The translations under genes and the position numbers were made by a program. Under the pieces are notes generated by a model, which saw only the letters and a list, made by a program, of their open reading frames with translations, was not told where the DNA came from and ran no database searches. From positions 1 through 43,264 of the forward strand of contig CALUWA010000018.1 of assembly GCA_944324365.1 (NCBI GenBank): a stretch of DNA of 43,264 nucleotides, in the 5' to 3' direction. Below, piece after piece: positions 1 through 43,264 of this stretch (positions within the stretch are counted from its first letter, which is position 1; each line of letters opens with the position of its first letter). Source of the stretch: Candidatus Gastranaerophilales bacterium (lineage in GTDB: Bacteria; Cyanobacteriota; Vampirovibrionia; Gastranaerophilales; Gastranaerophilaceae).

Positions 1-1586
1 ATCTTCATAACTACAGGGTAGCCGATTGAGTTGCCGAGTTCAACAACTTCTTCTTCGTTAGTTGCCAAACCGTATTTGCAAGCTCTGATACCGTAAGCCT
101 GAAGTACGTCAATTGATTCAAGAGTTGTCAACTGAGCACGGCCTTCTGATAATGATTTTTTAATAATGCTTTCAACTTTAGCTCTGTCTACGTCGTAGCA
201 AGGAATTTTACCTTCCGGTCTTTCCATCCAGAGTCTTTGCTGGTTCAATCTGTTCAAACCGTCAGCAGCCTGTTCAGCATACATAAAGAACGGCATATTA
301 ACATCCATATCGGAAAGTTTTGAGAAGAATTCATTCTTCGTCATAAATACACCGATGATAGGTTTTTGAGGATTTTTAGCTTTAATTTCCATCAAAGCCT
401 GAGCAACATCAATATCTTTCAAACCTAAGAACGGAAGATAGATTGTAATAATCATATCAACGTTTTCATCAGCTATTACTGTTTCCAAAGTTTGTTTGTA
501 GTGTTCGATAGGAGCTGATGCAATCATATCGATAGGGTTCTTAACAGAAGCTGCAGCAGGCAGGAAGCTTCTCAATTTAGCTTTTGTTTCGTCGGAAATT
601 TTAGCCATCTGCATGCCGTATTCACAAACAGCATCAGTTGCCATAATACCAGGGCCGCCTGAGTTTGTAATAATCGCTACTCTGTCGCCTTTCGGAATAG
701 GGCAGTTAGCAAATACTTTTGCAGTTTCGAAAAGGTTTTGAAGAGAAAATTCTCTTATAACACCTGATTGCTGTAACAAAGCCGCAGCAGCCTTATCTGC
801 ACCGGCCAATGAACCTGTGTGAGATGAAGCAGCAGAAGCACCTGCAGCAGATCTTCCTGATTTCAAAGCCAAAATAGGTTTTTTCTTAGTTACTCTTGAA
901 GCTAATTTTCTGAAATTAGACGGATTTTGAATTGATTCCATATAAAGAAGAATTTGTTCAACATCATCGTCATTTTCCCAGTATTCAATAGCTGTTTCTG
1001 CGTTAACATCAGCCTGATTACCGATTGAAATGAACTGAGCAAAACCAAGGTTCAAGTCTTTCAAAATATTCAAAATACCGCCGCCCAATGCGCCTGATTG
1101 AGAAACGAAACCGATATTTCCGCGTTCCGGAAGAGATTCAGCAAAGCAGCCGTCCATTCTGATATCAGGGTGAGTATTTACAACGCCCAAGCAGTTTGGT
1201 CCAACACATCTCATGCCGTATTCTTTAATTTTTTCAACAAGTTGTTTTTCCAGTTCTGCACCTTCAGCACCTGTTTCTTTGAAACCGGCCGTAATGATAC
1301 AAATACCTTTTATTCCTTTTTCGTGGCATTGGTCAATTGTTGACAATACAAATTTTGCATTAACAACGATTATTGCCAAATCAACTTCTCCGGGAACTTC
1401 TGTTATTGAAGTATATGCCTGCAAACCTTGGATTTCTCCGCCTTTCGGGTTTACAGGGTATATTTTCCCGTTGAATTTGTATTCCTGTAATCTCTTCATA
1501 ATATCAGAACCAATTGTGTGCTCTTTTGTAGAAGCACCAATAACTGCAATTGATTTTGGTTTCATGATTTTGTCTAAAATGTTCAT
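1..1586 (-). CDS. ADP-forming acetate/acyl-CoA ligase, C-terminus cut by window edge
   Basis: Partial gene: 528 codons are visible from the ATG at 1586 and the frame stays open to base 1. The protein starts MNILDKIMKPKSIAVIGAST, the CoA-binding Rossmann entry of the NDP-forming acyl-CoA synthetase family (acetyl-CoA synthetase ADP-forming / Pat-like). Further on come VGPNCLG, FVSQSGALG and the SSHTGSLAG segment carrying the histidine that is phosphorylated in this family, then TNSGGPGI. The visible end (ACKYGLATNEEEV...GYPVVMK) is the start of an ATP-grasp domain, so the alpha and beta parts are fused in one chain. The family interconverts acyl-CoA, ADP and phosphate with free acid, CoA and ATP, and often makes ATP in fermentation. 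The start is supported by AGGA six bases upstream. It is probably the last visible gene of an operon, 21 bp after the preceding small gene. Substrate cannot be told from sequence. Confidence 0.88.
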   Translation of the reverse strand, partial: MNILDKIMKPKSIAVIGASTKEHTIGSDIMKRLQEYKFNGKIYPVNPKGGEIQGLQAYTSITEVPGEVDLAIIVVNAKFVLSTIDQCHEKGIKGICIITAGFKETGAEGAELEKQLVEKIKEYGMRCVGPNCLGVVNTHPDIRMDGCFAESLPERGNIGFVSQSGALGGGILNILKDLNLGFAQFISIGNQADVNAETAIEYWENDDDVEQILLYMESIQNPSNFRKLASRVTKKKPILALKSGRSAAGASAASSHTGSLAGADKAAAALLQQSGVIREFSLQNLFETAKVFANCPIPKGDRVAIITNSGGPGIMATDAVCEYGMQMAKISDETKAKLRSFLPAAASVKNPIDMIASAPIEHYKQTLETVIADENVDMIITIYLPFLGLKDIDVAQALMEIKAKNPQKPIIGVFMTKNEFFSKLSDMDVNMPFFMYAEQAADGLNRLNQQRLWMERPEGKIPCYDVDRAKVESIIKKSLSEGRAQLTTLESIDVLQAYGIRACKYGLATNEEEVVELGNSIGYPVVMK

Positions 1587-1607
1587 GACTTGTCCTTTCT
1601 TTTTTAG

Positions 1608-2045
1608 TTATATATCTTCCTCGTCCTGAAAAAATTTTACAAATCTATTCATAATATTATCACAAAATTTCAAAAGTTTTTGTTTTAAAGTTAACTTTTG
1701 TGCAGGTTTTTCCGTAAAAACTTTATTGTTTTGCAAATCTTTCTTATCAGCCTTTGCAATAGCACGCTTTGCGCCGCTGACTATTGCATCCGGATGGAAT
1801 ACAGTCTTTATTGATTCAAAAAAATGCTCGACTCTATCAGGCTTGCCAGCCTGAGCTGAAATATAAACCGGAGGTTCTTCAAACAAACTGCCTTTTGATA
1901 CGTAAAGGTTATATTTGCTGTTTTTCACAATTCTCATATTATTAACTTGTCCGGCGATTTTTTTCAGCGCATTCCTGTTCTTTTTGCCGATTACAATCAT
2001 TTGTCCGCCAAAACTTGTATTATTATGAGTATTGTTTATATACAT
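1608..2045 (-). CDS. uncharacterised 145-residue protein with N-terminal SFGG motif
   Basis: Not recognised. A basic, probably soluble 145-residue protein without signal peptide or membrane helix. The first ~15 residues are Asn/Thr-rich and end in SFGG (residues 11-14); a probable beta-alpha region follows (NLYVSKG, VYISAQAG), then a Lys-rich stretch and an amphipathic, aromatic C-terminal helix ending MNRFVKFFQDEEDI. The upstream neighbour has the same length and plan (short polar N-terminus, [ST]FxG, mixed middle, amphipathic RF..LF C-terminus), so the two may be distant paralogues, although plain identity is low. It sits in a same-strand run 40 bp after that neighbour and 21 bp before the acyl-CoA ligase. 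The ATG at 2045 has AGAGAGAT upstream as a weak Shine-Dalgarno site. No function is proposed. Confidence 0.72.
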   Translation of the reverse strand: MYINNTHNNTSFGGQMIVIGKKNRNALKKIAGQVNNMRIVKNSKYNLYVSKGSLFEEPPVYISAQAGKPDRVEHFFESIKTVFHPDAIVSGAKRAIAKADKKDLQNNKVFTEKPAQKLTLKQKLLKFCDNIMNRFVKFFQDEEDI

Positions 2046-2085
2046 ATTTATCTCTCTTAACTTATTTATATTTCAACTTTTCAGT

Positions 2086-2523
2086 TTAAAAATCTTTGTT
2101 GTTCTTTCCGAACAATGAAGCAAATCTTTTGGCAAAATTGTTTGCAGGTTTGCTCATAAATCTGTTTTCATATTCACGGACAGCAGTTTTCGCCGCCGCA
2201 ATATATATATCCACGGCTGAGTAATTAAACAGTTTGTAATCATCTCCCATATCTGCAGCTCCGGGAATTAAAACTTCCATCCTGGGACTGTCTTTTACAC
2301 CGATATCTGTTGCTTTTTTAGCAATCACGCTTACTGTCTGGGTTTTGTTATTCTGTGTAATTAACAAATCAAACGGTTTATCCTGTATCATAGCTTGCAT
2401 TGCATCATAAGCTTTTCTTACATTTCTTGCAGGATTATAGCTTAAATTTCCCGGGAAAATGTTAATTTTACCCTGAAAAGTTTGTCTTGAATTTTGTGAC
2501 ATAGAGATGTTTTGTACTTGCAT
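2086..2523 (-). CDS. uncharacterised 145-residue protein with N-terminal TFQG motif
   Basis: Not recognised. I start it at the ATG at 2523 (MQVQNISMSQ...) because AAAGGAAG lies just upstream; an in-frame TTG 15 bp earlier would use up that ribosome-binding site. The N-terminus is polar and carries TFQG at residues 15-18, followed by a region with beta character (FDLLITQNN, VSVIAKK), an acidic PGAADMGDDYK segment and a C-terminal amphipathic helix (AKRFASLFG). There is no signal peptide or membrane helix. It lies 16 bp after the radical SAM gene and 40 bp before the other 145-residue gene, which points to co-transcription. The translation start context (TTGAAAGG...ATTATG) closely resembles that of the 24436-24951 gene, which carries the same type of N-terminal motif. 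Function unknown. Confidence 0.72.
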   Translation of the reverse strand: MQVQNISMSQNSRQTFQGKINIFPGNLSYNPARNVRKAYDAMQAMIQDKPFDLLITQNNKTQTVSVIAKKATDIGVKDSPRMEVLIPGAADMGDDYKLFNYSAVDIYIAAAKTAVREYENRFMSKPANNFAKRFASLFGKNNKDF

Positions 2524-2539
2524 AATTCTTCCTTTCAAA

Positions 2540-3181
2540 TTAGTATCCGTTTACAATCCACTCTCTCACTCTAAACTTTGCACCCAACTCAGATGCAATT
2601 TCTTCACAAGCCCCAAGATTAAGATGCCGCCCTTTATATCCTTCAACGACACTTGCAACAACATCTATTCCTTCATCCGAACAAGCCTTTATAAAGCTTT
2701 TTACCTCATCATATGCATGAGGAAATTTTGGATTTGAAAGTTCATTGTATTCTTCTTCAGTCGGAGCATTTAGACTTACGCTGAATTCATCCACAAGCCC
2801 ATTCAACTCCGGAACTACGTTACGTTTATATACAAAATTTGCATGCCCGTTAGTGTTTACCCTGATTTTTGCATGAGGGTAAATTTCTTTTATATGTTTT
2901 GCGGTTGCTTTTAGCTCTTCAAGCTTCAACATAGGCTCCCCATATCCGCAAAATACGACTTCAATATGGCCGTTGTCAACAAGTGAATGATGGAATTTAC
3001 AGCAGTTATCAAACTGTGCGAAAACATCCTCTATAGGATAGTTTTCACTATCCAGCCACAACCTCTGGCCGCAAACATCATCCTTGTCTTTTCTAAGACA
3101 AAAGGCGCAATCATTTGTACATCTGTTAGTTAAATTTATATAAATTTTTCCGTCTAGTAAATAAACTAAAGTATTTGCCAT
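2540..3181 (-). CDS. radical SAM protein, TatD-associated type
   Basis: 213 residues. A radical SAM cluster motif CTNDCAFC (Cys21, Cys25, Cys28) lies right at the N-terminus after GKIYINLTNR, followed by the GYGEPML loop that contacts SAM and a VNTNGHA strand. Short length, the LYINLTNRC opening and the following CLRKDKDD..G..LWL segment match what I know of the TatD-linked radical SAM family (TIGR04038 type), whose substrate is unknown. No tatD gene is visible here. The enzyme would cleave S-adenosylmethionine with a [4Fe-4S] cluster; there is no extra C-terminal cluster (SPASM) domain. AAAGG is placed before the ATG at 3181. It is divergent from ruvC and is the first gene of the minus-strand run through the two 145-residue proteins to the acyl-CoA ligase. 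Confidence 0.85.
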   Translation of the reverse strand: MANTLVYLLDGKIYINLTNRCTNDCAFCLRKDKDDVCGQRLWLDSENYPIEDVFAQFDNCCKFHHSLVDNGHIEVVFCGYGEPMLKLEELKATAKHIKEIYPHAKIRVNTNGHANFVYKRNVVPELNGLVDEFSVSLNAPTEEEYNELSNPKFPHAYDEVKSFIKACSDEGIDVVASVVEGYKGRHLNLGACEEIASELGAKFRVREWIVNGY

Positions 3182-3257
3182 TTATAGCCTTTCGTTACTT
3201 TGATTATTGCATGGGCAATTTTTTTTTACAAGAGAAATCTTAATATTTATACATAAC

Positions 3258-3285
3258 CTGAAACAGTTTTTTCTTGTAGTATAAT
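3258..3285 (+). promoter_or_regulatory. predicted ruvC promoter, leaderless arrangement
   Basis: A perfect TATAAT (3280-3285) stands only seven bases before the ruvC ATG at 3293; a weak -35-like CTGAAA (3258-3263) lies 16 bp upstream. Transcription from this box would begin at or beside the start codon, so the mRNA would have essentially no leader; no Shine-Dalgarno sequence is present. Confidence 0.6.
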
Positions 3286-3292
3286 TACAAAT

Positions 3293-3760
3293 ATGAAGAT
3301 TTTAGGTATAGACCCGGGTATGGCAATTGTCGGATATTCTTTATTGGATTTTGACGGTAAGGACTATTCCCTGTCGGCATCAGGCTCAATTCAAACAAAA
3401 AAAGGAAGCAGAGAATCCGCCAGACTGCTTGAAATTTTTCAGGATATGACAACAATTGTTGAAACATATAAGCCTGACGTTGCCGCTATTGAAAAATTGT
3501 TTTTTGTCCATAACCAAACAACAGTTATGCCGGTTGCTCATGCCAGAGGGGTTATTTTAACGGTACTTGAGCAGTTTAATATCCCTATCTATGAATACAC
3601 CCCGATGGAAGTCAAAAAAAACCTCACAGGATATGGCAGAGCCGACAAAAAAGAAGTTGAACAGATGGTAAAACTGACTCTCGGAACTGAAAAGCTCCCA
3701 AAACTTGACGATACAGTAGATTCCATTGCAATTGCAATCTGCTGCAGCCGTTCGGTTTAA
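3293..3760 (+). CDS. ruvC: crossover junction endodeoxyribonuclease RuvC
   Basis: 155 residues, the usual RuvC length. It begins MKILGIDPGMAIVGYS with the first catalytic aspartate (D7); the second acid is E67 in AAIEKLFF, and the C-terminal pair lies in LDDTVDS (D140 and D143). These are the four metal-binding acids of Holliday-junction resolvases. The loop FVHNQTTVMPVAHARG is typical of RuvC. The enzyme cuts Holliday junctions on RuvAB-branch-migrated DNA; ruvA and ruvB are not in the window. The C-terminus reads DDTVDSIAIA where DDAADALA is more common. The gene stands alone on the plus strand between a divergent radical SAM gene and a convergent GH57 gene; its TAA (3758-3760) overlaps the GH57 stop codon. 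The -10 box directly before the ATG supports this start. Confidence 0.95.
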   Translation: MKILGIDPGMAIVGYSLLDFDGKDYSLSASGSIQTKKGSRESARLLEIFQDMTTIVETYKPDVAAIEKLFFVHNQTTVMPVAHARGVILTVLEQFNIPIYEYTPMEVKKNLTGYGRADKKEVEQMVKLTLGTEKLPKLDDTVDSIAIAICCSRSV

Positions 3761-5988
3761 TCTCTTTTTATGTTTAAAAGCATTTCATTCGGAATAAATA
3801 AATCACTGACGCCGGCTGCTGCATTTACAAAAACAAATTCCATATTTTCGTCATACCCGATATCCAAATTTGAAAACGGTACTTTTATATCAATAACTTT
3901 GCCTAATACGCAAGTAATATCTTTTGCATCATCCAACACCCACATATTTCCCTGAATTGATTTTATTAACCTTACTAACCGGACTTCTCCGTTTTTTACT
4001 GCAAGCTGCAATTCATTATGAAATTTCTGCTTTGTTATCGGGAGAATATTTTCAGTCTTATTAATCAACCTTACCGGCGAAAGAGAATGCTTTTTGGAAG
4101 AATTTCTTGTATACACGTACATTTGATAAGTTCTGTCATTTCCTATGGAACTTTCGCGGACATAATCATTTATATAAAACCTCAGATAAAAATTATCTCT
4201 ATCATAACCAAAGCATATCTTATCAAAGAATTTATTTTCTCTCAGCACCGGCCCGTCAGGAATATCAATACACCCTGCGTTAAGCCAGGAATCATCTTCC
4301 TGTCTGTCGTTACCATCTAACAAAGGCTTTATTTCACCCTTCGGATATCTGGAAGGTTTTGTTATAACTGATGAAAGCGGTGCATCCAAATAATCCGGAT
4401 ATTCCAAATCAAGATATAAATAAATATTTTTTAAATGTTCTCTGAAAAGATAATCGAAAATGTTATCGCGCCCGGAATCATTCGGCTCGCCATACCACCA
4501 GAACCAGTCACTGCCTTCGCAAATAAAAAGTTCCCGCCGCGCAAGCTCAATATTCGGATGCAAAGGATTGTCTTTTACAAAAGCACAAAAATCATCCCGC
4601 ACATTTTTCAAATACTGCCATGCCAGATTTTTCACTGGCTCGTCAATCCATAATTTGAAATTTCTGTTAATCCAGGAGCCGGATTTTATACGGCTTAAAG
4701 TTTTATGATACTTTTCTCTGTCCAGATAATCACTTATTAGAACCGTTTCAAGCGACTCATCCTCTTCAATAAGCTTATAGAGAGTTTTTAAGAAAGTTAT
4801 GCCGTCATCAGGATAATTTTCCCAGCAGTTTTCCCCGTCCATCGCAATAGTAAGCAGGTGATTTTCATCGGGGGATGCCAAAAGCTTGCTCTGCATAAAT
4901 TTGATACGTTCATATAAATCCCTCGCAGCAAGTTCAGAATCGTAATTAGGATATTCAAAACTTATTAAATGAGGAATCATAGAGTTTCTGAATATCATCT
5001 TTAAACCGTTTTTATATTCGTATGATTTAAGAAGATGATACGGTTCTTCCAAATATCCCTTAAAATCACGCACGAACTCGAAATTGATTGAGTTTGCCAA
5101 AATACCTTCATCAGATATCGACCAGTCAAGCCCAACTTCCCTAAACAAATCCAATTCCTTCGGGCTGACACAATGTTCTGACGGCCACATACCGCGCGGA
5201 CGCCTGCCTATGAGCTCTTCTATCCTATCCAGCGCAGAAACAGTCTGCATCTTTGCATCCAAAGCCATTTTTAAATCAGACGGAAGCCCCTCCGTGTTTT
5301 GGATTTTTATAGACTTTATATCAAGCAGTATAGGCAAAATAGGGTGATAATAAGGACTTGTCGTAACTTCAACTTTGCCCTCTTCAACATACTTTCTGTA
5401 TCCGGGAATAATTCTCCTTATAATCTCTCTTTGGAGCTCTATTATCAGACGTCTGTCTTTTAAGGTATAATGCTTCCCTTTCTTAAAAAGTTTCTTTAAC
5501 TGCGGATATTCTTCTCTGTAAGAAGGATCAAACCATACGAGATTAAACAGTGCCATCAAATCGGAATATTCCTGGTCGTTGAATGCGGAAACATCAATTT
5601 CCGACATACTCTGGCGCTTTTGAAAAAGCTTGTTATACTGAGGGTAAGGAAAAATCATCGTCTTATAATTTGCATCAAAGAAATTATTCAGAATAAATTC
5701 CTTATCTTCGTTGTTAAGTTCCTCAACCGGAGTAATAGTAAGCCTTGAATGCAAATCATGAGCCCCGTTCTCGCCATAGTCAATCAAGGTATCCAATAAA
5801 ACCGGAACCAGATTAACATTCACTTTTATCTCTTTAAAATTATCCAAAATAGTTATCATATCGAGATAATCTTTAACTGCATGCAGCCTTCCCCATGCCA
5901 TCAAATAATCACCTTCAGGAGATAACTGGTAAACAGGCTGGTGCATATGCCAGTAGAATGCTATAGATAACTTTTTGGTTTGGCTCAT
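3757..5988 (-). CDS. glycoside hydrolase family 57 protein (alpha-glucan active)
   Basis: 743 residues from the second of two adjacent ATGs, chosen because it lies six bases after a -10 box. GH57 signatures in order: region 1 HMHQPVY (14-20), region 2 SPYYHPILP (211-219), region 3 GMWPSEHCVSP (266-276) with E271 as the likely nucleophile, and region 4 MDGENCWENY (383-392) with D384 as the likely acid/base. After the (beta/alpha)7 barrel and helical domain, the last ~170 residues (from about GCIDIPDGP) look like a beta-sandwich similar to the glucodextranase/DOMON-type domains attached to such enzymes. Family members act on alpha-1,4 or alpha-1,6 glucans (amylase, 4-alpha-glucanotransferase, amylopullulanase); the specificity is not readable. 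No signal peptide, so probably cytoplasmic storage-glucan metabolism. The GT4 gene lies immediately upstream on the same strand. Confidence 0.88.
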   Translation of the reverse strand: MSQTKKLSIAFYWHMHQPVYQLSPEGDYLMAWGRLHAVKDYLDMITILDNFKEIKVNVNLVPVLLDTLIDYGENGAHDLHSRLTITPVEELNNEDKEFILNNFFDANYKTMIFPYPQYNKLFQKRQSMSEIDVSAFNDQEYSDLMALFNLVWFDPSYREEYPQLKKLFKKGKHYTLKDRRLIIELQREIIRRIIPGYRKYVEEGKVEVTTSPYYHPILPILLDIKSIKIQNTEGLPSDLKMALDAKMQTVSALDRIEELIGRRPRGMWPSEHCVSPKELDLFREVGLDWSISDEGILANSINFEFVRDFKGYLEEPYHLLKSYEYKNGLKMIFRNSMIPHLISFEYPNYDSELAARDLYERIKFMQSKLLASPDENHLLTIAMDGENCWENYPDDGITFLKTLYKLIEEDESLETVLISDYLDREKYHKTLSRIKSGSWINRNFKLWIDEPVKNLAWQYLKNVRDDFCAFVKDNPLHPNIELARRELFICEGSDWFWWYGEPNDSGRDNIFDYLFREHLKNIYLYLDLEYPDYLDAPLSSVITKPSRYPKGEIKPLLDGNDRQEDDSWLNAGCIDIPDGPVLRENKFFDKICFGYDRDNFYLRFYINDYVRESSIGNDRTYQMYVYTRNSSKKHSLSPVRLINKTENILPITKQKFHNELQLAVKNGEVRLVRLIKSIQGNMWVLDDAKDITCVLGKVIDIKVPFSNLDIGYDENMEFVFVNAAAGVSDLFIPNEMLLNIKRD

Positions 5989-5994
5989 CATAGG

Positions 5995-6000
5995 ATTTTA
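5995..6000 (-). promoter_or_regulatory. predicted -10 box of the GH57 gene
   Basis: On the minus strand TAAAAT is followed by six bases and the ATG at 5988, or three bases and the ATG at 5991. The 6-7 nt distance seen at other genes in this window favours 5988 as the start of a leaderless mRNA. No convincing -35 is visible. Confidence 0.4.
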
Positions 6001-6024
6001 TCTTAACTCCGTGACCTGATTATA

Positions 6025-7104
6025 TCATTGAAAAATATATTTGTGAATAGCCTCCAGATACTCCCGCGCACAAGCGGTTCTTGTATATTTTTTCACTGTA
6101 TTTATTGAATTCATACGGATTTCGCCCAATTTCTCCGCACTCATATTTTGGATTTTTTCTATCAATTTTCTTATGGATTTACTGTCAGGCCGTACAGCAA
6201 AACCGTTAATTCCGTTTTGAATTATCCCGTCAATAGCATCATTTTGGGTACAAACCGTAATACATCCGGCTGCCATCGCTTCAAGATATACCATCCCAAA
6301 CGTTTCCCCAACACTTGGCAAGATAAATATATCATTTTTTTTCATCTCATCTAAAACTTCGCTATTCTCCAAGCGCCCGGTAAAAATTACGCTATTGTCA
6401 AGCCCTTCAAGCCATTTTCTCTGTTTTCCGTCGCCAATTACGGTTAATTGAATTTCTGCCAAATCCTTTTGTGCAAGAATAAGTTTGTCTATATTTTTGC
6501 GTTTTTTGAAATTTGCACATGTGACAATTTTGAGGTTATTTACATCAATGCTGCGAATATCATCCGTAATCGCATTCTCTTCAATCCCTGACGGCGCAAC
6601 AAAGGTTTTATGCTCAAATTCAGGATACAACTTTAATAATCTGTTCTTTAAAACGTACGAACGGCATGCTATAGCTTTTGAATTTCTTAAAGCCCTTAAA
6701 AGATACGATTTAAAATAAAAACTATACAGCGGATTAGTCAAAACTTCTATATCAGAGTTGTGAACCCCCGCAATAAAAGGCAGTTCGAGCTTATCAGCGT
6801 ATAAAATTCCGGACGGCATATGGGCAATAACAACATCAAAATTTTCTTTTAAAAAGTTTCCGGTTTTCTTTTGTATATCTCCCCAAAACGGTGTTATATA
6901 ATTCACGTTAAATACGTTCCCGTATAACCCGGTTTTGTAATACGGCTTTTTACGGATAAAAGAGTTTAAAAGAAAATTCGGTTTCAAAACTTTAACATCT
7001 TCGCCAAAACTCTCCCAATCCCGTACAAAGTTATATAAAGTCCGCGGAGTTGTCTTTTCCAAATCGTTAACAGGATACAAATCTGTGATAAAAAGTATTT
7101 TCAT
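6025..7104 (-). CDS. glycosyltransferase family 4 protein (GT-B fold)
   Basis: 359 residues. The N-terminal half has the GT-B opening MKILFITDLYPV and a GVHNSD loop; the C-terminal half has VTCANFKKRKNIDKLI, TVIGDG, FTGRLENSEV and the E-x7-E nucleotide-sugar motif GETFGMVYLEAMAAG with E267 and E275. This is the GT4 pattern of retaining transferases that use nucleotide-activated sugars. No signal peptide or membrane helix, so it would act at the cytoplasmic face on a lipid or oligosaccharide acceptor. The donor and acceptor are unknown. It lies upstream of the GH57 gene on the same strand, but GH57 seems to have its own -10 box, so the link with glucan metabolism is only suggestive. A repeat island separates it from the ribosomal protein genes. 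Confidence 0.88.
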   Translation of the reverse strand: MKILFITDLYPVNDLEKTTPRTLYNFVRDWESFGEDVKVLKPNFLLNSFIRKKPYYKTGLYGNVFNVNYITPFWGDIQKKTGNFLKENFDVVIAHMPSGILYADKLELPFIAGVHNSDIEVLTNPLYSFYFKSYLLRALRNSKAIACRSYVLKNRLLKLYPEFEHKTFVAPSGIEENAITDDIRSIDVNNLKIVTCANFKKRKNIDKLILAQKDLAEIQLTVIGDGKQRKWLEGLDNSVIFTGRLENSEVLDEMKKNDIFILPSVGETFGMVYLEAMAAGCITVCTQNDAIDGIIQNGINGFAVRPDSKSIRKLIEKIQNMSAEKLGEIRMNSINTVKKYTRTACAREYLEAIHKYIFQ

Positions 7105-7309
7105 AAGTTTAATTTAACACATTCAACAGTAAATCACAAACTCCGTAACGTGTATTTGTAAAATAACTGATTACATAAGTGCCTGAGGCACTACACCATA
7201 ACGCGTCTTGGATTATTGGCGGCTCGACCGGCTCAACGCAGCTCTCGCCCGGACGAGTTTCGCTGCGCTCACTCTTGCCAAAATCCGCTGCGCTGTGTGA
7301 AACGCACAA
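7105..7309. other. intergenic stretch with repeat fragments, no gene seen
   Basis: No convincing gene. It holds the perfect palindrome GTGCCTGAGGCAC (7181-7193), which matches a segment of the cores of R2 and R3, and a GC-richer run (about 7215-7300) unlike the coding background. It looks like degraded repeat material joined to R1. Confidence 0.5.
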
Positions 7310-7567
7310 TTAGTAGTATTTATTGTTCATTTTTTCTTCTTTGGCATCAAAGAAGAAAAAAAGGAACCGTTCACGACCAAATGAAAGAGTGAAGCCATTT
7401 TGCACGTTTCGAGCAGAGCTCTCAACTGCAAAAGAAGGCAAAAAGAAGAAACAGCAATCATTTTCTGCGCTGCCTGCGGCATCGCTTTGACCAAATGGAC
7501 ATACGTTTTGTTCGCTTCGCAAACGAAATCGTTAAGCGCTGCTAAGGACAACGCAGCGCTATAAATC

Positions 7568-7732
7568 GTCATTGCGAGGTCGGATTTTCGGTAGGGTGTA
7601 GCGAAGCGAAACCCGTAAGTTGGAGCCGGACGTTACTCCGGCGACAACCCGAATAATCCGATGCAAAGCGACGAAGCAATCCATAAAACCCACAGAAAAT
7701 TTCCTGGATTGCTTCGCTTCGCTCGCAATGAC
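7568..7732. repeat. R1 core bounded by GTCATTGCGAG inverted ends
   Basis: A 165-bp unit starting GTCATTGCGAGG and ending CTCGCAATGAC. It contains the CGGATTTTCGGTAGGG ... CCGAATAATCCG module (itself with inverted ends) and the CGACGAAGCAATCCA / TGGATTGCTTCG arms. Its orientation relative to the flanking R1 modules is opposite to that of the R3 core. Confidence 0.75.
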
Positions 7733-7867
7733 GCCTCATGTGAGTCAGGCGAACGTGCACGAAGTGCGATAGTGAGCCCTGAAAGAATTTGAGCTTTGCT
7801 CAAATAACATTTATGCATTGAGCATCAGCGAAATGCAGGGAACGTTTGCGTGTTTTCTCTTTCTTTG

Positions 7868-7914
7868 GTTCATTTCTTTCTCTTTGCTTCGCAAATAAAG
7901 AGAAAGAAATGAAC
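7868..7914. repeat. long perfect hairpin at the end of R1
   Basis: Arms of 18 bp (7868-7885 and 7897-7914), GTTCATTTCTTTCTCTTT and its exact complement, around an 11-nt loop. The same arms occur at 29940-29986 with the complementary loop, i.e. as an inverted copy at the edge of R2. Confidence 0.85.
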
Positions 7915-7982
7915 ATAAACGGTACCTTTGCATATCAAGAAGGGAATAATAATAGTGGTTATTTATTGCCTTAAGCAAACAG

Positions 7983-8016
7983 AAAAAAACCGCTTTTAAA
8001 TATAAAAGCGGTTTTT
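7983..8016 (-). terminator. intrinsic terminator after rplL
   Basis: A nine-base-pair stem CCGCTTTTA / TAAAAGCGG with loop AATA (minus-strand reading TATT). The minus-strand transcript ends the stem with a run of seven U; the plus strand has five T, so it can work both ways. It lies 21 bp after the rplL stop codon and closes the rplJ-rplL unit. Confidence 0.85.
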
Positions 8017-8037
8017 AATATTTTGTATAAAATCAAA

Positions 8038-8415
8038 CTACTTGATTTCAACAGAAGCACCAGCAGCTTCAAGCTGTTTCTTGATAGCTTCAGCATCTTC
8101 TTTCTTGATGCCTTCTTTAACAGGTTTTGGAGCGCCATCAACTAAATCTTTAGCTTCTTTCAAGCCAAGACCTGTAATAGCACGAACTTCTTTCAATACA
8201 GCGATTTTGTTAGCACCGGCAGAAGCCAAGATTACGCTAACTTCAGTAGCTTCATCTGCTGCAGGAGCTGCTGCGCCAGCTGCAGGAGCTGCTGCTACAG
8301 CTACAGGAGCTGCTGCTGATACGCCGAATTTTTCTTCCATAGCTTTTACTAATTCAGCTGCTTCCAATAAAGTCAATTTTTCAATTGATTCTAAAATAGT
8401 TTCTACATTACTCAT
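8038..8415 (-). CDS. rplL: 50S ribosomal protein L7/L12
   Basis: 125 residues with the classic three-part layout: an N-terminal dimerisation helix pair ([20 protein letters not shown]...), an Ala/Pro-rich hinge (about residues 33-55) and a C-terminal domain with [12 protein letters not shown] and [12 protein letters not shown], the surface that contacts translation factors. It forms the multicopy stalk bound to L10 on the 50S subunit. A strong AAAGGAG precedes the ATG. It follows rplJ on the same strand after 124 bp and is followed by a strong terminator. In most bacteria rpoB comes next; here a repeat island and then a glycosyltransferase gene do. Confidence 0.97.
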
Positions 8416-8539
8416 TATTTTTCTCCTTTAAATTTTATTTTGTACTTAAATAAATTGCGCGCTATTTTTTAAATAACTGCTTCGGATGTTACACAACAGA
8501 AAAGGTTGTAAAAAACTTTCTGCCAAATACCCGGCCGCA

Positions 8540-9064
8540 CTATGCAGCTTCTTTTTGATCTCTGACAGCTGCCATCGCTCTTGTAAGAGATGCCATAACT
8601 GCATTGATACCCAATGTAATTCCTGTAGCAGGTGAATTGATAGAACCAAGCATTTTTGCATAAAGTTCTTCTTTTGAAGGAAGATTTGCCAACGCTTTAG
8701 CTTCATCAGCTGATAACAATTTGCCATCAAGCACCGCACCAAGAATTTCACCTTTTTTAGATGTTTTAATAAAATTAGATACAACTTTAGCAGGGCTGAC
8801 CTGATCATCGAAACCAAACGCAATAGCGATAGGCCCTTTCATCAAATCAGACATTACTTCGTAATCAGTACCCTTGATAGCAACTTTTGTTAATGTATTT
8901 TTTGTTACCATGTAGTCGCCGCCTTCTTTTTGAAGTTCGCGTCTTAATTTTGTAATTTCTTCTACAGAGTAACCTTTATATTCAGTAACAACTGCTACCT
9001 GAGCTTTTTCGATTTTTGATTTAATTGCATCTATTTTTTCTGATTTAAATGCTTTTGTTGCCAT
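8540..9064 (-). CDS. rplJ: 50S ribosomal protein L10
   Basis: 174 residues, normal length. It contains the L10 landmarks VVTEYKGYSVEEITKLRREL, TKNTLTKVAI, KGPIAIAFG and the stalk-binding C-terminal helix LTRAMAAVRDQKEA. L10 anchors L7/L12 dimers on 23S rRNA and, in many bacteria, represses its own operon by binding the leader RNA. The start ATG at 9064 has AAAGGAG upstream. The 350-bp upstream region carries an L10-leader-like RNA and a promoter, so rplJ-rplL forms its own transcription unit. rplK and rplA, the usual upstream partners, are not here. Confidence 0.96.
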   Translation of the reverse strand: MATKAFKSEKIDAIKSKIEKAQVAVVTEYKGYSVEEITKLRRELQKEGGDYMVTKNTLTKVAIKGTDYEVMSDLMKGPIAIAFGFDDQVSPAKVVSNFIKTSKKGEILGAVLDGKLLSADEAKALANLPSKEELYAKMLGSINSPATGITLGINAVMASLTRAMAAVRDQKEAA

Positions 9065-9119
9065 TTTTGCTCCTTTAATGTAACTCGTTCGAAATTTTCA
9101 TTTCGTTTTTATCGACCTT

Positions 9120-9184
9120 TTGTGTGTCCGAATACAAAAATTTTGCAATTCTCATATTCAGAACCGCAAAATATTACACACGCA
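9120..9184 (-). promoter_or_regulatory. possible attenuator hairpin in the rplJ leader
   Basis: In the minus-strand transcript ATTTTGC pairs with GCAAAAT around a 19-nt loop and is followed directly by UUUU, like an intrinsic terminator; an outer GTGTGT / ACACAC pairing encloses it. It lies between the L10-binding element and the rplJ start, where L10 leaders of other bacteria often carry an attenuator. Confidence 0.5.
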
Positions 9185-9202
9185 TAAATTCACATTTCGA
9201 CT

Positions 9203-9353
9203 TGTGTAACCTCGATTAGCCATCTTTTCAGATATTTAATGGAACTAAACACTTCCGGACGCTTTATAGATAACGGGGAAAACATTCCCACAGCCTCTAT
9301 TTTGCATTGCCCTTTTCGGTGCTCGGCCCCAGCTAATTGTCTGCGGTCTACAA
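9203..9353 (-). ncRNA. ribosomal protein L10 leader-like RNA element
   Basis: The transcript begins with GTAGACCGCAGAC and ends this element with GGCTAATCGAGGTTACACA, similar in sequence and placement to the start and end blocks of L10 leaders known upstream of rplJ in Firmicutes and other groups. It sits just after the promoter at 9358-9387. By analogy it would bind L10 or the L10-L12 complex and reduce expression. I identified it from remembered consensus and position, not from a covariance-model search. Confidence 0.6.
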
Positions 9354-9357
9354 ATCA

Positions 9358-9387
9358 ATTCTAACAAATATAAAATACAAAAGTCAA
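9358..9387 (-). promoter_or_regulatory. predicted rplJ promoter
   Basis: Minus strand: -35 TTGACT (9382-9387), an 18-bp AT-rich spacer and -10 TAGAAT (9358-9363). The start site would fall at about 9351, directly before the L10 leader-like element. It is the best sigma-70-type promoter in the window. Confidence 0.75.
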
Positions 9388-9414
9388 CCTTTTTTTAAAC
9401 TTTATTTAAACTTT

Positions 9415-10347
9415 TTAACTTTTTTTCATTAATGCATAAATAGTTTCTTCAGTATTTTCTATATCATATCTGCCTTTAACATAAACGGTAAACTGCGGCT
9501 CTTTAACCAGTTCATATCTGTTTTTGAAATTTCCGTAACAGAGAGCATCTGCACCAAGATTTAAATCAAGCAGAGGTTTTATTGAGGCAAAAACCTTCTT
9601 ATTCGGGGTCATAGGCTTATATGTTTCAATCGCCATACGTGCTTTCAATATAACTTTTATCGCCTTTGCTTCTTTTTTCAGTTTAGCTATTGCTTCCTGA
9701 ACCGTGCTCAACACTAAATCAAGCGTATTGAAATTAGAAGATAAGATTAAAAGAACATCACCTTCGCGCAAAAGCTTAATGCCCTTAAGATTTCTTACGG
9801 AAGCAATAAATTTTGCCTCGACATCTGCTTTAACTTTTTCCAAATCAATTTTCTCTTCTCCGAATATTTGAAGAGAATCAGCCACAAGAGGTGAAGTTTT
9901 AAAAAGCACGCCAAGCATATAATTACTGCAAGAAACGATACTTCTGTGAAGTTCATTGCTCAAATTTTTATTAAACTGTTCTTCCACTTTAGCTTTTTCT
10001 TCAACAATTCTTTTATCCAGCTGTTCATCATAAACTTTGAACGCTGTTTTTAATTGAGCTGCGACAAAAACAAGGATAATATCAAGTACAATAAATACTA
10101 CAAGCTCACCGTCAATTTCCGGCTGGGAAGCCTTTATTGTATCTTTAAAGAAAAACTGTATGACACTTTTTGCAAACATAACAAGCGGCTTTAAAAAATC
10201 CAGTGCCGTGCTATGCAGCAATTGCAAAAAGGCATAAGTAGAGAGTAATAATACAAGAATTACCAATATAATCTGCAAAAGCATCATTATATTTGAACAA
10301 ATTTTGCATATAATTTTAAGTCTCTTCAGGTTTTTTATAATATCCAT
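9415..10347 (-). CDS. uncharacterised membrane protein, 310 residues
   Basis: Not recognised. Two hydrophobic segments near the N-terminus (about 18-45 and 82-98) are separated by ~35 residues, with a charged helix (KVYDEQLDKRIVEEKAKVEEQF) after the second. The remaining ~200 residues are soluble and of mixed alpha/beta type: GDVLLILSSNFNTLDLVLSTVQEAI and KAIKVILKARMAIETY look like paired beta-alpha units and could be a degenerate nucleotide- or cyclase-like fold, but no catalytic signature is visible. The C-terminus ends NTEETIYALMKKS. The gene starts five bases after panC and is the last of the same-strand run from 16844; its stop is close to the rplJ promoter. It may sense or anchor something at the inner membrane; no function is assigned. 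Confidence 0.7.
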   Translation of the reverse strand: MDIIKNLKRLKIICKICSNIMMLLQIILVILVLLLSTYAFLQLLHSTALDFLKPLVMFAKSVIQFFFKDTIKASQPEIDGELVVFIVLDIILVFVAAQLKTAFKVYDEQLDKRIVEEKAKVEEQFNKNLSNELHRSIVSCSNYMLGVLFKTSPLVADSLQIFGEEKIDLEKVKADVEAKFIASVRNLKGIKLLREGDVLLILSSNFNTLDLVLSTVQEAIAKLKKEAKAIKVILKARMAIETYKPMTPNKKVFASIKPLLDLNLGADALCYGNFKNRYELVKEPQFTVYVKGRYDIENTEETIYALMKKS

Positions 10348-10352
10348 ACAGT

Positions 10353-11210
10353 TTATCCTTTTAATTCAATATTATCTATCAATCTAACATTTTCAACCCG
10401 CAGTGCTATAAACACAATCGTATCGTCATCCGCAATGCTTTTTTCTTCTAAAGTGTCTTTATCTCTAAATTCCAGATATTCCAACGAATGATTTTCATTC
10501 AAAAATGAATATGAAGTTTCACTCAACGCCTTAACATCTGTTATTCCTTTATTATAACATGATTTTATATTTAATAAAATTCTGCTTAATACCAAGGCCT
10601 CTTTTTTCCCGTTTTCGGAAAGATATTTGTTACGTGAACTCAACGCAAGCCCGCTATCCTCTCTTACTATCGGGCAAGGAATAATCTCCACCGGGATATT
10701 CAAATCCTTAACCATTTTTTTAAGAATTATTAACTGCTGCATATCTTTTTTGCCGAAAAATGCAAAATCAGGCTGAACAATATTAAACAACTTATTTACA
10801 ACAGTGCAAACACCGTCAAAATGCCCTACACGAGATTTCCCGCACAGCTTATCGGTATAGAAAAACGGCGGAATTACATATGTTAAAAAATCATTTGACA
10901 AAATATGTCCTTCCCCGTACATTTCGTTCGGGCTTGGTGCAAAAACTATATCCACACCTGCATCGGAGCATAATTTCTCATCTGTATCAAGTGTACGCGG
11001 ATATTTATCCAAATCCTCACCAGGACAAAATTGTATCGGGTTTACAAATACTGAAACAACTGTCCTGTCACATTTTGCTACACTTTTATCAATCAGACTT
11101 TTATGCCCGTTGTGAAGCGCCCCCATCGTCGGCACCAGCCCGATTGTAAGCCCTTCTTTTTTCCATTCTTTAATCTGCTCACGCACTTCTGCTATTGTAT
11201 GCAACAACAT
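10353..11210 (-). CDS. panC: pantothenate synthetase
   Basis: 285 residues, normal length. Nucleotidyltransferase-superfamily motifs: PTMGALHNGH (27-36, the HIGH-type motif), FVNPIQF, FFGKKDMQQL (151-160) and REDSGLALSSRN (183-194, in place of KMSKS). It joins pantoate and beta-alanine using ATP, the last step of vitamin B5 synthesis, in the cytosol. panB is 2.7 kb upstream on the same strand, separated by the AsmA-like gene, so the pathway genes share a transcription unit with an envelope gene. panD and panE are not in the window. The spacing to the AsmA-like gene is 46 bp and to the next gene 5 bp. Confidence 0.95.
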   Translation of the reverse strand: MLLHTIAEVREQIKEWKKEGLTIGLVPTMGALHNGHKSLIDKSVAKCDRTVVSVFVNPIQFCPGEDLDKYPRTLDTDEKLCSDAGVDIVFAPSPNEMYGEGHILSNDFLTYVIPPFFYTDKLCGKSRVGHFDGVCTVVNKLFNIVQPDFAFFGKKDMQQLIILKKMVKDLNIPVEIIPCPIVREDSGLALSSRNKYLSENGKKEALVLSRILLNIKSCYNKGITDVKALSETSYSFLNENHSLEYLEFRDKDTLEEKSIADDDTIVFIALRVENVRLIDNIELKG

Positions 11211-11256
11211 TTCAATCTCTCTTTCTTACAGTTATTTTATCACAAATTTTGAAAAT

Positions 11257-13872
11257 TTATTTAATTTCTTTTAATTCTACTTTTATTGAAGAGTTATCAT
11301 TAAGATTACCCTTCATACGCACGGTAAAATCAACTTCTTCTCCATGGTCTGCATCAACCGGCGGTATTTTATTAAGTTTATCGATATACATTTCTTTGGT
11401 ATATTCGGGTTTCAAAATAAAATTCGTAATCCACGAAAGCGGAACAAACAATATTTTTATATTTTTCTGGGCATTTTTATTGTACCTTCCCCAGATTGTA
11501 AGATTTGCATCTTCACTCCTGATATTATATTTGCCCTCGGCGAACAAAGATAAGTATCTGTGTTTTGAGAAAAGCTCAACATTGTTAAGCTTATGATTAT
11601 TAATATCAAAAGAACCGTATAGATTAGATTTTAAAGCTTTCATCTTCTCAATATCAACATTTATAATATCTGTTAATTTAAATTTCAAATTCTTTTTAAT
11701 CTTTTTATTTTTCTTTATTATAAACTCAGTACTTCCGATTTTTGTTAAAGCACCGTCTTCTATGAAAAATTCCGCATGCGCATCAAGCTTATTCAAACCG
11801 TCATAGGTTTTTACATGCATCATAGCATTTGCCCGGCCTTCTATTTGATCTTTTAAGTTAAAAAGCATACAAGCAGCTGTATTTGAATTAATACCCAACG
11901 CGGAAAAATACACATCGGAATTGTGTTTTTCAATATCATACGTTCCTTTTGCATACAAAGTTCCGTCAGCAAAAGATGTTGCCGGCATCAGTGCACGGGC
12001 AGTATTGTTTTTCAAATCTCCGACAAGCCATATATCGTTTAAAATAATATTTTTATATCTTATTTCATCAACAATGATACTTCCGTTTTCTACAAGCCAT
12101 TCAATATTTTTTGTTTTTTGTGCAATTTCGGCAGCCTTTTCTTTTACATCCGGATCCTTTTTAACATGTTTATTTCGTTTAATTTTATAACTTTTTAAAT
12201 ACAAATGAATATCATGAATTGTTATTTTATCCTCAAAAGAGTTTACTAAATCAGCATAACAAGTGAACGGAGATTTTTCAAAAGTACCTTTTGCCGCGAA
12301 TCCAAAATCTTTTTCATCCGCTTTTACGACAGCTTTTTCTACATAGAAAGATTTGTATTTTGAATCTTTCAACACAAACTGGCCGGTCAAAAGATTTTTT
12401 GCATAAGAATATTTAAGATTTCCATTAAAAATTCCGCCCTCAACATATCTGCCAAAGGAACCTGTCACAGAAACCGGCGCATAACCATTTGTTTTGCAGG
12501 TAATATAATCCAAAATGAGATGCCCGTTTTTCTGAACAAACAGCCCGTCGCCTAATATAATATTTTTAATCTTTCCGTTATCCACAAATGAATAATCATA
12601 ATTTTTCAAAAATAAATTGGAACCCTGCTTGACAGTTTGGGCATACAACCTTCTGTCACGCTGCATAAGCCCTAAATCAGCATTCCTGTAATACAAATTT
12701 GAGTTTTTCGGCAATTCGGCTTTGTATGTAACCGTAACAACACGATTCTTTATATGGTATTGAACATGAACCGGAACCTTACCGCGGATTTGATATTCGG
12801 GTGTATACAAGTTCGTAAATTTACTGCTCAAAGAAGCTTTTACATTTCCAAGAACAACACGCTGCTCTTTTGAAAATAAGTCTGTTATATACAAATCTGT
12901 ATAAACATCTTCGTTCCCGAATTTTCCTTTTGTCTGCGCATTTATCTTATCCTGAGAAAATCTGAAATCAGTATGCGGCAGCATTATAGGAATATCAAAT
13001 TTAACCGTTTTTGCACTAAGATTTTTTGCAGTAACGTTTCCAAAAATAGAAGAATCCGCAAACCTTAAATCAACATCCGCCAAACCGGAAAAATCATAAA
13101 AATTTTCTATAAAATTCTTCTTATTTTCTTTCATCTTCATGAAAGATAAGAAATTTGCCTCCAAAACATCTATAGGTAAATTATTTCCCCTTAAAATAAA
13201 GTCATATTTCTTATTCGCATCAAATAATTTTCCGTTTATACCCAAAACAGAATTGCCTATTAACACATTAAAATTATCAGCCCATAAACCTGCATCGGTA
13301 ATATAAAGAACTCCGCTGTTTCCAAGAAAAATTTTGCTTTTAAGAGATTTTATATCAATAATTGATTTAAAAGTAACAACTTTTTTGTCCTGTCCGGATG
13401 CTAGATACAAATCATTGATATGCAGGCTCATACCTTCCTGCAGCAAAACATCTGCCCGCACCAAAGAAACATCCGGAATTTTTTTATAATCAAAACTTAT
13501 CTTATTTTTTTTCTCTGATTTTTGAGGCTTGAATTTTGTTTTATCAAAGAAAACATATCCGGCGATTACCCTGCAAGGCTTCAATTTTAAAGGCGCCATG
13601 CATACATAAATATCTTCCGTTTTAAGAAATTCATCAGCTTTTAAATTTTTAATTTCTAATTCTGCGGACAAATTCGGATAAGTTTTTAGGGTTAGGCCGT
13701 CAAATTGCAGATTAATTTTTGCCTTGTCATAAACAATTTCCCGAACTTTATTATTAAATATTTTTGATTCCACAACTTCCGGCAGTACAAACAAAAATGC
13801 AAAATAAAAAACTGCAAATAAACACAATACCAAAAAAGTTGTTACTAAAATTATTTTTCTTAAAGTCTGCAT
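11257..13872 (-). CDS. AsmA-like / AsmA-TamB-type envelope protein
   Basis: 871 residues. One N-terminal membrane helix (about 7-30), then LFVLPEVVESKIFNNKVREIV..., the signal-anchor and first strands typical of AsmA-like proteins, followed by several hundred residues of alternating short beta strands (e.g. LSAELEIKNLKADEF, VSVTGSFGRYVEGGIFNGNL, HRYLSLFAEGKYNIRS) predicting a long beta-rich groove in the periplasm. This is the plan of bacterial bridge-like lipid transfer proteins of the AsmA/TamB/YhdP group, thought to carry phospholipids between membranes. The exact subfamily is unclear. It lies between panB (6 bp) and panC (46 bp), an unusual place for such a gene. It implies a diderm envelope. 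Confidence 0.75.
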   Translation of the reverse strand: MQTLRKIILVTTFLVLCLFAVFYFAFLFVLPEVVESKIFNNKVREIVYDKAKINLQFDGLTLKTYPNLSAELEIKNLKADEFLKTEDIYVCMAPLKLKPCRVIAGYVFFDKTKFKPQKSEKKNKISFDYKKIPDVSLVRADVLLQEGMSLHINDLYLASGQDKKVVTFKSIIDIKSLKSKIFLGNSGVLYITDAGLWADNFNVLIGNSVLGINGKLFDANKKYDFILRGNNLPIDVLEANFLSFMKMKENKKNFIENFYDFSGLADVDLRFADSSIFGNVTAKNLSAKTVKFDIPIMLPHTDFRFSQDKINAQTKGKFGNEDVYTDLYITDLFSKEQRVVLGNVKASLSSKFTNLYTPEYQIRGKVPVHVQYHIKNRVVTVTYKAELPKNSNLYYRNADLGLMQRDRRLYAQTVKQGSNLFLKNYDYSFVDNGKIKNIILGDGLFVQKNGHLILDYITCKTNGYAPVSVTGSFGRYVEGGIFNGNLKYSYAKNLLTGQFVLKDSKYKSFYVEKAVVKADEKDFGFAAKGTFEKSPFTCYADLVNSFEDKITIHDIHLYLKSYKIKRNKHVKKDPDVKEKAAEIAQKTKNIEWLVENGSIIVDEIRYKNIILNDIWLVGDLKNNTARALMPATSFADGTLYAKGTYDIEKHNSDVYFSALGINSNTAACMLFNLKDQIEGRANAMMHVKTYDGLNKLDAHAEFFIEDGALTKIGSTEFIIKKNKKIKKNLKFKLTDIINVDIEKMKALKSNLYGSFDINNHKLNNVELFSKHRYLSLFAEGKYNIRSEDANLTIWGRYNKNAQKNIKILFVPLSWITNFILKPEYTKEMYIDKLNKIPPVDADHGEEVDFTVRMKGNLNDNSSIKVELKEIK

Positions 13873-13878
13873 TATCCG

Positions 13879-14679
13879 TTAAAAAATTTCTTCTTCCGAA
13901 GGAAATTTCCCTGTTTTTACATCTTCATTAAACCTGCGTGCACATTCCATAATAAGCGACTGCATATCTCCGTATTTTCTTGCAAATTTTGGTTTAAATT
14001 CGGGAAATTTTCCAAACACGTCATCGCTTACCAGAACCTGCGCATCACAATATCTTCCGGCACCGCAGGAAATTGTAGGAATTGATAAATTCTCAGTAAT
14101 ATATTTTGCGGCATCCTCCGGAACCATTTCCAGCACAAGAGAAAATGCTCCCGCTTCTTCCAAACGTTTTGCCTGTTTTAATATTTCATCGGCAGCATCC
14201 TGCGTTTTTCCCTGAATTTTGTATCCGCCAAGCGTATTCAAAAACTGCGGAGTAAATCCCAAATGGCTCATCACCGGAATCCCAACTTGGCAAAGACGCT
14301 CCACAACTGACACTATATAATCCCCGCCGCCTTCTATTTTAACCGCATTAGCACCGAATTTTATCATCTGACCGCAATTTTTTACAGCATCTTCCACACT
14401 TGTATGGTAACTTAAAAACGGCATATCCGTTACGACCATCGCATGAGAAACTCCCCTTGCAACAGCCTTGGTAAAAATACCCATTTCCTCAACGCCGATT
14501 TCATTGGTAGTTGCATACCCGAGAGCAACCATCGCAAGGCTGTCCCCTATCAAAACCACGTCAATTCCTGCCTCATCAATATATTTTGCCGTGTAACAAT
14601 CGTATGTCGTTAATACAGAAAATTTTTCATTTTGCTGTTTATATTTTTTTAACGTATTTACAGTAATTTTCTTTACCAT
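13879..14679 (-). CDS. panB: 3-methyl-2-oxobutanoate hydroxymethyltransferase
   Basis: 266 residues from the ATG at 14679; a TTG two codons earlier is in frame, but AAGG eight bases before this ATG fits better. Signatures: VLIGDSLAMVALGY (42-55) with the Mg-binding aspartate, DMPFLSY, VKIEGGGDY, SHLGFTPQ and the late SCGAGRYCDAQVLVSDD. The enzyme adds a hydroxymethyl group from 5,10-methylenetetrahydrofolate to ketoisovalerate to give ketopantoate. It is the first pantothenate gene in the run; panC follows after the AsmA-like gene. The gene begins 17 bp after the YvcK-like gene, so the two are probably co-transcribed. Confidence 0.95.
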   Translation of the reverse strand: MVKKITVNTLKKYKQQNEKFSVLTTYDCYTAKYIDEAGIDVVLIGDSLAMVALGYATTNEIGVEEMGIFTKAVARGVSHAMVVTDMPFLSYHTSVEDAVKNCGQMIKFGANAVKIEGGGDYIVSVVERLCQVGIPVMSHLGFTPQFLNTLGGYKIQGKTQDAADEILKQAKRLEEAGAFSLVLEMVPEDAAKYITENLSIPTISCGAGRYCDAQVLVSDDVFGKFPEFKPKFARKYGDMQSLIMECARRFNEDVKTGKFPSEEEIF

Positions 14680-14696
14680 AGGCAAAACCTTTTTAC

Positions 14697-16031
14697 TTAA
14701 TGTCTTGCAAAAATAGAAGTTTTTTCAACTTTTTGCGTTCTTCTGTACCAATAATATATTGCCCTTGCAACCCTGTGCGAACTATGTCTTACAAGACCTT
14801 CTTTGCTGTCCTCAATTAATTTTTTAGAGAATATTCTCACACCAAGACGTTTTATATTATCCGTATCAACTTTTACCGGATATGAATGCGCCATTCTGTA
14901 TTTATCAGCAAGGTTTGAAGGAATATAATCGTTTACAAGCACTGTATCAATAATTTTTCTGCTGTTTGCATGTTTCATTAATGCCTGAATATGTTCAGAA
15001 ACAGTATATCCGTCAGTTTCTCCCGGCTGGGTCATAATATTGCATACATATATTTTCTTTGCATCTGATAACGCAACTTCTTTTGCGATTTCTTCAATCA
15101 GAAGGTTTGGAATAACACTTGTGTACAAGCTTCCAGGCCCTAAGATTATTAAATCGGCATTTTTTATAGCTATTATAACTTCTTCCAGAGCCTTGCAGTT
15201 TTTAGGATCCGTAAATAAACGCTTAATCTTGCCGTGAGCTTCCGGAATATTAGATTCTCCGTGAATAATTCTGCCGTCTTCCATCTCTGCAACAAGCTTC
15301 ATATCATCCAACGTTGAAGGAAGCACCCTGCCGCGAATAGATAGTACATTTGAAGATTCTTTTACCGCACGAACCATATCACCGGTAATCGCACAAAGTG
15401 CCGTCAAAAATAAATTACCGAAACTATGGCCTTCAAGCCCTTCACCAGATTTAAAGCGGTATTGAAAAAGCTTTGTAACAAGATCCTCATCATCAGCCAA
15501 AGCGGCAATACAGTTTCTTATATCTCCCGGAGGAAGAACACCCATTTCTTCTCTTAAACGTCCGGAACTTCCGCCGTCATCACCAACAGTAACAACTGCG
15601 GTTATATTATTTGTTATATGCTTAATACCTTTAAGCAGCATAGAAAGCCCTGTTCCGCCGCCGATTGCAACAATTTTCGGGCCTCTGTTCAGTTTTCTTC
15701 TTCTGTATAATGCTTCAAGAATTGTTTCGTTTTCTTTTCCGTTCTTAATATCAAGCATTGAAAGATTAGTCTTTTGCCAGCCCTTAAAAAATATAGCCGC
15801 ACCAAACATTACAAGCGCAAACGCTATCCATTCGGTTGAAACTTTCGAGGCAAACTTTTTTATAAATTCCATAATATAGAAAATAGGGCGGACATCACTC
15901 AAAATGAGCAGACCTAAAGCTATAAAAACAGCCCCTACAAAAATTAATACAAACCATCTTTTTACCTGCAATCCCGGAACAAGCCATCCGGCATCTTTGG
16001 GCATTTTCATATTATCTGTAAATCTTTTCAT
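14697..16031 (-). CDS. YvcK/CofD-like protein with N-terminal membrane anchor
   Basis: 444 residues. Two membrane helices (about 25-45 and 66-84) precede a complete YvcK/GlmR domain: KIVAIGGGTGLSMLLKG (119-135), VTVGDDGGSSGRLR (147-160), LPPGDIRN (166-173), GHSFGNL and LGPGSLYTS. In Bacillus the soluble YvcK (GlmR) binds UDP-GlcNAc and directs carbon to cell-wall precursors; it also affects growth on gluconeogenic substrates and cell shape. The membrane anchor is absent from the Bacillus protein but, as I recall, is found in cyanobacterial relatives, which fits the proposed affiliation. It lies 18 bp after the LamB/YcsF gene and 17 bp before panB. A TAGGA upstream of the ATG serves as ribosome-binding site. 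Confidence 0.9.
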   Translation of the reverse strand: MKRFTDNMKMPKDAGWLVPGLQVKRWFVLIFVGAVFIALGLLILSDVRPIFYIMEFIKKFASKVSTEWIAFALVMFGAAIFFKGWQKTNLSMLDIKNGKENETILEALYRRRKLNRGPKIVAIGGGTGLSMLLKGIKHITNNITAVVTVGDDGGSSGRLREEMGVLPPGDIRNCIAALADDEDLVTKLFQYRFKSGEGLEGHSFGNLFLTALCAITGDMVRAVKESSNVLSIRGRVLPSTLDDMKLVAEMEDGRIIHGESNIPEAHGKIKRLFTDPKNCKALEEVIIAIKNADLIILGPGSLYTSVIPNLLIEEIAKEVALSDAKKIYVCNIMTQPGETDGYTVSEHIQALMKHANSRKIIDTVLVNDYIPSNLADKYRMAHSYPVKVDTDNIKRLGVRIFSKKLIEDSKEGLVRHSSHRVARAIYYWYRRTQKVEKTSIFARH

Positions 16032-16049
16032 TATTATTCATCCTACAAA

Positions 16050-16844
16050 TTATTCTATCCAGCCGGAACTGTATGCGTTTTTATAATTCACCGGAACCGG
16101 AGTTATTAAATCTTTTGACTGTTTAATTAATGCCTGGGCATTTGCTATTTTATTTGAGAAGTGGATAGTATCAGCTTCCACATAAGTTCTGCCGCCCGCA
16201 ATGTTATCAATCTGCGAAGTTGCAAGAAGATTTTTCAGACGGTTAATTGAAGCAAAAATATTTTCATTGTCTTTTCTTGAAAAATCAATCGTACCGTCAA
16301 CATTATAATTCTTTTCCAAATGTACTTCCTGCGCTATCGGAAGATTTACATATTCGCCGACTTTTGAAGTAACTTCACCTGAAGCACCGTAATAAACAAG
16401 CCATTGCGAACATTTTTTAACAGCTTTTGCAATAGAACAGGCAAAATTAAAATCCTCAGCAGCCTGCTGATACATAGCACCATGAGGTCTTACGTGTTCA
16501 ATTTCAAGTTTATAAGTCTTTGCAAAAGACATCAAAGCTCCAACCTGATAAACAACAAGAGCCTCAATTTCATCCTCGCTTAATACCATCTGGCGGTAGC
16601 CGAAGCCCTGTATATCGTGAAACCCTATATGAGCCCCTACAACAACATTTTTTTCTTTTGCTTTTAATAACGCTTCTCTGATTGCCATCGGGTCGCCTGA
16701 GTGGAACCCGCAAGAAATATTTACAGAACTTGCATAGTCAAGCAATGAATATTCATTACTGTTTTTATACATCCCGTAACTTTGTGCCAAATCAATATTA
16801 AAATCTATATTCTCAATTTTTCTTTTTTCGAAAGTCTGCTGCAT
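16050..16844 (-). CDS. LamB/YcsF family protein, PxpA-like (5-oxoprolinase subunit A)
   Basis: 264 residues, normal length. Family motifs NISCGFHSGDP (42-52), VGAHIGFHDIQGFGYRQ (69-85) and VRPHGAMYQ are clear. PxpA works with PxpB and PxpC to open 5-oxoproline to glutamate using ATP; neither partner gene is next to it. The N-terminal motif normally reads like DLNCDLGESFG, but here it is FNIDLAQSYG, so the conserved Cys and Glu are replaced. That divergence and the missing partners make the 5-oxoprolinase activity uncertain; I therefore give no gene symbol. It heads the minus-strand run leading to yvcK-like, panB, AsmA-like and panC. Confidence 0.78.
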   Translation of the reverse strand: MQQTFEKRKIENIDFNIDLAQSYGMYKNSNEYSLLDYASSVNISCGFHSGDPMAIREALLKAKEKNVVVGAHIGFHDIQGFGYRQMVLSEDEIEALVVYQVGALMSFAKTYKLEIEHVRPHGAMYQQAAEDFNFACSIAKAVKKCSQWLVYYGASGEVTSKVGEYVNLPIAQEVHLEKNYNVDGTIDFSRKDNENIFASINRLKNLLATSQIDNIAGGRTYVEADTIHFSNKIANAQALIKQSKDLITPVPVNYKNAYSSGWIE

Positions 16845-16965
16845 AATATCTTTCTCTCAAAACACTTGTAATTACAAATAAATTATACTTCCAAAATAAA
16901 TTAATGGAAGAGTCTTTACATAAAATTTACTTTTAGCCAAACCTGCCGCAATTAACAGTCATAAT

Positions 16966-16991
16966 AAAAAAAAGAGTCCAAAATTGGACTC
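16966..16991 (-). terminator. intrinsic terminator after the HTH regulator gene
   Basis: GAGTCCAAAATTGGACTC (16974-16991) folds into a perfect hairpin, and the minus-strand transcript continues with eight U. It lies about 95 bp after the regulator's stop codon and before the LamB/YcsF gene, separating the two units. The rest of 16845-17086 is AT-rich with nothing else that I can support. Confidence 0.8.
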
Positions 16992-17086
16992 GTGTTGGAA
17001 TTAAGAATAGCTGGAAGTATGAAAAAGATTTAATTATATTTAACTTGCTACATAAACTTTTTACAATTACCTGAATGGGTATAAAT

Positions 17087-17659
17087 TTAAGACGCCTGGC
17101 GCAGATACTTTTTCGCGCAGTCAAACATTGCATTTACAAGCGCGGCATTTGCGTAAATATTCATACCGTTTGTTTCCAAAACCTGTTTTACGCGTTTTTC
17201 CCACATGTTATAGATTTCATCGTTATTCAAATCCAAAACCTGCGCTATCATCGTAAGTTCCTTATAATCAATAGGAATCGGAAGGCTGCCGCGCAATATA
17301 TCGACAATTTCCAAACGCTTTTTACGCGGAAATGCTTTCAAAAGATTTATCACAGACATCTTTTTAGCCTTCATCCGCTCTTTCAAGTACTCAACAAATT
17401 CATCAATAATCAGCGGTTCCTGCGGAATCTTATATTCCTCAAAGCTTTCCGGCTCAATTTCCATAACAGTTGCAATTCTCTCCAGGGTTGTTCCTCTGGT
17501 TGAAAACGGAATAGTATTATCTATAAGGTTATAAACATAAGAGAGCGTAACCCCTATCATTTCCGCAAAATCTTTCTTATGAAGATTATTTTGCTCCAAA
17601 AATTTGGCGACTTTTTCTGAACTTTTTTCTTGTATTATCGGTTTTTCTTTAGATTTCAT
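17087..17659 (-). CDS. XRE-type helix-turn-helix regulator with extra C-terminal domain
   Basis: 190 residues. Residues ~16-60 form a helix-turn-helix of the Cro/C1 type: KVAKFLEQNNLHKKDFAEMIGV..SYVYNLI. A second region (about 85-150: VEYLKERMKAKKMSVINLLKAFPRKKRLEIVDILRG...YKELTMIAQVLDL) again looks like a helical repeat of the same fold, so the protein may be a tandem or pseudo-dimeric HTH. No sensor domain is recognisable, so the target and signal are unknown. It is a single-gene unit with GAGGAT before the ATG and a strong terminator behind it, divergent from pth (127 bp between starts), a spacing in which it could control itself or pth. Confidence 0.75.
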   Translation of the reverse strand: MKSKEKPIIQEKSSEKVAKFLEQNNLHKKDFAEMIGVTLSYVYNLIDNTIPFSTRGTTLERIATVMEIEPESFEEYKIPQEPLIIDEFVEYLKERMKAKKMSVINLLKAFPRKKRLEIVDILRGSLPIPIDYKELTMIAQVLDLNNDEIYNMWEKRVKQVLETNGMNIYANAALVNAMFDCAKKYLRQAS

Positions 17660-17786
17660 AGTTCTATCCTCATGTAATTTGCATTTACAAAATAATTCCT
17701 ATTTATCTTTTTGTTAAGCGCAAATATGGCAGGTCATGACGGCAATATTTATTTGAGTTAAAATGATAAAGAACAGGAGCATATTC

Positions 17787-18341
17787 GTGAAACTTATTAC
17801 AGGACTCGGAAACATCGGAGATAAATACTGTTTTACCCGTCATAACGCAGGATTTATGACTGTTGACAGATGGGCTTTACAGGAAAACGCTTCATTTAAA
17901 CAAGAAGCTAAGCTAAAATGTTTTCTTACAAAAATCAAATATAAAAACGAAGATATCATCTTAATCAAACCGACAACTTTTATGAATCTTTCAGGTGAAG
18001 CCGTCCGCCTGGTTTCCGACTATTATAAAATTCCGACAGAAGATATTATTATTATTTACGATGATATCGCACTTGATTTCGGCAGAATAAGGCTGCGCCC
18101 AAGCGGTTCCGACGGCGGCCATAACGGGATTAAATCAATTATTCAGCACCTCGGAACAAATAAATTTGACCGGATAAAAATAGGCATCGGTCCGCAAATC
18201 GGTCCTTCCGAAAACTACGTACTGCAAAATTTTCCAAAAACACAAATGGAAGATTTAAAAACTATTCTCGACAAATCAATAGATGCAACCAAATGTATTA
18301 TCACGGACGGAATGCAAAAAGCCCAGAATAAGTTTAATTAA
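17787..18341 (+). CDS. pth: peptidyl-tRNA hydrolase
   Basis: 184 residues from a GTG at 17787, which gives the canonical opening MKLITGLGN; an ATG eight codons upstream is in frame but would add residues foreign to the family and would lie over the -10 box. AGGAG at 17775-17779 (spacer 7) and TAAAAT at 17759-17764 support the GTG start with a short leader. Motifs: GNIGDKYCFTRHNAGF with catalytic His19 (the usual GNPG Pro is Ile), KPTTFMNLSG and YDDIALDFGRIRLRPSGSDGGHNGIKSI. The enzyme frees peptides from prematurely released peptidyl-tRNA. It is a monocistronic gene here; the hairpin directly after it (18340-18377) has no T-run. Confidence 0.95.
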   Translation: MKLITGLGNIGDKYCFTRHNAGFMTVDRWALQENASFKQEAKLKCFLTKIKYKNEDIILIKPTTFMNLSGEAVRLVSDYYKIPTEDIIIIYDDIALDFGRIRLRPSGSDGGHNGIKSIIQHLGTNKFDRIKIGIGPQIGPSENYVLQNFPKTQMEDLKTILDKSIDATKCIITDGMQKAQNKFN

Positions 18342-18606
18342 GCTGCTTATTTGAGCTTTGCTCAAATAGCAGCTTAGGGATTAAGTGATTAAGTCATTAG
18401 GTTATTAAGTATTTACATTAAATTTGGGGATTTTATATGCCATTCCCCTCTGTAACAACCTAATCACTCATTTACTTAATCACTTATTCACAACAAACTC
18501 TCTCACCAACTTGGGAAAGGAGAGAAAGGGGAATGTCCCCCACCCTAACCCTTCCCCGAGCTGGTGAGGGAATGTTTCACCCTTGAGTTCTTGCATGTCA
18601 CCGAAC
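18342..18606. other. intergenic repeat-rich stretch after pth
   Basis: Holds a hairpin built of AAGCTGC...GCAGCTT arms around TTTGAGCTTTGCTCAAA (18340-18377), whose inner part recurs in R1, R2 and R3; an AT-rich run of degenerate ATTAAGTGATTAAGTCATTA units (about 18378-18412); and CACTCATTTACTTAATCACT (18467-18486), which recurs with one or two changes at 35980-36000. No gene. Confidence 0.6.
18502..18568. repeat. 67-bp palindromic repeat, family 2
   Basis: CTCACCAACTTGGG and CCCGAGCTGGTGAG are near-perfect inverted ends around a C-rich centre (CCCCCACCCTAACCCTTC). A diverged copy in reverse orientation lies at 35900-35969, and both copies are bordered by the same AT-rich ACTCATTTANTTAATCACTT sequence, so the unit and its border have been copied together. 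Confidence 0.7.
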
Positions 18607-18764
18607 GTCATTGCGAGGAGCTTGCGATGAAGCAATCCATTGATCGCGCAACAAGTGCACGATGACATATTTTGACGCATTCCACCAGCCACATGTCATC
18701 GCGGAAAACCAAAGGTTTGTCCGCGATCTCTTTTCCTGGATTGCTTCGCTTCGCTCGCAATGAC
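18607..18764. repeat. R4, stand-alone GTCATTGCGAG-type MITE-like repeat
   Basis: 158 bp with the outer ends GTCATTGCGAGGAGC / GCTCGCAATGAC, the arms GAAGCAATCCATTGATCGCG and CGCGATCTCTTTTCCTGGAT, and a centre unrelated to that of R2 and R3. It shows that the outer arms are the conserved mobile part and the inside is replaceable. A further degenerate GTCATCGCAATGACG follows at about 18788. Confidence 0.8.
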
Positions 18765-18906
18765 GTAAAGCTCCTACCGAAAATCCGTCATCGCAATGAC
18801 GTGAAATGTGCTGCGTCATAATGTCATACCTCCCACATAGGGGTTGTGTAAATTACCCGGCATTGCGAAAGGTAAAGCCAGTCCGCGGTTTCTTGCCGCA
18901 AGTATA

Positions 18907-18945
18907 TTAAAAGGCAGCTCTTAAAAACTTAAAGCTGCCTTTTTT
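18907..18945 (-). terminator. terminator between the repeat region and the HEAT gene
   Basis: AAAAGGCAGCT and AGCTGCCTTTTTT flank a 12-nt loop. It serves the HEAT-repeat gene on the minus strand (stop at 18974; trailing UUUU) and has a longer T-run on the plus strand, so it is probably bidirectional. Confidence 0.7.
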
Positions 18946-18973
18946 CGTACATAGTTTTATAATTTACATTAAA

Positions 18974-19831
18974 TTAAAATGTTGCAACCGGTTTTTTCTG
19001 AGCAGTAGCTCCCGGAATTGACTGCCAGTTTGCTGCCATAATTTTCTTGAATGATTTCAAAGCTGTGTCTTCCAACTCACCGAGTTCTTCAGCTTCCATA
19101 ATCAATTCTCTTAATGGAAGCAATGCTCTTTGGTCGCGAAGAACACCCAATGCTGCAGCGGCACCGGCTCTTACAAGTTCGTTTTCATTACGATTTTTCA
19201 TTACATCAATCAATGCAGGAACTGCTTTTGTATCATTAAGTTTTCCTAATGATGTAACCGCGTAAATTCTAACGTTAACCCATTCGTCATATAACATATT
19301 TATGACTTTATCAACAGCTTTTTTGTTGCCTATTTCACCCAAAGCTCTTGTTGCATCGCATCTTACGTTTACTTTTTCGTGATCAAGCGAAGCTATTAAA
19401 GCATCCGTAGCAACATCGCCGATTTCTATCAACGCATCTGTTGCTGTAATACATACTTGAGGATTTTCATCATTCAAAGCTTCAACAAGAGGTTCTACAA
19501 CAATTGCTCCGCCCAAACGGCCTAATGCACGGGCTGCTCTTACACGTACATCAACGTTACGATCCTCTCTTAAGGATTCAATCAAGTGTACGGTTGCTTT
19601 TGAATCACCCAACTCGCCTAATGCACGGGCTGCATATAAACGAACCGAACCGTTCTTATCATGTTTTAAAACGTCAATTAATGGTTCTACAGCTTTCGAA
19701 TCACCCATTTCACCAAGTATTCTTGCTGCATTATACCTGACTTTTTCTGAATTGCTTGTTTTTAAATCTGTCAACAACTCATCAAATGTTTTCTTTACTT
19801 GTTTTTTCTTACTGTTCACACTAATTGTCAT
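18974..19831 (-). CDS. HEAT-repeat protein (PBS-lyase-type repeats)
   Basis: 285 residues made of about seven 31-residue HEAT units; typical ones read VRYNAARILGEMGDSKAVEP, VRLYAARALGELGDSKATVH and VRVRAARALGRLGGAIVVEP. These repeats form a curved alpha-solenoid used for protein binding. In cyanobacteria the same repeat type occurs in phycobilin lyases, but nothing here implies a bilin function: no other pigment gene is present and repeat proteins of this type are common. The N-terminus is Lys-rich (NSKKKQVKK) and the C-terminus ends with a disordered PGATAQKKPVATF. There is no signal peptide or membrane helix. GGAGGA precedes the ATG. The gene stands alone, with a long possibly structured 5' region. 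The partner is unknown. Confidence 0.85.
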   Translation of the reverse strand: MTISVNSKKKQVKKTFDELLTDLKTSNSEKVRYNAARILGEMGDSKAVEPLIDVLKHDKNGSVRLYAARALGELGDSKATVHLIESLREDRNVDVRVRAARALGRLGGAIVVEPLVEALNDENPQVCITATDALIEIGDVATDALIASLDHEKVNVRCDATRALGEIGNKKAVDKVINMLYDEWVNVRIYAVTSLGKLNDTKAVPALIDVMKNRNENELVRAGAAAALGVLRDQRALLPLRELIMEAEELGELEDTALKSFKKIMAANWQSIPGATAQKKPVATF

Positions 19832-19980
19832 TTACATTCCTCCGACACATTATAAATTTTCACACCCACACTCATATATAAAGTTTTTCGTGTGAAAATT
19901 ATTGCCTTTTTTACTTGTATATATTAAATAATTGTAACAATGTTTCGTAACCTTTTACTGTAAATCTGTTTTAATTTATT

Positions 19981-20040
19981 TGACTGCCTTTCGTTCAGGG
20001 GTTTGGCAACCATCCATAAAGGGTATCTCACACACTTTAT
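19981..20040 (-). other. possible structured leader of the HEAT-repeat gene
   Basis: In the 345-bp gap before the HEAT gene, a less AT-rich block reads on the minus strand ATAAAGTGTGTGAGATACCC, then CTTTATGGATGGTTGCC, AAACCCCTGAACGAAAGGCA. ATAAAG pairs with CTTTAT and TTGCC with GGCAG, giving two adjacent hairpins with purine-rich loops. It begins just after an AT-rich promoter-like stretch. I do not recognise a known riboswitch; the rest of the gap (19832-19980, 20041-20176) is AT-rich with nothing else that I can support. Confidence 0.3.
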
Positions 20041-20176
20041 ATTTTTATATTAACACATGTTTTACATTATTACATGGGTAATATGTATTATTTGAATAAT
20101 TCTTGCGATTGTTTTTTTAATATAATGTTAAATTCAATTATATGCATACGATTTATGTAACAAAACTTAACAAATA

Positions 20177-21835
20177 TTACTTACTATTGATAGTAATAAC
20201 AAACTCGCTGCCCTTGCCTACCTCACTGTTTACAATAATTTTGCCGTTATGCTTTTCTATAATTTTTGAACAAATCGCAAGCCCAAGGCCCGTACCAATT
20301 CCTACTCCTTTTGTTGTATAGCCGGCTGAAAAAATTTTCGAAATTTCTTCTTCAGGAATTCCCTTACCGGTGTCTTTTATGCTCACAGTCAAAGTTTCGC
20401 CCTGATAACTTGTAGAAATTATTATCGTTCCTTTTCCATCAATTGCTTGACAGGCATTAATCAAAATATTTGTAAAAACCTGATTCAGCATATTCGGGTA
20501 ACACTTGATGAGAGGCAGCTTTCCGTAGTTTTTTACTATTTCTATTCTGTTTTTTGTTTCATGCCTGATTAAATCCAAAGTTAAATCCAGTTCTTTATTA
20601 ATATCGGCTTCCTGAAGCTCTGCTTCATCAAGTCTGACAAATTTTTTCAATGAATAAACCATTTTTGAAATACGCTCAATCGCCTCGCTGTCAATTTGGT
20701 TGATTTCCTGCATTATTTCTGAAATTTCAGGGTTTTCGATTTGCGGAATAAGCTTTGCCAAAAGTCCGTTGTTTGATTTTATGGAAGCCACAGGAGTATT
20801 AATTTCGTGGGCAACTCCGGCAACAAGCTGCCCCAAAGATGCCATTTTTTCAGAATTTATTAATTGCAGCTGGGTTTCTTTCAACTCTTTTAAGGCTTGT
20901 TTCAGCTCTTTTACGGTCTGAATATTTTTCTGATAAAGTTCAGCTCTTATAATTGCGTTACCCAATTGAAAAGATATAGCCTCCAAAATTTCAAGTTCTT
21001 CATTCAATTCACGTTTTTGATAACTAAGCAAAACTATTACACCGACTAACTTTTGCAGATGAAATACCGGAACCACAACTCGCATTATGGGCTGCTTAAA
21101 AGGTTTGGCATCTACATATTCTCTCATGGCGTACACGACGGAAATTTTCTTATCTAAAAGTTCGCTGAAAGTTTGACTGTCAAAGGATATCACGTCATTT
21201 TTTGACAAGCGTTTCGCACCGTAAATTTCCTCCACCTTAAATTTATTCCCGTCACTTGATGCGTAATATGCTTTAAATGCGCCAAACATCGAAGCCAATT
21301 CGACAAGCGCGGATTGAAGGATTTTCGATATATCCATCGACTCTCTTATCGTGTTGGAAACTTTGTTTATAAGCGCAATTCTTATTGCCTGGGATTGGGC
21401 TTTTTGTTTAATATTTTGCAAATCCTCGTTTTCTTCTTTTAATTGTTCACATTCATTTTGTAATTTTTCATTTTTTTTCTTTTCTGCTTCAAGAAGATTT
21501 TTGGCACTCACATCAGAGAAAAACAATATTGAGTAATTTCCCTTTTTCAAAACCGTTAAATCATAATAATATATCTGCCCGCTGTTTTCCTGATACGAAA
21601 CGCAGGCAAAAAAGTCCTCTTTTGAATTAAGCGCATGCCAGATAGGAGAATAGTTTTCAAGGTTTTCACTATTAAGCGGACATATATTAAAATTTGTATT
21701 ATGCGAAAACTTTTTTAAATTAATAAAACCTTTAAACCATCTTTTGAAAGTGTAGTTTTGATAAACCACATCCCCCTTTTTATTAACTATAAGCACCGCA
21801 TCCCTAAACTGATTAAAGATATCAAACTTTTTCAT
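20177..21835 (-). CDS. soluble PAS-GAF sensor histidine kinase
   Basis: 552 residues from the ATG at 21835, chosen because TATAAT lies seven bases upstream; an earlier in-frame ATG would add 28 residues read from REP-like DNA. Domains: PAS-like (about 1-110, AVLIVNKKGDVVYQN), coiled coil (about 112-150), GAF (about 155-300), a second coiled coil, HisKA with the H-box MASLGQLVAGVAHEINTPVA (His343), then HATPase_c with N-box ILINACQAI, DTGKGIP (488-494) and GTGLGLAI (514-521). No membrane helix, so the input is cytoplasmic. It should autophosphorylate on His343. No response regulator is adjacent: an orphan kinase. The H-box and the N-box wording resemble NtrB/ZraS-like four-helix kinases. Its upstream region carries a REP-like sequence (21901-21924). 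Confidence 0.9.
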   Translation of the reverse strand: MKKFDIFNQFRDAVLIVNKKGDVVYQNYTFKRWFKGFINLKKFSHNTNFNICPLNSENLENYSPIWHALNSKEDFFACVSYQENSGQIYYYDLTVLKKGNYSILFFSDVSAKNLLEAEKKKNEKLQNECEQLKEENEDLQNIKQKAQSQAIRIALINKVSNTIRESMDISKILQSALVELASMFGAFKAYYASSDGNKFKVEEIYGAKRLSKNDVISFDSQTFSELLDKKISVVYAMREYVDAKPFKQPIMRVVVPVFHLQKLVGVIVLLSYQKRELNEELEILEAISFQLGNAIIRAELYQKNIQTVKELKQALKELKETQLQLINSEKMASLGQLVAGVAHEINTPVASIKSNNGLLAKLIPQIENPEISEIMQEINQIDSEAIERISKMVYSLKKFVRLDEAELQEADINKELDLTLDLIRHETKNRIEIVKNYGKLPLIKCYPNMLNQVFTNILINACQAIDGKGTIIISTSYQGETLTVSIKDTGKGIPEEEISKIFSAGYTTKGVGIGTGLGLAICSKIIEKHNGKIIVNSEVGKGSEFVITINSK

Positions 21836-21842
21836 ATTCAAT

Positions 21843-21848
21843 ATTATA
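21843..21848 (-). promoter_or_regulatory. predicted -10 box of the histidine kinase gene
   Basis: A perfect TATAAT on the minus strand, seven bases before the ATG at 21835, with no Shine-Dalgarno sequence between them. It is the same arrangement as at ruvC and suggests a leaderless mRNA. Confidence 0.55.
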
Positions 21849-21900
21849 CTACAGAGCACCTGCCCCGACAATATTTTACGAAACAGGGGAAAATTACATT

Positions 21901-21924
21901 GTTGGGCAAGTATGCCCAACCTAC
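21901..21924. repeat. REP-like element A, downstream of the transposase
   Basis: A 24-bp sequence starting GTTGGGCAAGTATGCCCAAC, with GTTGGGCA / TGCCCAAC inverted arms around AGTA. It lies between the transposase stop (21943) and the kinase promoter. It is the exact reverse complement of element B inside the transposase gene. Confidence 0.85.
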
Positions 21925-21942
21925 TTTGCAGCAGATATAAAA

Positions 21943-22479
21943 CTATTCAAAATTTAAGTTTTTAATATTTAAAATATCTTCCGAACTGCCCCAATTTTTT
22001 TCATACAAACCTTGATTAACAAATTTATGAAAAGATGAATATTCCCAGTCTTTTACATTATTTACAAGTCCATGCTTTACAGGATTGTAGTGAATATAAT
22101 CTATTTGATTGTTTAACTCTTCTTCATTTTTAATCGTATGTTCCCAATAACGTCTTTGAAAAACACCTTTTTCCCGTTTATTTTTATATCCTATTTTTAA
22201 ATCGTAGGTTGGGCATACTTGCCCAACATTTCTCGAAAAACAATGCTTTATAGATGATATTATTTTAGGGTAATTGTTTATATCTTCCGGATGTAAAATC
22301 AAATGGATATGCTCAGGTAAAATACAAATCGCAACAATTTCAAATTTATATAATTTTCGGATATTTTTAAATGCAGTTCTCAAAATTACAATATTTTGGA
22401 TAAAAACAGGTTTTCTTTCATAGGATGCTATTATAATATGTACATACCCATTTGGAACAAAAGCTCTGCGATAATTCAT
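21943..22479 (-). CDS. REP-associated Y1 (IS200-like) transposase, RAYT
   Basis: 178 residues. The HUH motif is HIH (57-59) in CILPEHIHLILHPED, and the catalytic tyrosine is probably Y128 or Y131 in IDYIHYNPVKHGLV, the signature of RAYT / TnpA-REP proteins. Such enzymes nick single-stranded DNA at REP hairpins through a phosphotyrosine link and are usually single-copy housekeepers of REP families, not members of complete insertion sequences. The frame is intact. A REP-like element lies on each side (21901 and 22531) and a third is inside the gene, encoding VGQVCPTYD (85-93). There are no IS-type terminal repeats. It separates the histidine kinase from holA. Confidence 0.9.
   Translation of the reverse strand: MNYRRAFVPNGYVHIIIASYERKPVFIQNIVILRTAFKNIRKLYKFEIVAICILPEHIHLILHPEDINNYPKIISSIKHCFSRNVGQVCPTYDLKIGYKNKREKGVFQRRYWEHTIKNEEELNNQIDYIHYNPVKHGLVNNVKDWEYSSFHKFVNQGLYEKNWGSSEDILNIKNLNFE
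22204..22227. repeat. REP-like element B, inside the transposase gene
   Basis: A 24-bp exact reverse complement of element A. It is in frame on the minus strand and encodes about eight residues (VGQVCPTY) between the conserved SIKHCFSRN helix and the GVFQRRYWEH motif, a place where the family tolerates length variation. Confidence 0.85.
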
Positions 22480-22530
22480 AATTTTATATTAACATAAAAC
22501 AATGTTATCGGGCAGTTAAAACTACAAATT

Positions 22531-22554
22531 GTTGGGCTAGTATGTCCGCCCCGC
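22531..22554. repeat. degenerate REP-like element C, before holA
   Basis: GTTGGGCTAGTATGTCCGCC and four further bases match element A at 18 of 24 positions in direct orientation; the right arm has lost complementarity. The preceding ~15 bases also resemble those before element A, so a longer direct repeat flanks the transposase gene. It lies directly upstream of the holA -10 box. Confidence 0.65.
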
Positions 22555-22565
22555 TTATTTTGTAT

Positions 22566-22571
22566 TATAAT
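22566..22571 (+). promoter_or_regulatory. predicted -10 box of holA
   Basis: A perfect TATAAT six bases before the ATG at 22578. There is no recognisable -35, and the upstream DNA is REP-like element C, so the RAYT insertion history may have changed this promoter. Confidence 0.5.
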
Positions 22572-22577
22572 ATTTAT

Positions 22578-23534
22578 ATGGCAATATATTTTATTCACGG
22601 TGAAGAAGATTTTAATATTGAAAAAGAAATCGAAAAATTAAAGAGTTCTCTTGACAAAAATTTTCTTGAAATGAGCTTCAAGACCTATGACAATCCAAAG
22701 TTTCCGGAACTTATTTCAATTTTAAGAACCCAGCCGATGATGTTTGGTAAAATGTTAATCGTGATTAATTGTCTTGATTATTTTTCAAAAACTTTTGATG
22801 ACAAAGAGATAAAAGAAATCACGCAGGCACTGGAAAACAATACGGATAATCTTGATATTGTTTTTGTTGCGCAGCTTCCGAGGGATGAAGGGAAAAAGCT
22901 GGACAGCAGAAAAAAATTCTACAAGCTTTTGTCAAAATATAATAATATTGAATGCGCGACAATTCCGACATATAAAACCGCAGAACTTGAGGGCTGGATA
23001 AAAAAACAGGCCCAATCCAAAAAACTCAAAATGACACAGGATGCCCTCACAGCAATGGTAAGCCAAATCGGAAACAATTTAAGATTAATCGACAAAGAAC
23101 TTGATAAATTGCAGCTTACAGCTTACCCGGAAAATATTGTCAACGCAGAAATGGTGAAAGAAAACTGTATTTCCAACGAGGATTTATTCGCATTTTCCGA
23201 TTACATTATGGTCGGCGAAAAAGACAAAGCACTAAGGGAATATCGAAAATTATTGGACAAAAAGTATTGTCTTGAAATAGTTTCAACCCTGCAGACAATG
23301 CTCAGGCGATGGATTGTTTTAAAAGCGAAAGCTTCCGAACTTTCTCCTTTTGAACTTTCTAAAATGACAGGGCAGCATGAATATGTAGTAAAACTTACAT
23401 TGCAAAAACTCAAAAATGCAACTCTCAAGGATTTGGTTAAACTCAAAGAAAATATCACGGAAGCAGAGTACAGAATTAAGGCAGGTTTAAGCCAAAATCC
23501 CGAAGCGGAAGTTGAAAATGCATTTTTTAAATAA
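22578..23534 (+). CDS. holA: DNA polymerase III delta subunit
   Basis: 318 residues from the ATG at 22578; an upstream in-frame ATG at 22542 would read through REP-like DNA and add residues foreign to the family. The opening MAIYFIHGEEDFNIEKEIEK matches the delta opening (fold of clamp-loader domain I without a working P-loop). Later come RTQPMMFGKMLIVINC, the domain II segment ELEGWIKKQAQ, and a helical C-terminal collar domain. Delta opens the beta sliding clamp during loading. holB begins nine bases after the stop codon, giving a delta / delta-prime clamp-loader operon. No Shine-Dalgarno sequence is visible, in keeping with a leaderless start. Confidence 0.88.
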   Translation: MAIYFIHGEEDFNIEKEIEKLKSSLDKNFLEMSFKTYDNPKFPELISILRTQPMMFGKMLIVINCLDYFSKTFDDKEIKEITQALENNTDNLDIVFVAQLPRDEGKKLDSRKKFYKLLSKYNNIECATIPTYKTAELEGWIKKQAQSKKLKMTQDALTAMVSQIGNNLRLIDKELDKLQLTAYPENIVNAEMVKENCISNEDLFAFSDYIMVGEKDKALREYRKLLDKKYCLEIVSTLQTMLRRWIVLKAKASELSPFELSKMTGQHEYVVKLTLQKLKNATLKDLVKLKENITEAEYRIKAGLSQNPEAEVENAFFK

Positions 23535-23543
23535 TGAGGAAAT

Positions 23544-24416
23544 ATGGAAACAGCTTTACTGGAAGAAAAATATCCATTCTTAATAAAATATTTCAGAAGC
23601 GGAATTGAAAATCCGAACAAAAGCATTGCGCACTGCATACTTTTTTACGGAACGGACTTGCAGGCACAGTACGATTTAGCGCTTGAAATTGCAAGACTTT
23701 TAAACTGCACGGGAGATAAAAGTGCCGACTGCGGGTGTTTAAACTGCAATTGGATAAGACAAAACCAGCATCCTGCAGTTTTAACAATATCAAAAGTAGA
23801 CAACAAGCCGTCAAATGACGATTCAAAAACAGTTATTTCAATTGAGCAGGCAAGAATGATTAAAAACGATTTGCTTGTAACATCCGATTACCACAGAGTT
23901 TTAATATTCTGCGACAAAGATAAGGACGGCAATATTCTCGGGCTGAATGAAAATAATTTTCAGGAGCCGACAGCCAATGCGCTTTTAAAAACCTTTGAGG
24001 AACCGCCTTCCCACACAACTTTTATCTTCCTGACAAAAGATAAATCGGATATGTTATCCACAATAATTTCCCGTGCGCAATGTTTCTTTGTACCTTCCGC
24101 CAAAGATGAAAACAGGGATTTCTCACTTGTTCAGGAAGTTATGAACGGCTATCTTGAAATAGACAGGAATAATGTACTTGATTTGTATGAAAAAATGTTT
24201 GAGCTAACAAAAGAAAATGACAGTGCGGAAGTTTTAAATCAAATACAGAATTATATGGCGGCGCTATTAAAAAATTCGCTTGATAACCCGCTTTTGAAAA
24301 TAAAATTAATCAAAGACATAAACGCTGTCGAACATGCAAAAGATGAGCTAAATTTGAATATGAATATCCAAACAATTCTTGAGAATTTAGCGTTTGCACT
24401 TGTTTTAGACAGGTAA
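23544..24416 (+). CDS. holB: DNA polymerase III delta-prime subunit
   Basis: 290 residues. Clamp-loader AAA+ fold with a zinc-binding module whose cysteines are at C55, C63, C65 and C68 (LNCTGDKSADCGCLNC), followed by ANALLKTFEEPP (144-155) and the sensor region TIISRAQC (173-180), which takes the place of the SRC motif. The expected P-loop reads LFYGTDLQAQ, without GKT, so like other delta-prime subunits it probably does not hydrolyse ATP. It provides the arginine-finger position for the neighbouring tau/gamma subunit in the clamp loader. GAGGAA is placed before the ATG. The gene ends 19 bp from a convergent small gene with no obvious terminator between. Confidence 0.9.
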   Translation: METALLEEKYPFLIKYFRSGIENPNKSIAHCILFYGTDLQAQYDLALEIARLLNCTGDKSADCGCLNCNWIRQNQHPAVLTISKVDNKPSNDDSKTVISIEQARMIKNDLLVTSDYHRVLIFCDKDKDGNILGLNENNFQEPTANALLKTFEEPPSHTTFIFLTKDKSDMLSTIISRAQCFFVPSAKDENRDFSLVQEVMNGYLEIDRNNVLDLYEKMFELTKENDSAEVLNQIQNYMAALLKNSLDNPLLKIKLIKDINAVEHAKDELNLNMNIQTILENLAFALVLDR

Positions 24417-24435
24417 ATACATCAAGTTTTAAAGC

Positions 24436-24951
24436 TTACAAATTTTCAACTTTTTCCTCGGCACCTGTTGCCTGAAGATTTTTAGCCGCACCAATCAGTT
24501 TTTGCATTTCCGGATCTGCCGTAACTTTTTTCATTTCCTTAATCATGCTAAAATACCCGCCTGTCAGTATACCGCCAATACCAAAGACTATTGCGCCAAG
24601 AGTTCCCCAGATTGAACGTTTTACTACGGAACCTTTTGTAAAGATTGCGATTGCAGCCGGAATAACCGCGCCTATTGCACCGCCAATCAGGGCACTTGCT
24701 CTATTATTCTTTTGCCAGCTGCCGGCATACTTTGCAACGAGTTTTTCCCGTTCTTCGGGATTTTTCATATTATCCTGAATTGCAGAATATTCATTATATG
24801 CTTTTTCAAACTTATCCGCATTTTCTACCGGAACGGTATAAGTAAATTTTTTCTTTATATCTTCATCAACAACTTCGTAAGTTTGCTTTCCGTTAACAGG
24901 AGTACCGATTTTATTTAAAGCACCTAAAAATGACAAATTTCCAACTGGCAT
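24436..24951 (-). CDS. small membrane protein with N-terminal SFLG motif
   Basis: Not recognised. 171 residues from the ATG at 24951 (MPVGNLSFLGAL...), preferred over an in-frame TTG 15 bp upstream because AAAGG then serves as ribosome-binding site. SFLG (7-10) is the [ST]FxG motif shared with three other unknown proteins here. The middle is charged (EDIKKKFTYTVPVENADKFEKAYNEY, shown in parts); two hydrophobic Gly/Ala-rich helices follow (ALIGGAIGAVIPAAIAIF and GTLGAIVFGIGGILTGGYF), forming a hairpin of the glycine-zipper kind. The C-terminus is a charged helix. It probably sits in the inner membrane with both ends in the cytoplasm. The upstream same-strand neighbour is the TonB-like gene, 94 bp away. 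Confidence 0.72.
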   Translation of the reverse strand: MPVGNLSFLGALNKIGTPVNGKQTYEVVDEDIKKKFTYTVPVENADKFEKAYNEYSAIQDNMKNPEEREKLVAKYAGSWQKNNRASALIGGAIGAVIPAAIAIFTKGSVVKRSIWGTLGAIVFGIGGILTGGYFSMIKEMKKVTADPEMQKLIGAAKNLQATGAEEKVENL

Positions 24952-25045
24952 AATATAACCTTTCAACTAACACTACACTATTAATATAAAACCAAAAGTT
25001 TAAGCTAATTGTCCTTTAACCCGAATAATTTTACATATATTAATA

Positions 25046-25528
25046 TTATTCGGCATTTTTTGCGTTGTAGTTAAAAGAGAAATTCACATCCACGGTTTCG
25101 CCTGTAAAAGACAACGGCAACGGCTGAAACGGAGCTGTAGATTTTACTGCGTTAAGAGCCGCATTATCCATTTCAGAATTTCCGGAGGATTTTAAAATTT
25201 TCACGGATTCAAGATTTCCGTCCTTTTGTATTTTCATCAATACAACTACCCGCGCATTTGTTCCGATTTTTGGCGGGTTCCAGTTCAGCATCATATCTGA
25301 CTGCAGGTTCTGCATAAATGTATCAAAATTTGCCGCCGGCACATTATTTTTTACAGCTTTGCGAGTTAAACGGGAAAAGTTCTGCTGGATTTTTTGATAA
25401 GTTTTTGGCTGATGCTTGCGCAGCAAAATTATTCCTAAACAAATTGTATCAATGATAATAAATACTGCAACTAAAACCCATATTATCGCAAGTTTTTTAG
25501 AATTTATTCCGTTAGAATTTTGTTCCAT
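25046..25528 (-). CDS. TonB C-terminal-domain protein
   Basis: 160 residues: a short cytoplasmic N-terminus, one membrane helix (about 13-36), a basic linker (about 37-65) without the usual Pro-rich stretch, and a TonB C-terminal domain (about 70-155) with NWNPPKIGTNARVVVLMKIQ, KDGNLESVKILKSSGN and the AALNAVKSTAPFQPLP segment. Such domains pass energy from the inner membrane to outer-membrane receptors, but many stand-alone TonB-like proteins have other roles. It is shorter than a true TonB, and exbB/exbD and TonB-dependent receptors are not in the window. It starts 12 bp after the helicase-nuclease gene, so the two are probably co-transcribed, an unexpected pairing. Confidence 0.8.
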   Translation of the reverse strand: MEQNSNGINSKKLAIIWVLVAVFIIIDTICLGIILLRKHQPKTYQKIQQNFSRLTRKAVKNNVPAANFDTFMQNLQSDMMLNWNPPKIGTNARVVVLMKIQKDGNLESVKILKSSGNSEMDNAALNAVKSTAPFQPLPLSFTGETVDVNFSFNYNAKNAE

Positions 25529-25540
25529 ATAGTTTTCCCC

Positions 25541-28500
25541 CTAATTTATCAAAACTCTATCCAGGCAGGCATTTTGTGAATACTGCCATTCACGGTATGT
25601 TATACGGCTGACTTTAAACCCGCAGCGTTCCAAAATTGACTGTTTTTTCATATTTGAAACTCTCTGCGGCTCGTTATCTTCAACGCCATCAACTTCTATG
25701 ACTAACTTGTCATCAATGAGCAAATCCGCACTCAAACCTGCAATATCAACACCTGCCTTAACAGTATGTCCGAGATTTCTTATACTTTGTGCAATTTCGC
25801 GTTCAAGTTTGTTTTTATAAATATTTTCATCTATCTCGCAATTTTCAATAGCCTGCTTTTTATTGTTATACTCTTCAATATAGGACATATAATCCCGGAA
25901 TAAGCCGTCCTGAATATCTTTAGGGTCGCGCGAAACAAAGTTTATAACTTTATAGCGTGCTCTTGTTATCGCAACATTAAACAAGTTCGGTTTTTGCAGG
26001 AAAGTTAAGCTCTGCGGGAAGCTGTTCGGCGCAAATGCCCAAGACATAAGGATAATATCTCTCTCATCCCCCTGGAAAGTATGAGCCGTACCGATTTCTA
26101 TCTGATGTTTTTTCATCATATGGTCAGACAAAACTTTCGAAACAGAAACTTTCAGCTGCTCAACCTGTGCCCTGAACGGGGAAATAATACCTATTGAAAC
26201 AGGCTTGTCAGGGTTGCTGCGCTCATCTTCCACAACAATATCGTAAAGACGTTTAACAAGGGCTTCTATTTCCGGAAGATTTCTTGTGGCATCCGTATCA
26301 ACTTTTCCGTCCGGAACAACAACTGTTTCCAAAACTTTTTCATTTCCGACGTCTTTTTTCATAATTCTTATTCTTCCGCCGTAAAATTCGCGGTTTGAAA
26401 ATTCTATAATCGGCGGCAGACTTCTGAAATGTTCATCAAGCATAACAGAATTCATAGAATAGTAATCCGCCAAATCAAACATCGAATTTGTCCTGAAACG
26501 CCACATTAATTGGTACTTGTCAGGAATCCCGTATTGCGCAAGGAAGGATTGTTCTTTTGCTTTTTCAAGGAACGAAAGATGCGGAAGCTGTTTGTCATCC
26601 CCGACAATTACGGCTTTTTTCGCTCTGAACAAAATCGGGAAACAGCTTGCTATATCGCATTGGGAAGCTTCGTCTATAATTGCAACGTCAAACATGCCGG
26701 GCTTCAAAGGCAGAGAACCCGAAACAGCATAAGTTGTAACACACCAGCAAGGAAAAGCCTCCAAAAGCGGCTTAAAATCTTCTGTTTCAAGAATTCTGTT
26801 TTGCAAATTCTGGCGGCGTTCCACCAACGATTTTGAATGTACAATTAATCTCTGGCGTTTAACCTGATCTCTCAAAAGCCCCTTTAAACTTTCTCTGCGT
26901 CTGCCTTTTAAAATATTTACCGCAAGCGGTTTCTGCTTCTTTTTCATCTGGCGTATCTGCTCGGTCAAAACATGCAGATTCCCGGTTTTTTGGATATCCG
27001 ATTCTATTTTTCTCAAATTCCAAATCATTGCGGCAATTGAAAGTTCAGACTTTAATCTGCCGAGATTTTCATAATTAACTTCAAAATCCTTTAGTTTTAA
27101 TATTTTTTTCAAGCCGTTTATACTTCCAAAGTTTGCAATATTGGCAAAGAAACCTGTTTTTTCCATATTTTTTTCCAAAGTTGCAATAATCTGGAGTATA
27201 GCTTCTATTTCAGATTTTTTAAGAGTAGATTTTATAAACTGCATATTGCCGATGGATTTTTCCTGCTGGTCAATATCCAAAGACATATTGTGCCAGTCAT
27301 TTTCAAGTTTTATAATCTGTTCGCATTTATTCTCGTAATCTCTCAAAAGATTGAGATGATTTTTCATATCATCGACAGTTGCAAAAAGGCTGTCTTCGTA
27401 ATCGCTGTCTATATCAACCTTTCCGGACAATAAGTCCTGAAGCTGAAAACTCAGCTGCTTTTGATAATTCAAACGGCCTGCACGAAGTGCCAAAAACGGC
27501 GCGCCCAATTCGTTCAATCTGTCCGCAACAACATCCACGGCTTTATCCATTCGGGAAGCCACAAGAACAGTTTTGCCGTTTGCAATCAAATGCGCCACAA
27601 GGTTAACTATAGTCTGGGATTTACCGGTTCCCGGAGGACCCTGTACAGCAATAAACTTATTATTATCAATATTTTTTATAACTCTTTCCTGTGAATCACT
27701 CAACGCTAAAGGCGTTATCGGATAAAAATCCGTAATTTTTTTCATATCCTTTATCGGGACTGATTTATCCTTTGATAGGGAAAACTCTTCATTTATGATA
27801 TTAAGTGCGGTTTCTCTGTAAATTCCGCTTGGCTTTTCGGCAATTTGTGTAAGTTCATGCAAAACTCCGGCAGTTACAGTCGGACGTTTTGTAAGGATTA
27901 TTGCGGCCTGGCTTGTCAGATTAATTTTTTCAAGCTTTTTAATCTGTTTTTGTTTATTTTCTTCTTCGTTTACAATTTCATCAACATTATCAGCCGTAAT
28001 TTTTTCGCTGTAAAAGTCTGTTTCGCTTTCCTTTGAAACGTTATCTTCATCAACATTATTTTTGTCATCAAGATTTATATCAATTTCAGGGATAAGCGCT
28101 TTTAAAGTTGTTAAAAATATATCAAGCCCTTCTTTTGTAATCGGAACTGACGGAACAACATCAAGCAGTCCTTCCAAAAGCTGTTCTACCTCATCGTCAT
28201 CATCATTTTTTTTCATTAAAGCGGTTAACGCACCGGTATTCAAGGAAAGAGTTTCTTCCTGCGGAATACAGTTGATATTAACTCCGTTCCGCTCAAGATG
28301 GCACGGAAGATACAAAAGCGGAGTTAAAAATTCATTTGCCTTTCTTGTTTTTGAATTTTTCCCGACAAGGAAAAGGTAGCCGTATATAAGATACTTATCT
28401 TTAACGCCGGCGCTTGAAAGGTTCATCAGTTCAGTCAGTTTGCTGTCGCTCCCGTCAAGACGCAAATATTCTTCTCCGTTTGTTAAAAGTTCTTCCTGCC

Positions 28501-28660
28501 CTTTAAGGAAAATCCATTTGTTATCTTTATCACCTTTAAGGTTTCTGAATGTTGAACTTTGGACTTCTTCTCTTACACAATCGTGAAGATACAAGCACAA
28601 CTTTTTTATAAAACTGTTATTGAATGCTGAATTAATTGCTCTTGACGCTTCCTGTAACAT
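25541..28660 (-). CDS. superfamily 1 helicase with C-terminal PD-(D/E)XK-like nuclease domain
   Basis: 1039 residues. N-terminal ~310 residues: unknown domain with an acidic stretch. Helicase motifs: Walker A GPPGTGKS (341-348), Walker B DEAS (663-666), GDDKQLPH (687-694), HFRS (744-747), TAHTFQGDERD (858-868) and NVAITRARYK (895-904), the Upf1/Dna2-like SF1B order. A ~315-residue insertion with coiled-coil character separates Walker A from Walker B. The C-terminal ~95 residues resemble Vsr/DUF559-type endonucleases: LEREIAQSIRNLG, then ADLLIDDKLVIEVDG with D979, E989 and D991 as likely metal ligands. Similar helicase-nuclease fusions occur in DNA repair, in restriction and in several defence systems; no methylase or other defence gene is next to it. 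AAAGG precedes the ATG. A TonB-like gene follows after 12 bp. Confidence 0.87.
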   Translation of the reverse strand: MLQEASRAINSAFNNSFIKKLCLYLHDCVREEVQSSTFRNLKGDKDNKWIFLKGQEELLTNGEEYLRLDGSDSKLTELMNLSSAGVKDKYLIYGYLFLVGKNSKTRKANEFLTPLLYLPCHLERNGVNINCIPQEETLSLNTGALTALMKKNDDDDEVEQLLEGLLDVVPSVPITKEGLDIFLTTLKALIPEIDINLDDKNNVDEDNVSKESETDFYSEKITADNVDEIVNEEENKQKQIKKLEKINLTSQAAIILTKRPTVTAGVLHELTQIAEKPSGIYRETALNIINEEFSLSKDKSVPIKDMKKITDFYPITPLALSDSQERVIKNIDNNKFIAVQGPPGTGKSQTIVNLVAHLIANGKTVLVASRMDKAVDVVADRLNELGAPFLALRAGRLNYQKQLSFQLQDLLSGKVDIDSDYEDSLFATVDDMKNHLNLLRDYENKCEQIIKLENDWHNMSLDIDQQEKSIGNMQFIKSTLKKSEIEAILQIIATLEKNMEKTGFFANIANFGSINGLKKILKLKDFEVNYENLGRLKSELSIAAMIWNLRKIESDIQKTGNLHVLTEQIRQMKKKQKPLAVNILKGRRRESLKGLLRDQVKRQRLIVHSKSLVERRQNLQNRILETEDFKPLLEAFPCWCVTTYAVSGSLPLKPGMFDVAIIDEASQCDIASCFPILFRAKKAVIVGDDKQLPHLSFLEKAKEQSFLAQYGIPDKYQLMWRFRTNSMFDLADYYSMNSVMLDEHFRSLPPIIEFSNREFYGGRIRIMKKDVGNEKVLETVVVPDGKVDTDATRNLPEIEALVKRLYDIVVEDERSNPDKPVSIGIISPFRAQVEQLKVSVSKVLSDHMMKKHQIEIGTAHTFQGDERDIILMSWAFAPNSFPQSLTFLQKPNLFNVAITRARYKVINFVSRDPKDIQDGLFRDYMSYIEEYNNKKQAIENCEIDENIYKNKLEREIAQSIRNLGHTVKAGVDIAGLSADLLIDDKLVIEVDGVEDNEPQRVSNMKKQSILERCGFKVSRITYREWQYSQNACLDRVLIN

Positions 28661-28677
28661 GGTTATAACCTTTCTTG

Positions 28678-28706
28678 TTGTTTATAAATCTATTTTACGC
28701 TAAAAT
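28678..28706 (+). promoter_or_regulatory. predicted promoter of the nucleotidyltransferase gene
   Basis: -35 TTGTTT (28678-28683), a 17-bp spacer and -10 TAAAAT (28701-28706), followed by seven bases and the ATG at 28714. There is no Shine-Dalgarno sequence, so a leaderless mRNA is likely. Confidence 0.65.
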
Positions 28707-28713
28707 AACGTTT

Positions 28714-29829
28714 ATGGAAATCATTAATTTAAACGATACGGAAAACAAATTATTCTATATTGGCGGGGTCGTACGTGATGAAATTCTGGGTCAAAAAAGT
28801 TTTGATATAGACCTAACCTACGTCGGTAATGCAATTGAATTTGCCAAAACACTTGAAGGTATAGAAATCCTCAAAATCAACGAACCTTTCGGAACCGTGA
28901 GAATAAAAGCAAACGGCCGGGAAGTTGATATAGCTTCAACAAGAAAAGAAATCTACGAACGCCCGGGCCATCTGCCAACCGTTACCGAAATCGGATGCTC
29001 CTTAAAAGATGATGTTTTAAGACGTGATTTTACAATAAACGCGCTTGCAAAAAATTACAACACGGGAGAAATAATTGATTATACCGGCGGACTTGAAGAT
29101 ATAAAAAGCAAGACACTGAAAGTCTTGCACGACAATAGTTTTGTTGAAGATCCAACAAGAATTATCCGCGCGCTAAAGTTTGCCGTAAGGTTCAATTTTT
29201 CACTTGACGAGCATTCAAAAAAACTCCGTGATGATTACCTGAAAAATATTAACTACGATATGAGCTTCAAGCGGGTAAAAAAAGAACTTACGGAAACTTT
29301 TAACCTTAACTCCCAGCGCGCATATGACGAATTTATAGAAGCCGGTATTTACAAACTCGTAACCGAAAAAGAGGTTAAAAAACAAAACATAAATATAGAA
29401 AACCTTATTAATAAATACAAATCATTAATAAATCCTTCAAATATCTGGCTGATTTACCTCGCAACAATAGGAGATTTGTCAAAACTTGAACTTACAAAAG
29501 AAGAAAAGAAAATCCTTGATGATTTTGAGAGCATAAAAAATATTGAATTAAACACGGATTTTGACACCTACAAAGCATTTGAAAACAAACACCCTGAAAC
29601 CATTTTAATATACGGTATTTTAAAGGATTTAATCCCCGCAATAAATTATATTGAAAATCTCAAAAATATAAAAATTGAAATTACCGGGGAGGATTTGCAA
29701 AAACTCGGGGTTAAACCTTCTCCCAAATACAAAGAATGTTTTGACAAAATATTGGAAGCAAAATGCTACAATTCAAATCTGACCAAACAAGATGAAATAA
29801 TGATTGCCAAAGAATATTTTGACATTTGA
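28714..29829 (+). CDS. class II CCA-adding enzyme / poly(A) polymerase family
   Basis: 371 residues from the ATG at 28714, set by the -10 box seven bases upstream; an ATG 13 codons earlier would overlap the -35 and -10. Motifs: GGVVRDEILGQKSFDIDL (17-34) with the catalytic pair D31 and D33, RRDFTINAL (103-111) and EDPTRIIRALKFAVRF (145-160). These are motifs A, B-C and D-E of class II tRNA nucleotidyltransferases, which add or repair the 3'-CCA end of tRNA; poly(A) polymerases share them and cannot be excluded. In some bacteria the C and A additions are split between two enzymes, so I give no symbol. No HD domain is visible. It is divergent from the helicase-nuclease gene with 53 bp between starts. 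Confidence 0.88.
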   Translation: MEIINLNDTENKLFYIGGVVRDEILGQKSFDIDLTYVGNAIEFAKTLEGIEILKINEPFGTVRIKANGREVDIASTRKEIYERPGHLPTVTEIGCSLKDDVLRRDFTINALAKNYNTGEIIDYTGGLEDIKSKTLKVLHDNSFVEDPTRIIRALKFAVRFNFSLDEHSKKLRDDYLKNINYDMSFKRVKKELTETFNLNSQRAYDEFIEAGIYKLVTEKEVKKQNINIENLINKYKSLINPSNIWLIYLATIGDLSKLELTKEEKKILDDFESIKNIELNTDFDTYKAFENKHPETILIYGILKDLIPAINYIENLKNIKIEITGEDLQKLGVKPSPKYKECFDKILEAKCYNSNLTKQDEIMIAKEYFDI

Positions 29830-29939
29830 ACATCTTGAAATAAGTTTTATATGGGTTAAAACCGTAGCCGTAGTTCCACAAACTTTTGACTGTATAATCT
29901 ATGTTATCGATACCTTTTCAATGCAAAAGTACAATTTAT

Positions 29940-30415
29940 GTTCATTTCTTTCTCTTTATTTGCGAAGTAAAGAGAAAGAAATGAACCAAAGAAAGAGAAA
30001 ACACGCAAATGTTCCCTGCATTTCGCTAACGCTCAATGCCTAAATGTTATTTGAGCTTTCAGCTCAAATTCTTTCAAGGCTCACTATCGCACTTCGTGCA
30101 TGTTCGCCTAACGCAATTCCACCAGGCGTCATTGCGAGGAGCAACGCGACGAAGCAATCCATAGATCGCGGACAGGCTTGCGGCTTTAACCATGCGGTTG
30201 TTCGTTGCATTTTGCACAGCGTAGCGTTATAATGTCGTGCCTCAGGCACTGTCATCGCGCACTCCGTTGCGCGATCTTATTCCCTGGATTGCTTCGCTTC
30301 GCTCGCAATGACAAAAATCGTCATTCTGAGGGCAGAGCCCGAAGAATCTCATTTATGTCATTGCGAGGTCGGATTTTCGGTAGGGCGCCGTGGCACGGAG
30401 TGCGATAGACAATAT
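29940..30415 (+). mobile_element. repeat island R2, non-autonomous composite repeat
   Basis: Same order of modules as the left part of R3: hairpin with 18-bp arms (29940-29957 / 29969-29986), the CACGCAAATGTTCCCTGCAT segment, a TTTGAGC hairpin, the CTTCGTGCATGTTCGCC segment, then the core 30128-30312. After it come GTCATTCTGAGGGCAGAGCC (30320-30339) and a cut second copy of the core start (GTCATTGCGAGGTCGG from 30358). The right part of R1/R3 is missing, so R2 is truncated or a recombinant. No transposase. The open frames in it (e.g. 30044-30232) are not convincing genes. A terminator for the next minus-strand gene follows directly. Confidence 0.7.
30128..30312. repeat. R2 core bounded by GTCATTGCGAG inverted ends
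   Basis: 185 bp. The internal part from GATCGCGGACAGGCTTGCGG to the TTGCGCGATC arm is almost identical to the corresponding part of the R3 core (35357-35472), which points to recent copying or gene conversion between the two islands about 5 kb apart. Confidence 0.8.
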
Positions 30416-30423
30416 ACGTATTA

Positions 30424-30455
30424 ACAACCCCGGGAAATCCCGGGGCTGTTGTTTG
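30424..30455 (-). terminator. GC-rich hairpin terminator after the 807-residue protein gene
   Basis: CAACCCCGGG AAAT CCCGGGGCTGTTG forms a very stable stem; the minus-strand transcript continues TTGTTAATA, the plus strand GTTTGTATG. It lies 17 bp after the stop codon at 30472. The U-run is weak on both strands. Confidence 0.6.
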
Positions 30456-30471
30456 TATGTATAAGATGCAG

Positions 30472-32895
30472 TTATTTTTTAATCATATCTCTTAGTTTGC
30501 TGCTGTTTTGGAAATCTACCATTTTTGCTGCGGCATCGTCCCGAGTTTCCCCATTTTTAGGAGCTTCTTCCTTTGCCTTAACGTCGTAAGATTTTATAGA
30601 ACGTTTACCGGTCAGACGCTGCATAAAGTTGTAATATCCCTTGAGCAAGCCAGTTGCATTATCCTGTTTTTCTTCCAACTCAAGAAGTTCTTCTCTTGTA
30701 TGGGCACCTACAGGAACTCCGACTGATACCCTGGTTAACCATTCGCCTAATGTCGTATTAGTCAGCGTAATCCAGCTCATACCGAGCAGAGATTTGTTGT
30801 ATTGGCTTCTGAATGTGCTGTTGAACAGGTCAATTAACAAAGTCTGATAGAACAATCTTGAACCTTCCTGTACAAATCTTTCTTTGAATTTGGTCTGCGC
30901 ACCTTCAACATCGTTACCGTTTGATTTGAGCATAACCATATTGTAGTTATCTGTCATCAGGAACCACAATGTTGCAGCGGTTGCAGCGGTTTTTGCAAGG
31001 TTTGAAAGTTCTGCGTTAGAAACATTTGACATAGTATCCGCGTTAAATGCTTTCAAAAGGTTATCCGATACGTAATCATGGAACTGTTTCGGATTAAAAT
31101 CTTTTTTCAGTGCTTGTTTGCCGATGTTGTCAACACTTTTTGCAAGCGCTTCGATATCACCAACACGGCATAAGAATGTCTTTTCTATATCAGTCAAACT
31201 GTCAGGAGTTTTCTTTTTCAATGCTGAAACGAAACCTTCAATATTTTTTACAAAATCTTCATTCAGTTTGAGTTCTTTTTGCATATTTTGAGCAATTGTT
31301 TCGAGGGTTTTCTTATCGCTTATAGGCATTTTGACCAGTTTCGGCTGTTTAGTGAAAGCCTTAATACCCTTATCAACAAGTCTGTAAGGAAGCGTAACCG
31401 TATTCCAGGCAAACTTGAATGGTGCGATAAAGAAGTTAACAAGCGGTTTAACTTTTTTATCCCTTGCACCGAGGCTTATTGTGCCGTCAGCGTTTCTCGC
31501 ATAACCCGCAACCCTGATATAATCATCTGCCAAATCTGTTGCGTGAGGAGTTCCTTCTGCAGCTTCCTGCGCAGCTGAAAATCCTGTTTCTTTCAATCTG
31601 GCAACAATCTTATCGAAAGTTTCGCCGTCTATCTTGTACTCAGGAGTTGAGGTTAATTTGTTATATAACTTTTTGAAAGGTTTAAATGAAGCGTTAATAG
31701 CATTATCTACAACACTGATTTTTCTAAGTCCTTTCAATGCAAAGCCGGCAGCAATTATGCCGACAGAAGCTTTGCCGACAGTATCAAGCGACAATAACGG
31801 TTTCTGCTGTTTTTTATTATCGGTTTTTTGAACACTGTCATTAGCCTTGAATGATGTATCAGGCTTGATATCTTTTTCCGGAGCGTTATTTCTTGCATTT
31901 TCTTCTCTTGCTTCTTCCGGAGTCAGGCGTTTAATATGCTTGCCGTTTGCAAGACGTGAGAAAGATTCCGTAAACAATGCGGTTAAACCTGTTGTAAGCA
32001 TAATTCCGAGGTTAGAATTATTCATAAGTTTTTGCAATGCACCGAATGTAATCAAGGTAATATAAGCATTAATACCTATACGCGTAATTTCTTGGCTGAA
32101 CCTGACTTTCTTTTCGTGTTCGGCTTTGTCTTTATCGTCATCCATCATTCTGGACAAGTTGTAAGCATCGTTTGCAAGAAATATTGCAGGCGGAATACCC
32201 GAAACAATTCTGTTTAAGGAACGTTCGTGTTTTGTGTCGTAATTTCCTGTTTTCGGGTCAAACATTTTCATCTTCTGCTGGAACATCGCAGACTGAATTT
32301 CTTCGGCAGACTTACCTTCTTTCAAAAGTTTTGCCCTTGTTTCCGCCAAACCTCTAAGTGCACTAATCTGGGCTTCAATTTTTGATTCAGCACGAAGCTT
32401 TTTCAAATTTTTGGAATTGTGCATCTTTTGCGCCCAGGCTTCAAACGGTTTTATTTTCCCGATTAAATCTATTGTACCGTTTAAGATATCCGTCGGAAGG
32501 TTTCTTAAAACAAGTCCATCTCCTATTAAATGAGGGATGGACTTTTTGTGGAAAACAATTTCTTCCGTTTTCGGATCAACATGAAACATTTTCTTTGCCA
32601 AAGGGATTTGAGAAGCGGCCACATGATTATATAAATCTTCTCCCATATGCCCGAGGTTTTGTCTGAGAAAATCGAGAAACTCGCCTTTTAAATATTTATT
32701 CCCCTTGTTGGCTTGTACATATAAAAAAGAACCTTTAAATGATAAATCGTTTTGACTATTATTTAAAGGTCCCTTATTATTTAAACTATTAAATTGAGAT
32801 ACTGATCCCGAATGAGGAGATACCTCTTTTGGGGATAGTAACCCCGTATCTTTTCGTTTCGGTGTTATAAGATATTTGGTCTTACTTACTAACAT
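30472..32895 (-). CDS. large uncharacterised membrane protein, 807 residues, SFKG motif
   Basis: Not recognised. A ~50-residue Ser/Asn-rich disordered N-terminus ends with LSFKG (51-55), the [ST]FxG motif shared with three other unknown proteins; a looser TSFKA recurs near residue 350. Several moderately hydrophobic segments (AYITLITFGALQKLM, LGIMLTTGLTALFTESF, ASVGIIAAGFALKGL, FKFAWNTVTLPYRL, TAATAATLWFLMTDNY) suggest a multi-pass membrane or pore-like protein, separated by long charged helical regions. There is no cleavable signal peptide. Length and style are those of lineage-specific proteins of gut Gastranaerophilales. It is a single-gene unit with its own terminator, divergent from the 606-residue gene (184 bp between starts). 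The function is unknown. Confidence 0.72.
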   Translation of the reverse strand: MLVSKTKYLITPKRKDTGLLSPKEVSPHSGSVSQFNSLNNKGPLNNSQNDLSFKGSFLYVQANKGNKYLKGEFLDFLRQNLGHMGEDLYNHVAASQIPLAKKMFHVDPKTEEIVFHKKSIPHLIGDGLVLRNLPTDILNGTIDLIGKIKPFEAWAQKMHNSKNLKKLRAESKIEAQISALRGLAETRAKLLKEGKSAEEIQSAMFQQKMKMFDPKTGNYDTKHERSLNRIVSGIPPAIFLANDAYNLSRMMDDDKDKAEHEKKVRFSQEITRIGINAYITLITFGALQKLMNNSNLGIMLTTGLTALFTESFSRLANGKHIKRLTPEEAREENARNNAPEKDIKPDTSFKANDSVQKTDNKKQQKPLLSLDTVGKASVGIIAAGFALKGLRKISVVDNAINASFKPFKKLYNKLTSTPEYKIDGETFDKIVARLKETGFSAAQEAAEGTPHATDLADDYIRVAGYARNADGTISLGARDKKVKPLVNFFIAPFKFAWNTVTLPYRLVDKGIKAFTKQPKLVKMPISDKKTLETIAQNMQKELKLNEDFVKNIEGFVSALKKKTPDSLTDIEKTFLCRVGDIEALAKSVDNIGKQALKKDFNPKQFHDYVSDNLLKAFNADTMSNVSNAELSNLAKTAATAATLWFLMTDNYNMVMLKSNGNDVEGAQTKFKERFVQEGSRLFYQTLLIDLFNSTFRSQYNKSLLGMSWITLTNTTLGEWLTRVSVGVPVGAHTREELLELEEKQDNATGLLKGYYNFMQRLTGKRSIKSYDVKAKEEAPKNGETRDDAAAKMVDFQNSSKLRDMIKK

Positions 32896-33079
32896 TTTTC
32901 AATCTTTTCCTTCCCATCGAATATTTTTTACCGAATAAAAAATTTCCGCAACCCCATGATATAAAAAAATTTACAACAATTTACATATCCGAAATTATGT
33001 AAACTTTTATTAACAATCATTAAAGAATTATGGAAAAGTTGCCGATAACCAAAAAGAAAGAAAGGAAACACAGGTTGAT

Positions 33080-34900
33080 ATGGGATTAGCGGCCTCACAA
33101 GCGAAATTACTAAGCATAACAGCGAGATTGTCTGACAACGAATTACGTTCACAGACACTTACCGCTGCAAAAATGTCGCTTGCAAACCAGACAACTGCCG
33201 CAAGCAGAAAATATATTGATGCATTGGATTCCACAAACCTTATTTATTCGACCTACGACTTGGACGGAAATAAAACTTATGTAGATTTAACAGGATACCA
33301 ATTATCACAATATGCTCCGCTGAAAAACCAGTACGGGCTGGTAAATACAAACGGACAGATATTGGTATCTGAAACAGATGCTGCAAACTACGAAGCAAGC
33401 AGTAACATAAACGAATTTTTGGAGAAATACGGTGTAAACGCCATTGATACAGGCGAAGTTCAAACGATAGAAAACCCTGAATACCAGGATGCATACGACA
33501 AATGGGCAGAAGAGTATGAAGAATGGCTGAAAAGTAAACCTGATGCCTCAAACGATATTTACTGGACTGTAACAGAAGGCACAGATTCTGAATTGTATAA
33601 TATATTTAAAGAGGCATCTGCATCTTGTTTTAGAAACGCTACTGGTGGTGATTCCGGGTGTTACCGACACGTACTAGCGCATATGTTAGACGTAGATCCA
33701 GATGTATCTATAGGAGATAATGGAGAATATGGTGCCAGTGGTAAAAAATTTGATACTACACTTGGAGGCAGCATTACTATAAACTCTAGTATGATTTGGG
33801 GTTCAGCTATTCATGGTGATACTGTGAATGGAATGAATGCATCTGAAGCTATGGTTCCGGTATCCGATGCCGTTCGTGACGGCTGGAACGGTCAAACCGT
33901 TATGGCAGCAGAACACACATATCCGGGGAATGATGAACAATGGCTATGCGAACAGGGAAACCCACCGAAAAGAACCCTCCAGGATGAATCAAAAAAACTC
34001 ATAAGCGATTATTACCTGCAGGAAGCACTGGCAAACGGAACGGTTGCCTCTGAAGCAGAACAACTCATAAGCAACTACAAATACACTTATGACAATGAAG
34101 GCAACATTGTAGGAACAGAGCTTAAGACTTTACGCGAAAAATGTATTGATTTATACTATATATTAGCACATAGCAATATGGGATTTAACTATAATACAAC
34201 CATGCTGGATGTACTTTATACATTCCAGGATGATATGAGTGTTGCATTTACCGAAAGAATTTTTGACGAAACAAAATACAATACGGATTACGGCGAATGG
34301 CTTGCAGATAAACCTGATCCGCTGACAGTTCCGCCTACAATAGATAAAAAAATATATGAATACGACGACAAGGATAAAGCGCAGTGGTATGTAAACCTCT
34401 GGCACCGTATGAATGGTCCTAGTGATGAAAAAGACGGCACAATAACAGATACTACAATAACCACAACAGTAGATGAAAACGGTGAATATGTTATTAATAA
34501 AACCGAAACCACATCATTGAGATACGATGTTTTGGAAGACGGACTTATGAACAGTGCCGAATGGCTTCAATATGCACTCGAAAGCGGTTCCGTAACTCTT
34601 GAACGTGTAAACTATGAAAACCCTACAGAAATGGGTACTGGTTTAGAAGATGGAGCTTGGACTTCGATAATTTATACTAATGCAACAGATATTTCATCAG
34701 AAGCGGATGATGCCGCAGTTGCAAAAGCAGAAGCAGAATACGAAGCAACAACAAAAGATATTGAAGCAAAAGATAAACAGTATGACAGCATGCTGAAACT
34801 TCTTGATACAGAACACAGTGCGCTCCAAACTGAATACGATTCAGTTAAATCAGTAATTTCTAAAAATACCGAAAGAACTTTAAAAATGTATTCTGCATAA
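33080..34900 (+). CDS. uncharacterised 606-residue protein with helical ends and mosaic centre
   Basis: Not recognised. The N-terminal ~50 residues form a helix (MGLAASQAKLLSITARLSDN...), and the last ~65 residues are a coiled coil (EATTKDIEAKDKQYDSMLKL...LKMYSA). Between them are a Tyr/Asn/Asp-rich region, a Cys-containing part SCFRNATGGDSGCYRHVLAH (from about residue 190) and a D/T-rich stretch near 460. No signal peptide or membrane helix. Conserved helical ends around a variable middle are the plan of flagellin-, hook- and needle-type axial proteins, but I see no flagellar neighbour and treat this only as an analogy. Bases 33600-33850 and about 34625-34685 use codons such as GGT, ACT, GCT and AGT far more than the rest of the gene, suggesting acquired segments. 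AGG stands before the ATG. Confidence 0.72.
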   Translation: MGLAASQAKLLSITARLSDNELRSQTLTAAKMSLANQTTAASRKYIDALDSTNLIYSTYDLDGNKTYVDLTGYQLSQYAPLKNQYGLVNTNGQILVSETDAANYEASSNINEFLEKYGVNAIDTGEVQTIENPEYQDAYDKWAEEYEEWLKSKPDASNDIYWTVTEGTDSELYNIFKEASASCFRNATGGDSGCYRHVLAHMLDVDPDVSIGDNGEYGASGKKFDTTLGGSITINSSMIWGSAIHGDTVNGMNASEAMVPVSDAVRDGWNGQTVMAAEHTYPGNDEQWLCEQGNPPKRTLQDESKKLISDYYLQEALANGTVASEAEQLISNYKYTYDNEGNIVGTELKTLREKCIDLYYILAHSNMGFNYNTTMLDVLYTFQDDMSVAFTERIFDETKYNTDYGEWLADKPDPLTVPPTIDKKIYEYDDKDKAQWYVNLWHRMNGPSDEKDGTITDTTITTTVDENGEYVINKTETTSLRYDVLEDGLMNSAEWLQYALESGSVTLERVNYENPTEMGTGLEDGAWTSIIYTNATDISSEADDAAVAKAEAEYEATTKDIEAKDKQYDSMLKLLDTEHSALQTEYDSVKSVISKNTERTLKMYSA

Positions 34901-34934
34901 TTTACAGTCATTCAGAGGGCGCAGCCCGAGTGCC

Positions 34935-34987
34935 TGTATCTATCGACCATATACATAAGTTATGTAAATCTTTGTTCACTTTTTCTT
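34935..34987 (+). repeat. left inverted terminus of R3
   Basis: Contains TATCGACCATATACATAAGT and ends TTGTTCACTTTTTCTT. It pairs with 35777-35830. An inner palindrome ACATAAGTTATGT lies within it. Confidence 0.8.
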
Positions 34988-35232
34988 TTTTATTGCGAAG
35001 AAAAAAGCGGATTGTGAGCGTAGAGTGAAGAGCGTTGCCATAGGGCAATGCTCTGGAACTCGTAATACGCGAACAACCAAGCAGAGAAAATGAACCAAAA
35101 GAGAAAAACACGCAAACGTTCCCTGCATTTCGCTAACGCTCAATGCCTAAATATTATTTGAGCAAAGCTCAAATTCTTTCAAGGCTCACTATCGCACTTC
35201 GTGCACGTTCGCCTGACGCAATTCCACCAGGC

Positions 35233-35510
35233 GTCATTGCGAGCTCGGATTTTCGGTAGGGCGCCGTGGCACGAAGTGCCCCAGCCCGTAAGTTGGAGCC
35301 GGACGTTACTCCGGCGACAACCCGAATAATCCGATGCAACGCGACGAAACAATCCATTGATCGCGGACAGGCTTGCGGCTTTAACCATGCGGTTGTTCGT
35401 TGCATTTTGCACAGCGTAGCGTTATAATGTCGTGCCTCAGGCACTGTCATCGCGCACTCCGTTGCGCGATCTATTTCCTGGATTGCTTCGGCCTTCGGCC
35501 TCGCAATGAC
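35233..35510. repeat. R3 core bounded by GTCATTGCGAG inverted ends
   Basis: 278 bp. It combines the CGGATTTTCGGTAGGG ... CCGAATAATCCG module found in R1 with the GATCGCGGACAGGCTTGCGG ... GCGCGATC module found in R2. Relative to the outer modules it is inverted compared with R1. Confidence 0.8.
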
Positions 35511-35776
35511 GGGAATGAGATTCTTCGGGCTGCGCCCTCTGAATGACGATTTATTGCGCTGCGTTGTCCTTAGCAGCGCTTAACGATTTCGTTTGCGAAG
35601 CAAACGGAACGTACGGCCATTTGGTCAAAGTGATGCCGCAGGCAGCGCAGTAAACTATTGCTGTTTCTTCTTTTTGCCTTCTTTTGCAGTTGAGAGCTTT
35701 GCTCGAAACGTGCAAAATGGCTTCACTCTTTCATTCGGTCGTGAACGGTTCCTTTTTTTCTTCTTTGATGCCAAAG

Positions 35777-35830
35777 AAGAAAAAATGAACAAATATATTA
35801 CATAACTTATGTATGTGGTCGATAGATGCA
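35777..35830 (-). repeat. right inverted terminus of R3
   Basis: Its reverse complement contains TATCGACCACATACATAAGT and ends TTGTTCATTTTTTCTT, matching the left terminus except for a few substitutions and one inserted base. The inner part is also the edge of R1 (about 7320-7340). Confidence 0.8.
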
Positions 35831-35899
35831 CATATCATGAATTATGTAATAATTACTTGACCTATACAGCAATGGCGAAAAATGTCTTATTATGAGTTC

Positions 35900-35969
35900 C
35901 CTCCACAACTCGGGGAGGGTTAGGATAGCGGACATTCCAATTCCCATCCTTCCTCTATCAGGGGTAGGT
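35900..35969. repeat. family 2 palindromic repeat, diverged copy
   Basis: CCCTCCACAACTCGGGGAGG followed by GTTAGGATAGCGGACATTCC resembles the reverse complement of 18502-18568. The right end (TATCAGGGGTAGGTG) has decayed. The ACTCATTTATTTAATCACTT border follows it, as at 18467. Confidence 0.6.
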
Positions 35970-36033
35970 GTCTATAAGAACTCATTTATTTAATCACTTA
36001 TTCACTTAATAACTTAAAAAATACATTAATATA

Positions 36034-36062
36034 TTCACAACTGCGGCTTTCCATGATACAAT
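36034..36062 (+). promoter_or_regulatory. predicted purB promoter, leaderless arrangement
   Basis: -35 TTCACA (36034-36039), a 17-bp spacer and an extended -10 TGATACAAT (hexamer 36057-36062), then six bases and the ATG at 36069. No Shine-Dalgarno sequence. Confidence 0.65.
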
Positions 36063-36068
36063 CATGTT

Positions 36069-37364
36069 ATGATTGATAGATATTCACGAGATGAGATAAA
36101 AAATATTTGGTCGCTGCAATCAAAGTTTTCATATTATTTAAATGTAGAAACTGCAGTGTGCGAAGCTTACGCAAAATTGGGGATTTTCCCGCAAAGCGAC
36201 ATTGACGAGTTGAAAAGTACCGCGAAATTTGACCTTGGGCGGATAGAAGAAGTAGAACGCGAAGTTAAACACGATGTTATCGCATTTTTAACAAGTGTAA
36301 ACGAAAGTCTGGGCGATTTAGCAAAATATATGCATGTCGGCATGACAAGCTCTGATGTAATTGATACTGCATTTTCGCTTCAAATTCAGGACAGCGGAAA
36401 AATTATACTTAACGATTTAAACGTGGTAATAAATTCGCTTAGAAAATTAGCGGAAAAACACAGAGAAACTATATGTATCGGGCGTTCTCACGGTGTACAC
36501 GCAGAAATTATGACATTTGGCGTCAAAATATGCTCCTGGATTGATATTCTAAAACGCCAGAGAGTTAATTTTGCAAACGCTCTTGAGCAAATCCGCGTCG
36601 GGCAAATTTCGGGCCCTGTCGGAACTTACAGCAATATTCCGCCGGAAGTTGAGCAGCTTACTTGTGAAAATTTGGGCTTAAAACCCGTTAATATTTCAAC
36701 CCAAATAATTGCAAGAGATTACCACGCGTATTTTATGCAGTCTTTAGCATTAATTGCAAGTGTTATCGAACAATTTGCGACAGAAATAAGACACCTGCAG
36801 CGAACAGAAGTATTAGAAGTGGAAGAAGGTTTCGGACAAAACCAAAAGGGTTCTTCTGCAATGCCGCATAAGAAAAATCCGGTTTTAAGCGAAAATTTAT
36901 GCGGATTGGCAAGAGTTGTAAGAGCAAACTCTCTCGTTGCCCTGGAAAATATTCCGCTTTGGCATGAAAGAGATATTTCTCACAGCTCGGCTGAACGTAT
37001 TATTTTCCCGGACAGCCTGACACTGGTTGACTTTATGCTTGCAAGATTTAACAACATCATTGAAAATCTTGTCGTTCATAAAGAAAACATGCTTAAAAAT
37101 ACCGACAAATTCGGCGGAATCGTATTCTCACAAAAAGTTCTTCTAAAACTGGTTGAAAAAGGACTTACCAGAGAAGAAGCTTACCGCGTAGTACAGAGAA
37201 ACGCCCTGGAAGCTTTTGAACATGACGGGAACTTTAAGGCAAACCTGCTTGAGGATAACGATGTAACTTCAAGACTTTCCAAAAAAGAAATAGAAGAATT
37301 ATTTGACAAAAAAGCATTCCTTCAAAATATAAACGTAATTTACAGCAGAGTTTTGGATTGCTAA
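36069..37364 (+). CDS. purB: adenylosuccinate lyase
   Basis: 431 residues, the length of the Bacillus-type enzyme. Fumarase/aspartase superfamily signatures: GMTSSDVIDT (91-100), GRSHGVHAE (138-146) with the catalytic His141, and GSSAMPHKKNP (261-271), whose flexible loop carries the catalytic serine. The opening MIDRYSRDEIKNIWS is typical of PurB. It acts twice in purine synthesis, releasing fumarate from SAICAR and from adenylosuccinate. It is a single gene on the plus strand behind repeat island R3, with its own promoter. Its TAA (37362-37364) overlaps the stop codon of the convergent bioB (37361-37363), with no terminator between them. Confidence 0.96.
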   Translation: MIDRYSRDEIKNIWSLQSKFSYYLNVETAVCEAYAKLGIFPQSDIDELKSTAKFDLGRIEEVEREVKHDVIAFLTSVNESLGDLAKYMHVGMTSSDVIDTAFSLQIQDSGKIILNDLNVVINSLRKLAEKHRETICIGRSHGVHAEIMTFGVKICSWIDILKRQRVNFANALEQIRVGQISGPVGTYSNIPPEVEQLTCENLGLKPVNISTQIIARDYHAYFMQSLALIASVIEQFATEIRHLQRTEVLEVEEGFGQNQKGSSAMPHKKNPVLSENLCGLARVVRANSLVALENIPLWHERDISHSSAERIIFPDSLTLVDFMLARFNNIIENLVVHKENMLKNTDKFGGIVFSQKVLLKLVEKGLTREEAYRVVQRNALEAFEHDGNFKANLLEDNDVTSRLSKKEIEELFDKKAFLQNINVIYSRVLDC

Positions 37365-38287
37365 ATTATATTTTTTCCGAGCTGCCGAACTGTATTGTAG
37401 TCATCTTGCGGAGCCTTGCCGACAGTAGTTAGATAGTTCCCGATTAAGATTCCTTCAACACAAGTTTTTAGGGCAAGTTTTTGGTTTTCTTGCGAAAGCC
37501 TCATCCTGCCGCCGCAAAAACGCAGTACTGACTTTGGATTTGCAATTTTGAATATCGCAAGAGTTCTCAAAATATTTTCTTCATCAATCTTGTCATAATA
37601 ATTCTCAAAAGGAGTATTCTTAATCGGCATTAATATGTTTATCGGAATACTGTCAGGTTCAATTTCACTTAATTCCAACGCCATCTCAACACGCTGCTCA
37701 ATACTTTCGCCCATGCCGAGAATAACCCCGCAGCATAATTCCATGCCGTATTTTTTCACAAGCATACAAGTATTATACCGCTCCTCCCAGCTATGCGTTG
37801 TACAAACCTCGCCATAATAAGATTTGCAGGTATTTATGTTATGGTGAAACCTCTTCAACCCGGACATGGCAAGTTTCTTTGCCTGTTCTTCATTTAAAAT
37901 TCCGATAGAGGCGCAGCTTTTAAGCCCGTCAATTTTGTTTACTTCTTCTATCATTTTAAGAATAGTATCAAAATCACTCTCATCCGGGGTTTTGCCGGAA
38001 GTAACTATTGCAAATTTTGAAGCATGGTGCGCTTTGGCTTCCAACGCCGCATTGCGCACTTTATCCAAACTAATAAGCGGATACGTTTCAATCTCGGTAT
38101 TATAATGAGAACTTTGCGCACAATATTTGCAATTTTGGGAACATTTTCCATTCCTTGCATTGACAAGAGAACAAAAACTTACGTCATTCGACATGTATTT
38201 TGCCGATATTTCCAACAGTTCGTTTAAATCCTTATTATATAAATTTATTAACTCTTCTTTAGACAGGGTAATCATATAATCCTTCAT
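37361..38287 (-). CDS. bioB: biotin synthase
   Basis: 308 residues. The radical SAM motif CSQNCKYCAQS has Cys49, Cys53 and Cys56. Further landmarks are ETYPLIS, FAIVTSGKTPDESD, HHNINTCKSYY, CCGVILGMGES, PINILMPIKNTPF and RFCGGRMRL, whose Arg helps hold the [2Fe-2S] sulfur-donor cluster. It inserts sulfur into dethiobiotin. No other biotin gene is in the window, so the cell may take up or make dethiobiotin elsewhere. It starts nine bases after the STAND ATPase gene; the ATG four codons later (38275) has AAGGA just upstream and may be the true start. Its co-localisation with a regulatory operon is odd and may be accidental. Confidence 0.93.
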   Translation of the reverse strand: MKDYMITLSKEELINLYNKDLNELLEISAKYMSNDVSFCSLVNARNGKCSQNCKYCAQSSHYNTEIETYPLISLDKVRNAALEAKAHHASKFAIVTSGKTPDESDFDTILKMIEEVNKIDGLKSCASIGILNEEQAKKLAMSGLKRFHHNINTCKSYYGEVCTTHSWEERYNTCMLVKKYGMELCCGVILGMGESIEQRVEMALELSEIEPDSIPINILMPIKNTPFENYYDKIDEENILRTLAIFKIANPKSVLRFCGGRMRLSQENQKLALKTCVEGILIGNYLTTVGKAPQDDYNTVRQLGKNII

Positions 38288-38296
38288 TTACAAATT

Positions 38297-41275
38297 TTAC
38301 AGCTTAATACTGTTTACTTCGGTAAAAGACTGCAGAGCATTTTTAGCCTTTTCAATTTCTACGTAAACATGGTTATTTCTTGTTTGACGGACGAGGTTTG
38401 AAGCCAATTCATACATTTTTGAAGCACCTTGCAGGTAATCTTTTTGTTCGTCGGATTTTACCAGACCGATTTCGTGGAAATATCTTCCGTATAACAAATA
38501 TAATCTTGATAATAAATCATTCATATTATATTTCTTGGCTGTTTCTATTCCGGCTTCTATATACATTTTTGCAGACTCATAATCCGATGTAGTCATAAAT
38601 GATTTAGCAATAATTATTTCCAAAAGAACACTAAAGAAATAATTATCAATCTTCGGATTTTGGGCAACTTTCAACGCTTGAGATGCGATATCTCTTGCCT
38701 CATAAGGCCCGTCAGTTGCCATAGTGGCTTCCGCTATCAAATCCCAGGTTAAAAGTGCCCCAAGCGCCATTTTTTCTTTAGAAAAGTATGTAATCTGATC
38801 TTGATAAATCTTCATTGCCTGCTTGATATTATCATTGTCATGGAAAACCTTTCCAAGCATGGTTTTCATAATGTTTTTGGTGAAATTATCGCCGCAATTG
38901 TTTGCGTAAGTGACTATCTCAAACAAATCTTCCTGCATATTTTTATATTTTTTACGCATGAAATTATTGACTATGTTAATAAAATTCCACTTGATAACCG
39001 CCTCATCGTCAAGTTCTTTATCTTCATACTGCTTCATTATATCTTCAAGGAGCTTTTCCGATGTAGTATAGTCACCCTTCATGGTGTTTGCCTGAGCAAG
39101 AATTAATTTACACTTGCAAATATATGAAACATCTTGAATATTATTGCGTTCCAAAATTTCAAACAGTATTGTCAATATTTCAAAAGAACGATCATTTCCT
39201 TGTGTTACAAGAGCTTCTGCGAGAACAAGATATGTATTGAGCCAGGTTTCTATCACAAGACTGCCCGGGATATCCTCCCTCGTGTACGGTTGTTTTAAAA
39301 CTTCATCCAATACAGGCATAATCTCGTTATCAATCATATTAACAACCTGTCCGCAATTGCCTATTGCAAGCAGAGATTTCAGCTTTGAACATTTAATTAA
39401 TGCAGTTTCTAGTTTTTTGTCAGGACTAATTTTTTCCAAAACAGCGTCAACACATTCAACATTCCCAAAATACGTACCTGTCTTGCTGCAGCAGTATGTC
39501 ATATAAGCAAGCAGCTCGATTTCTTTCGGAACATTTCCCAAAGCCTCTGCGTTTGCTATCGCATCCGGCAGATATTCCATGGCCTCTTTCGGATTATAAT
39601 CAGACAAAAGCTTCCCTAACCGCTCCGAAATATTATATCTGATTTGCAAAGTCACGGTTTCATCAAGCTCGTTAATCAACGCAAGACACTGTTTCTGCGA
39701 AATCGCATACAGGCTCACATCTCCGATATAACATGCAAGACGGGTGTTTCGTGTCCAAATATCAAGCGCAAGTTTCGGATGTTTGATATTCTGGGCTATT
39801 ATGCCGAATATTGCATTCGAATTAGGAGTGAAATTTACAAGTGCATTGCAGATTTTCGTATTCAGTTCAACATACTGGGCATCATTTTTCGCAACATTTA
39901 AAATAGTTTCCCACAACAGCAAATCTTTGAACTGATAAAAAATATCATTCAACGGCACAATAAAATTCATCTTGTTCAGGTAAGTAATAATATCGGTAAA
40001 ACTTGCCTCGTCATACTGAAAAATCTGCTGGATAAGATTTAGATTTATTTTATCTCCCAAAATAGCCGATGCCATAAGCAGTGTATAAGCGTCTTTGTTA
40101 ATATCGCTCAAGATACAAATTCTTTTTGCAACCAAATCCGCATAACTTTCAGGCAGTTCAAAATCACAATCCGCAAGCTGACAGTCAAGCCGCAAACCGA
40201 GTGCCTGCTCAATATAAGCAGGATTACCCTTACTCTGTGCAAGAATAATTCTTCTTTCAGAGTCGCTTGCCGGCGGAAAATCCGTGAATTTTACCTCTTT
40301 TTTAGACACAAACCTTAACATCTCTTCCGCACTGAATTTTGACAAAGTCAGATCGAAATATATGTCCTTGTCGTCCTTTAAAGGCAGATTAAAATATCCC
40401 TTGCAAGGTTTTGGAACCGCGTAAAGAAGCAAAAGTTTTAAATCTTTATACACAGACTCTTTTTTTATGTAATTATGCAAAAATTCGTAAGAAAATCCGT
40501 CAATAGATTCAAAATTATCGACAACAATAACAAATTTTGAATACATAATAATCTTATCAAAAATCTTGTTCAAAAGATTAAATGTCTTTGTTTTATTTTC
40601 GTGCAAATCTTCAAAACGCCCAAACTCAGACGGATACAAGAAATTCAGAAAATCCGCGATTTCTTTGTTATTTAAATAAGGAAACTTGTTTTGGAATAAT
40701 TTTGTAGCATCTTTTTTGAATTTCAAGCTGTTAATACAAAAATTCGGCAAGTTGAAAAGATTAAAAAGCACATCCTGCAAATATCCGCCAGGAGTTAACT
40801 GGGTTATAGGGGTGCACTTTCCGTAAAACCAGACAAAAGCGCTGCTCTGTAAACTCTGAATAACCTGCGCAAGAACATAACTTTTACCGATACCGCGCGA
40901 ACCGCTGAGCGATATAATTTTTTTGTCACTTGATAAAACAGCTTTTTCCAAAAATTGTTTTGCCAATTCCTGATCTACAATACGCTTATTCAATTCTTCG
41001 TTTTCAAGAGATACTTTTTTAGGTTTTACCCGGTGAATTTTTATAGGTTCTTTAAATTCATATCCGCATTTTCGGCATGCTTTGGCATTAGGAAAATTTA
41101 CACAATTACATTCGGGACAGAGTTTTAAAATCTCTTCCCCGCATTTTTTACAAACAATATCAAAAACCGAATTAACAGTATGACAATTCTTACATATCAA
41201 ACCGGTTCTTGTCTTACAATACGGACAGTTCAAGGAATTATCCGGTATCGTCTTTTTGCAACTTGGACATTTCAT
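38297..41275 (-). CDS. zinc-ribbon / STAND-type ATPase / TPR protein
   Basis: 992 residues. Three CxxC...CxxC zinc ribbons occupy residues 3-70 (C3/C6/C17/C20, C28/C31/C42/C45, C53/C56/C67/C70). An AAA_16/STAND-like ATPase follows, with Walker A GSRGIGKS (125-132) and Walker B FVIVVDNFE (248-256) and a winged-helix-like region to about 470. The C-terminal half is helical, in TPR-like pairs (e.g. YESAKMYIEAGIETAKKYNM, LLSRLYLLYGRYFHEIG). This is the layout of ATPase-TPR signalling scaffolds such as MalT-like or cyclase-associated proteins, but no LuxR DNA-binding or cyclase domain is attached. It probably binds a ligand or partner through the repeats and switches by nucleotide state. It lies 14 bp after the sigma-like gene. 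Confidence 0.8.
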   Translation of the reverse strand: MKCPSCKKTIPDNSLNCPYCKTRTGLICKNCHTVNSVFDIVCKKCGEEILKLCPECNCVNFPNAKACRKCGYEFKEPIKIHRVKPKKVSLENEELNKRIVDQELAKQFLEKAVLSSDKKIISLSGSRGIGKSYVLAQVIQSLQSSAFVWFYGKCTPITQLTPGGYLQDVLFNLFNLPNFCINSLKFKKDATKLFQNKFPYLNNKEIADFLNFLYPSEFGRFEDLHENKTKTFNLLNKIFDKIIMYSKFVIVVDNFESIDGFSYEFLHNYIKKESVYKDLKLLLLYAVPKPCKGYFNLPLKDDKDIYFDLTLSKFSAEEMLRFVSKKEVKFTDFPPASDSERRIILAQSKGNPAYIEQALGLRLDCQLADCDFELPESYADLVAKRICILSDINKDAYTLLMASAILGDKINLNLIQQIFQYDEASFTDIITYLNKMNFIVPLNDIFYQFKDLLLWETILNVAKNDAQYVELNTKICNALVNFTPNSNAIFGIIAQNIKHPKLALDIWTRNTRLACYIGDVSLYAISQKQCLALINELDETVTLQIRYNISERLGKLLSDYNPKEAMEYLPDAIANAEALGNVPKEIELLAYMTYCCSKTGTYFGNVECVDAVLEKISPDKKLETALIKCSKLKSLLAIGNCGQVVNMIDNEIMPVLDEVLKQPYTREDIPGSLVIETWLNTYLVLAEALVTQGNDRSFEILTILFEILERNNIQDVSYICKCKLILAQANTMKGDYTTSEKLLEDIMKQYEDKELDDEAVIKWNFINIVNNFMRKKYKNMQEDLFEIVTYANNCGDNFTKNIMKTMLGKVFHDNDNIKQAMKIYQDQITYFSKEKMALGALLTWDLIAEATMATDGPYEARDIASQALKVAQNPKIDNYFFSVLLEIIIAKSFMTTSDYESAKMYIEAGIETAKKYNMNDLLSRLYLLYGRYFHEIGLVKSDEQKDYLQGASKMYELASNLVRQTRNNHVYVEIEKAKNALQSFTEVNSIKL

Positions 41276-41289
41276 AGTTAAAATCCCGC

Positions 41290-41856
41290 TTAGTTAAACG
41301 CTTTTTTAACCTTTTTCATCAATTTAAACAATCTTTTTGACACTTCTGACTGTGATAAATTAAGTTCCTCGGCAATCTCGCTTTGAGTCATGCCTTCCTG
41401 ATATCTTAATTTATATATATCAAGGTATTGTTTTTCCGGTTCTGCGTTATTAATCTGGTGTATAGAATCTATAACCATTTGCAAGACTTCATTCTTAACT
41501 GCAACATCTTCTGGCCCGTTATCAAAGTCTATAGGTTCGTATTCAATATTAATATCTGCATATACGTTAGAGTAGGAATTTGCAGAATTTAGGGAAACTT
41601 CGTTTGTCGGAACATAGCTTTCGCGAGTTCTGCGCAGTCTCCCGGAATCTTTCAGAACATTCAATATACTGGAAGTTGCAACTTTTCTTAAATAAACCTC
41701 CAATGTAGCATCTGAAGTAACCGTACTAATAATCGGCAGTGAACGTTTGCAAGTTTCGTTAAAGAAATCATCGTACAAATCTTCATTATTTACAAATTTC
41801 TTGTTGCTTCTGATTATTCGTTCTATCAGATTTATTTTATCCTGTGCTAATTCCAC
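41290..41856 (-). CDS. sigma-70 family RNA polymerase sigma factor-like protein
   Basis: 188 residues. The N-terminal half (VYLRKVATSSILNVLKDSGRLRR, in parts: residues 54-76) resembles sigma region 2.3-2.4, and the C-terminal YQEGMTQSEIAEELNLSQSE (152-171) followed by VSKRLFKLMKKVKKAF is a clear region 4 helix-turn-helix for the -35 element. The length is that of group 4 (ECF-like) or sporulation-like sigma factors, but region 2 is weak, and a role as a sigma-like activator cannot be excluded. A linker of ~40 residues rich in Asn, Ser and Asp separates the two. It sits between the TonB-like gene (34 bp) and the STAND ATPase gene (14 bp), which suggests that those two control it or depend on it. 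Confidence 0.75.
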   Translation of the reverse strand: MELAQDKINLIERIIRSNKKFVNNEDLYDDFFNETCKRSLPIISTVTSDATLEVYLRKVATSSILNVLKDSGRLRRTRESYVPTNEVSLNSANSYSNVYADINIEYEPIDFDNGPEDVAVKNEVLQMVIDSIHQINNAEPEKQYLDIYKLRYQEGMTQSEIAEELNLSQSEVSKRLFKLMKKVKKAFN

Positions 41857-41890
41857 TTATATTCCCCTACTTTATAATATTATAACACAA

Positions 41891-43264
41891 CTATAGATAA
41901 ATGATAAGAGCTAAATTATAATTTGGCGTAGGAACTTCGCCCCTGGCGGGTTTTACGACATTTAGTGTATCTTTAACAGTTTGTAACACAATTTTGTCTA
42001 CCTGCTCGGAACCGCTTGATTTAGCTATCTTTGCGTTTGTAACATTTCCGTCTTTTGTAAGATTTATATCCACTTTGACCTGATTTGAATAAATATATTC
42101 ATTGGTAAGCAGCAAATCGCTGGAAAGTGTCAATTTGATACTTTTTCCGGCAGTCTGCAGGTAATCGTTTATATTACTGCTGTATGAAAGATAATCAGGC
42201 ACCTGCCATGACAATTTTTTCAAAGTAATAGTTTTGCTGCTGTTGATAGGTTTCGGTACGGCAGGCTTTGTAACTGCAGGTTTTTGTACAGGTTTTGCCG
42301 CTGCAGCAGGTTTTTGTTCTGCAGGTTTCGCAGCCGGTTTATCTTCTTTAACATCCTGAGGAATAACCGGTGCTGACGGAGAAATATCTGCCGCATCAGA
42401 CGGTATATTCGGAGTATCCAATTCACCTGTATTTGCAAGAATATCAGAGTTGTCTGCTTCAGGTGTTGCAATAGCTTCATTTTCAGGTGTTGTCTGAATA
42501 AGAGTTTCAGCATCAATACTGTTTTTACTCTTCATCAAAAATCCTACAACGGAACCGGCTATTATAATCGCCGCAAGTATCGCAAATACAGGCATTAGTT
42601 TCCCGATTTTCCGCTCCGGTCTGAAATCATAATTTTCTTCATTTTCAGCCTGCTGCTCATCAGATTCAATATCCAAAGAATCTTCTAATGACTCCAATTC
42701 AGGCACTGCTGAATCATCATATAAAACCTGGAGTTTTTCATCTTCTGCTTCCGTTGATTCCTCGCATATTTCAATATCAGAATTTTCTGCTGCGGAAATC
42801 CCTTCATCAACAGGTATATTCATATTCTCTGCCTCTGCCGAAAGTTCAGGAACATCTGCCGCAGGCTGATCTTTTGATGGCTCAAGTTCGCCTAGACTAA
42901 TAGAATCCAGACCGTCCAAAATAGCGGAAGCATCAACAGGCTGCGCCGGCTGAGCGGAAGCTTCTGGGGAACTGCTACCAGACTCTAAAATAGAAACATC
43001 TTCTACAAAATCATCTGATGTTAGCTCGTCCGGATGTTCCATAGCAGGTGACACATTTGTTGCATCAGGCATTTCAGCCACAAAATCATCTGAAGTTAAT
43101 TCATCCGCATGCTCCATAGCAGGTGACACATTTGTTGCATCAGGCATTTCGGCCACAAAATCGTCTGAAGTTAATTCATCCGCATGCTCCATAGCAGGTG
43201 ACACATTTGTTGCATCAGGCATTTCAGCCACAAAATCATCTGAAGTTAATTCATCCGCATGCTC
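41891..43264 (-). CDS. TonB-like membrane protein with tandem-repeat N-terminus, 5' end outside window
   Basis: Partial: 457 codons are visible and the frame is open at the right edge. The visible order is 25-residue tandem repeats (AEMPDATNVSPAMEHADELT and five more), a long acidic Glu/Ser-rich region, one membrane helix (LMPVFAILAAIIIAGSVVGF), a spacer, a Pro/Lys/Ala-rich stretch (KPAEQKPAAAAKPVQKPAV) and a TonB-like C-terminal domain (VKVDINLTKDGNVTNAKIAK, SSGSEQVDKIVLQTVKDTL). The Pro/Lys region and the C-terminal domain should be periplasmic; the repeats and acidic region then lie in the cytoplasm, which is unusual for TonB. It is upstream of the sigma-like gene (34 bp). It could be an energy transducer or a trans-envelope signalling protein. 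An internal ATG at 43231 falls inside a repeat and is not the start. Confidence 0.8.
   Translation of the reverse strand, partial: EHADELTSDDFVAEMPDATNVSPAMEHADELTSDDFVAEMPDATNVSPAMEHADELTSDDFVAEMPDATNVSPAMEHPDELTSDDFVEDVSILESGSSSPEASAQPAQPVDASAILDGLDSISLGELEPSKDQPAADVPELSAEAENMNIPVDEGISAAENSDIEICEESTEAEDEKLQVLYDDSAVPELESLEDSLDIESDEQQAENEENYDFRPERKIGKLMPVFAILAAIIIAGSVVGFLMKSKNSIDAETLIQTTPENEAIATPEADNSDILANTGELDTPNIPSDAADISPSAPVIPQDVKEDKPAAKPAEQKPAAAAKPVQKPAVTKPAVPKPINSSKTITLKKLSWQVPDYLSYSSNINDYLQTAGKSIKLTLSSDLLLTNEYIYSNQVKVDINLTKDGNVTNAKIAKSSGSEQVDKIVLQTVKDTLNVVKPARGEVPTPNYNLALIIYL
43004..43264 (-). repeat. 75-bp in-frame tandem repeats
   Basis: Three full units (43004-43078, 43079-43153, 43154-43228) and a partial one (43229-43264) continuing past the edge. 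The two right-hand full units differ by only a few bases; the left unit has more changes (including Ala to Pro in the EHADEL segment). This indicates recent expansion by slippage or unequal crossing-over. Confidence 0.9.

Follow-up and report, generated by a model that had tools for sequence, protein, structure and literature searches.

A bipartite N-terminal tag on diverse proteins of the Gastranaerophilales and its possible role as a sorting signal for a flagellar-type export apparatus

The stretch of DNA analyzed here (the window, 43,264 nucleotides) lies on contig C18 of a Candidatus Gastranaerophilales genome of 2.05 Mb (G000). A first-pass annotation of the window had drawn attention to four proteins with the motif [ST]FxG near the N-terminus, which it interpreted as a lineage-specific targeting, processing or docking signal. 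We confirmed all four sites at the positions given there, all on the minus strand, and found no match above the curated cut-off for any of the four proteins in Pfam or NCBIfam. The relevant features are:

1608..2045, minus strand: tagged 145-aa protein, no assigned function (no Pfam match)
2004..2045, minus strand: N-terminal tag of gene 1608-2045, MYINNTHNNTSFGG (tag score 18.9)
2004-2015, minus strand: SFGG core of the tag of gene 1608-2045
2086..2523, minus strand: tagged 145-aa protein with a predicted small alpha/beta domain (structure model), no assigned function
2470..2523, minus strand: N-terminal tag of gene 2086-2523, MQVQNISMSQNSRQTFQG (M1, F16 and G18 invariant in 9 sequences)
2470-2481, minus strand: TFQG core of the tag of gene 2086-2523
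24922..24933, minus strand: SFLG of gene 24436-24951, coincidental and outside the tag class
30472..32895, minus strand: tagged 807-aa protein, no assigned function (homologues across the order)
32731..32742, minus strand: SFKG core of the long (55-residue) tag of gene 30472-32895 (homologue conservation)

The motif is conserved among the relatives of three of these genes but not of the fourth. Orthologues of gene 2086-2523 were found in nine further genomes of the order (31-49% identity), alongside a paralogue with 61% identity, and F-x-G is retained in all nine orthologues and paralogues that could be read. For gene 1608-2045 the motif is kept as SFSG in a paralogue (L011:4152) and as NFTG in the orthologue from genome G017 (L029:5032). 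Homologues of gene 30472-32895 occur in 65 of the 97 genomes and in none of the same-class outgroups, and 24 of the 26 having an intact N-terminus carry [STA]FxG. In contrast, we rejected gene 24436-24951 as a carrier and regard its SFLG as a chance occurrence, because just one copy, 99% identical, shares it and the seven more divergent orthologues lack it. The start context TTGAAAGG...ATTATG is indeed shared by two of the genes, as had been reported, one of them a true carrier and the other the coincidental case; we consider it an ordinary A/G-rich ribosome-binding region rather than a special element.

Genes 1608-2045 and 2086-2523 belong to a four-gene cassette (acyl-CoA synthetase-like, 1608-2045, 2086-2523 and radical SAM), which occupies positions 1-3181 of the window and is duplicated in the same genome at L011:3014-6769; in the G017 version (L029) gene 1608-2045 is present and gene 2086-2523 does not adjoin it. 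In the AlphaFold2 model of the gene 2086-2523 product, pLDDT is below 50 at residues 7-12 and the first strand is at residues 20-22. A resemblance of this model to the ribosome hibernation factors HPF/YfiA was not significant (best E 0.01, TM below 0.5).

Our counts are based on 31% of G000 (643 kb) and on stretches of 18 relatives. Among 572 ORFs of the G000 sample, 20 carried [ST]FxG at residues 3-63 versus 10.8 in shuffled sequences (8 of 1000 shuffles reached 20), and for the other members of the order the corresponding values were 23 versus 13.7 (9 of 1000), with 4 versus 3.0 in the same-class outgroup G056. The excess of the literal motif in G000 and in the order is real, weak but reproducible, and approximately twofold. 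Model-free enrichment of letter pairs placed F.G among the top pairs, yet it was not outstanding, and the position of the motif Phe ranged from residue 5 to about 53. The motif as defined at first is too narrow; the true signal is wider and bipartite.

That signal is a disordered N-terminal tag of two parts situated directly before the folded domain. Its consensus is approximately M-[KQR]-[IV]-x-x-[IV], then an Asn/Gln/Ser-rich, acid-poor linker, then [NST]-F-x-[G/A/S], with a spacing between the parts of 3 to about 50 residues. It is kept at the domain junction in families whose members are only 28-61% identical. The clearest example outside the window is an amidohydrolase (L016:7285-8424), whose homologues in many genera (28-48% identity) have differing short starts, such as MKLNRINGINFKGKIIDSH, MQVCNINTNHRVKQNFNGKIIDSH and MNIRKINSATFGGKIIDSH, that end in F-x-G before the first barrel strand, IIDxHxH. 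Twenty of the 27 homologues with a readable start have F-x-[GAS], three have the Phe with another residue at +2 and four are untagged, two of the latter belonging to family f7 and beginning at the barrel itself (VKIVKKYIDMHVH). Residue F16 is nearly invariant in the amidohydrolase, and in its AlphaFold2 model the barrel begins at residue 19 and the first 16 residues are disordered, with pLDDT values below 50. In both structure models made, of this protein and of gene 2086-2523, the tag is polar and non-helical. Inspected by eye, the tags of the listed carriers lack the hydrophobic core of 7 or more residues that, with a cleavage site, typifies Sec or Tat signal peptides. We ruled out a cause at the level of codons or mRNA, because F and G of the core persist although different codons encode them (TTT/TTC, GGN).

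To count carriers we used a tag score trained on 25 N-termini from three families (the amidohydrolase, 1608-2045 and 2086-2523). In the G000 sample, 15 of 544 ORFs scored at least 11, whereas composition-preserving shuffles gave 0.18, and ten carriers remained against the same expectation when the training families were removed (Poisson 8e-15). Neither of the two refuting outcomes named with the first annotation, a lack of enrichment over shuffles or of conservation among orthologues, was observed, and the claim of a lineage-specific N-terminal signal is supported. A second set of 80 loci gave 7 versus 0.25 at a score of 11, although these loci come from the same genomic region and so represent few distinct genes. 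Scaling up from the 31% sample, we estimate about 55-70 carriers per genome. At a score of at least 7, there were 41 carriers among 1704 ORFs of the order and one among 305 ORFs of four same-class outgroups. A search at the DNA level with a pattern for the tag, which works but yields few matches per genome, gave ratios of real to reversed-control matches of 106:19 for family f1 of the order, 11:0 for f6 and 8:0 for f7, versus 18:4 for f2-f5 and 9:12 for the same-class outgroups. Within the order the tag recurs in three or more families; none was detected in the sister orders sampled.

Carriers also share an upstream element, CTAGCAAAAAATTTTTTTnnGGGGTTT, usually 35-75 bases 5' of the ATG. Under leave-one-out scoring, a site of at least 12 bits was present for 21 of 39 carriers and for 23 of 916 other genes (Fisher 1e-20), and several of the top-scoring among those 23 are themselves carriers that were overlooked by the score or had a miscalled start. 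In the second set of loci, too, the element precedes roughly half of the carriers; upstream of the window ORFs there is no site above 6 bits. Genes picked by the promoter are enriched at residues 2-15 for N (1.85x), Q (1.74x) and S (1.52x), depleted for D (0.37x) and E (0.34x), and have N-termini that are also P-rich. Their odds of having [NST]F.[GA] are raised fourfold (p 1e-5), in a test that is not fully independent since the matrix was built from carriers. The element resembles the sigma-28 (FliA) consensus, TAAA-N15-GCCGATAA, only loosely. A sigma factor of the FliA/WhiG family is encoded, in a genome that lacks flagellin, at L023:8155-8982, within a few kb of rod genes, and its own gene has a promoter-like site upstream (11.9 bits).

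The carriers had been described as unknown proteins, and this holds for many of them, which have no family. Others are GH13 members (with matches to GlgX, pullulanase or amylase models), GH77, the amidohydrolase, a protein with a GalM match, two CheR-like methyltransferases, two AAA+ ATPases, a SKI2-type DEAD helicase and a protein with a weak radical SAM match. Carriers cluster, for example at L018, L033 and L174. Only seven of the 41 have a predicted transmembrane segment, a lower proportion than among non-carriers (31%), and we accordingly rejected the tag as a mark of membrane proteins.

Two of the carrier families have an untagged counterpart in the same genome. An untagged SKI2-type helicase (L064:15817-18102, start MYEFPFELDDFQKDACNYITDGK) has a counterpart in nearly all genomes of the class; a divergent second copy is present in a subset of families f1 and f6, and in G000 this copy has a tag of 48 residues. 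Likewise, there is an untagged GH77 (L073:12629-14491, start MVCTLEKNATKTIEKALK) and a divergent GH77 copy whose start resembles a tag (MLVGKINSYSYRPHFTRR for G000, MRVLGIDNRIAFQRR for G017); both starts are weaker cases, as they are without G, A or S at +2. The presence of the tag on the extra copy of an enzyme suggests that this copy works in a different place from the untagged one, and we propose that the tag separates accessory enzyme copies from untagged, cytosolic housekeeping paralogues.

Non-flagellated Gastranaerophilales keep a subset of flagellar genes that is unable to form a functional flagellum (PMC4040986). We found FliP in all 80 members of the order searched and in 92 of the 97 genomes overall, and the FlhA family likewise in 92 of 97, while flagellin was found in 48 of the 97 and in none of the 13 members of the genus of G000. 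One cluster contains FliE, FliF, an unnamed gene, FliH and FlhA. In addition, G000 encodes a FliA/WhiG sigma factor, FlgC (above the cut-off), FlgB-like and FlgEFG-family rod genes, and FliJ-like and FliK-like genes (below the cut-off). No full-length FlhA was found in three members of the order (G009, G065 and G078), and the copy in G005 is partial. Both G078 and G009 have tags; the missing FlhA is weakened as a refutation of export by the FliP that is present in both.

Computation thus yielded a conserved tag with predicted disorder, a shared promoter, paralogue pairs and a retained apparatus, and we consider it probable that the tag alters the location of the proteins that carry it. Of the functions first suggested for the motif, targeting or docking fits these data, and nothing was found in support of processing. 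Our preferred reading, which as a whole we hold tentatively, is that the tag may be an N-terminal sorting signal for export by a flagellar-type type III apparatus. The peptide is predicted to be unfolded, is poor in acidic residues and rich in Asn, Gln and Ser, starts hydrophobically (M-x-[IV]-x-x-[IV]) and meets the folded domain at its [NST]-F-x-[GAS] core; in this role it would mark some 55-70 co-regulated proteins in each genome. The route would be the type III apparatus (FliE, FliF, FliH, FlhA, FliP, FliJ-like and rod proteins), kept even where there is no flagellin. More speculatively still, the flagellar export machine of the flagellin-less gut Gastranaerophilales might have turned into a general secretion system for more than 50 cargo proteins, mostly under one type of promoter and with a readable N-terminal code.

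Several results count against export. In families f2-f5 of the order the apparatus is present and the tag, by the DNA pattern, is weak or absent, and no promoter site turned up upstream of the genes for the rod, FliJ/FliK or FliP. The apparatus is a poor guide to the tag, as FliP and FlhA occur in several sister orders for which no tag was detected. The one sampled genome without the apparatus (G056) had no score of at least 5, and the sister orders that have it were likewise without a convincing tag. The rod proteins did not reach the tag score, and the core of the tag is not the known FxxxPhi gate motif. Finally, the SAM-dependent methyltransferases and ATP-driven carriers would be inactive outside the cell unless they were delivered into another one.

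The main and close rival, for which we see a considerable though lesser than even chance, is that the tag docks proteins inside the cell by binding a scaffold, a granule, a membrane-associated complex or a protein compartment, and so gathers enzymes, for example around glycogen. Many carriers depend on ATP or SAM or have glycogen as their substrate, the scarcity of transmembrane segments among carriers agrees with such a role, and the weak HPF-like fold modeled for gene 2086-2523 would suit a cytosolic one; however, a CheR-like methyltransferase, a helicase, an amylase and an amidohydrolase have no common pathway. It is improbable that the tag, while real and regulated, serves another secretion route, such as type IV or a novel one. 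The link between apparatus and tag is circumstantial, and secretion systems have reportedly been discussed for the related Vampirovibrio, but type IV signals are usually C-terminal. We judge a degron, or an N-terminal processing signal for a protease or adaptor, to be similarly unlikely: bacterial N-terminal degrons of similar length exist (the ClpX N-motifs), and the tag is short, exposed, N-terminal and at a domain edge, but no protease partner was found, the conserved F and G mark the junction with the domain and not the terminus itself, and divergent tagged paralogues of housekeeping enzymes would be left unexplained. Least likely is that the tag has no function in the protein and results from translation starts being AT-rich and unstructured, together with chance matches to a short motif. 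In favor of this, the codons for Asn, Lys and Ile are rich in A and T, the literal motif exceeds shuffles no more than twofold and one of the four window cases is due to chance; against it, the shuffles that preserve composition fall far short of the ten carriers observed, F and G stay constant across varying codons, and the core is retained in orthologues whose linker differs.

Returning to type III export, early flagellar substrates such as Salmonella FlgD have a two-part N-terminal signal (PMC8983047). Like type III signals, the tag lies at the extreme N-terminus, is unstructured in the models, is polar and acid-poor, combines a hydrophobic start with a Phe-centred element and marks a co-regulated set in genomes that encode the apparatus. 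It differs in that its core is F-x-[GAS] and not the FxxxPhi gate motif, which was not found (the residue at F+4 was a mixture of K, L, N, S and P among the carriers outside the training set and not consistently hydrophobic), and in its variable spacing and its presence on dozens of diverse enzymes, for which export is only proposed here. The chlamydial glycogen enzymes GlgX, MalQ and GlgP bear N-terminal type III signals (PMC4829429). This is similar to our GH77 and GH13 members, which are also glycogen/starch enzymes with an N-terminal signal, but here the tagged GH77 is a divergent second copy beside an untagged one. We know of no sequence motif common to the chlamydial signals. Salmonella SPI-2 effectors have a conserved N-terminal motif, WEK(I/M)xxFF, which resembles the tag as a lineage-specific N-terminal sequence on otherwise differing proteins; it is of another sequence, much longer and belongs to a pathogen's effector set. 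The encapsulation or docking peptides of bacterial compartments are also short peptides on folded enzymes but are usually amphipathic helices or C-terminal, whereas in our two models the tag is a non-helical, polar N-terminus.

We found no published description of such a tag in the open-licence papers searched. If our reading is right, a large part of the unknown proteins of this common, mostly uncultured gut lineage could be recognized from their first 60 residues and their promoter, the shared fate of the tagged proteins would become testable, and there would be a purpose for the flagellar genes noted in non-flagellated members (PMC4040986). Even without export, a sorting tag that can be read from sequence and divides enzymes into tagged and untagged copies would be unusual in bacteria.

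A protein of about 490 aa that is widespread in the order (L015:12710-14188 and L029:10724-12202) corresponds in its C-terminal two thirds to the C-terminal domain of FlhA and has no membrane part. Its gene adjoins that of the tagged GH77, and this FlhA-C paralogue could be a candidate receptor for the tag. Within the window, positions 33080-34900 encode a 606-aa protein with no family match and the start MGLAASQAKLLSITARL, which has diverged from the tagged 807-aa gene. Starts like it are found at L049:10522 and, with a looser likeness, at L319:1086, upstream of the FliE-FlhA cluster. Three repeats of about 25 residues (AEMPDATNVSPAMEHADELTSDDFV), almost identical to one another, open a long acidic protein encoded at 41891-43231.
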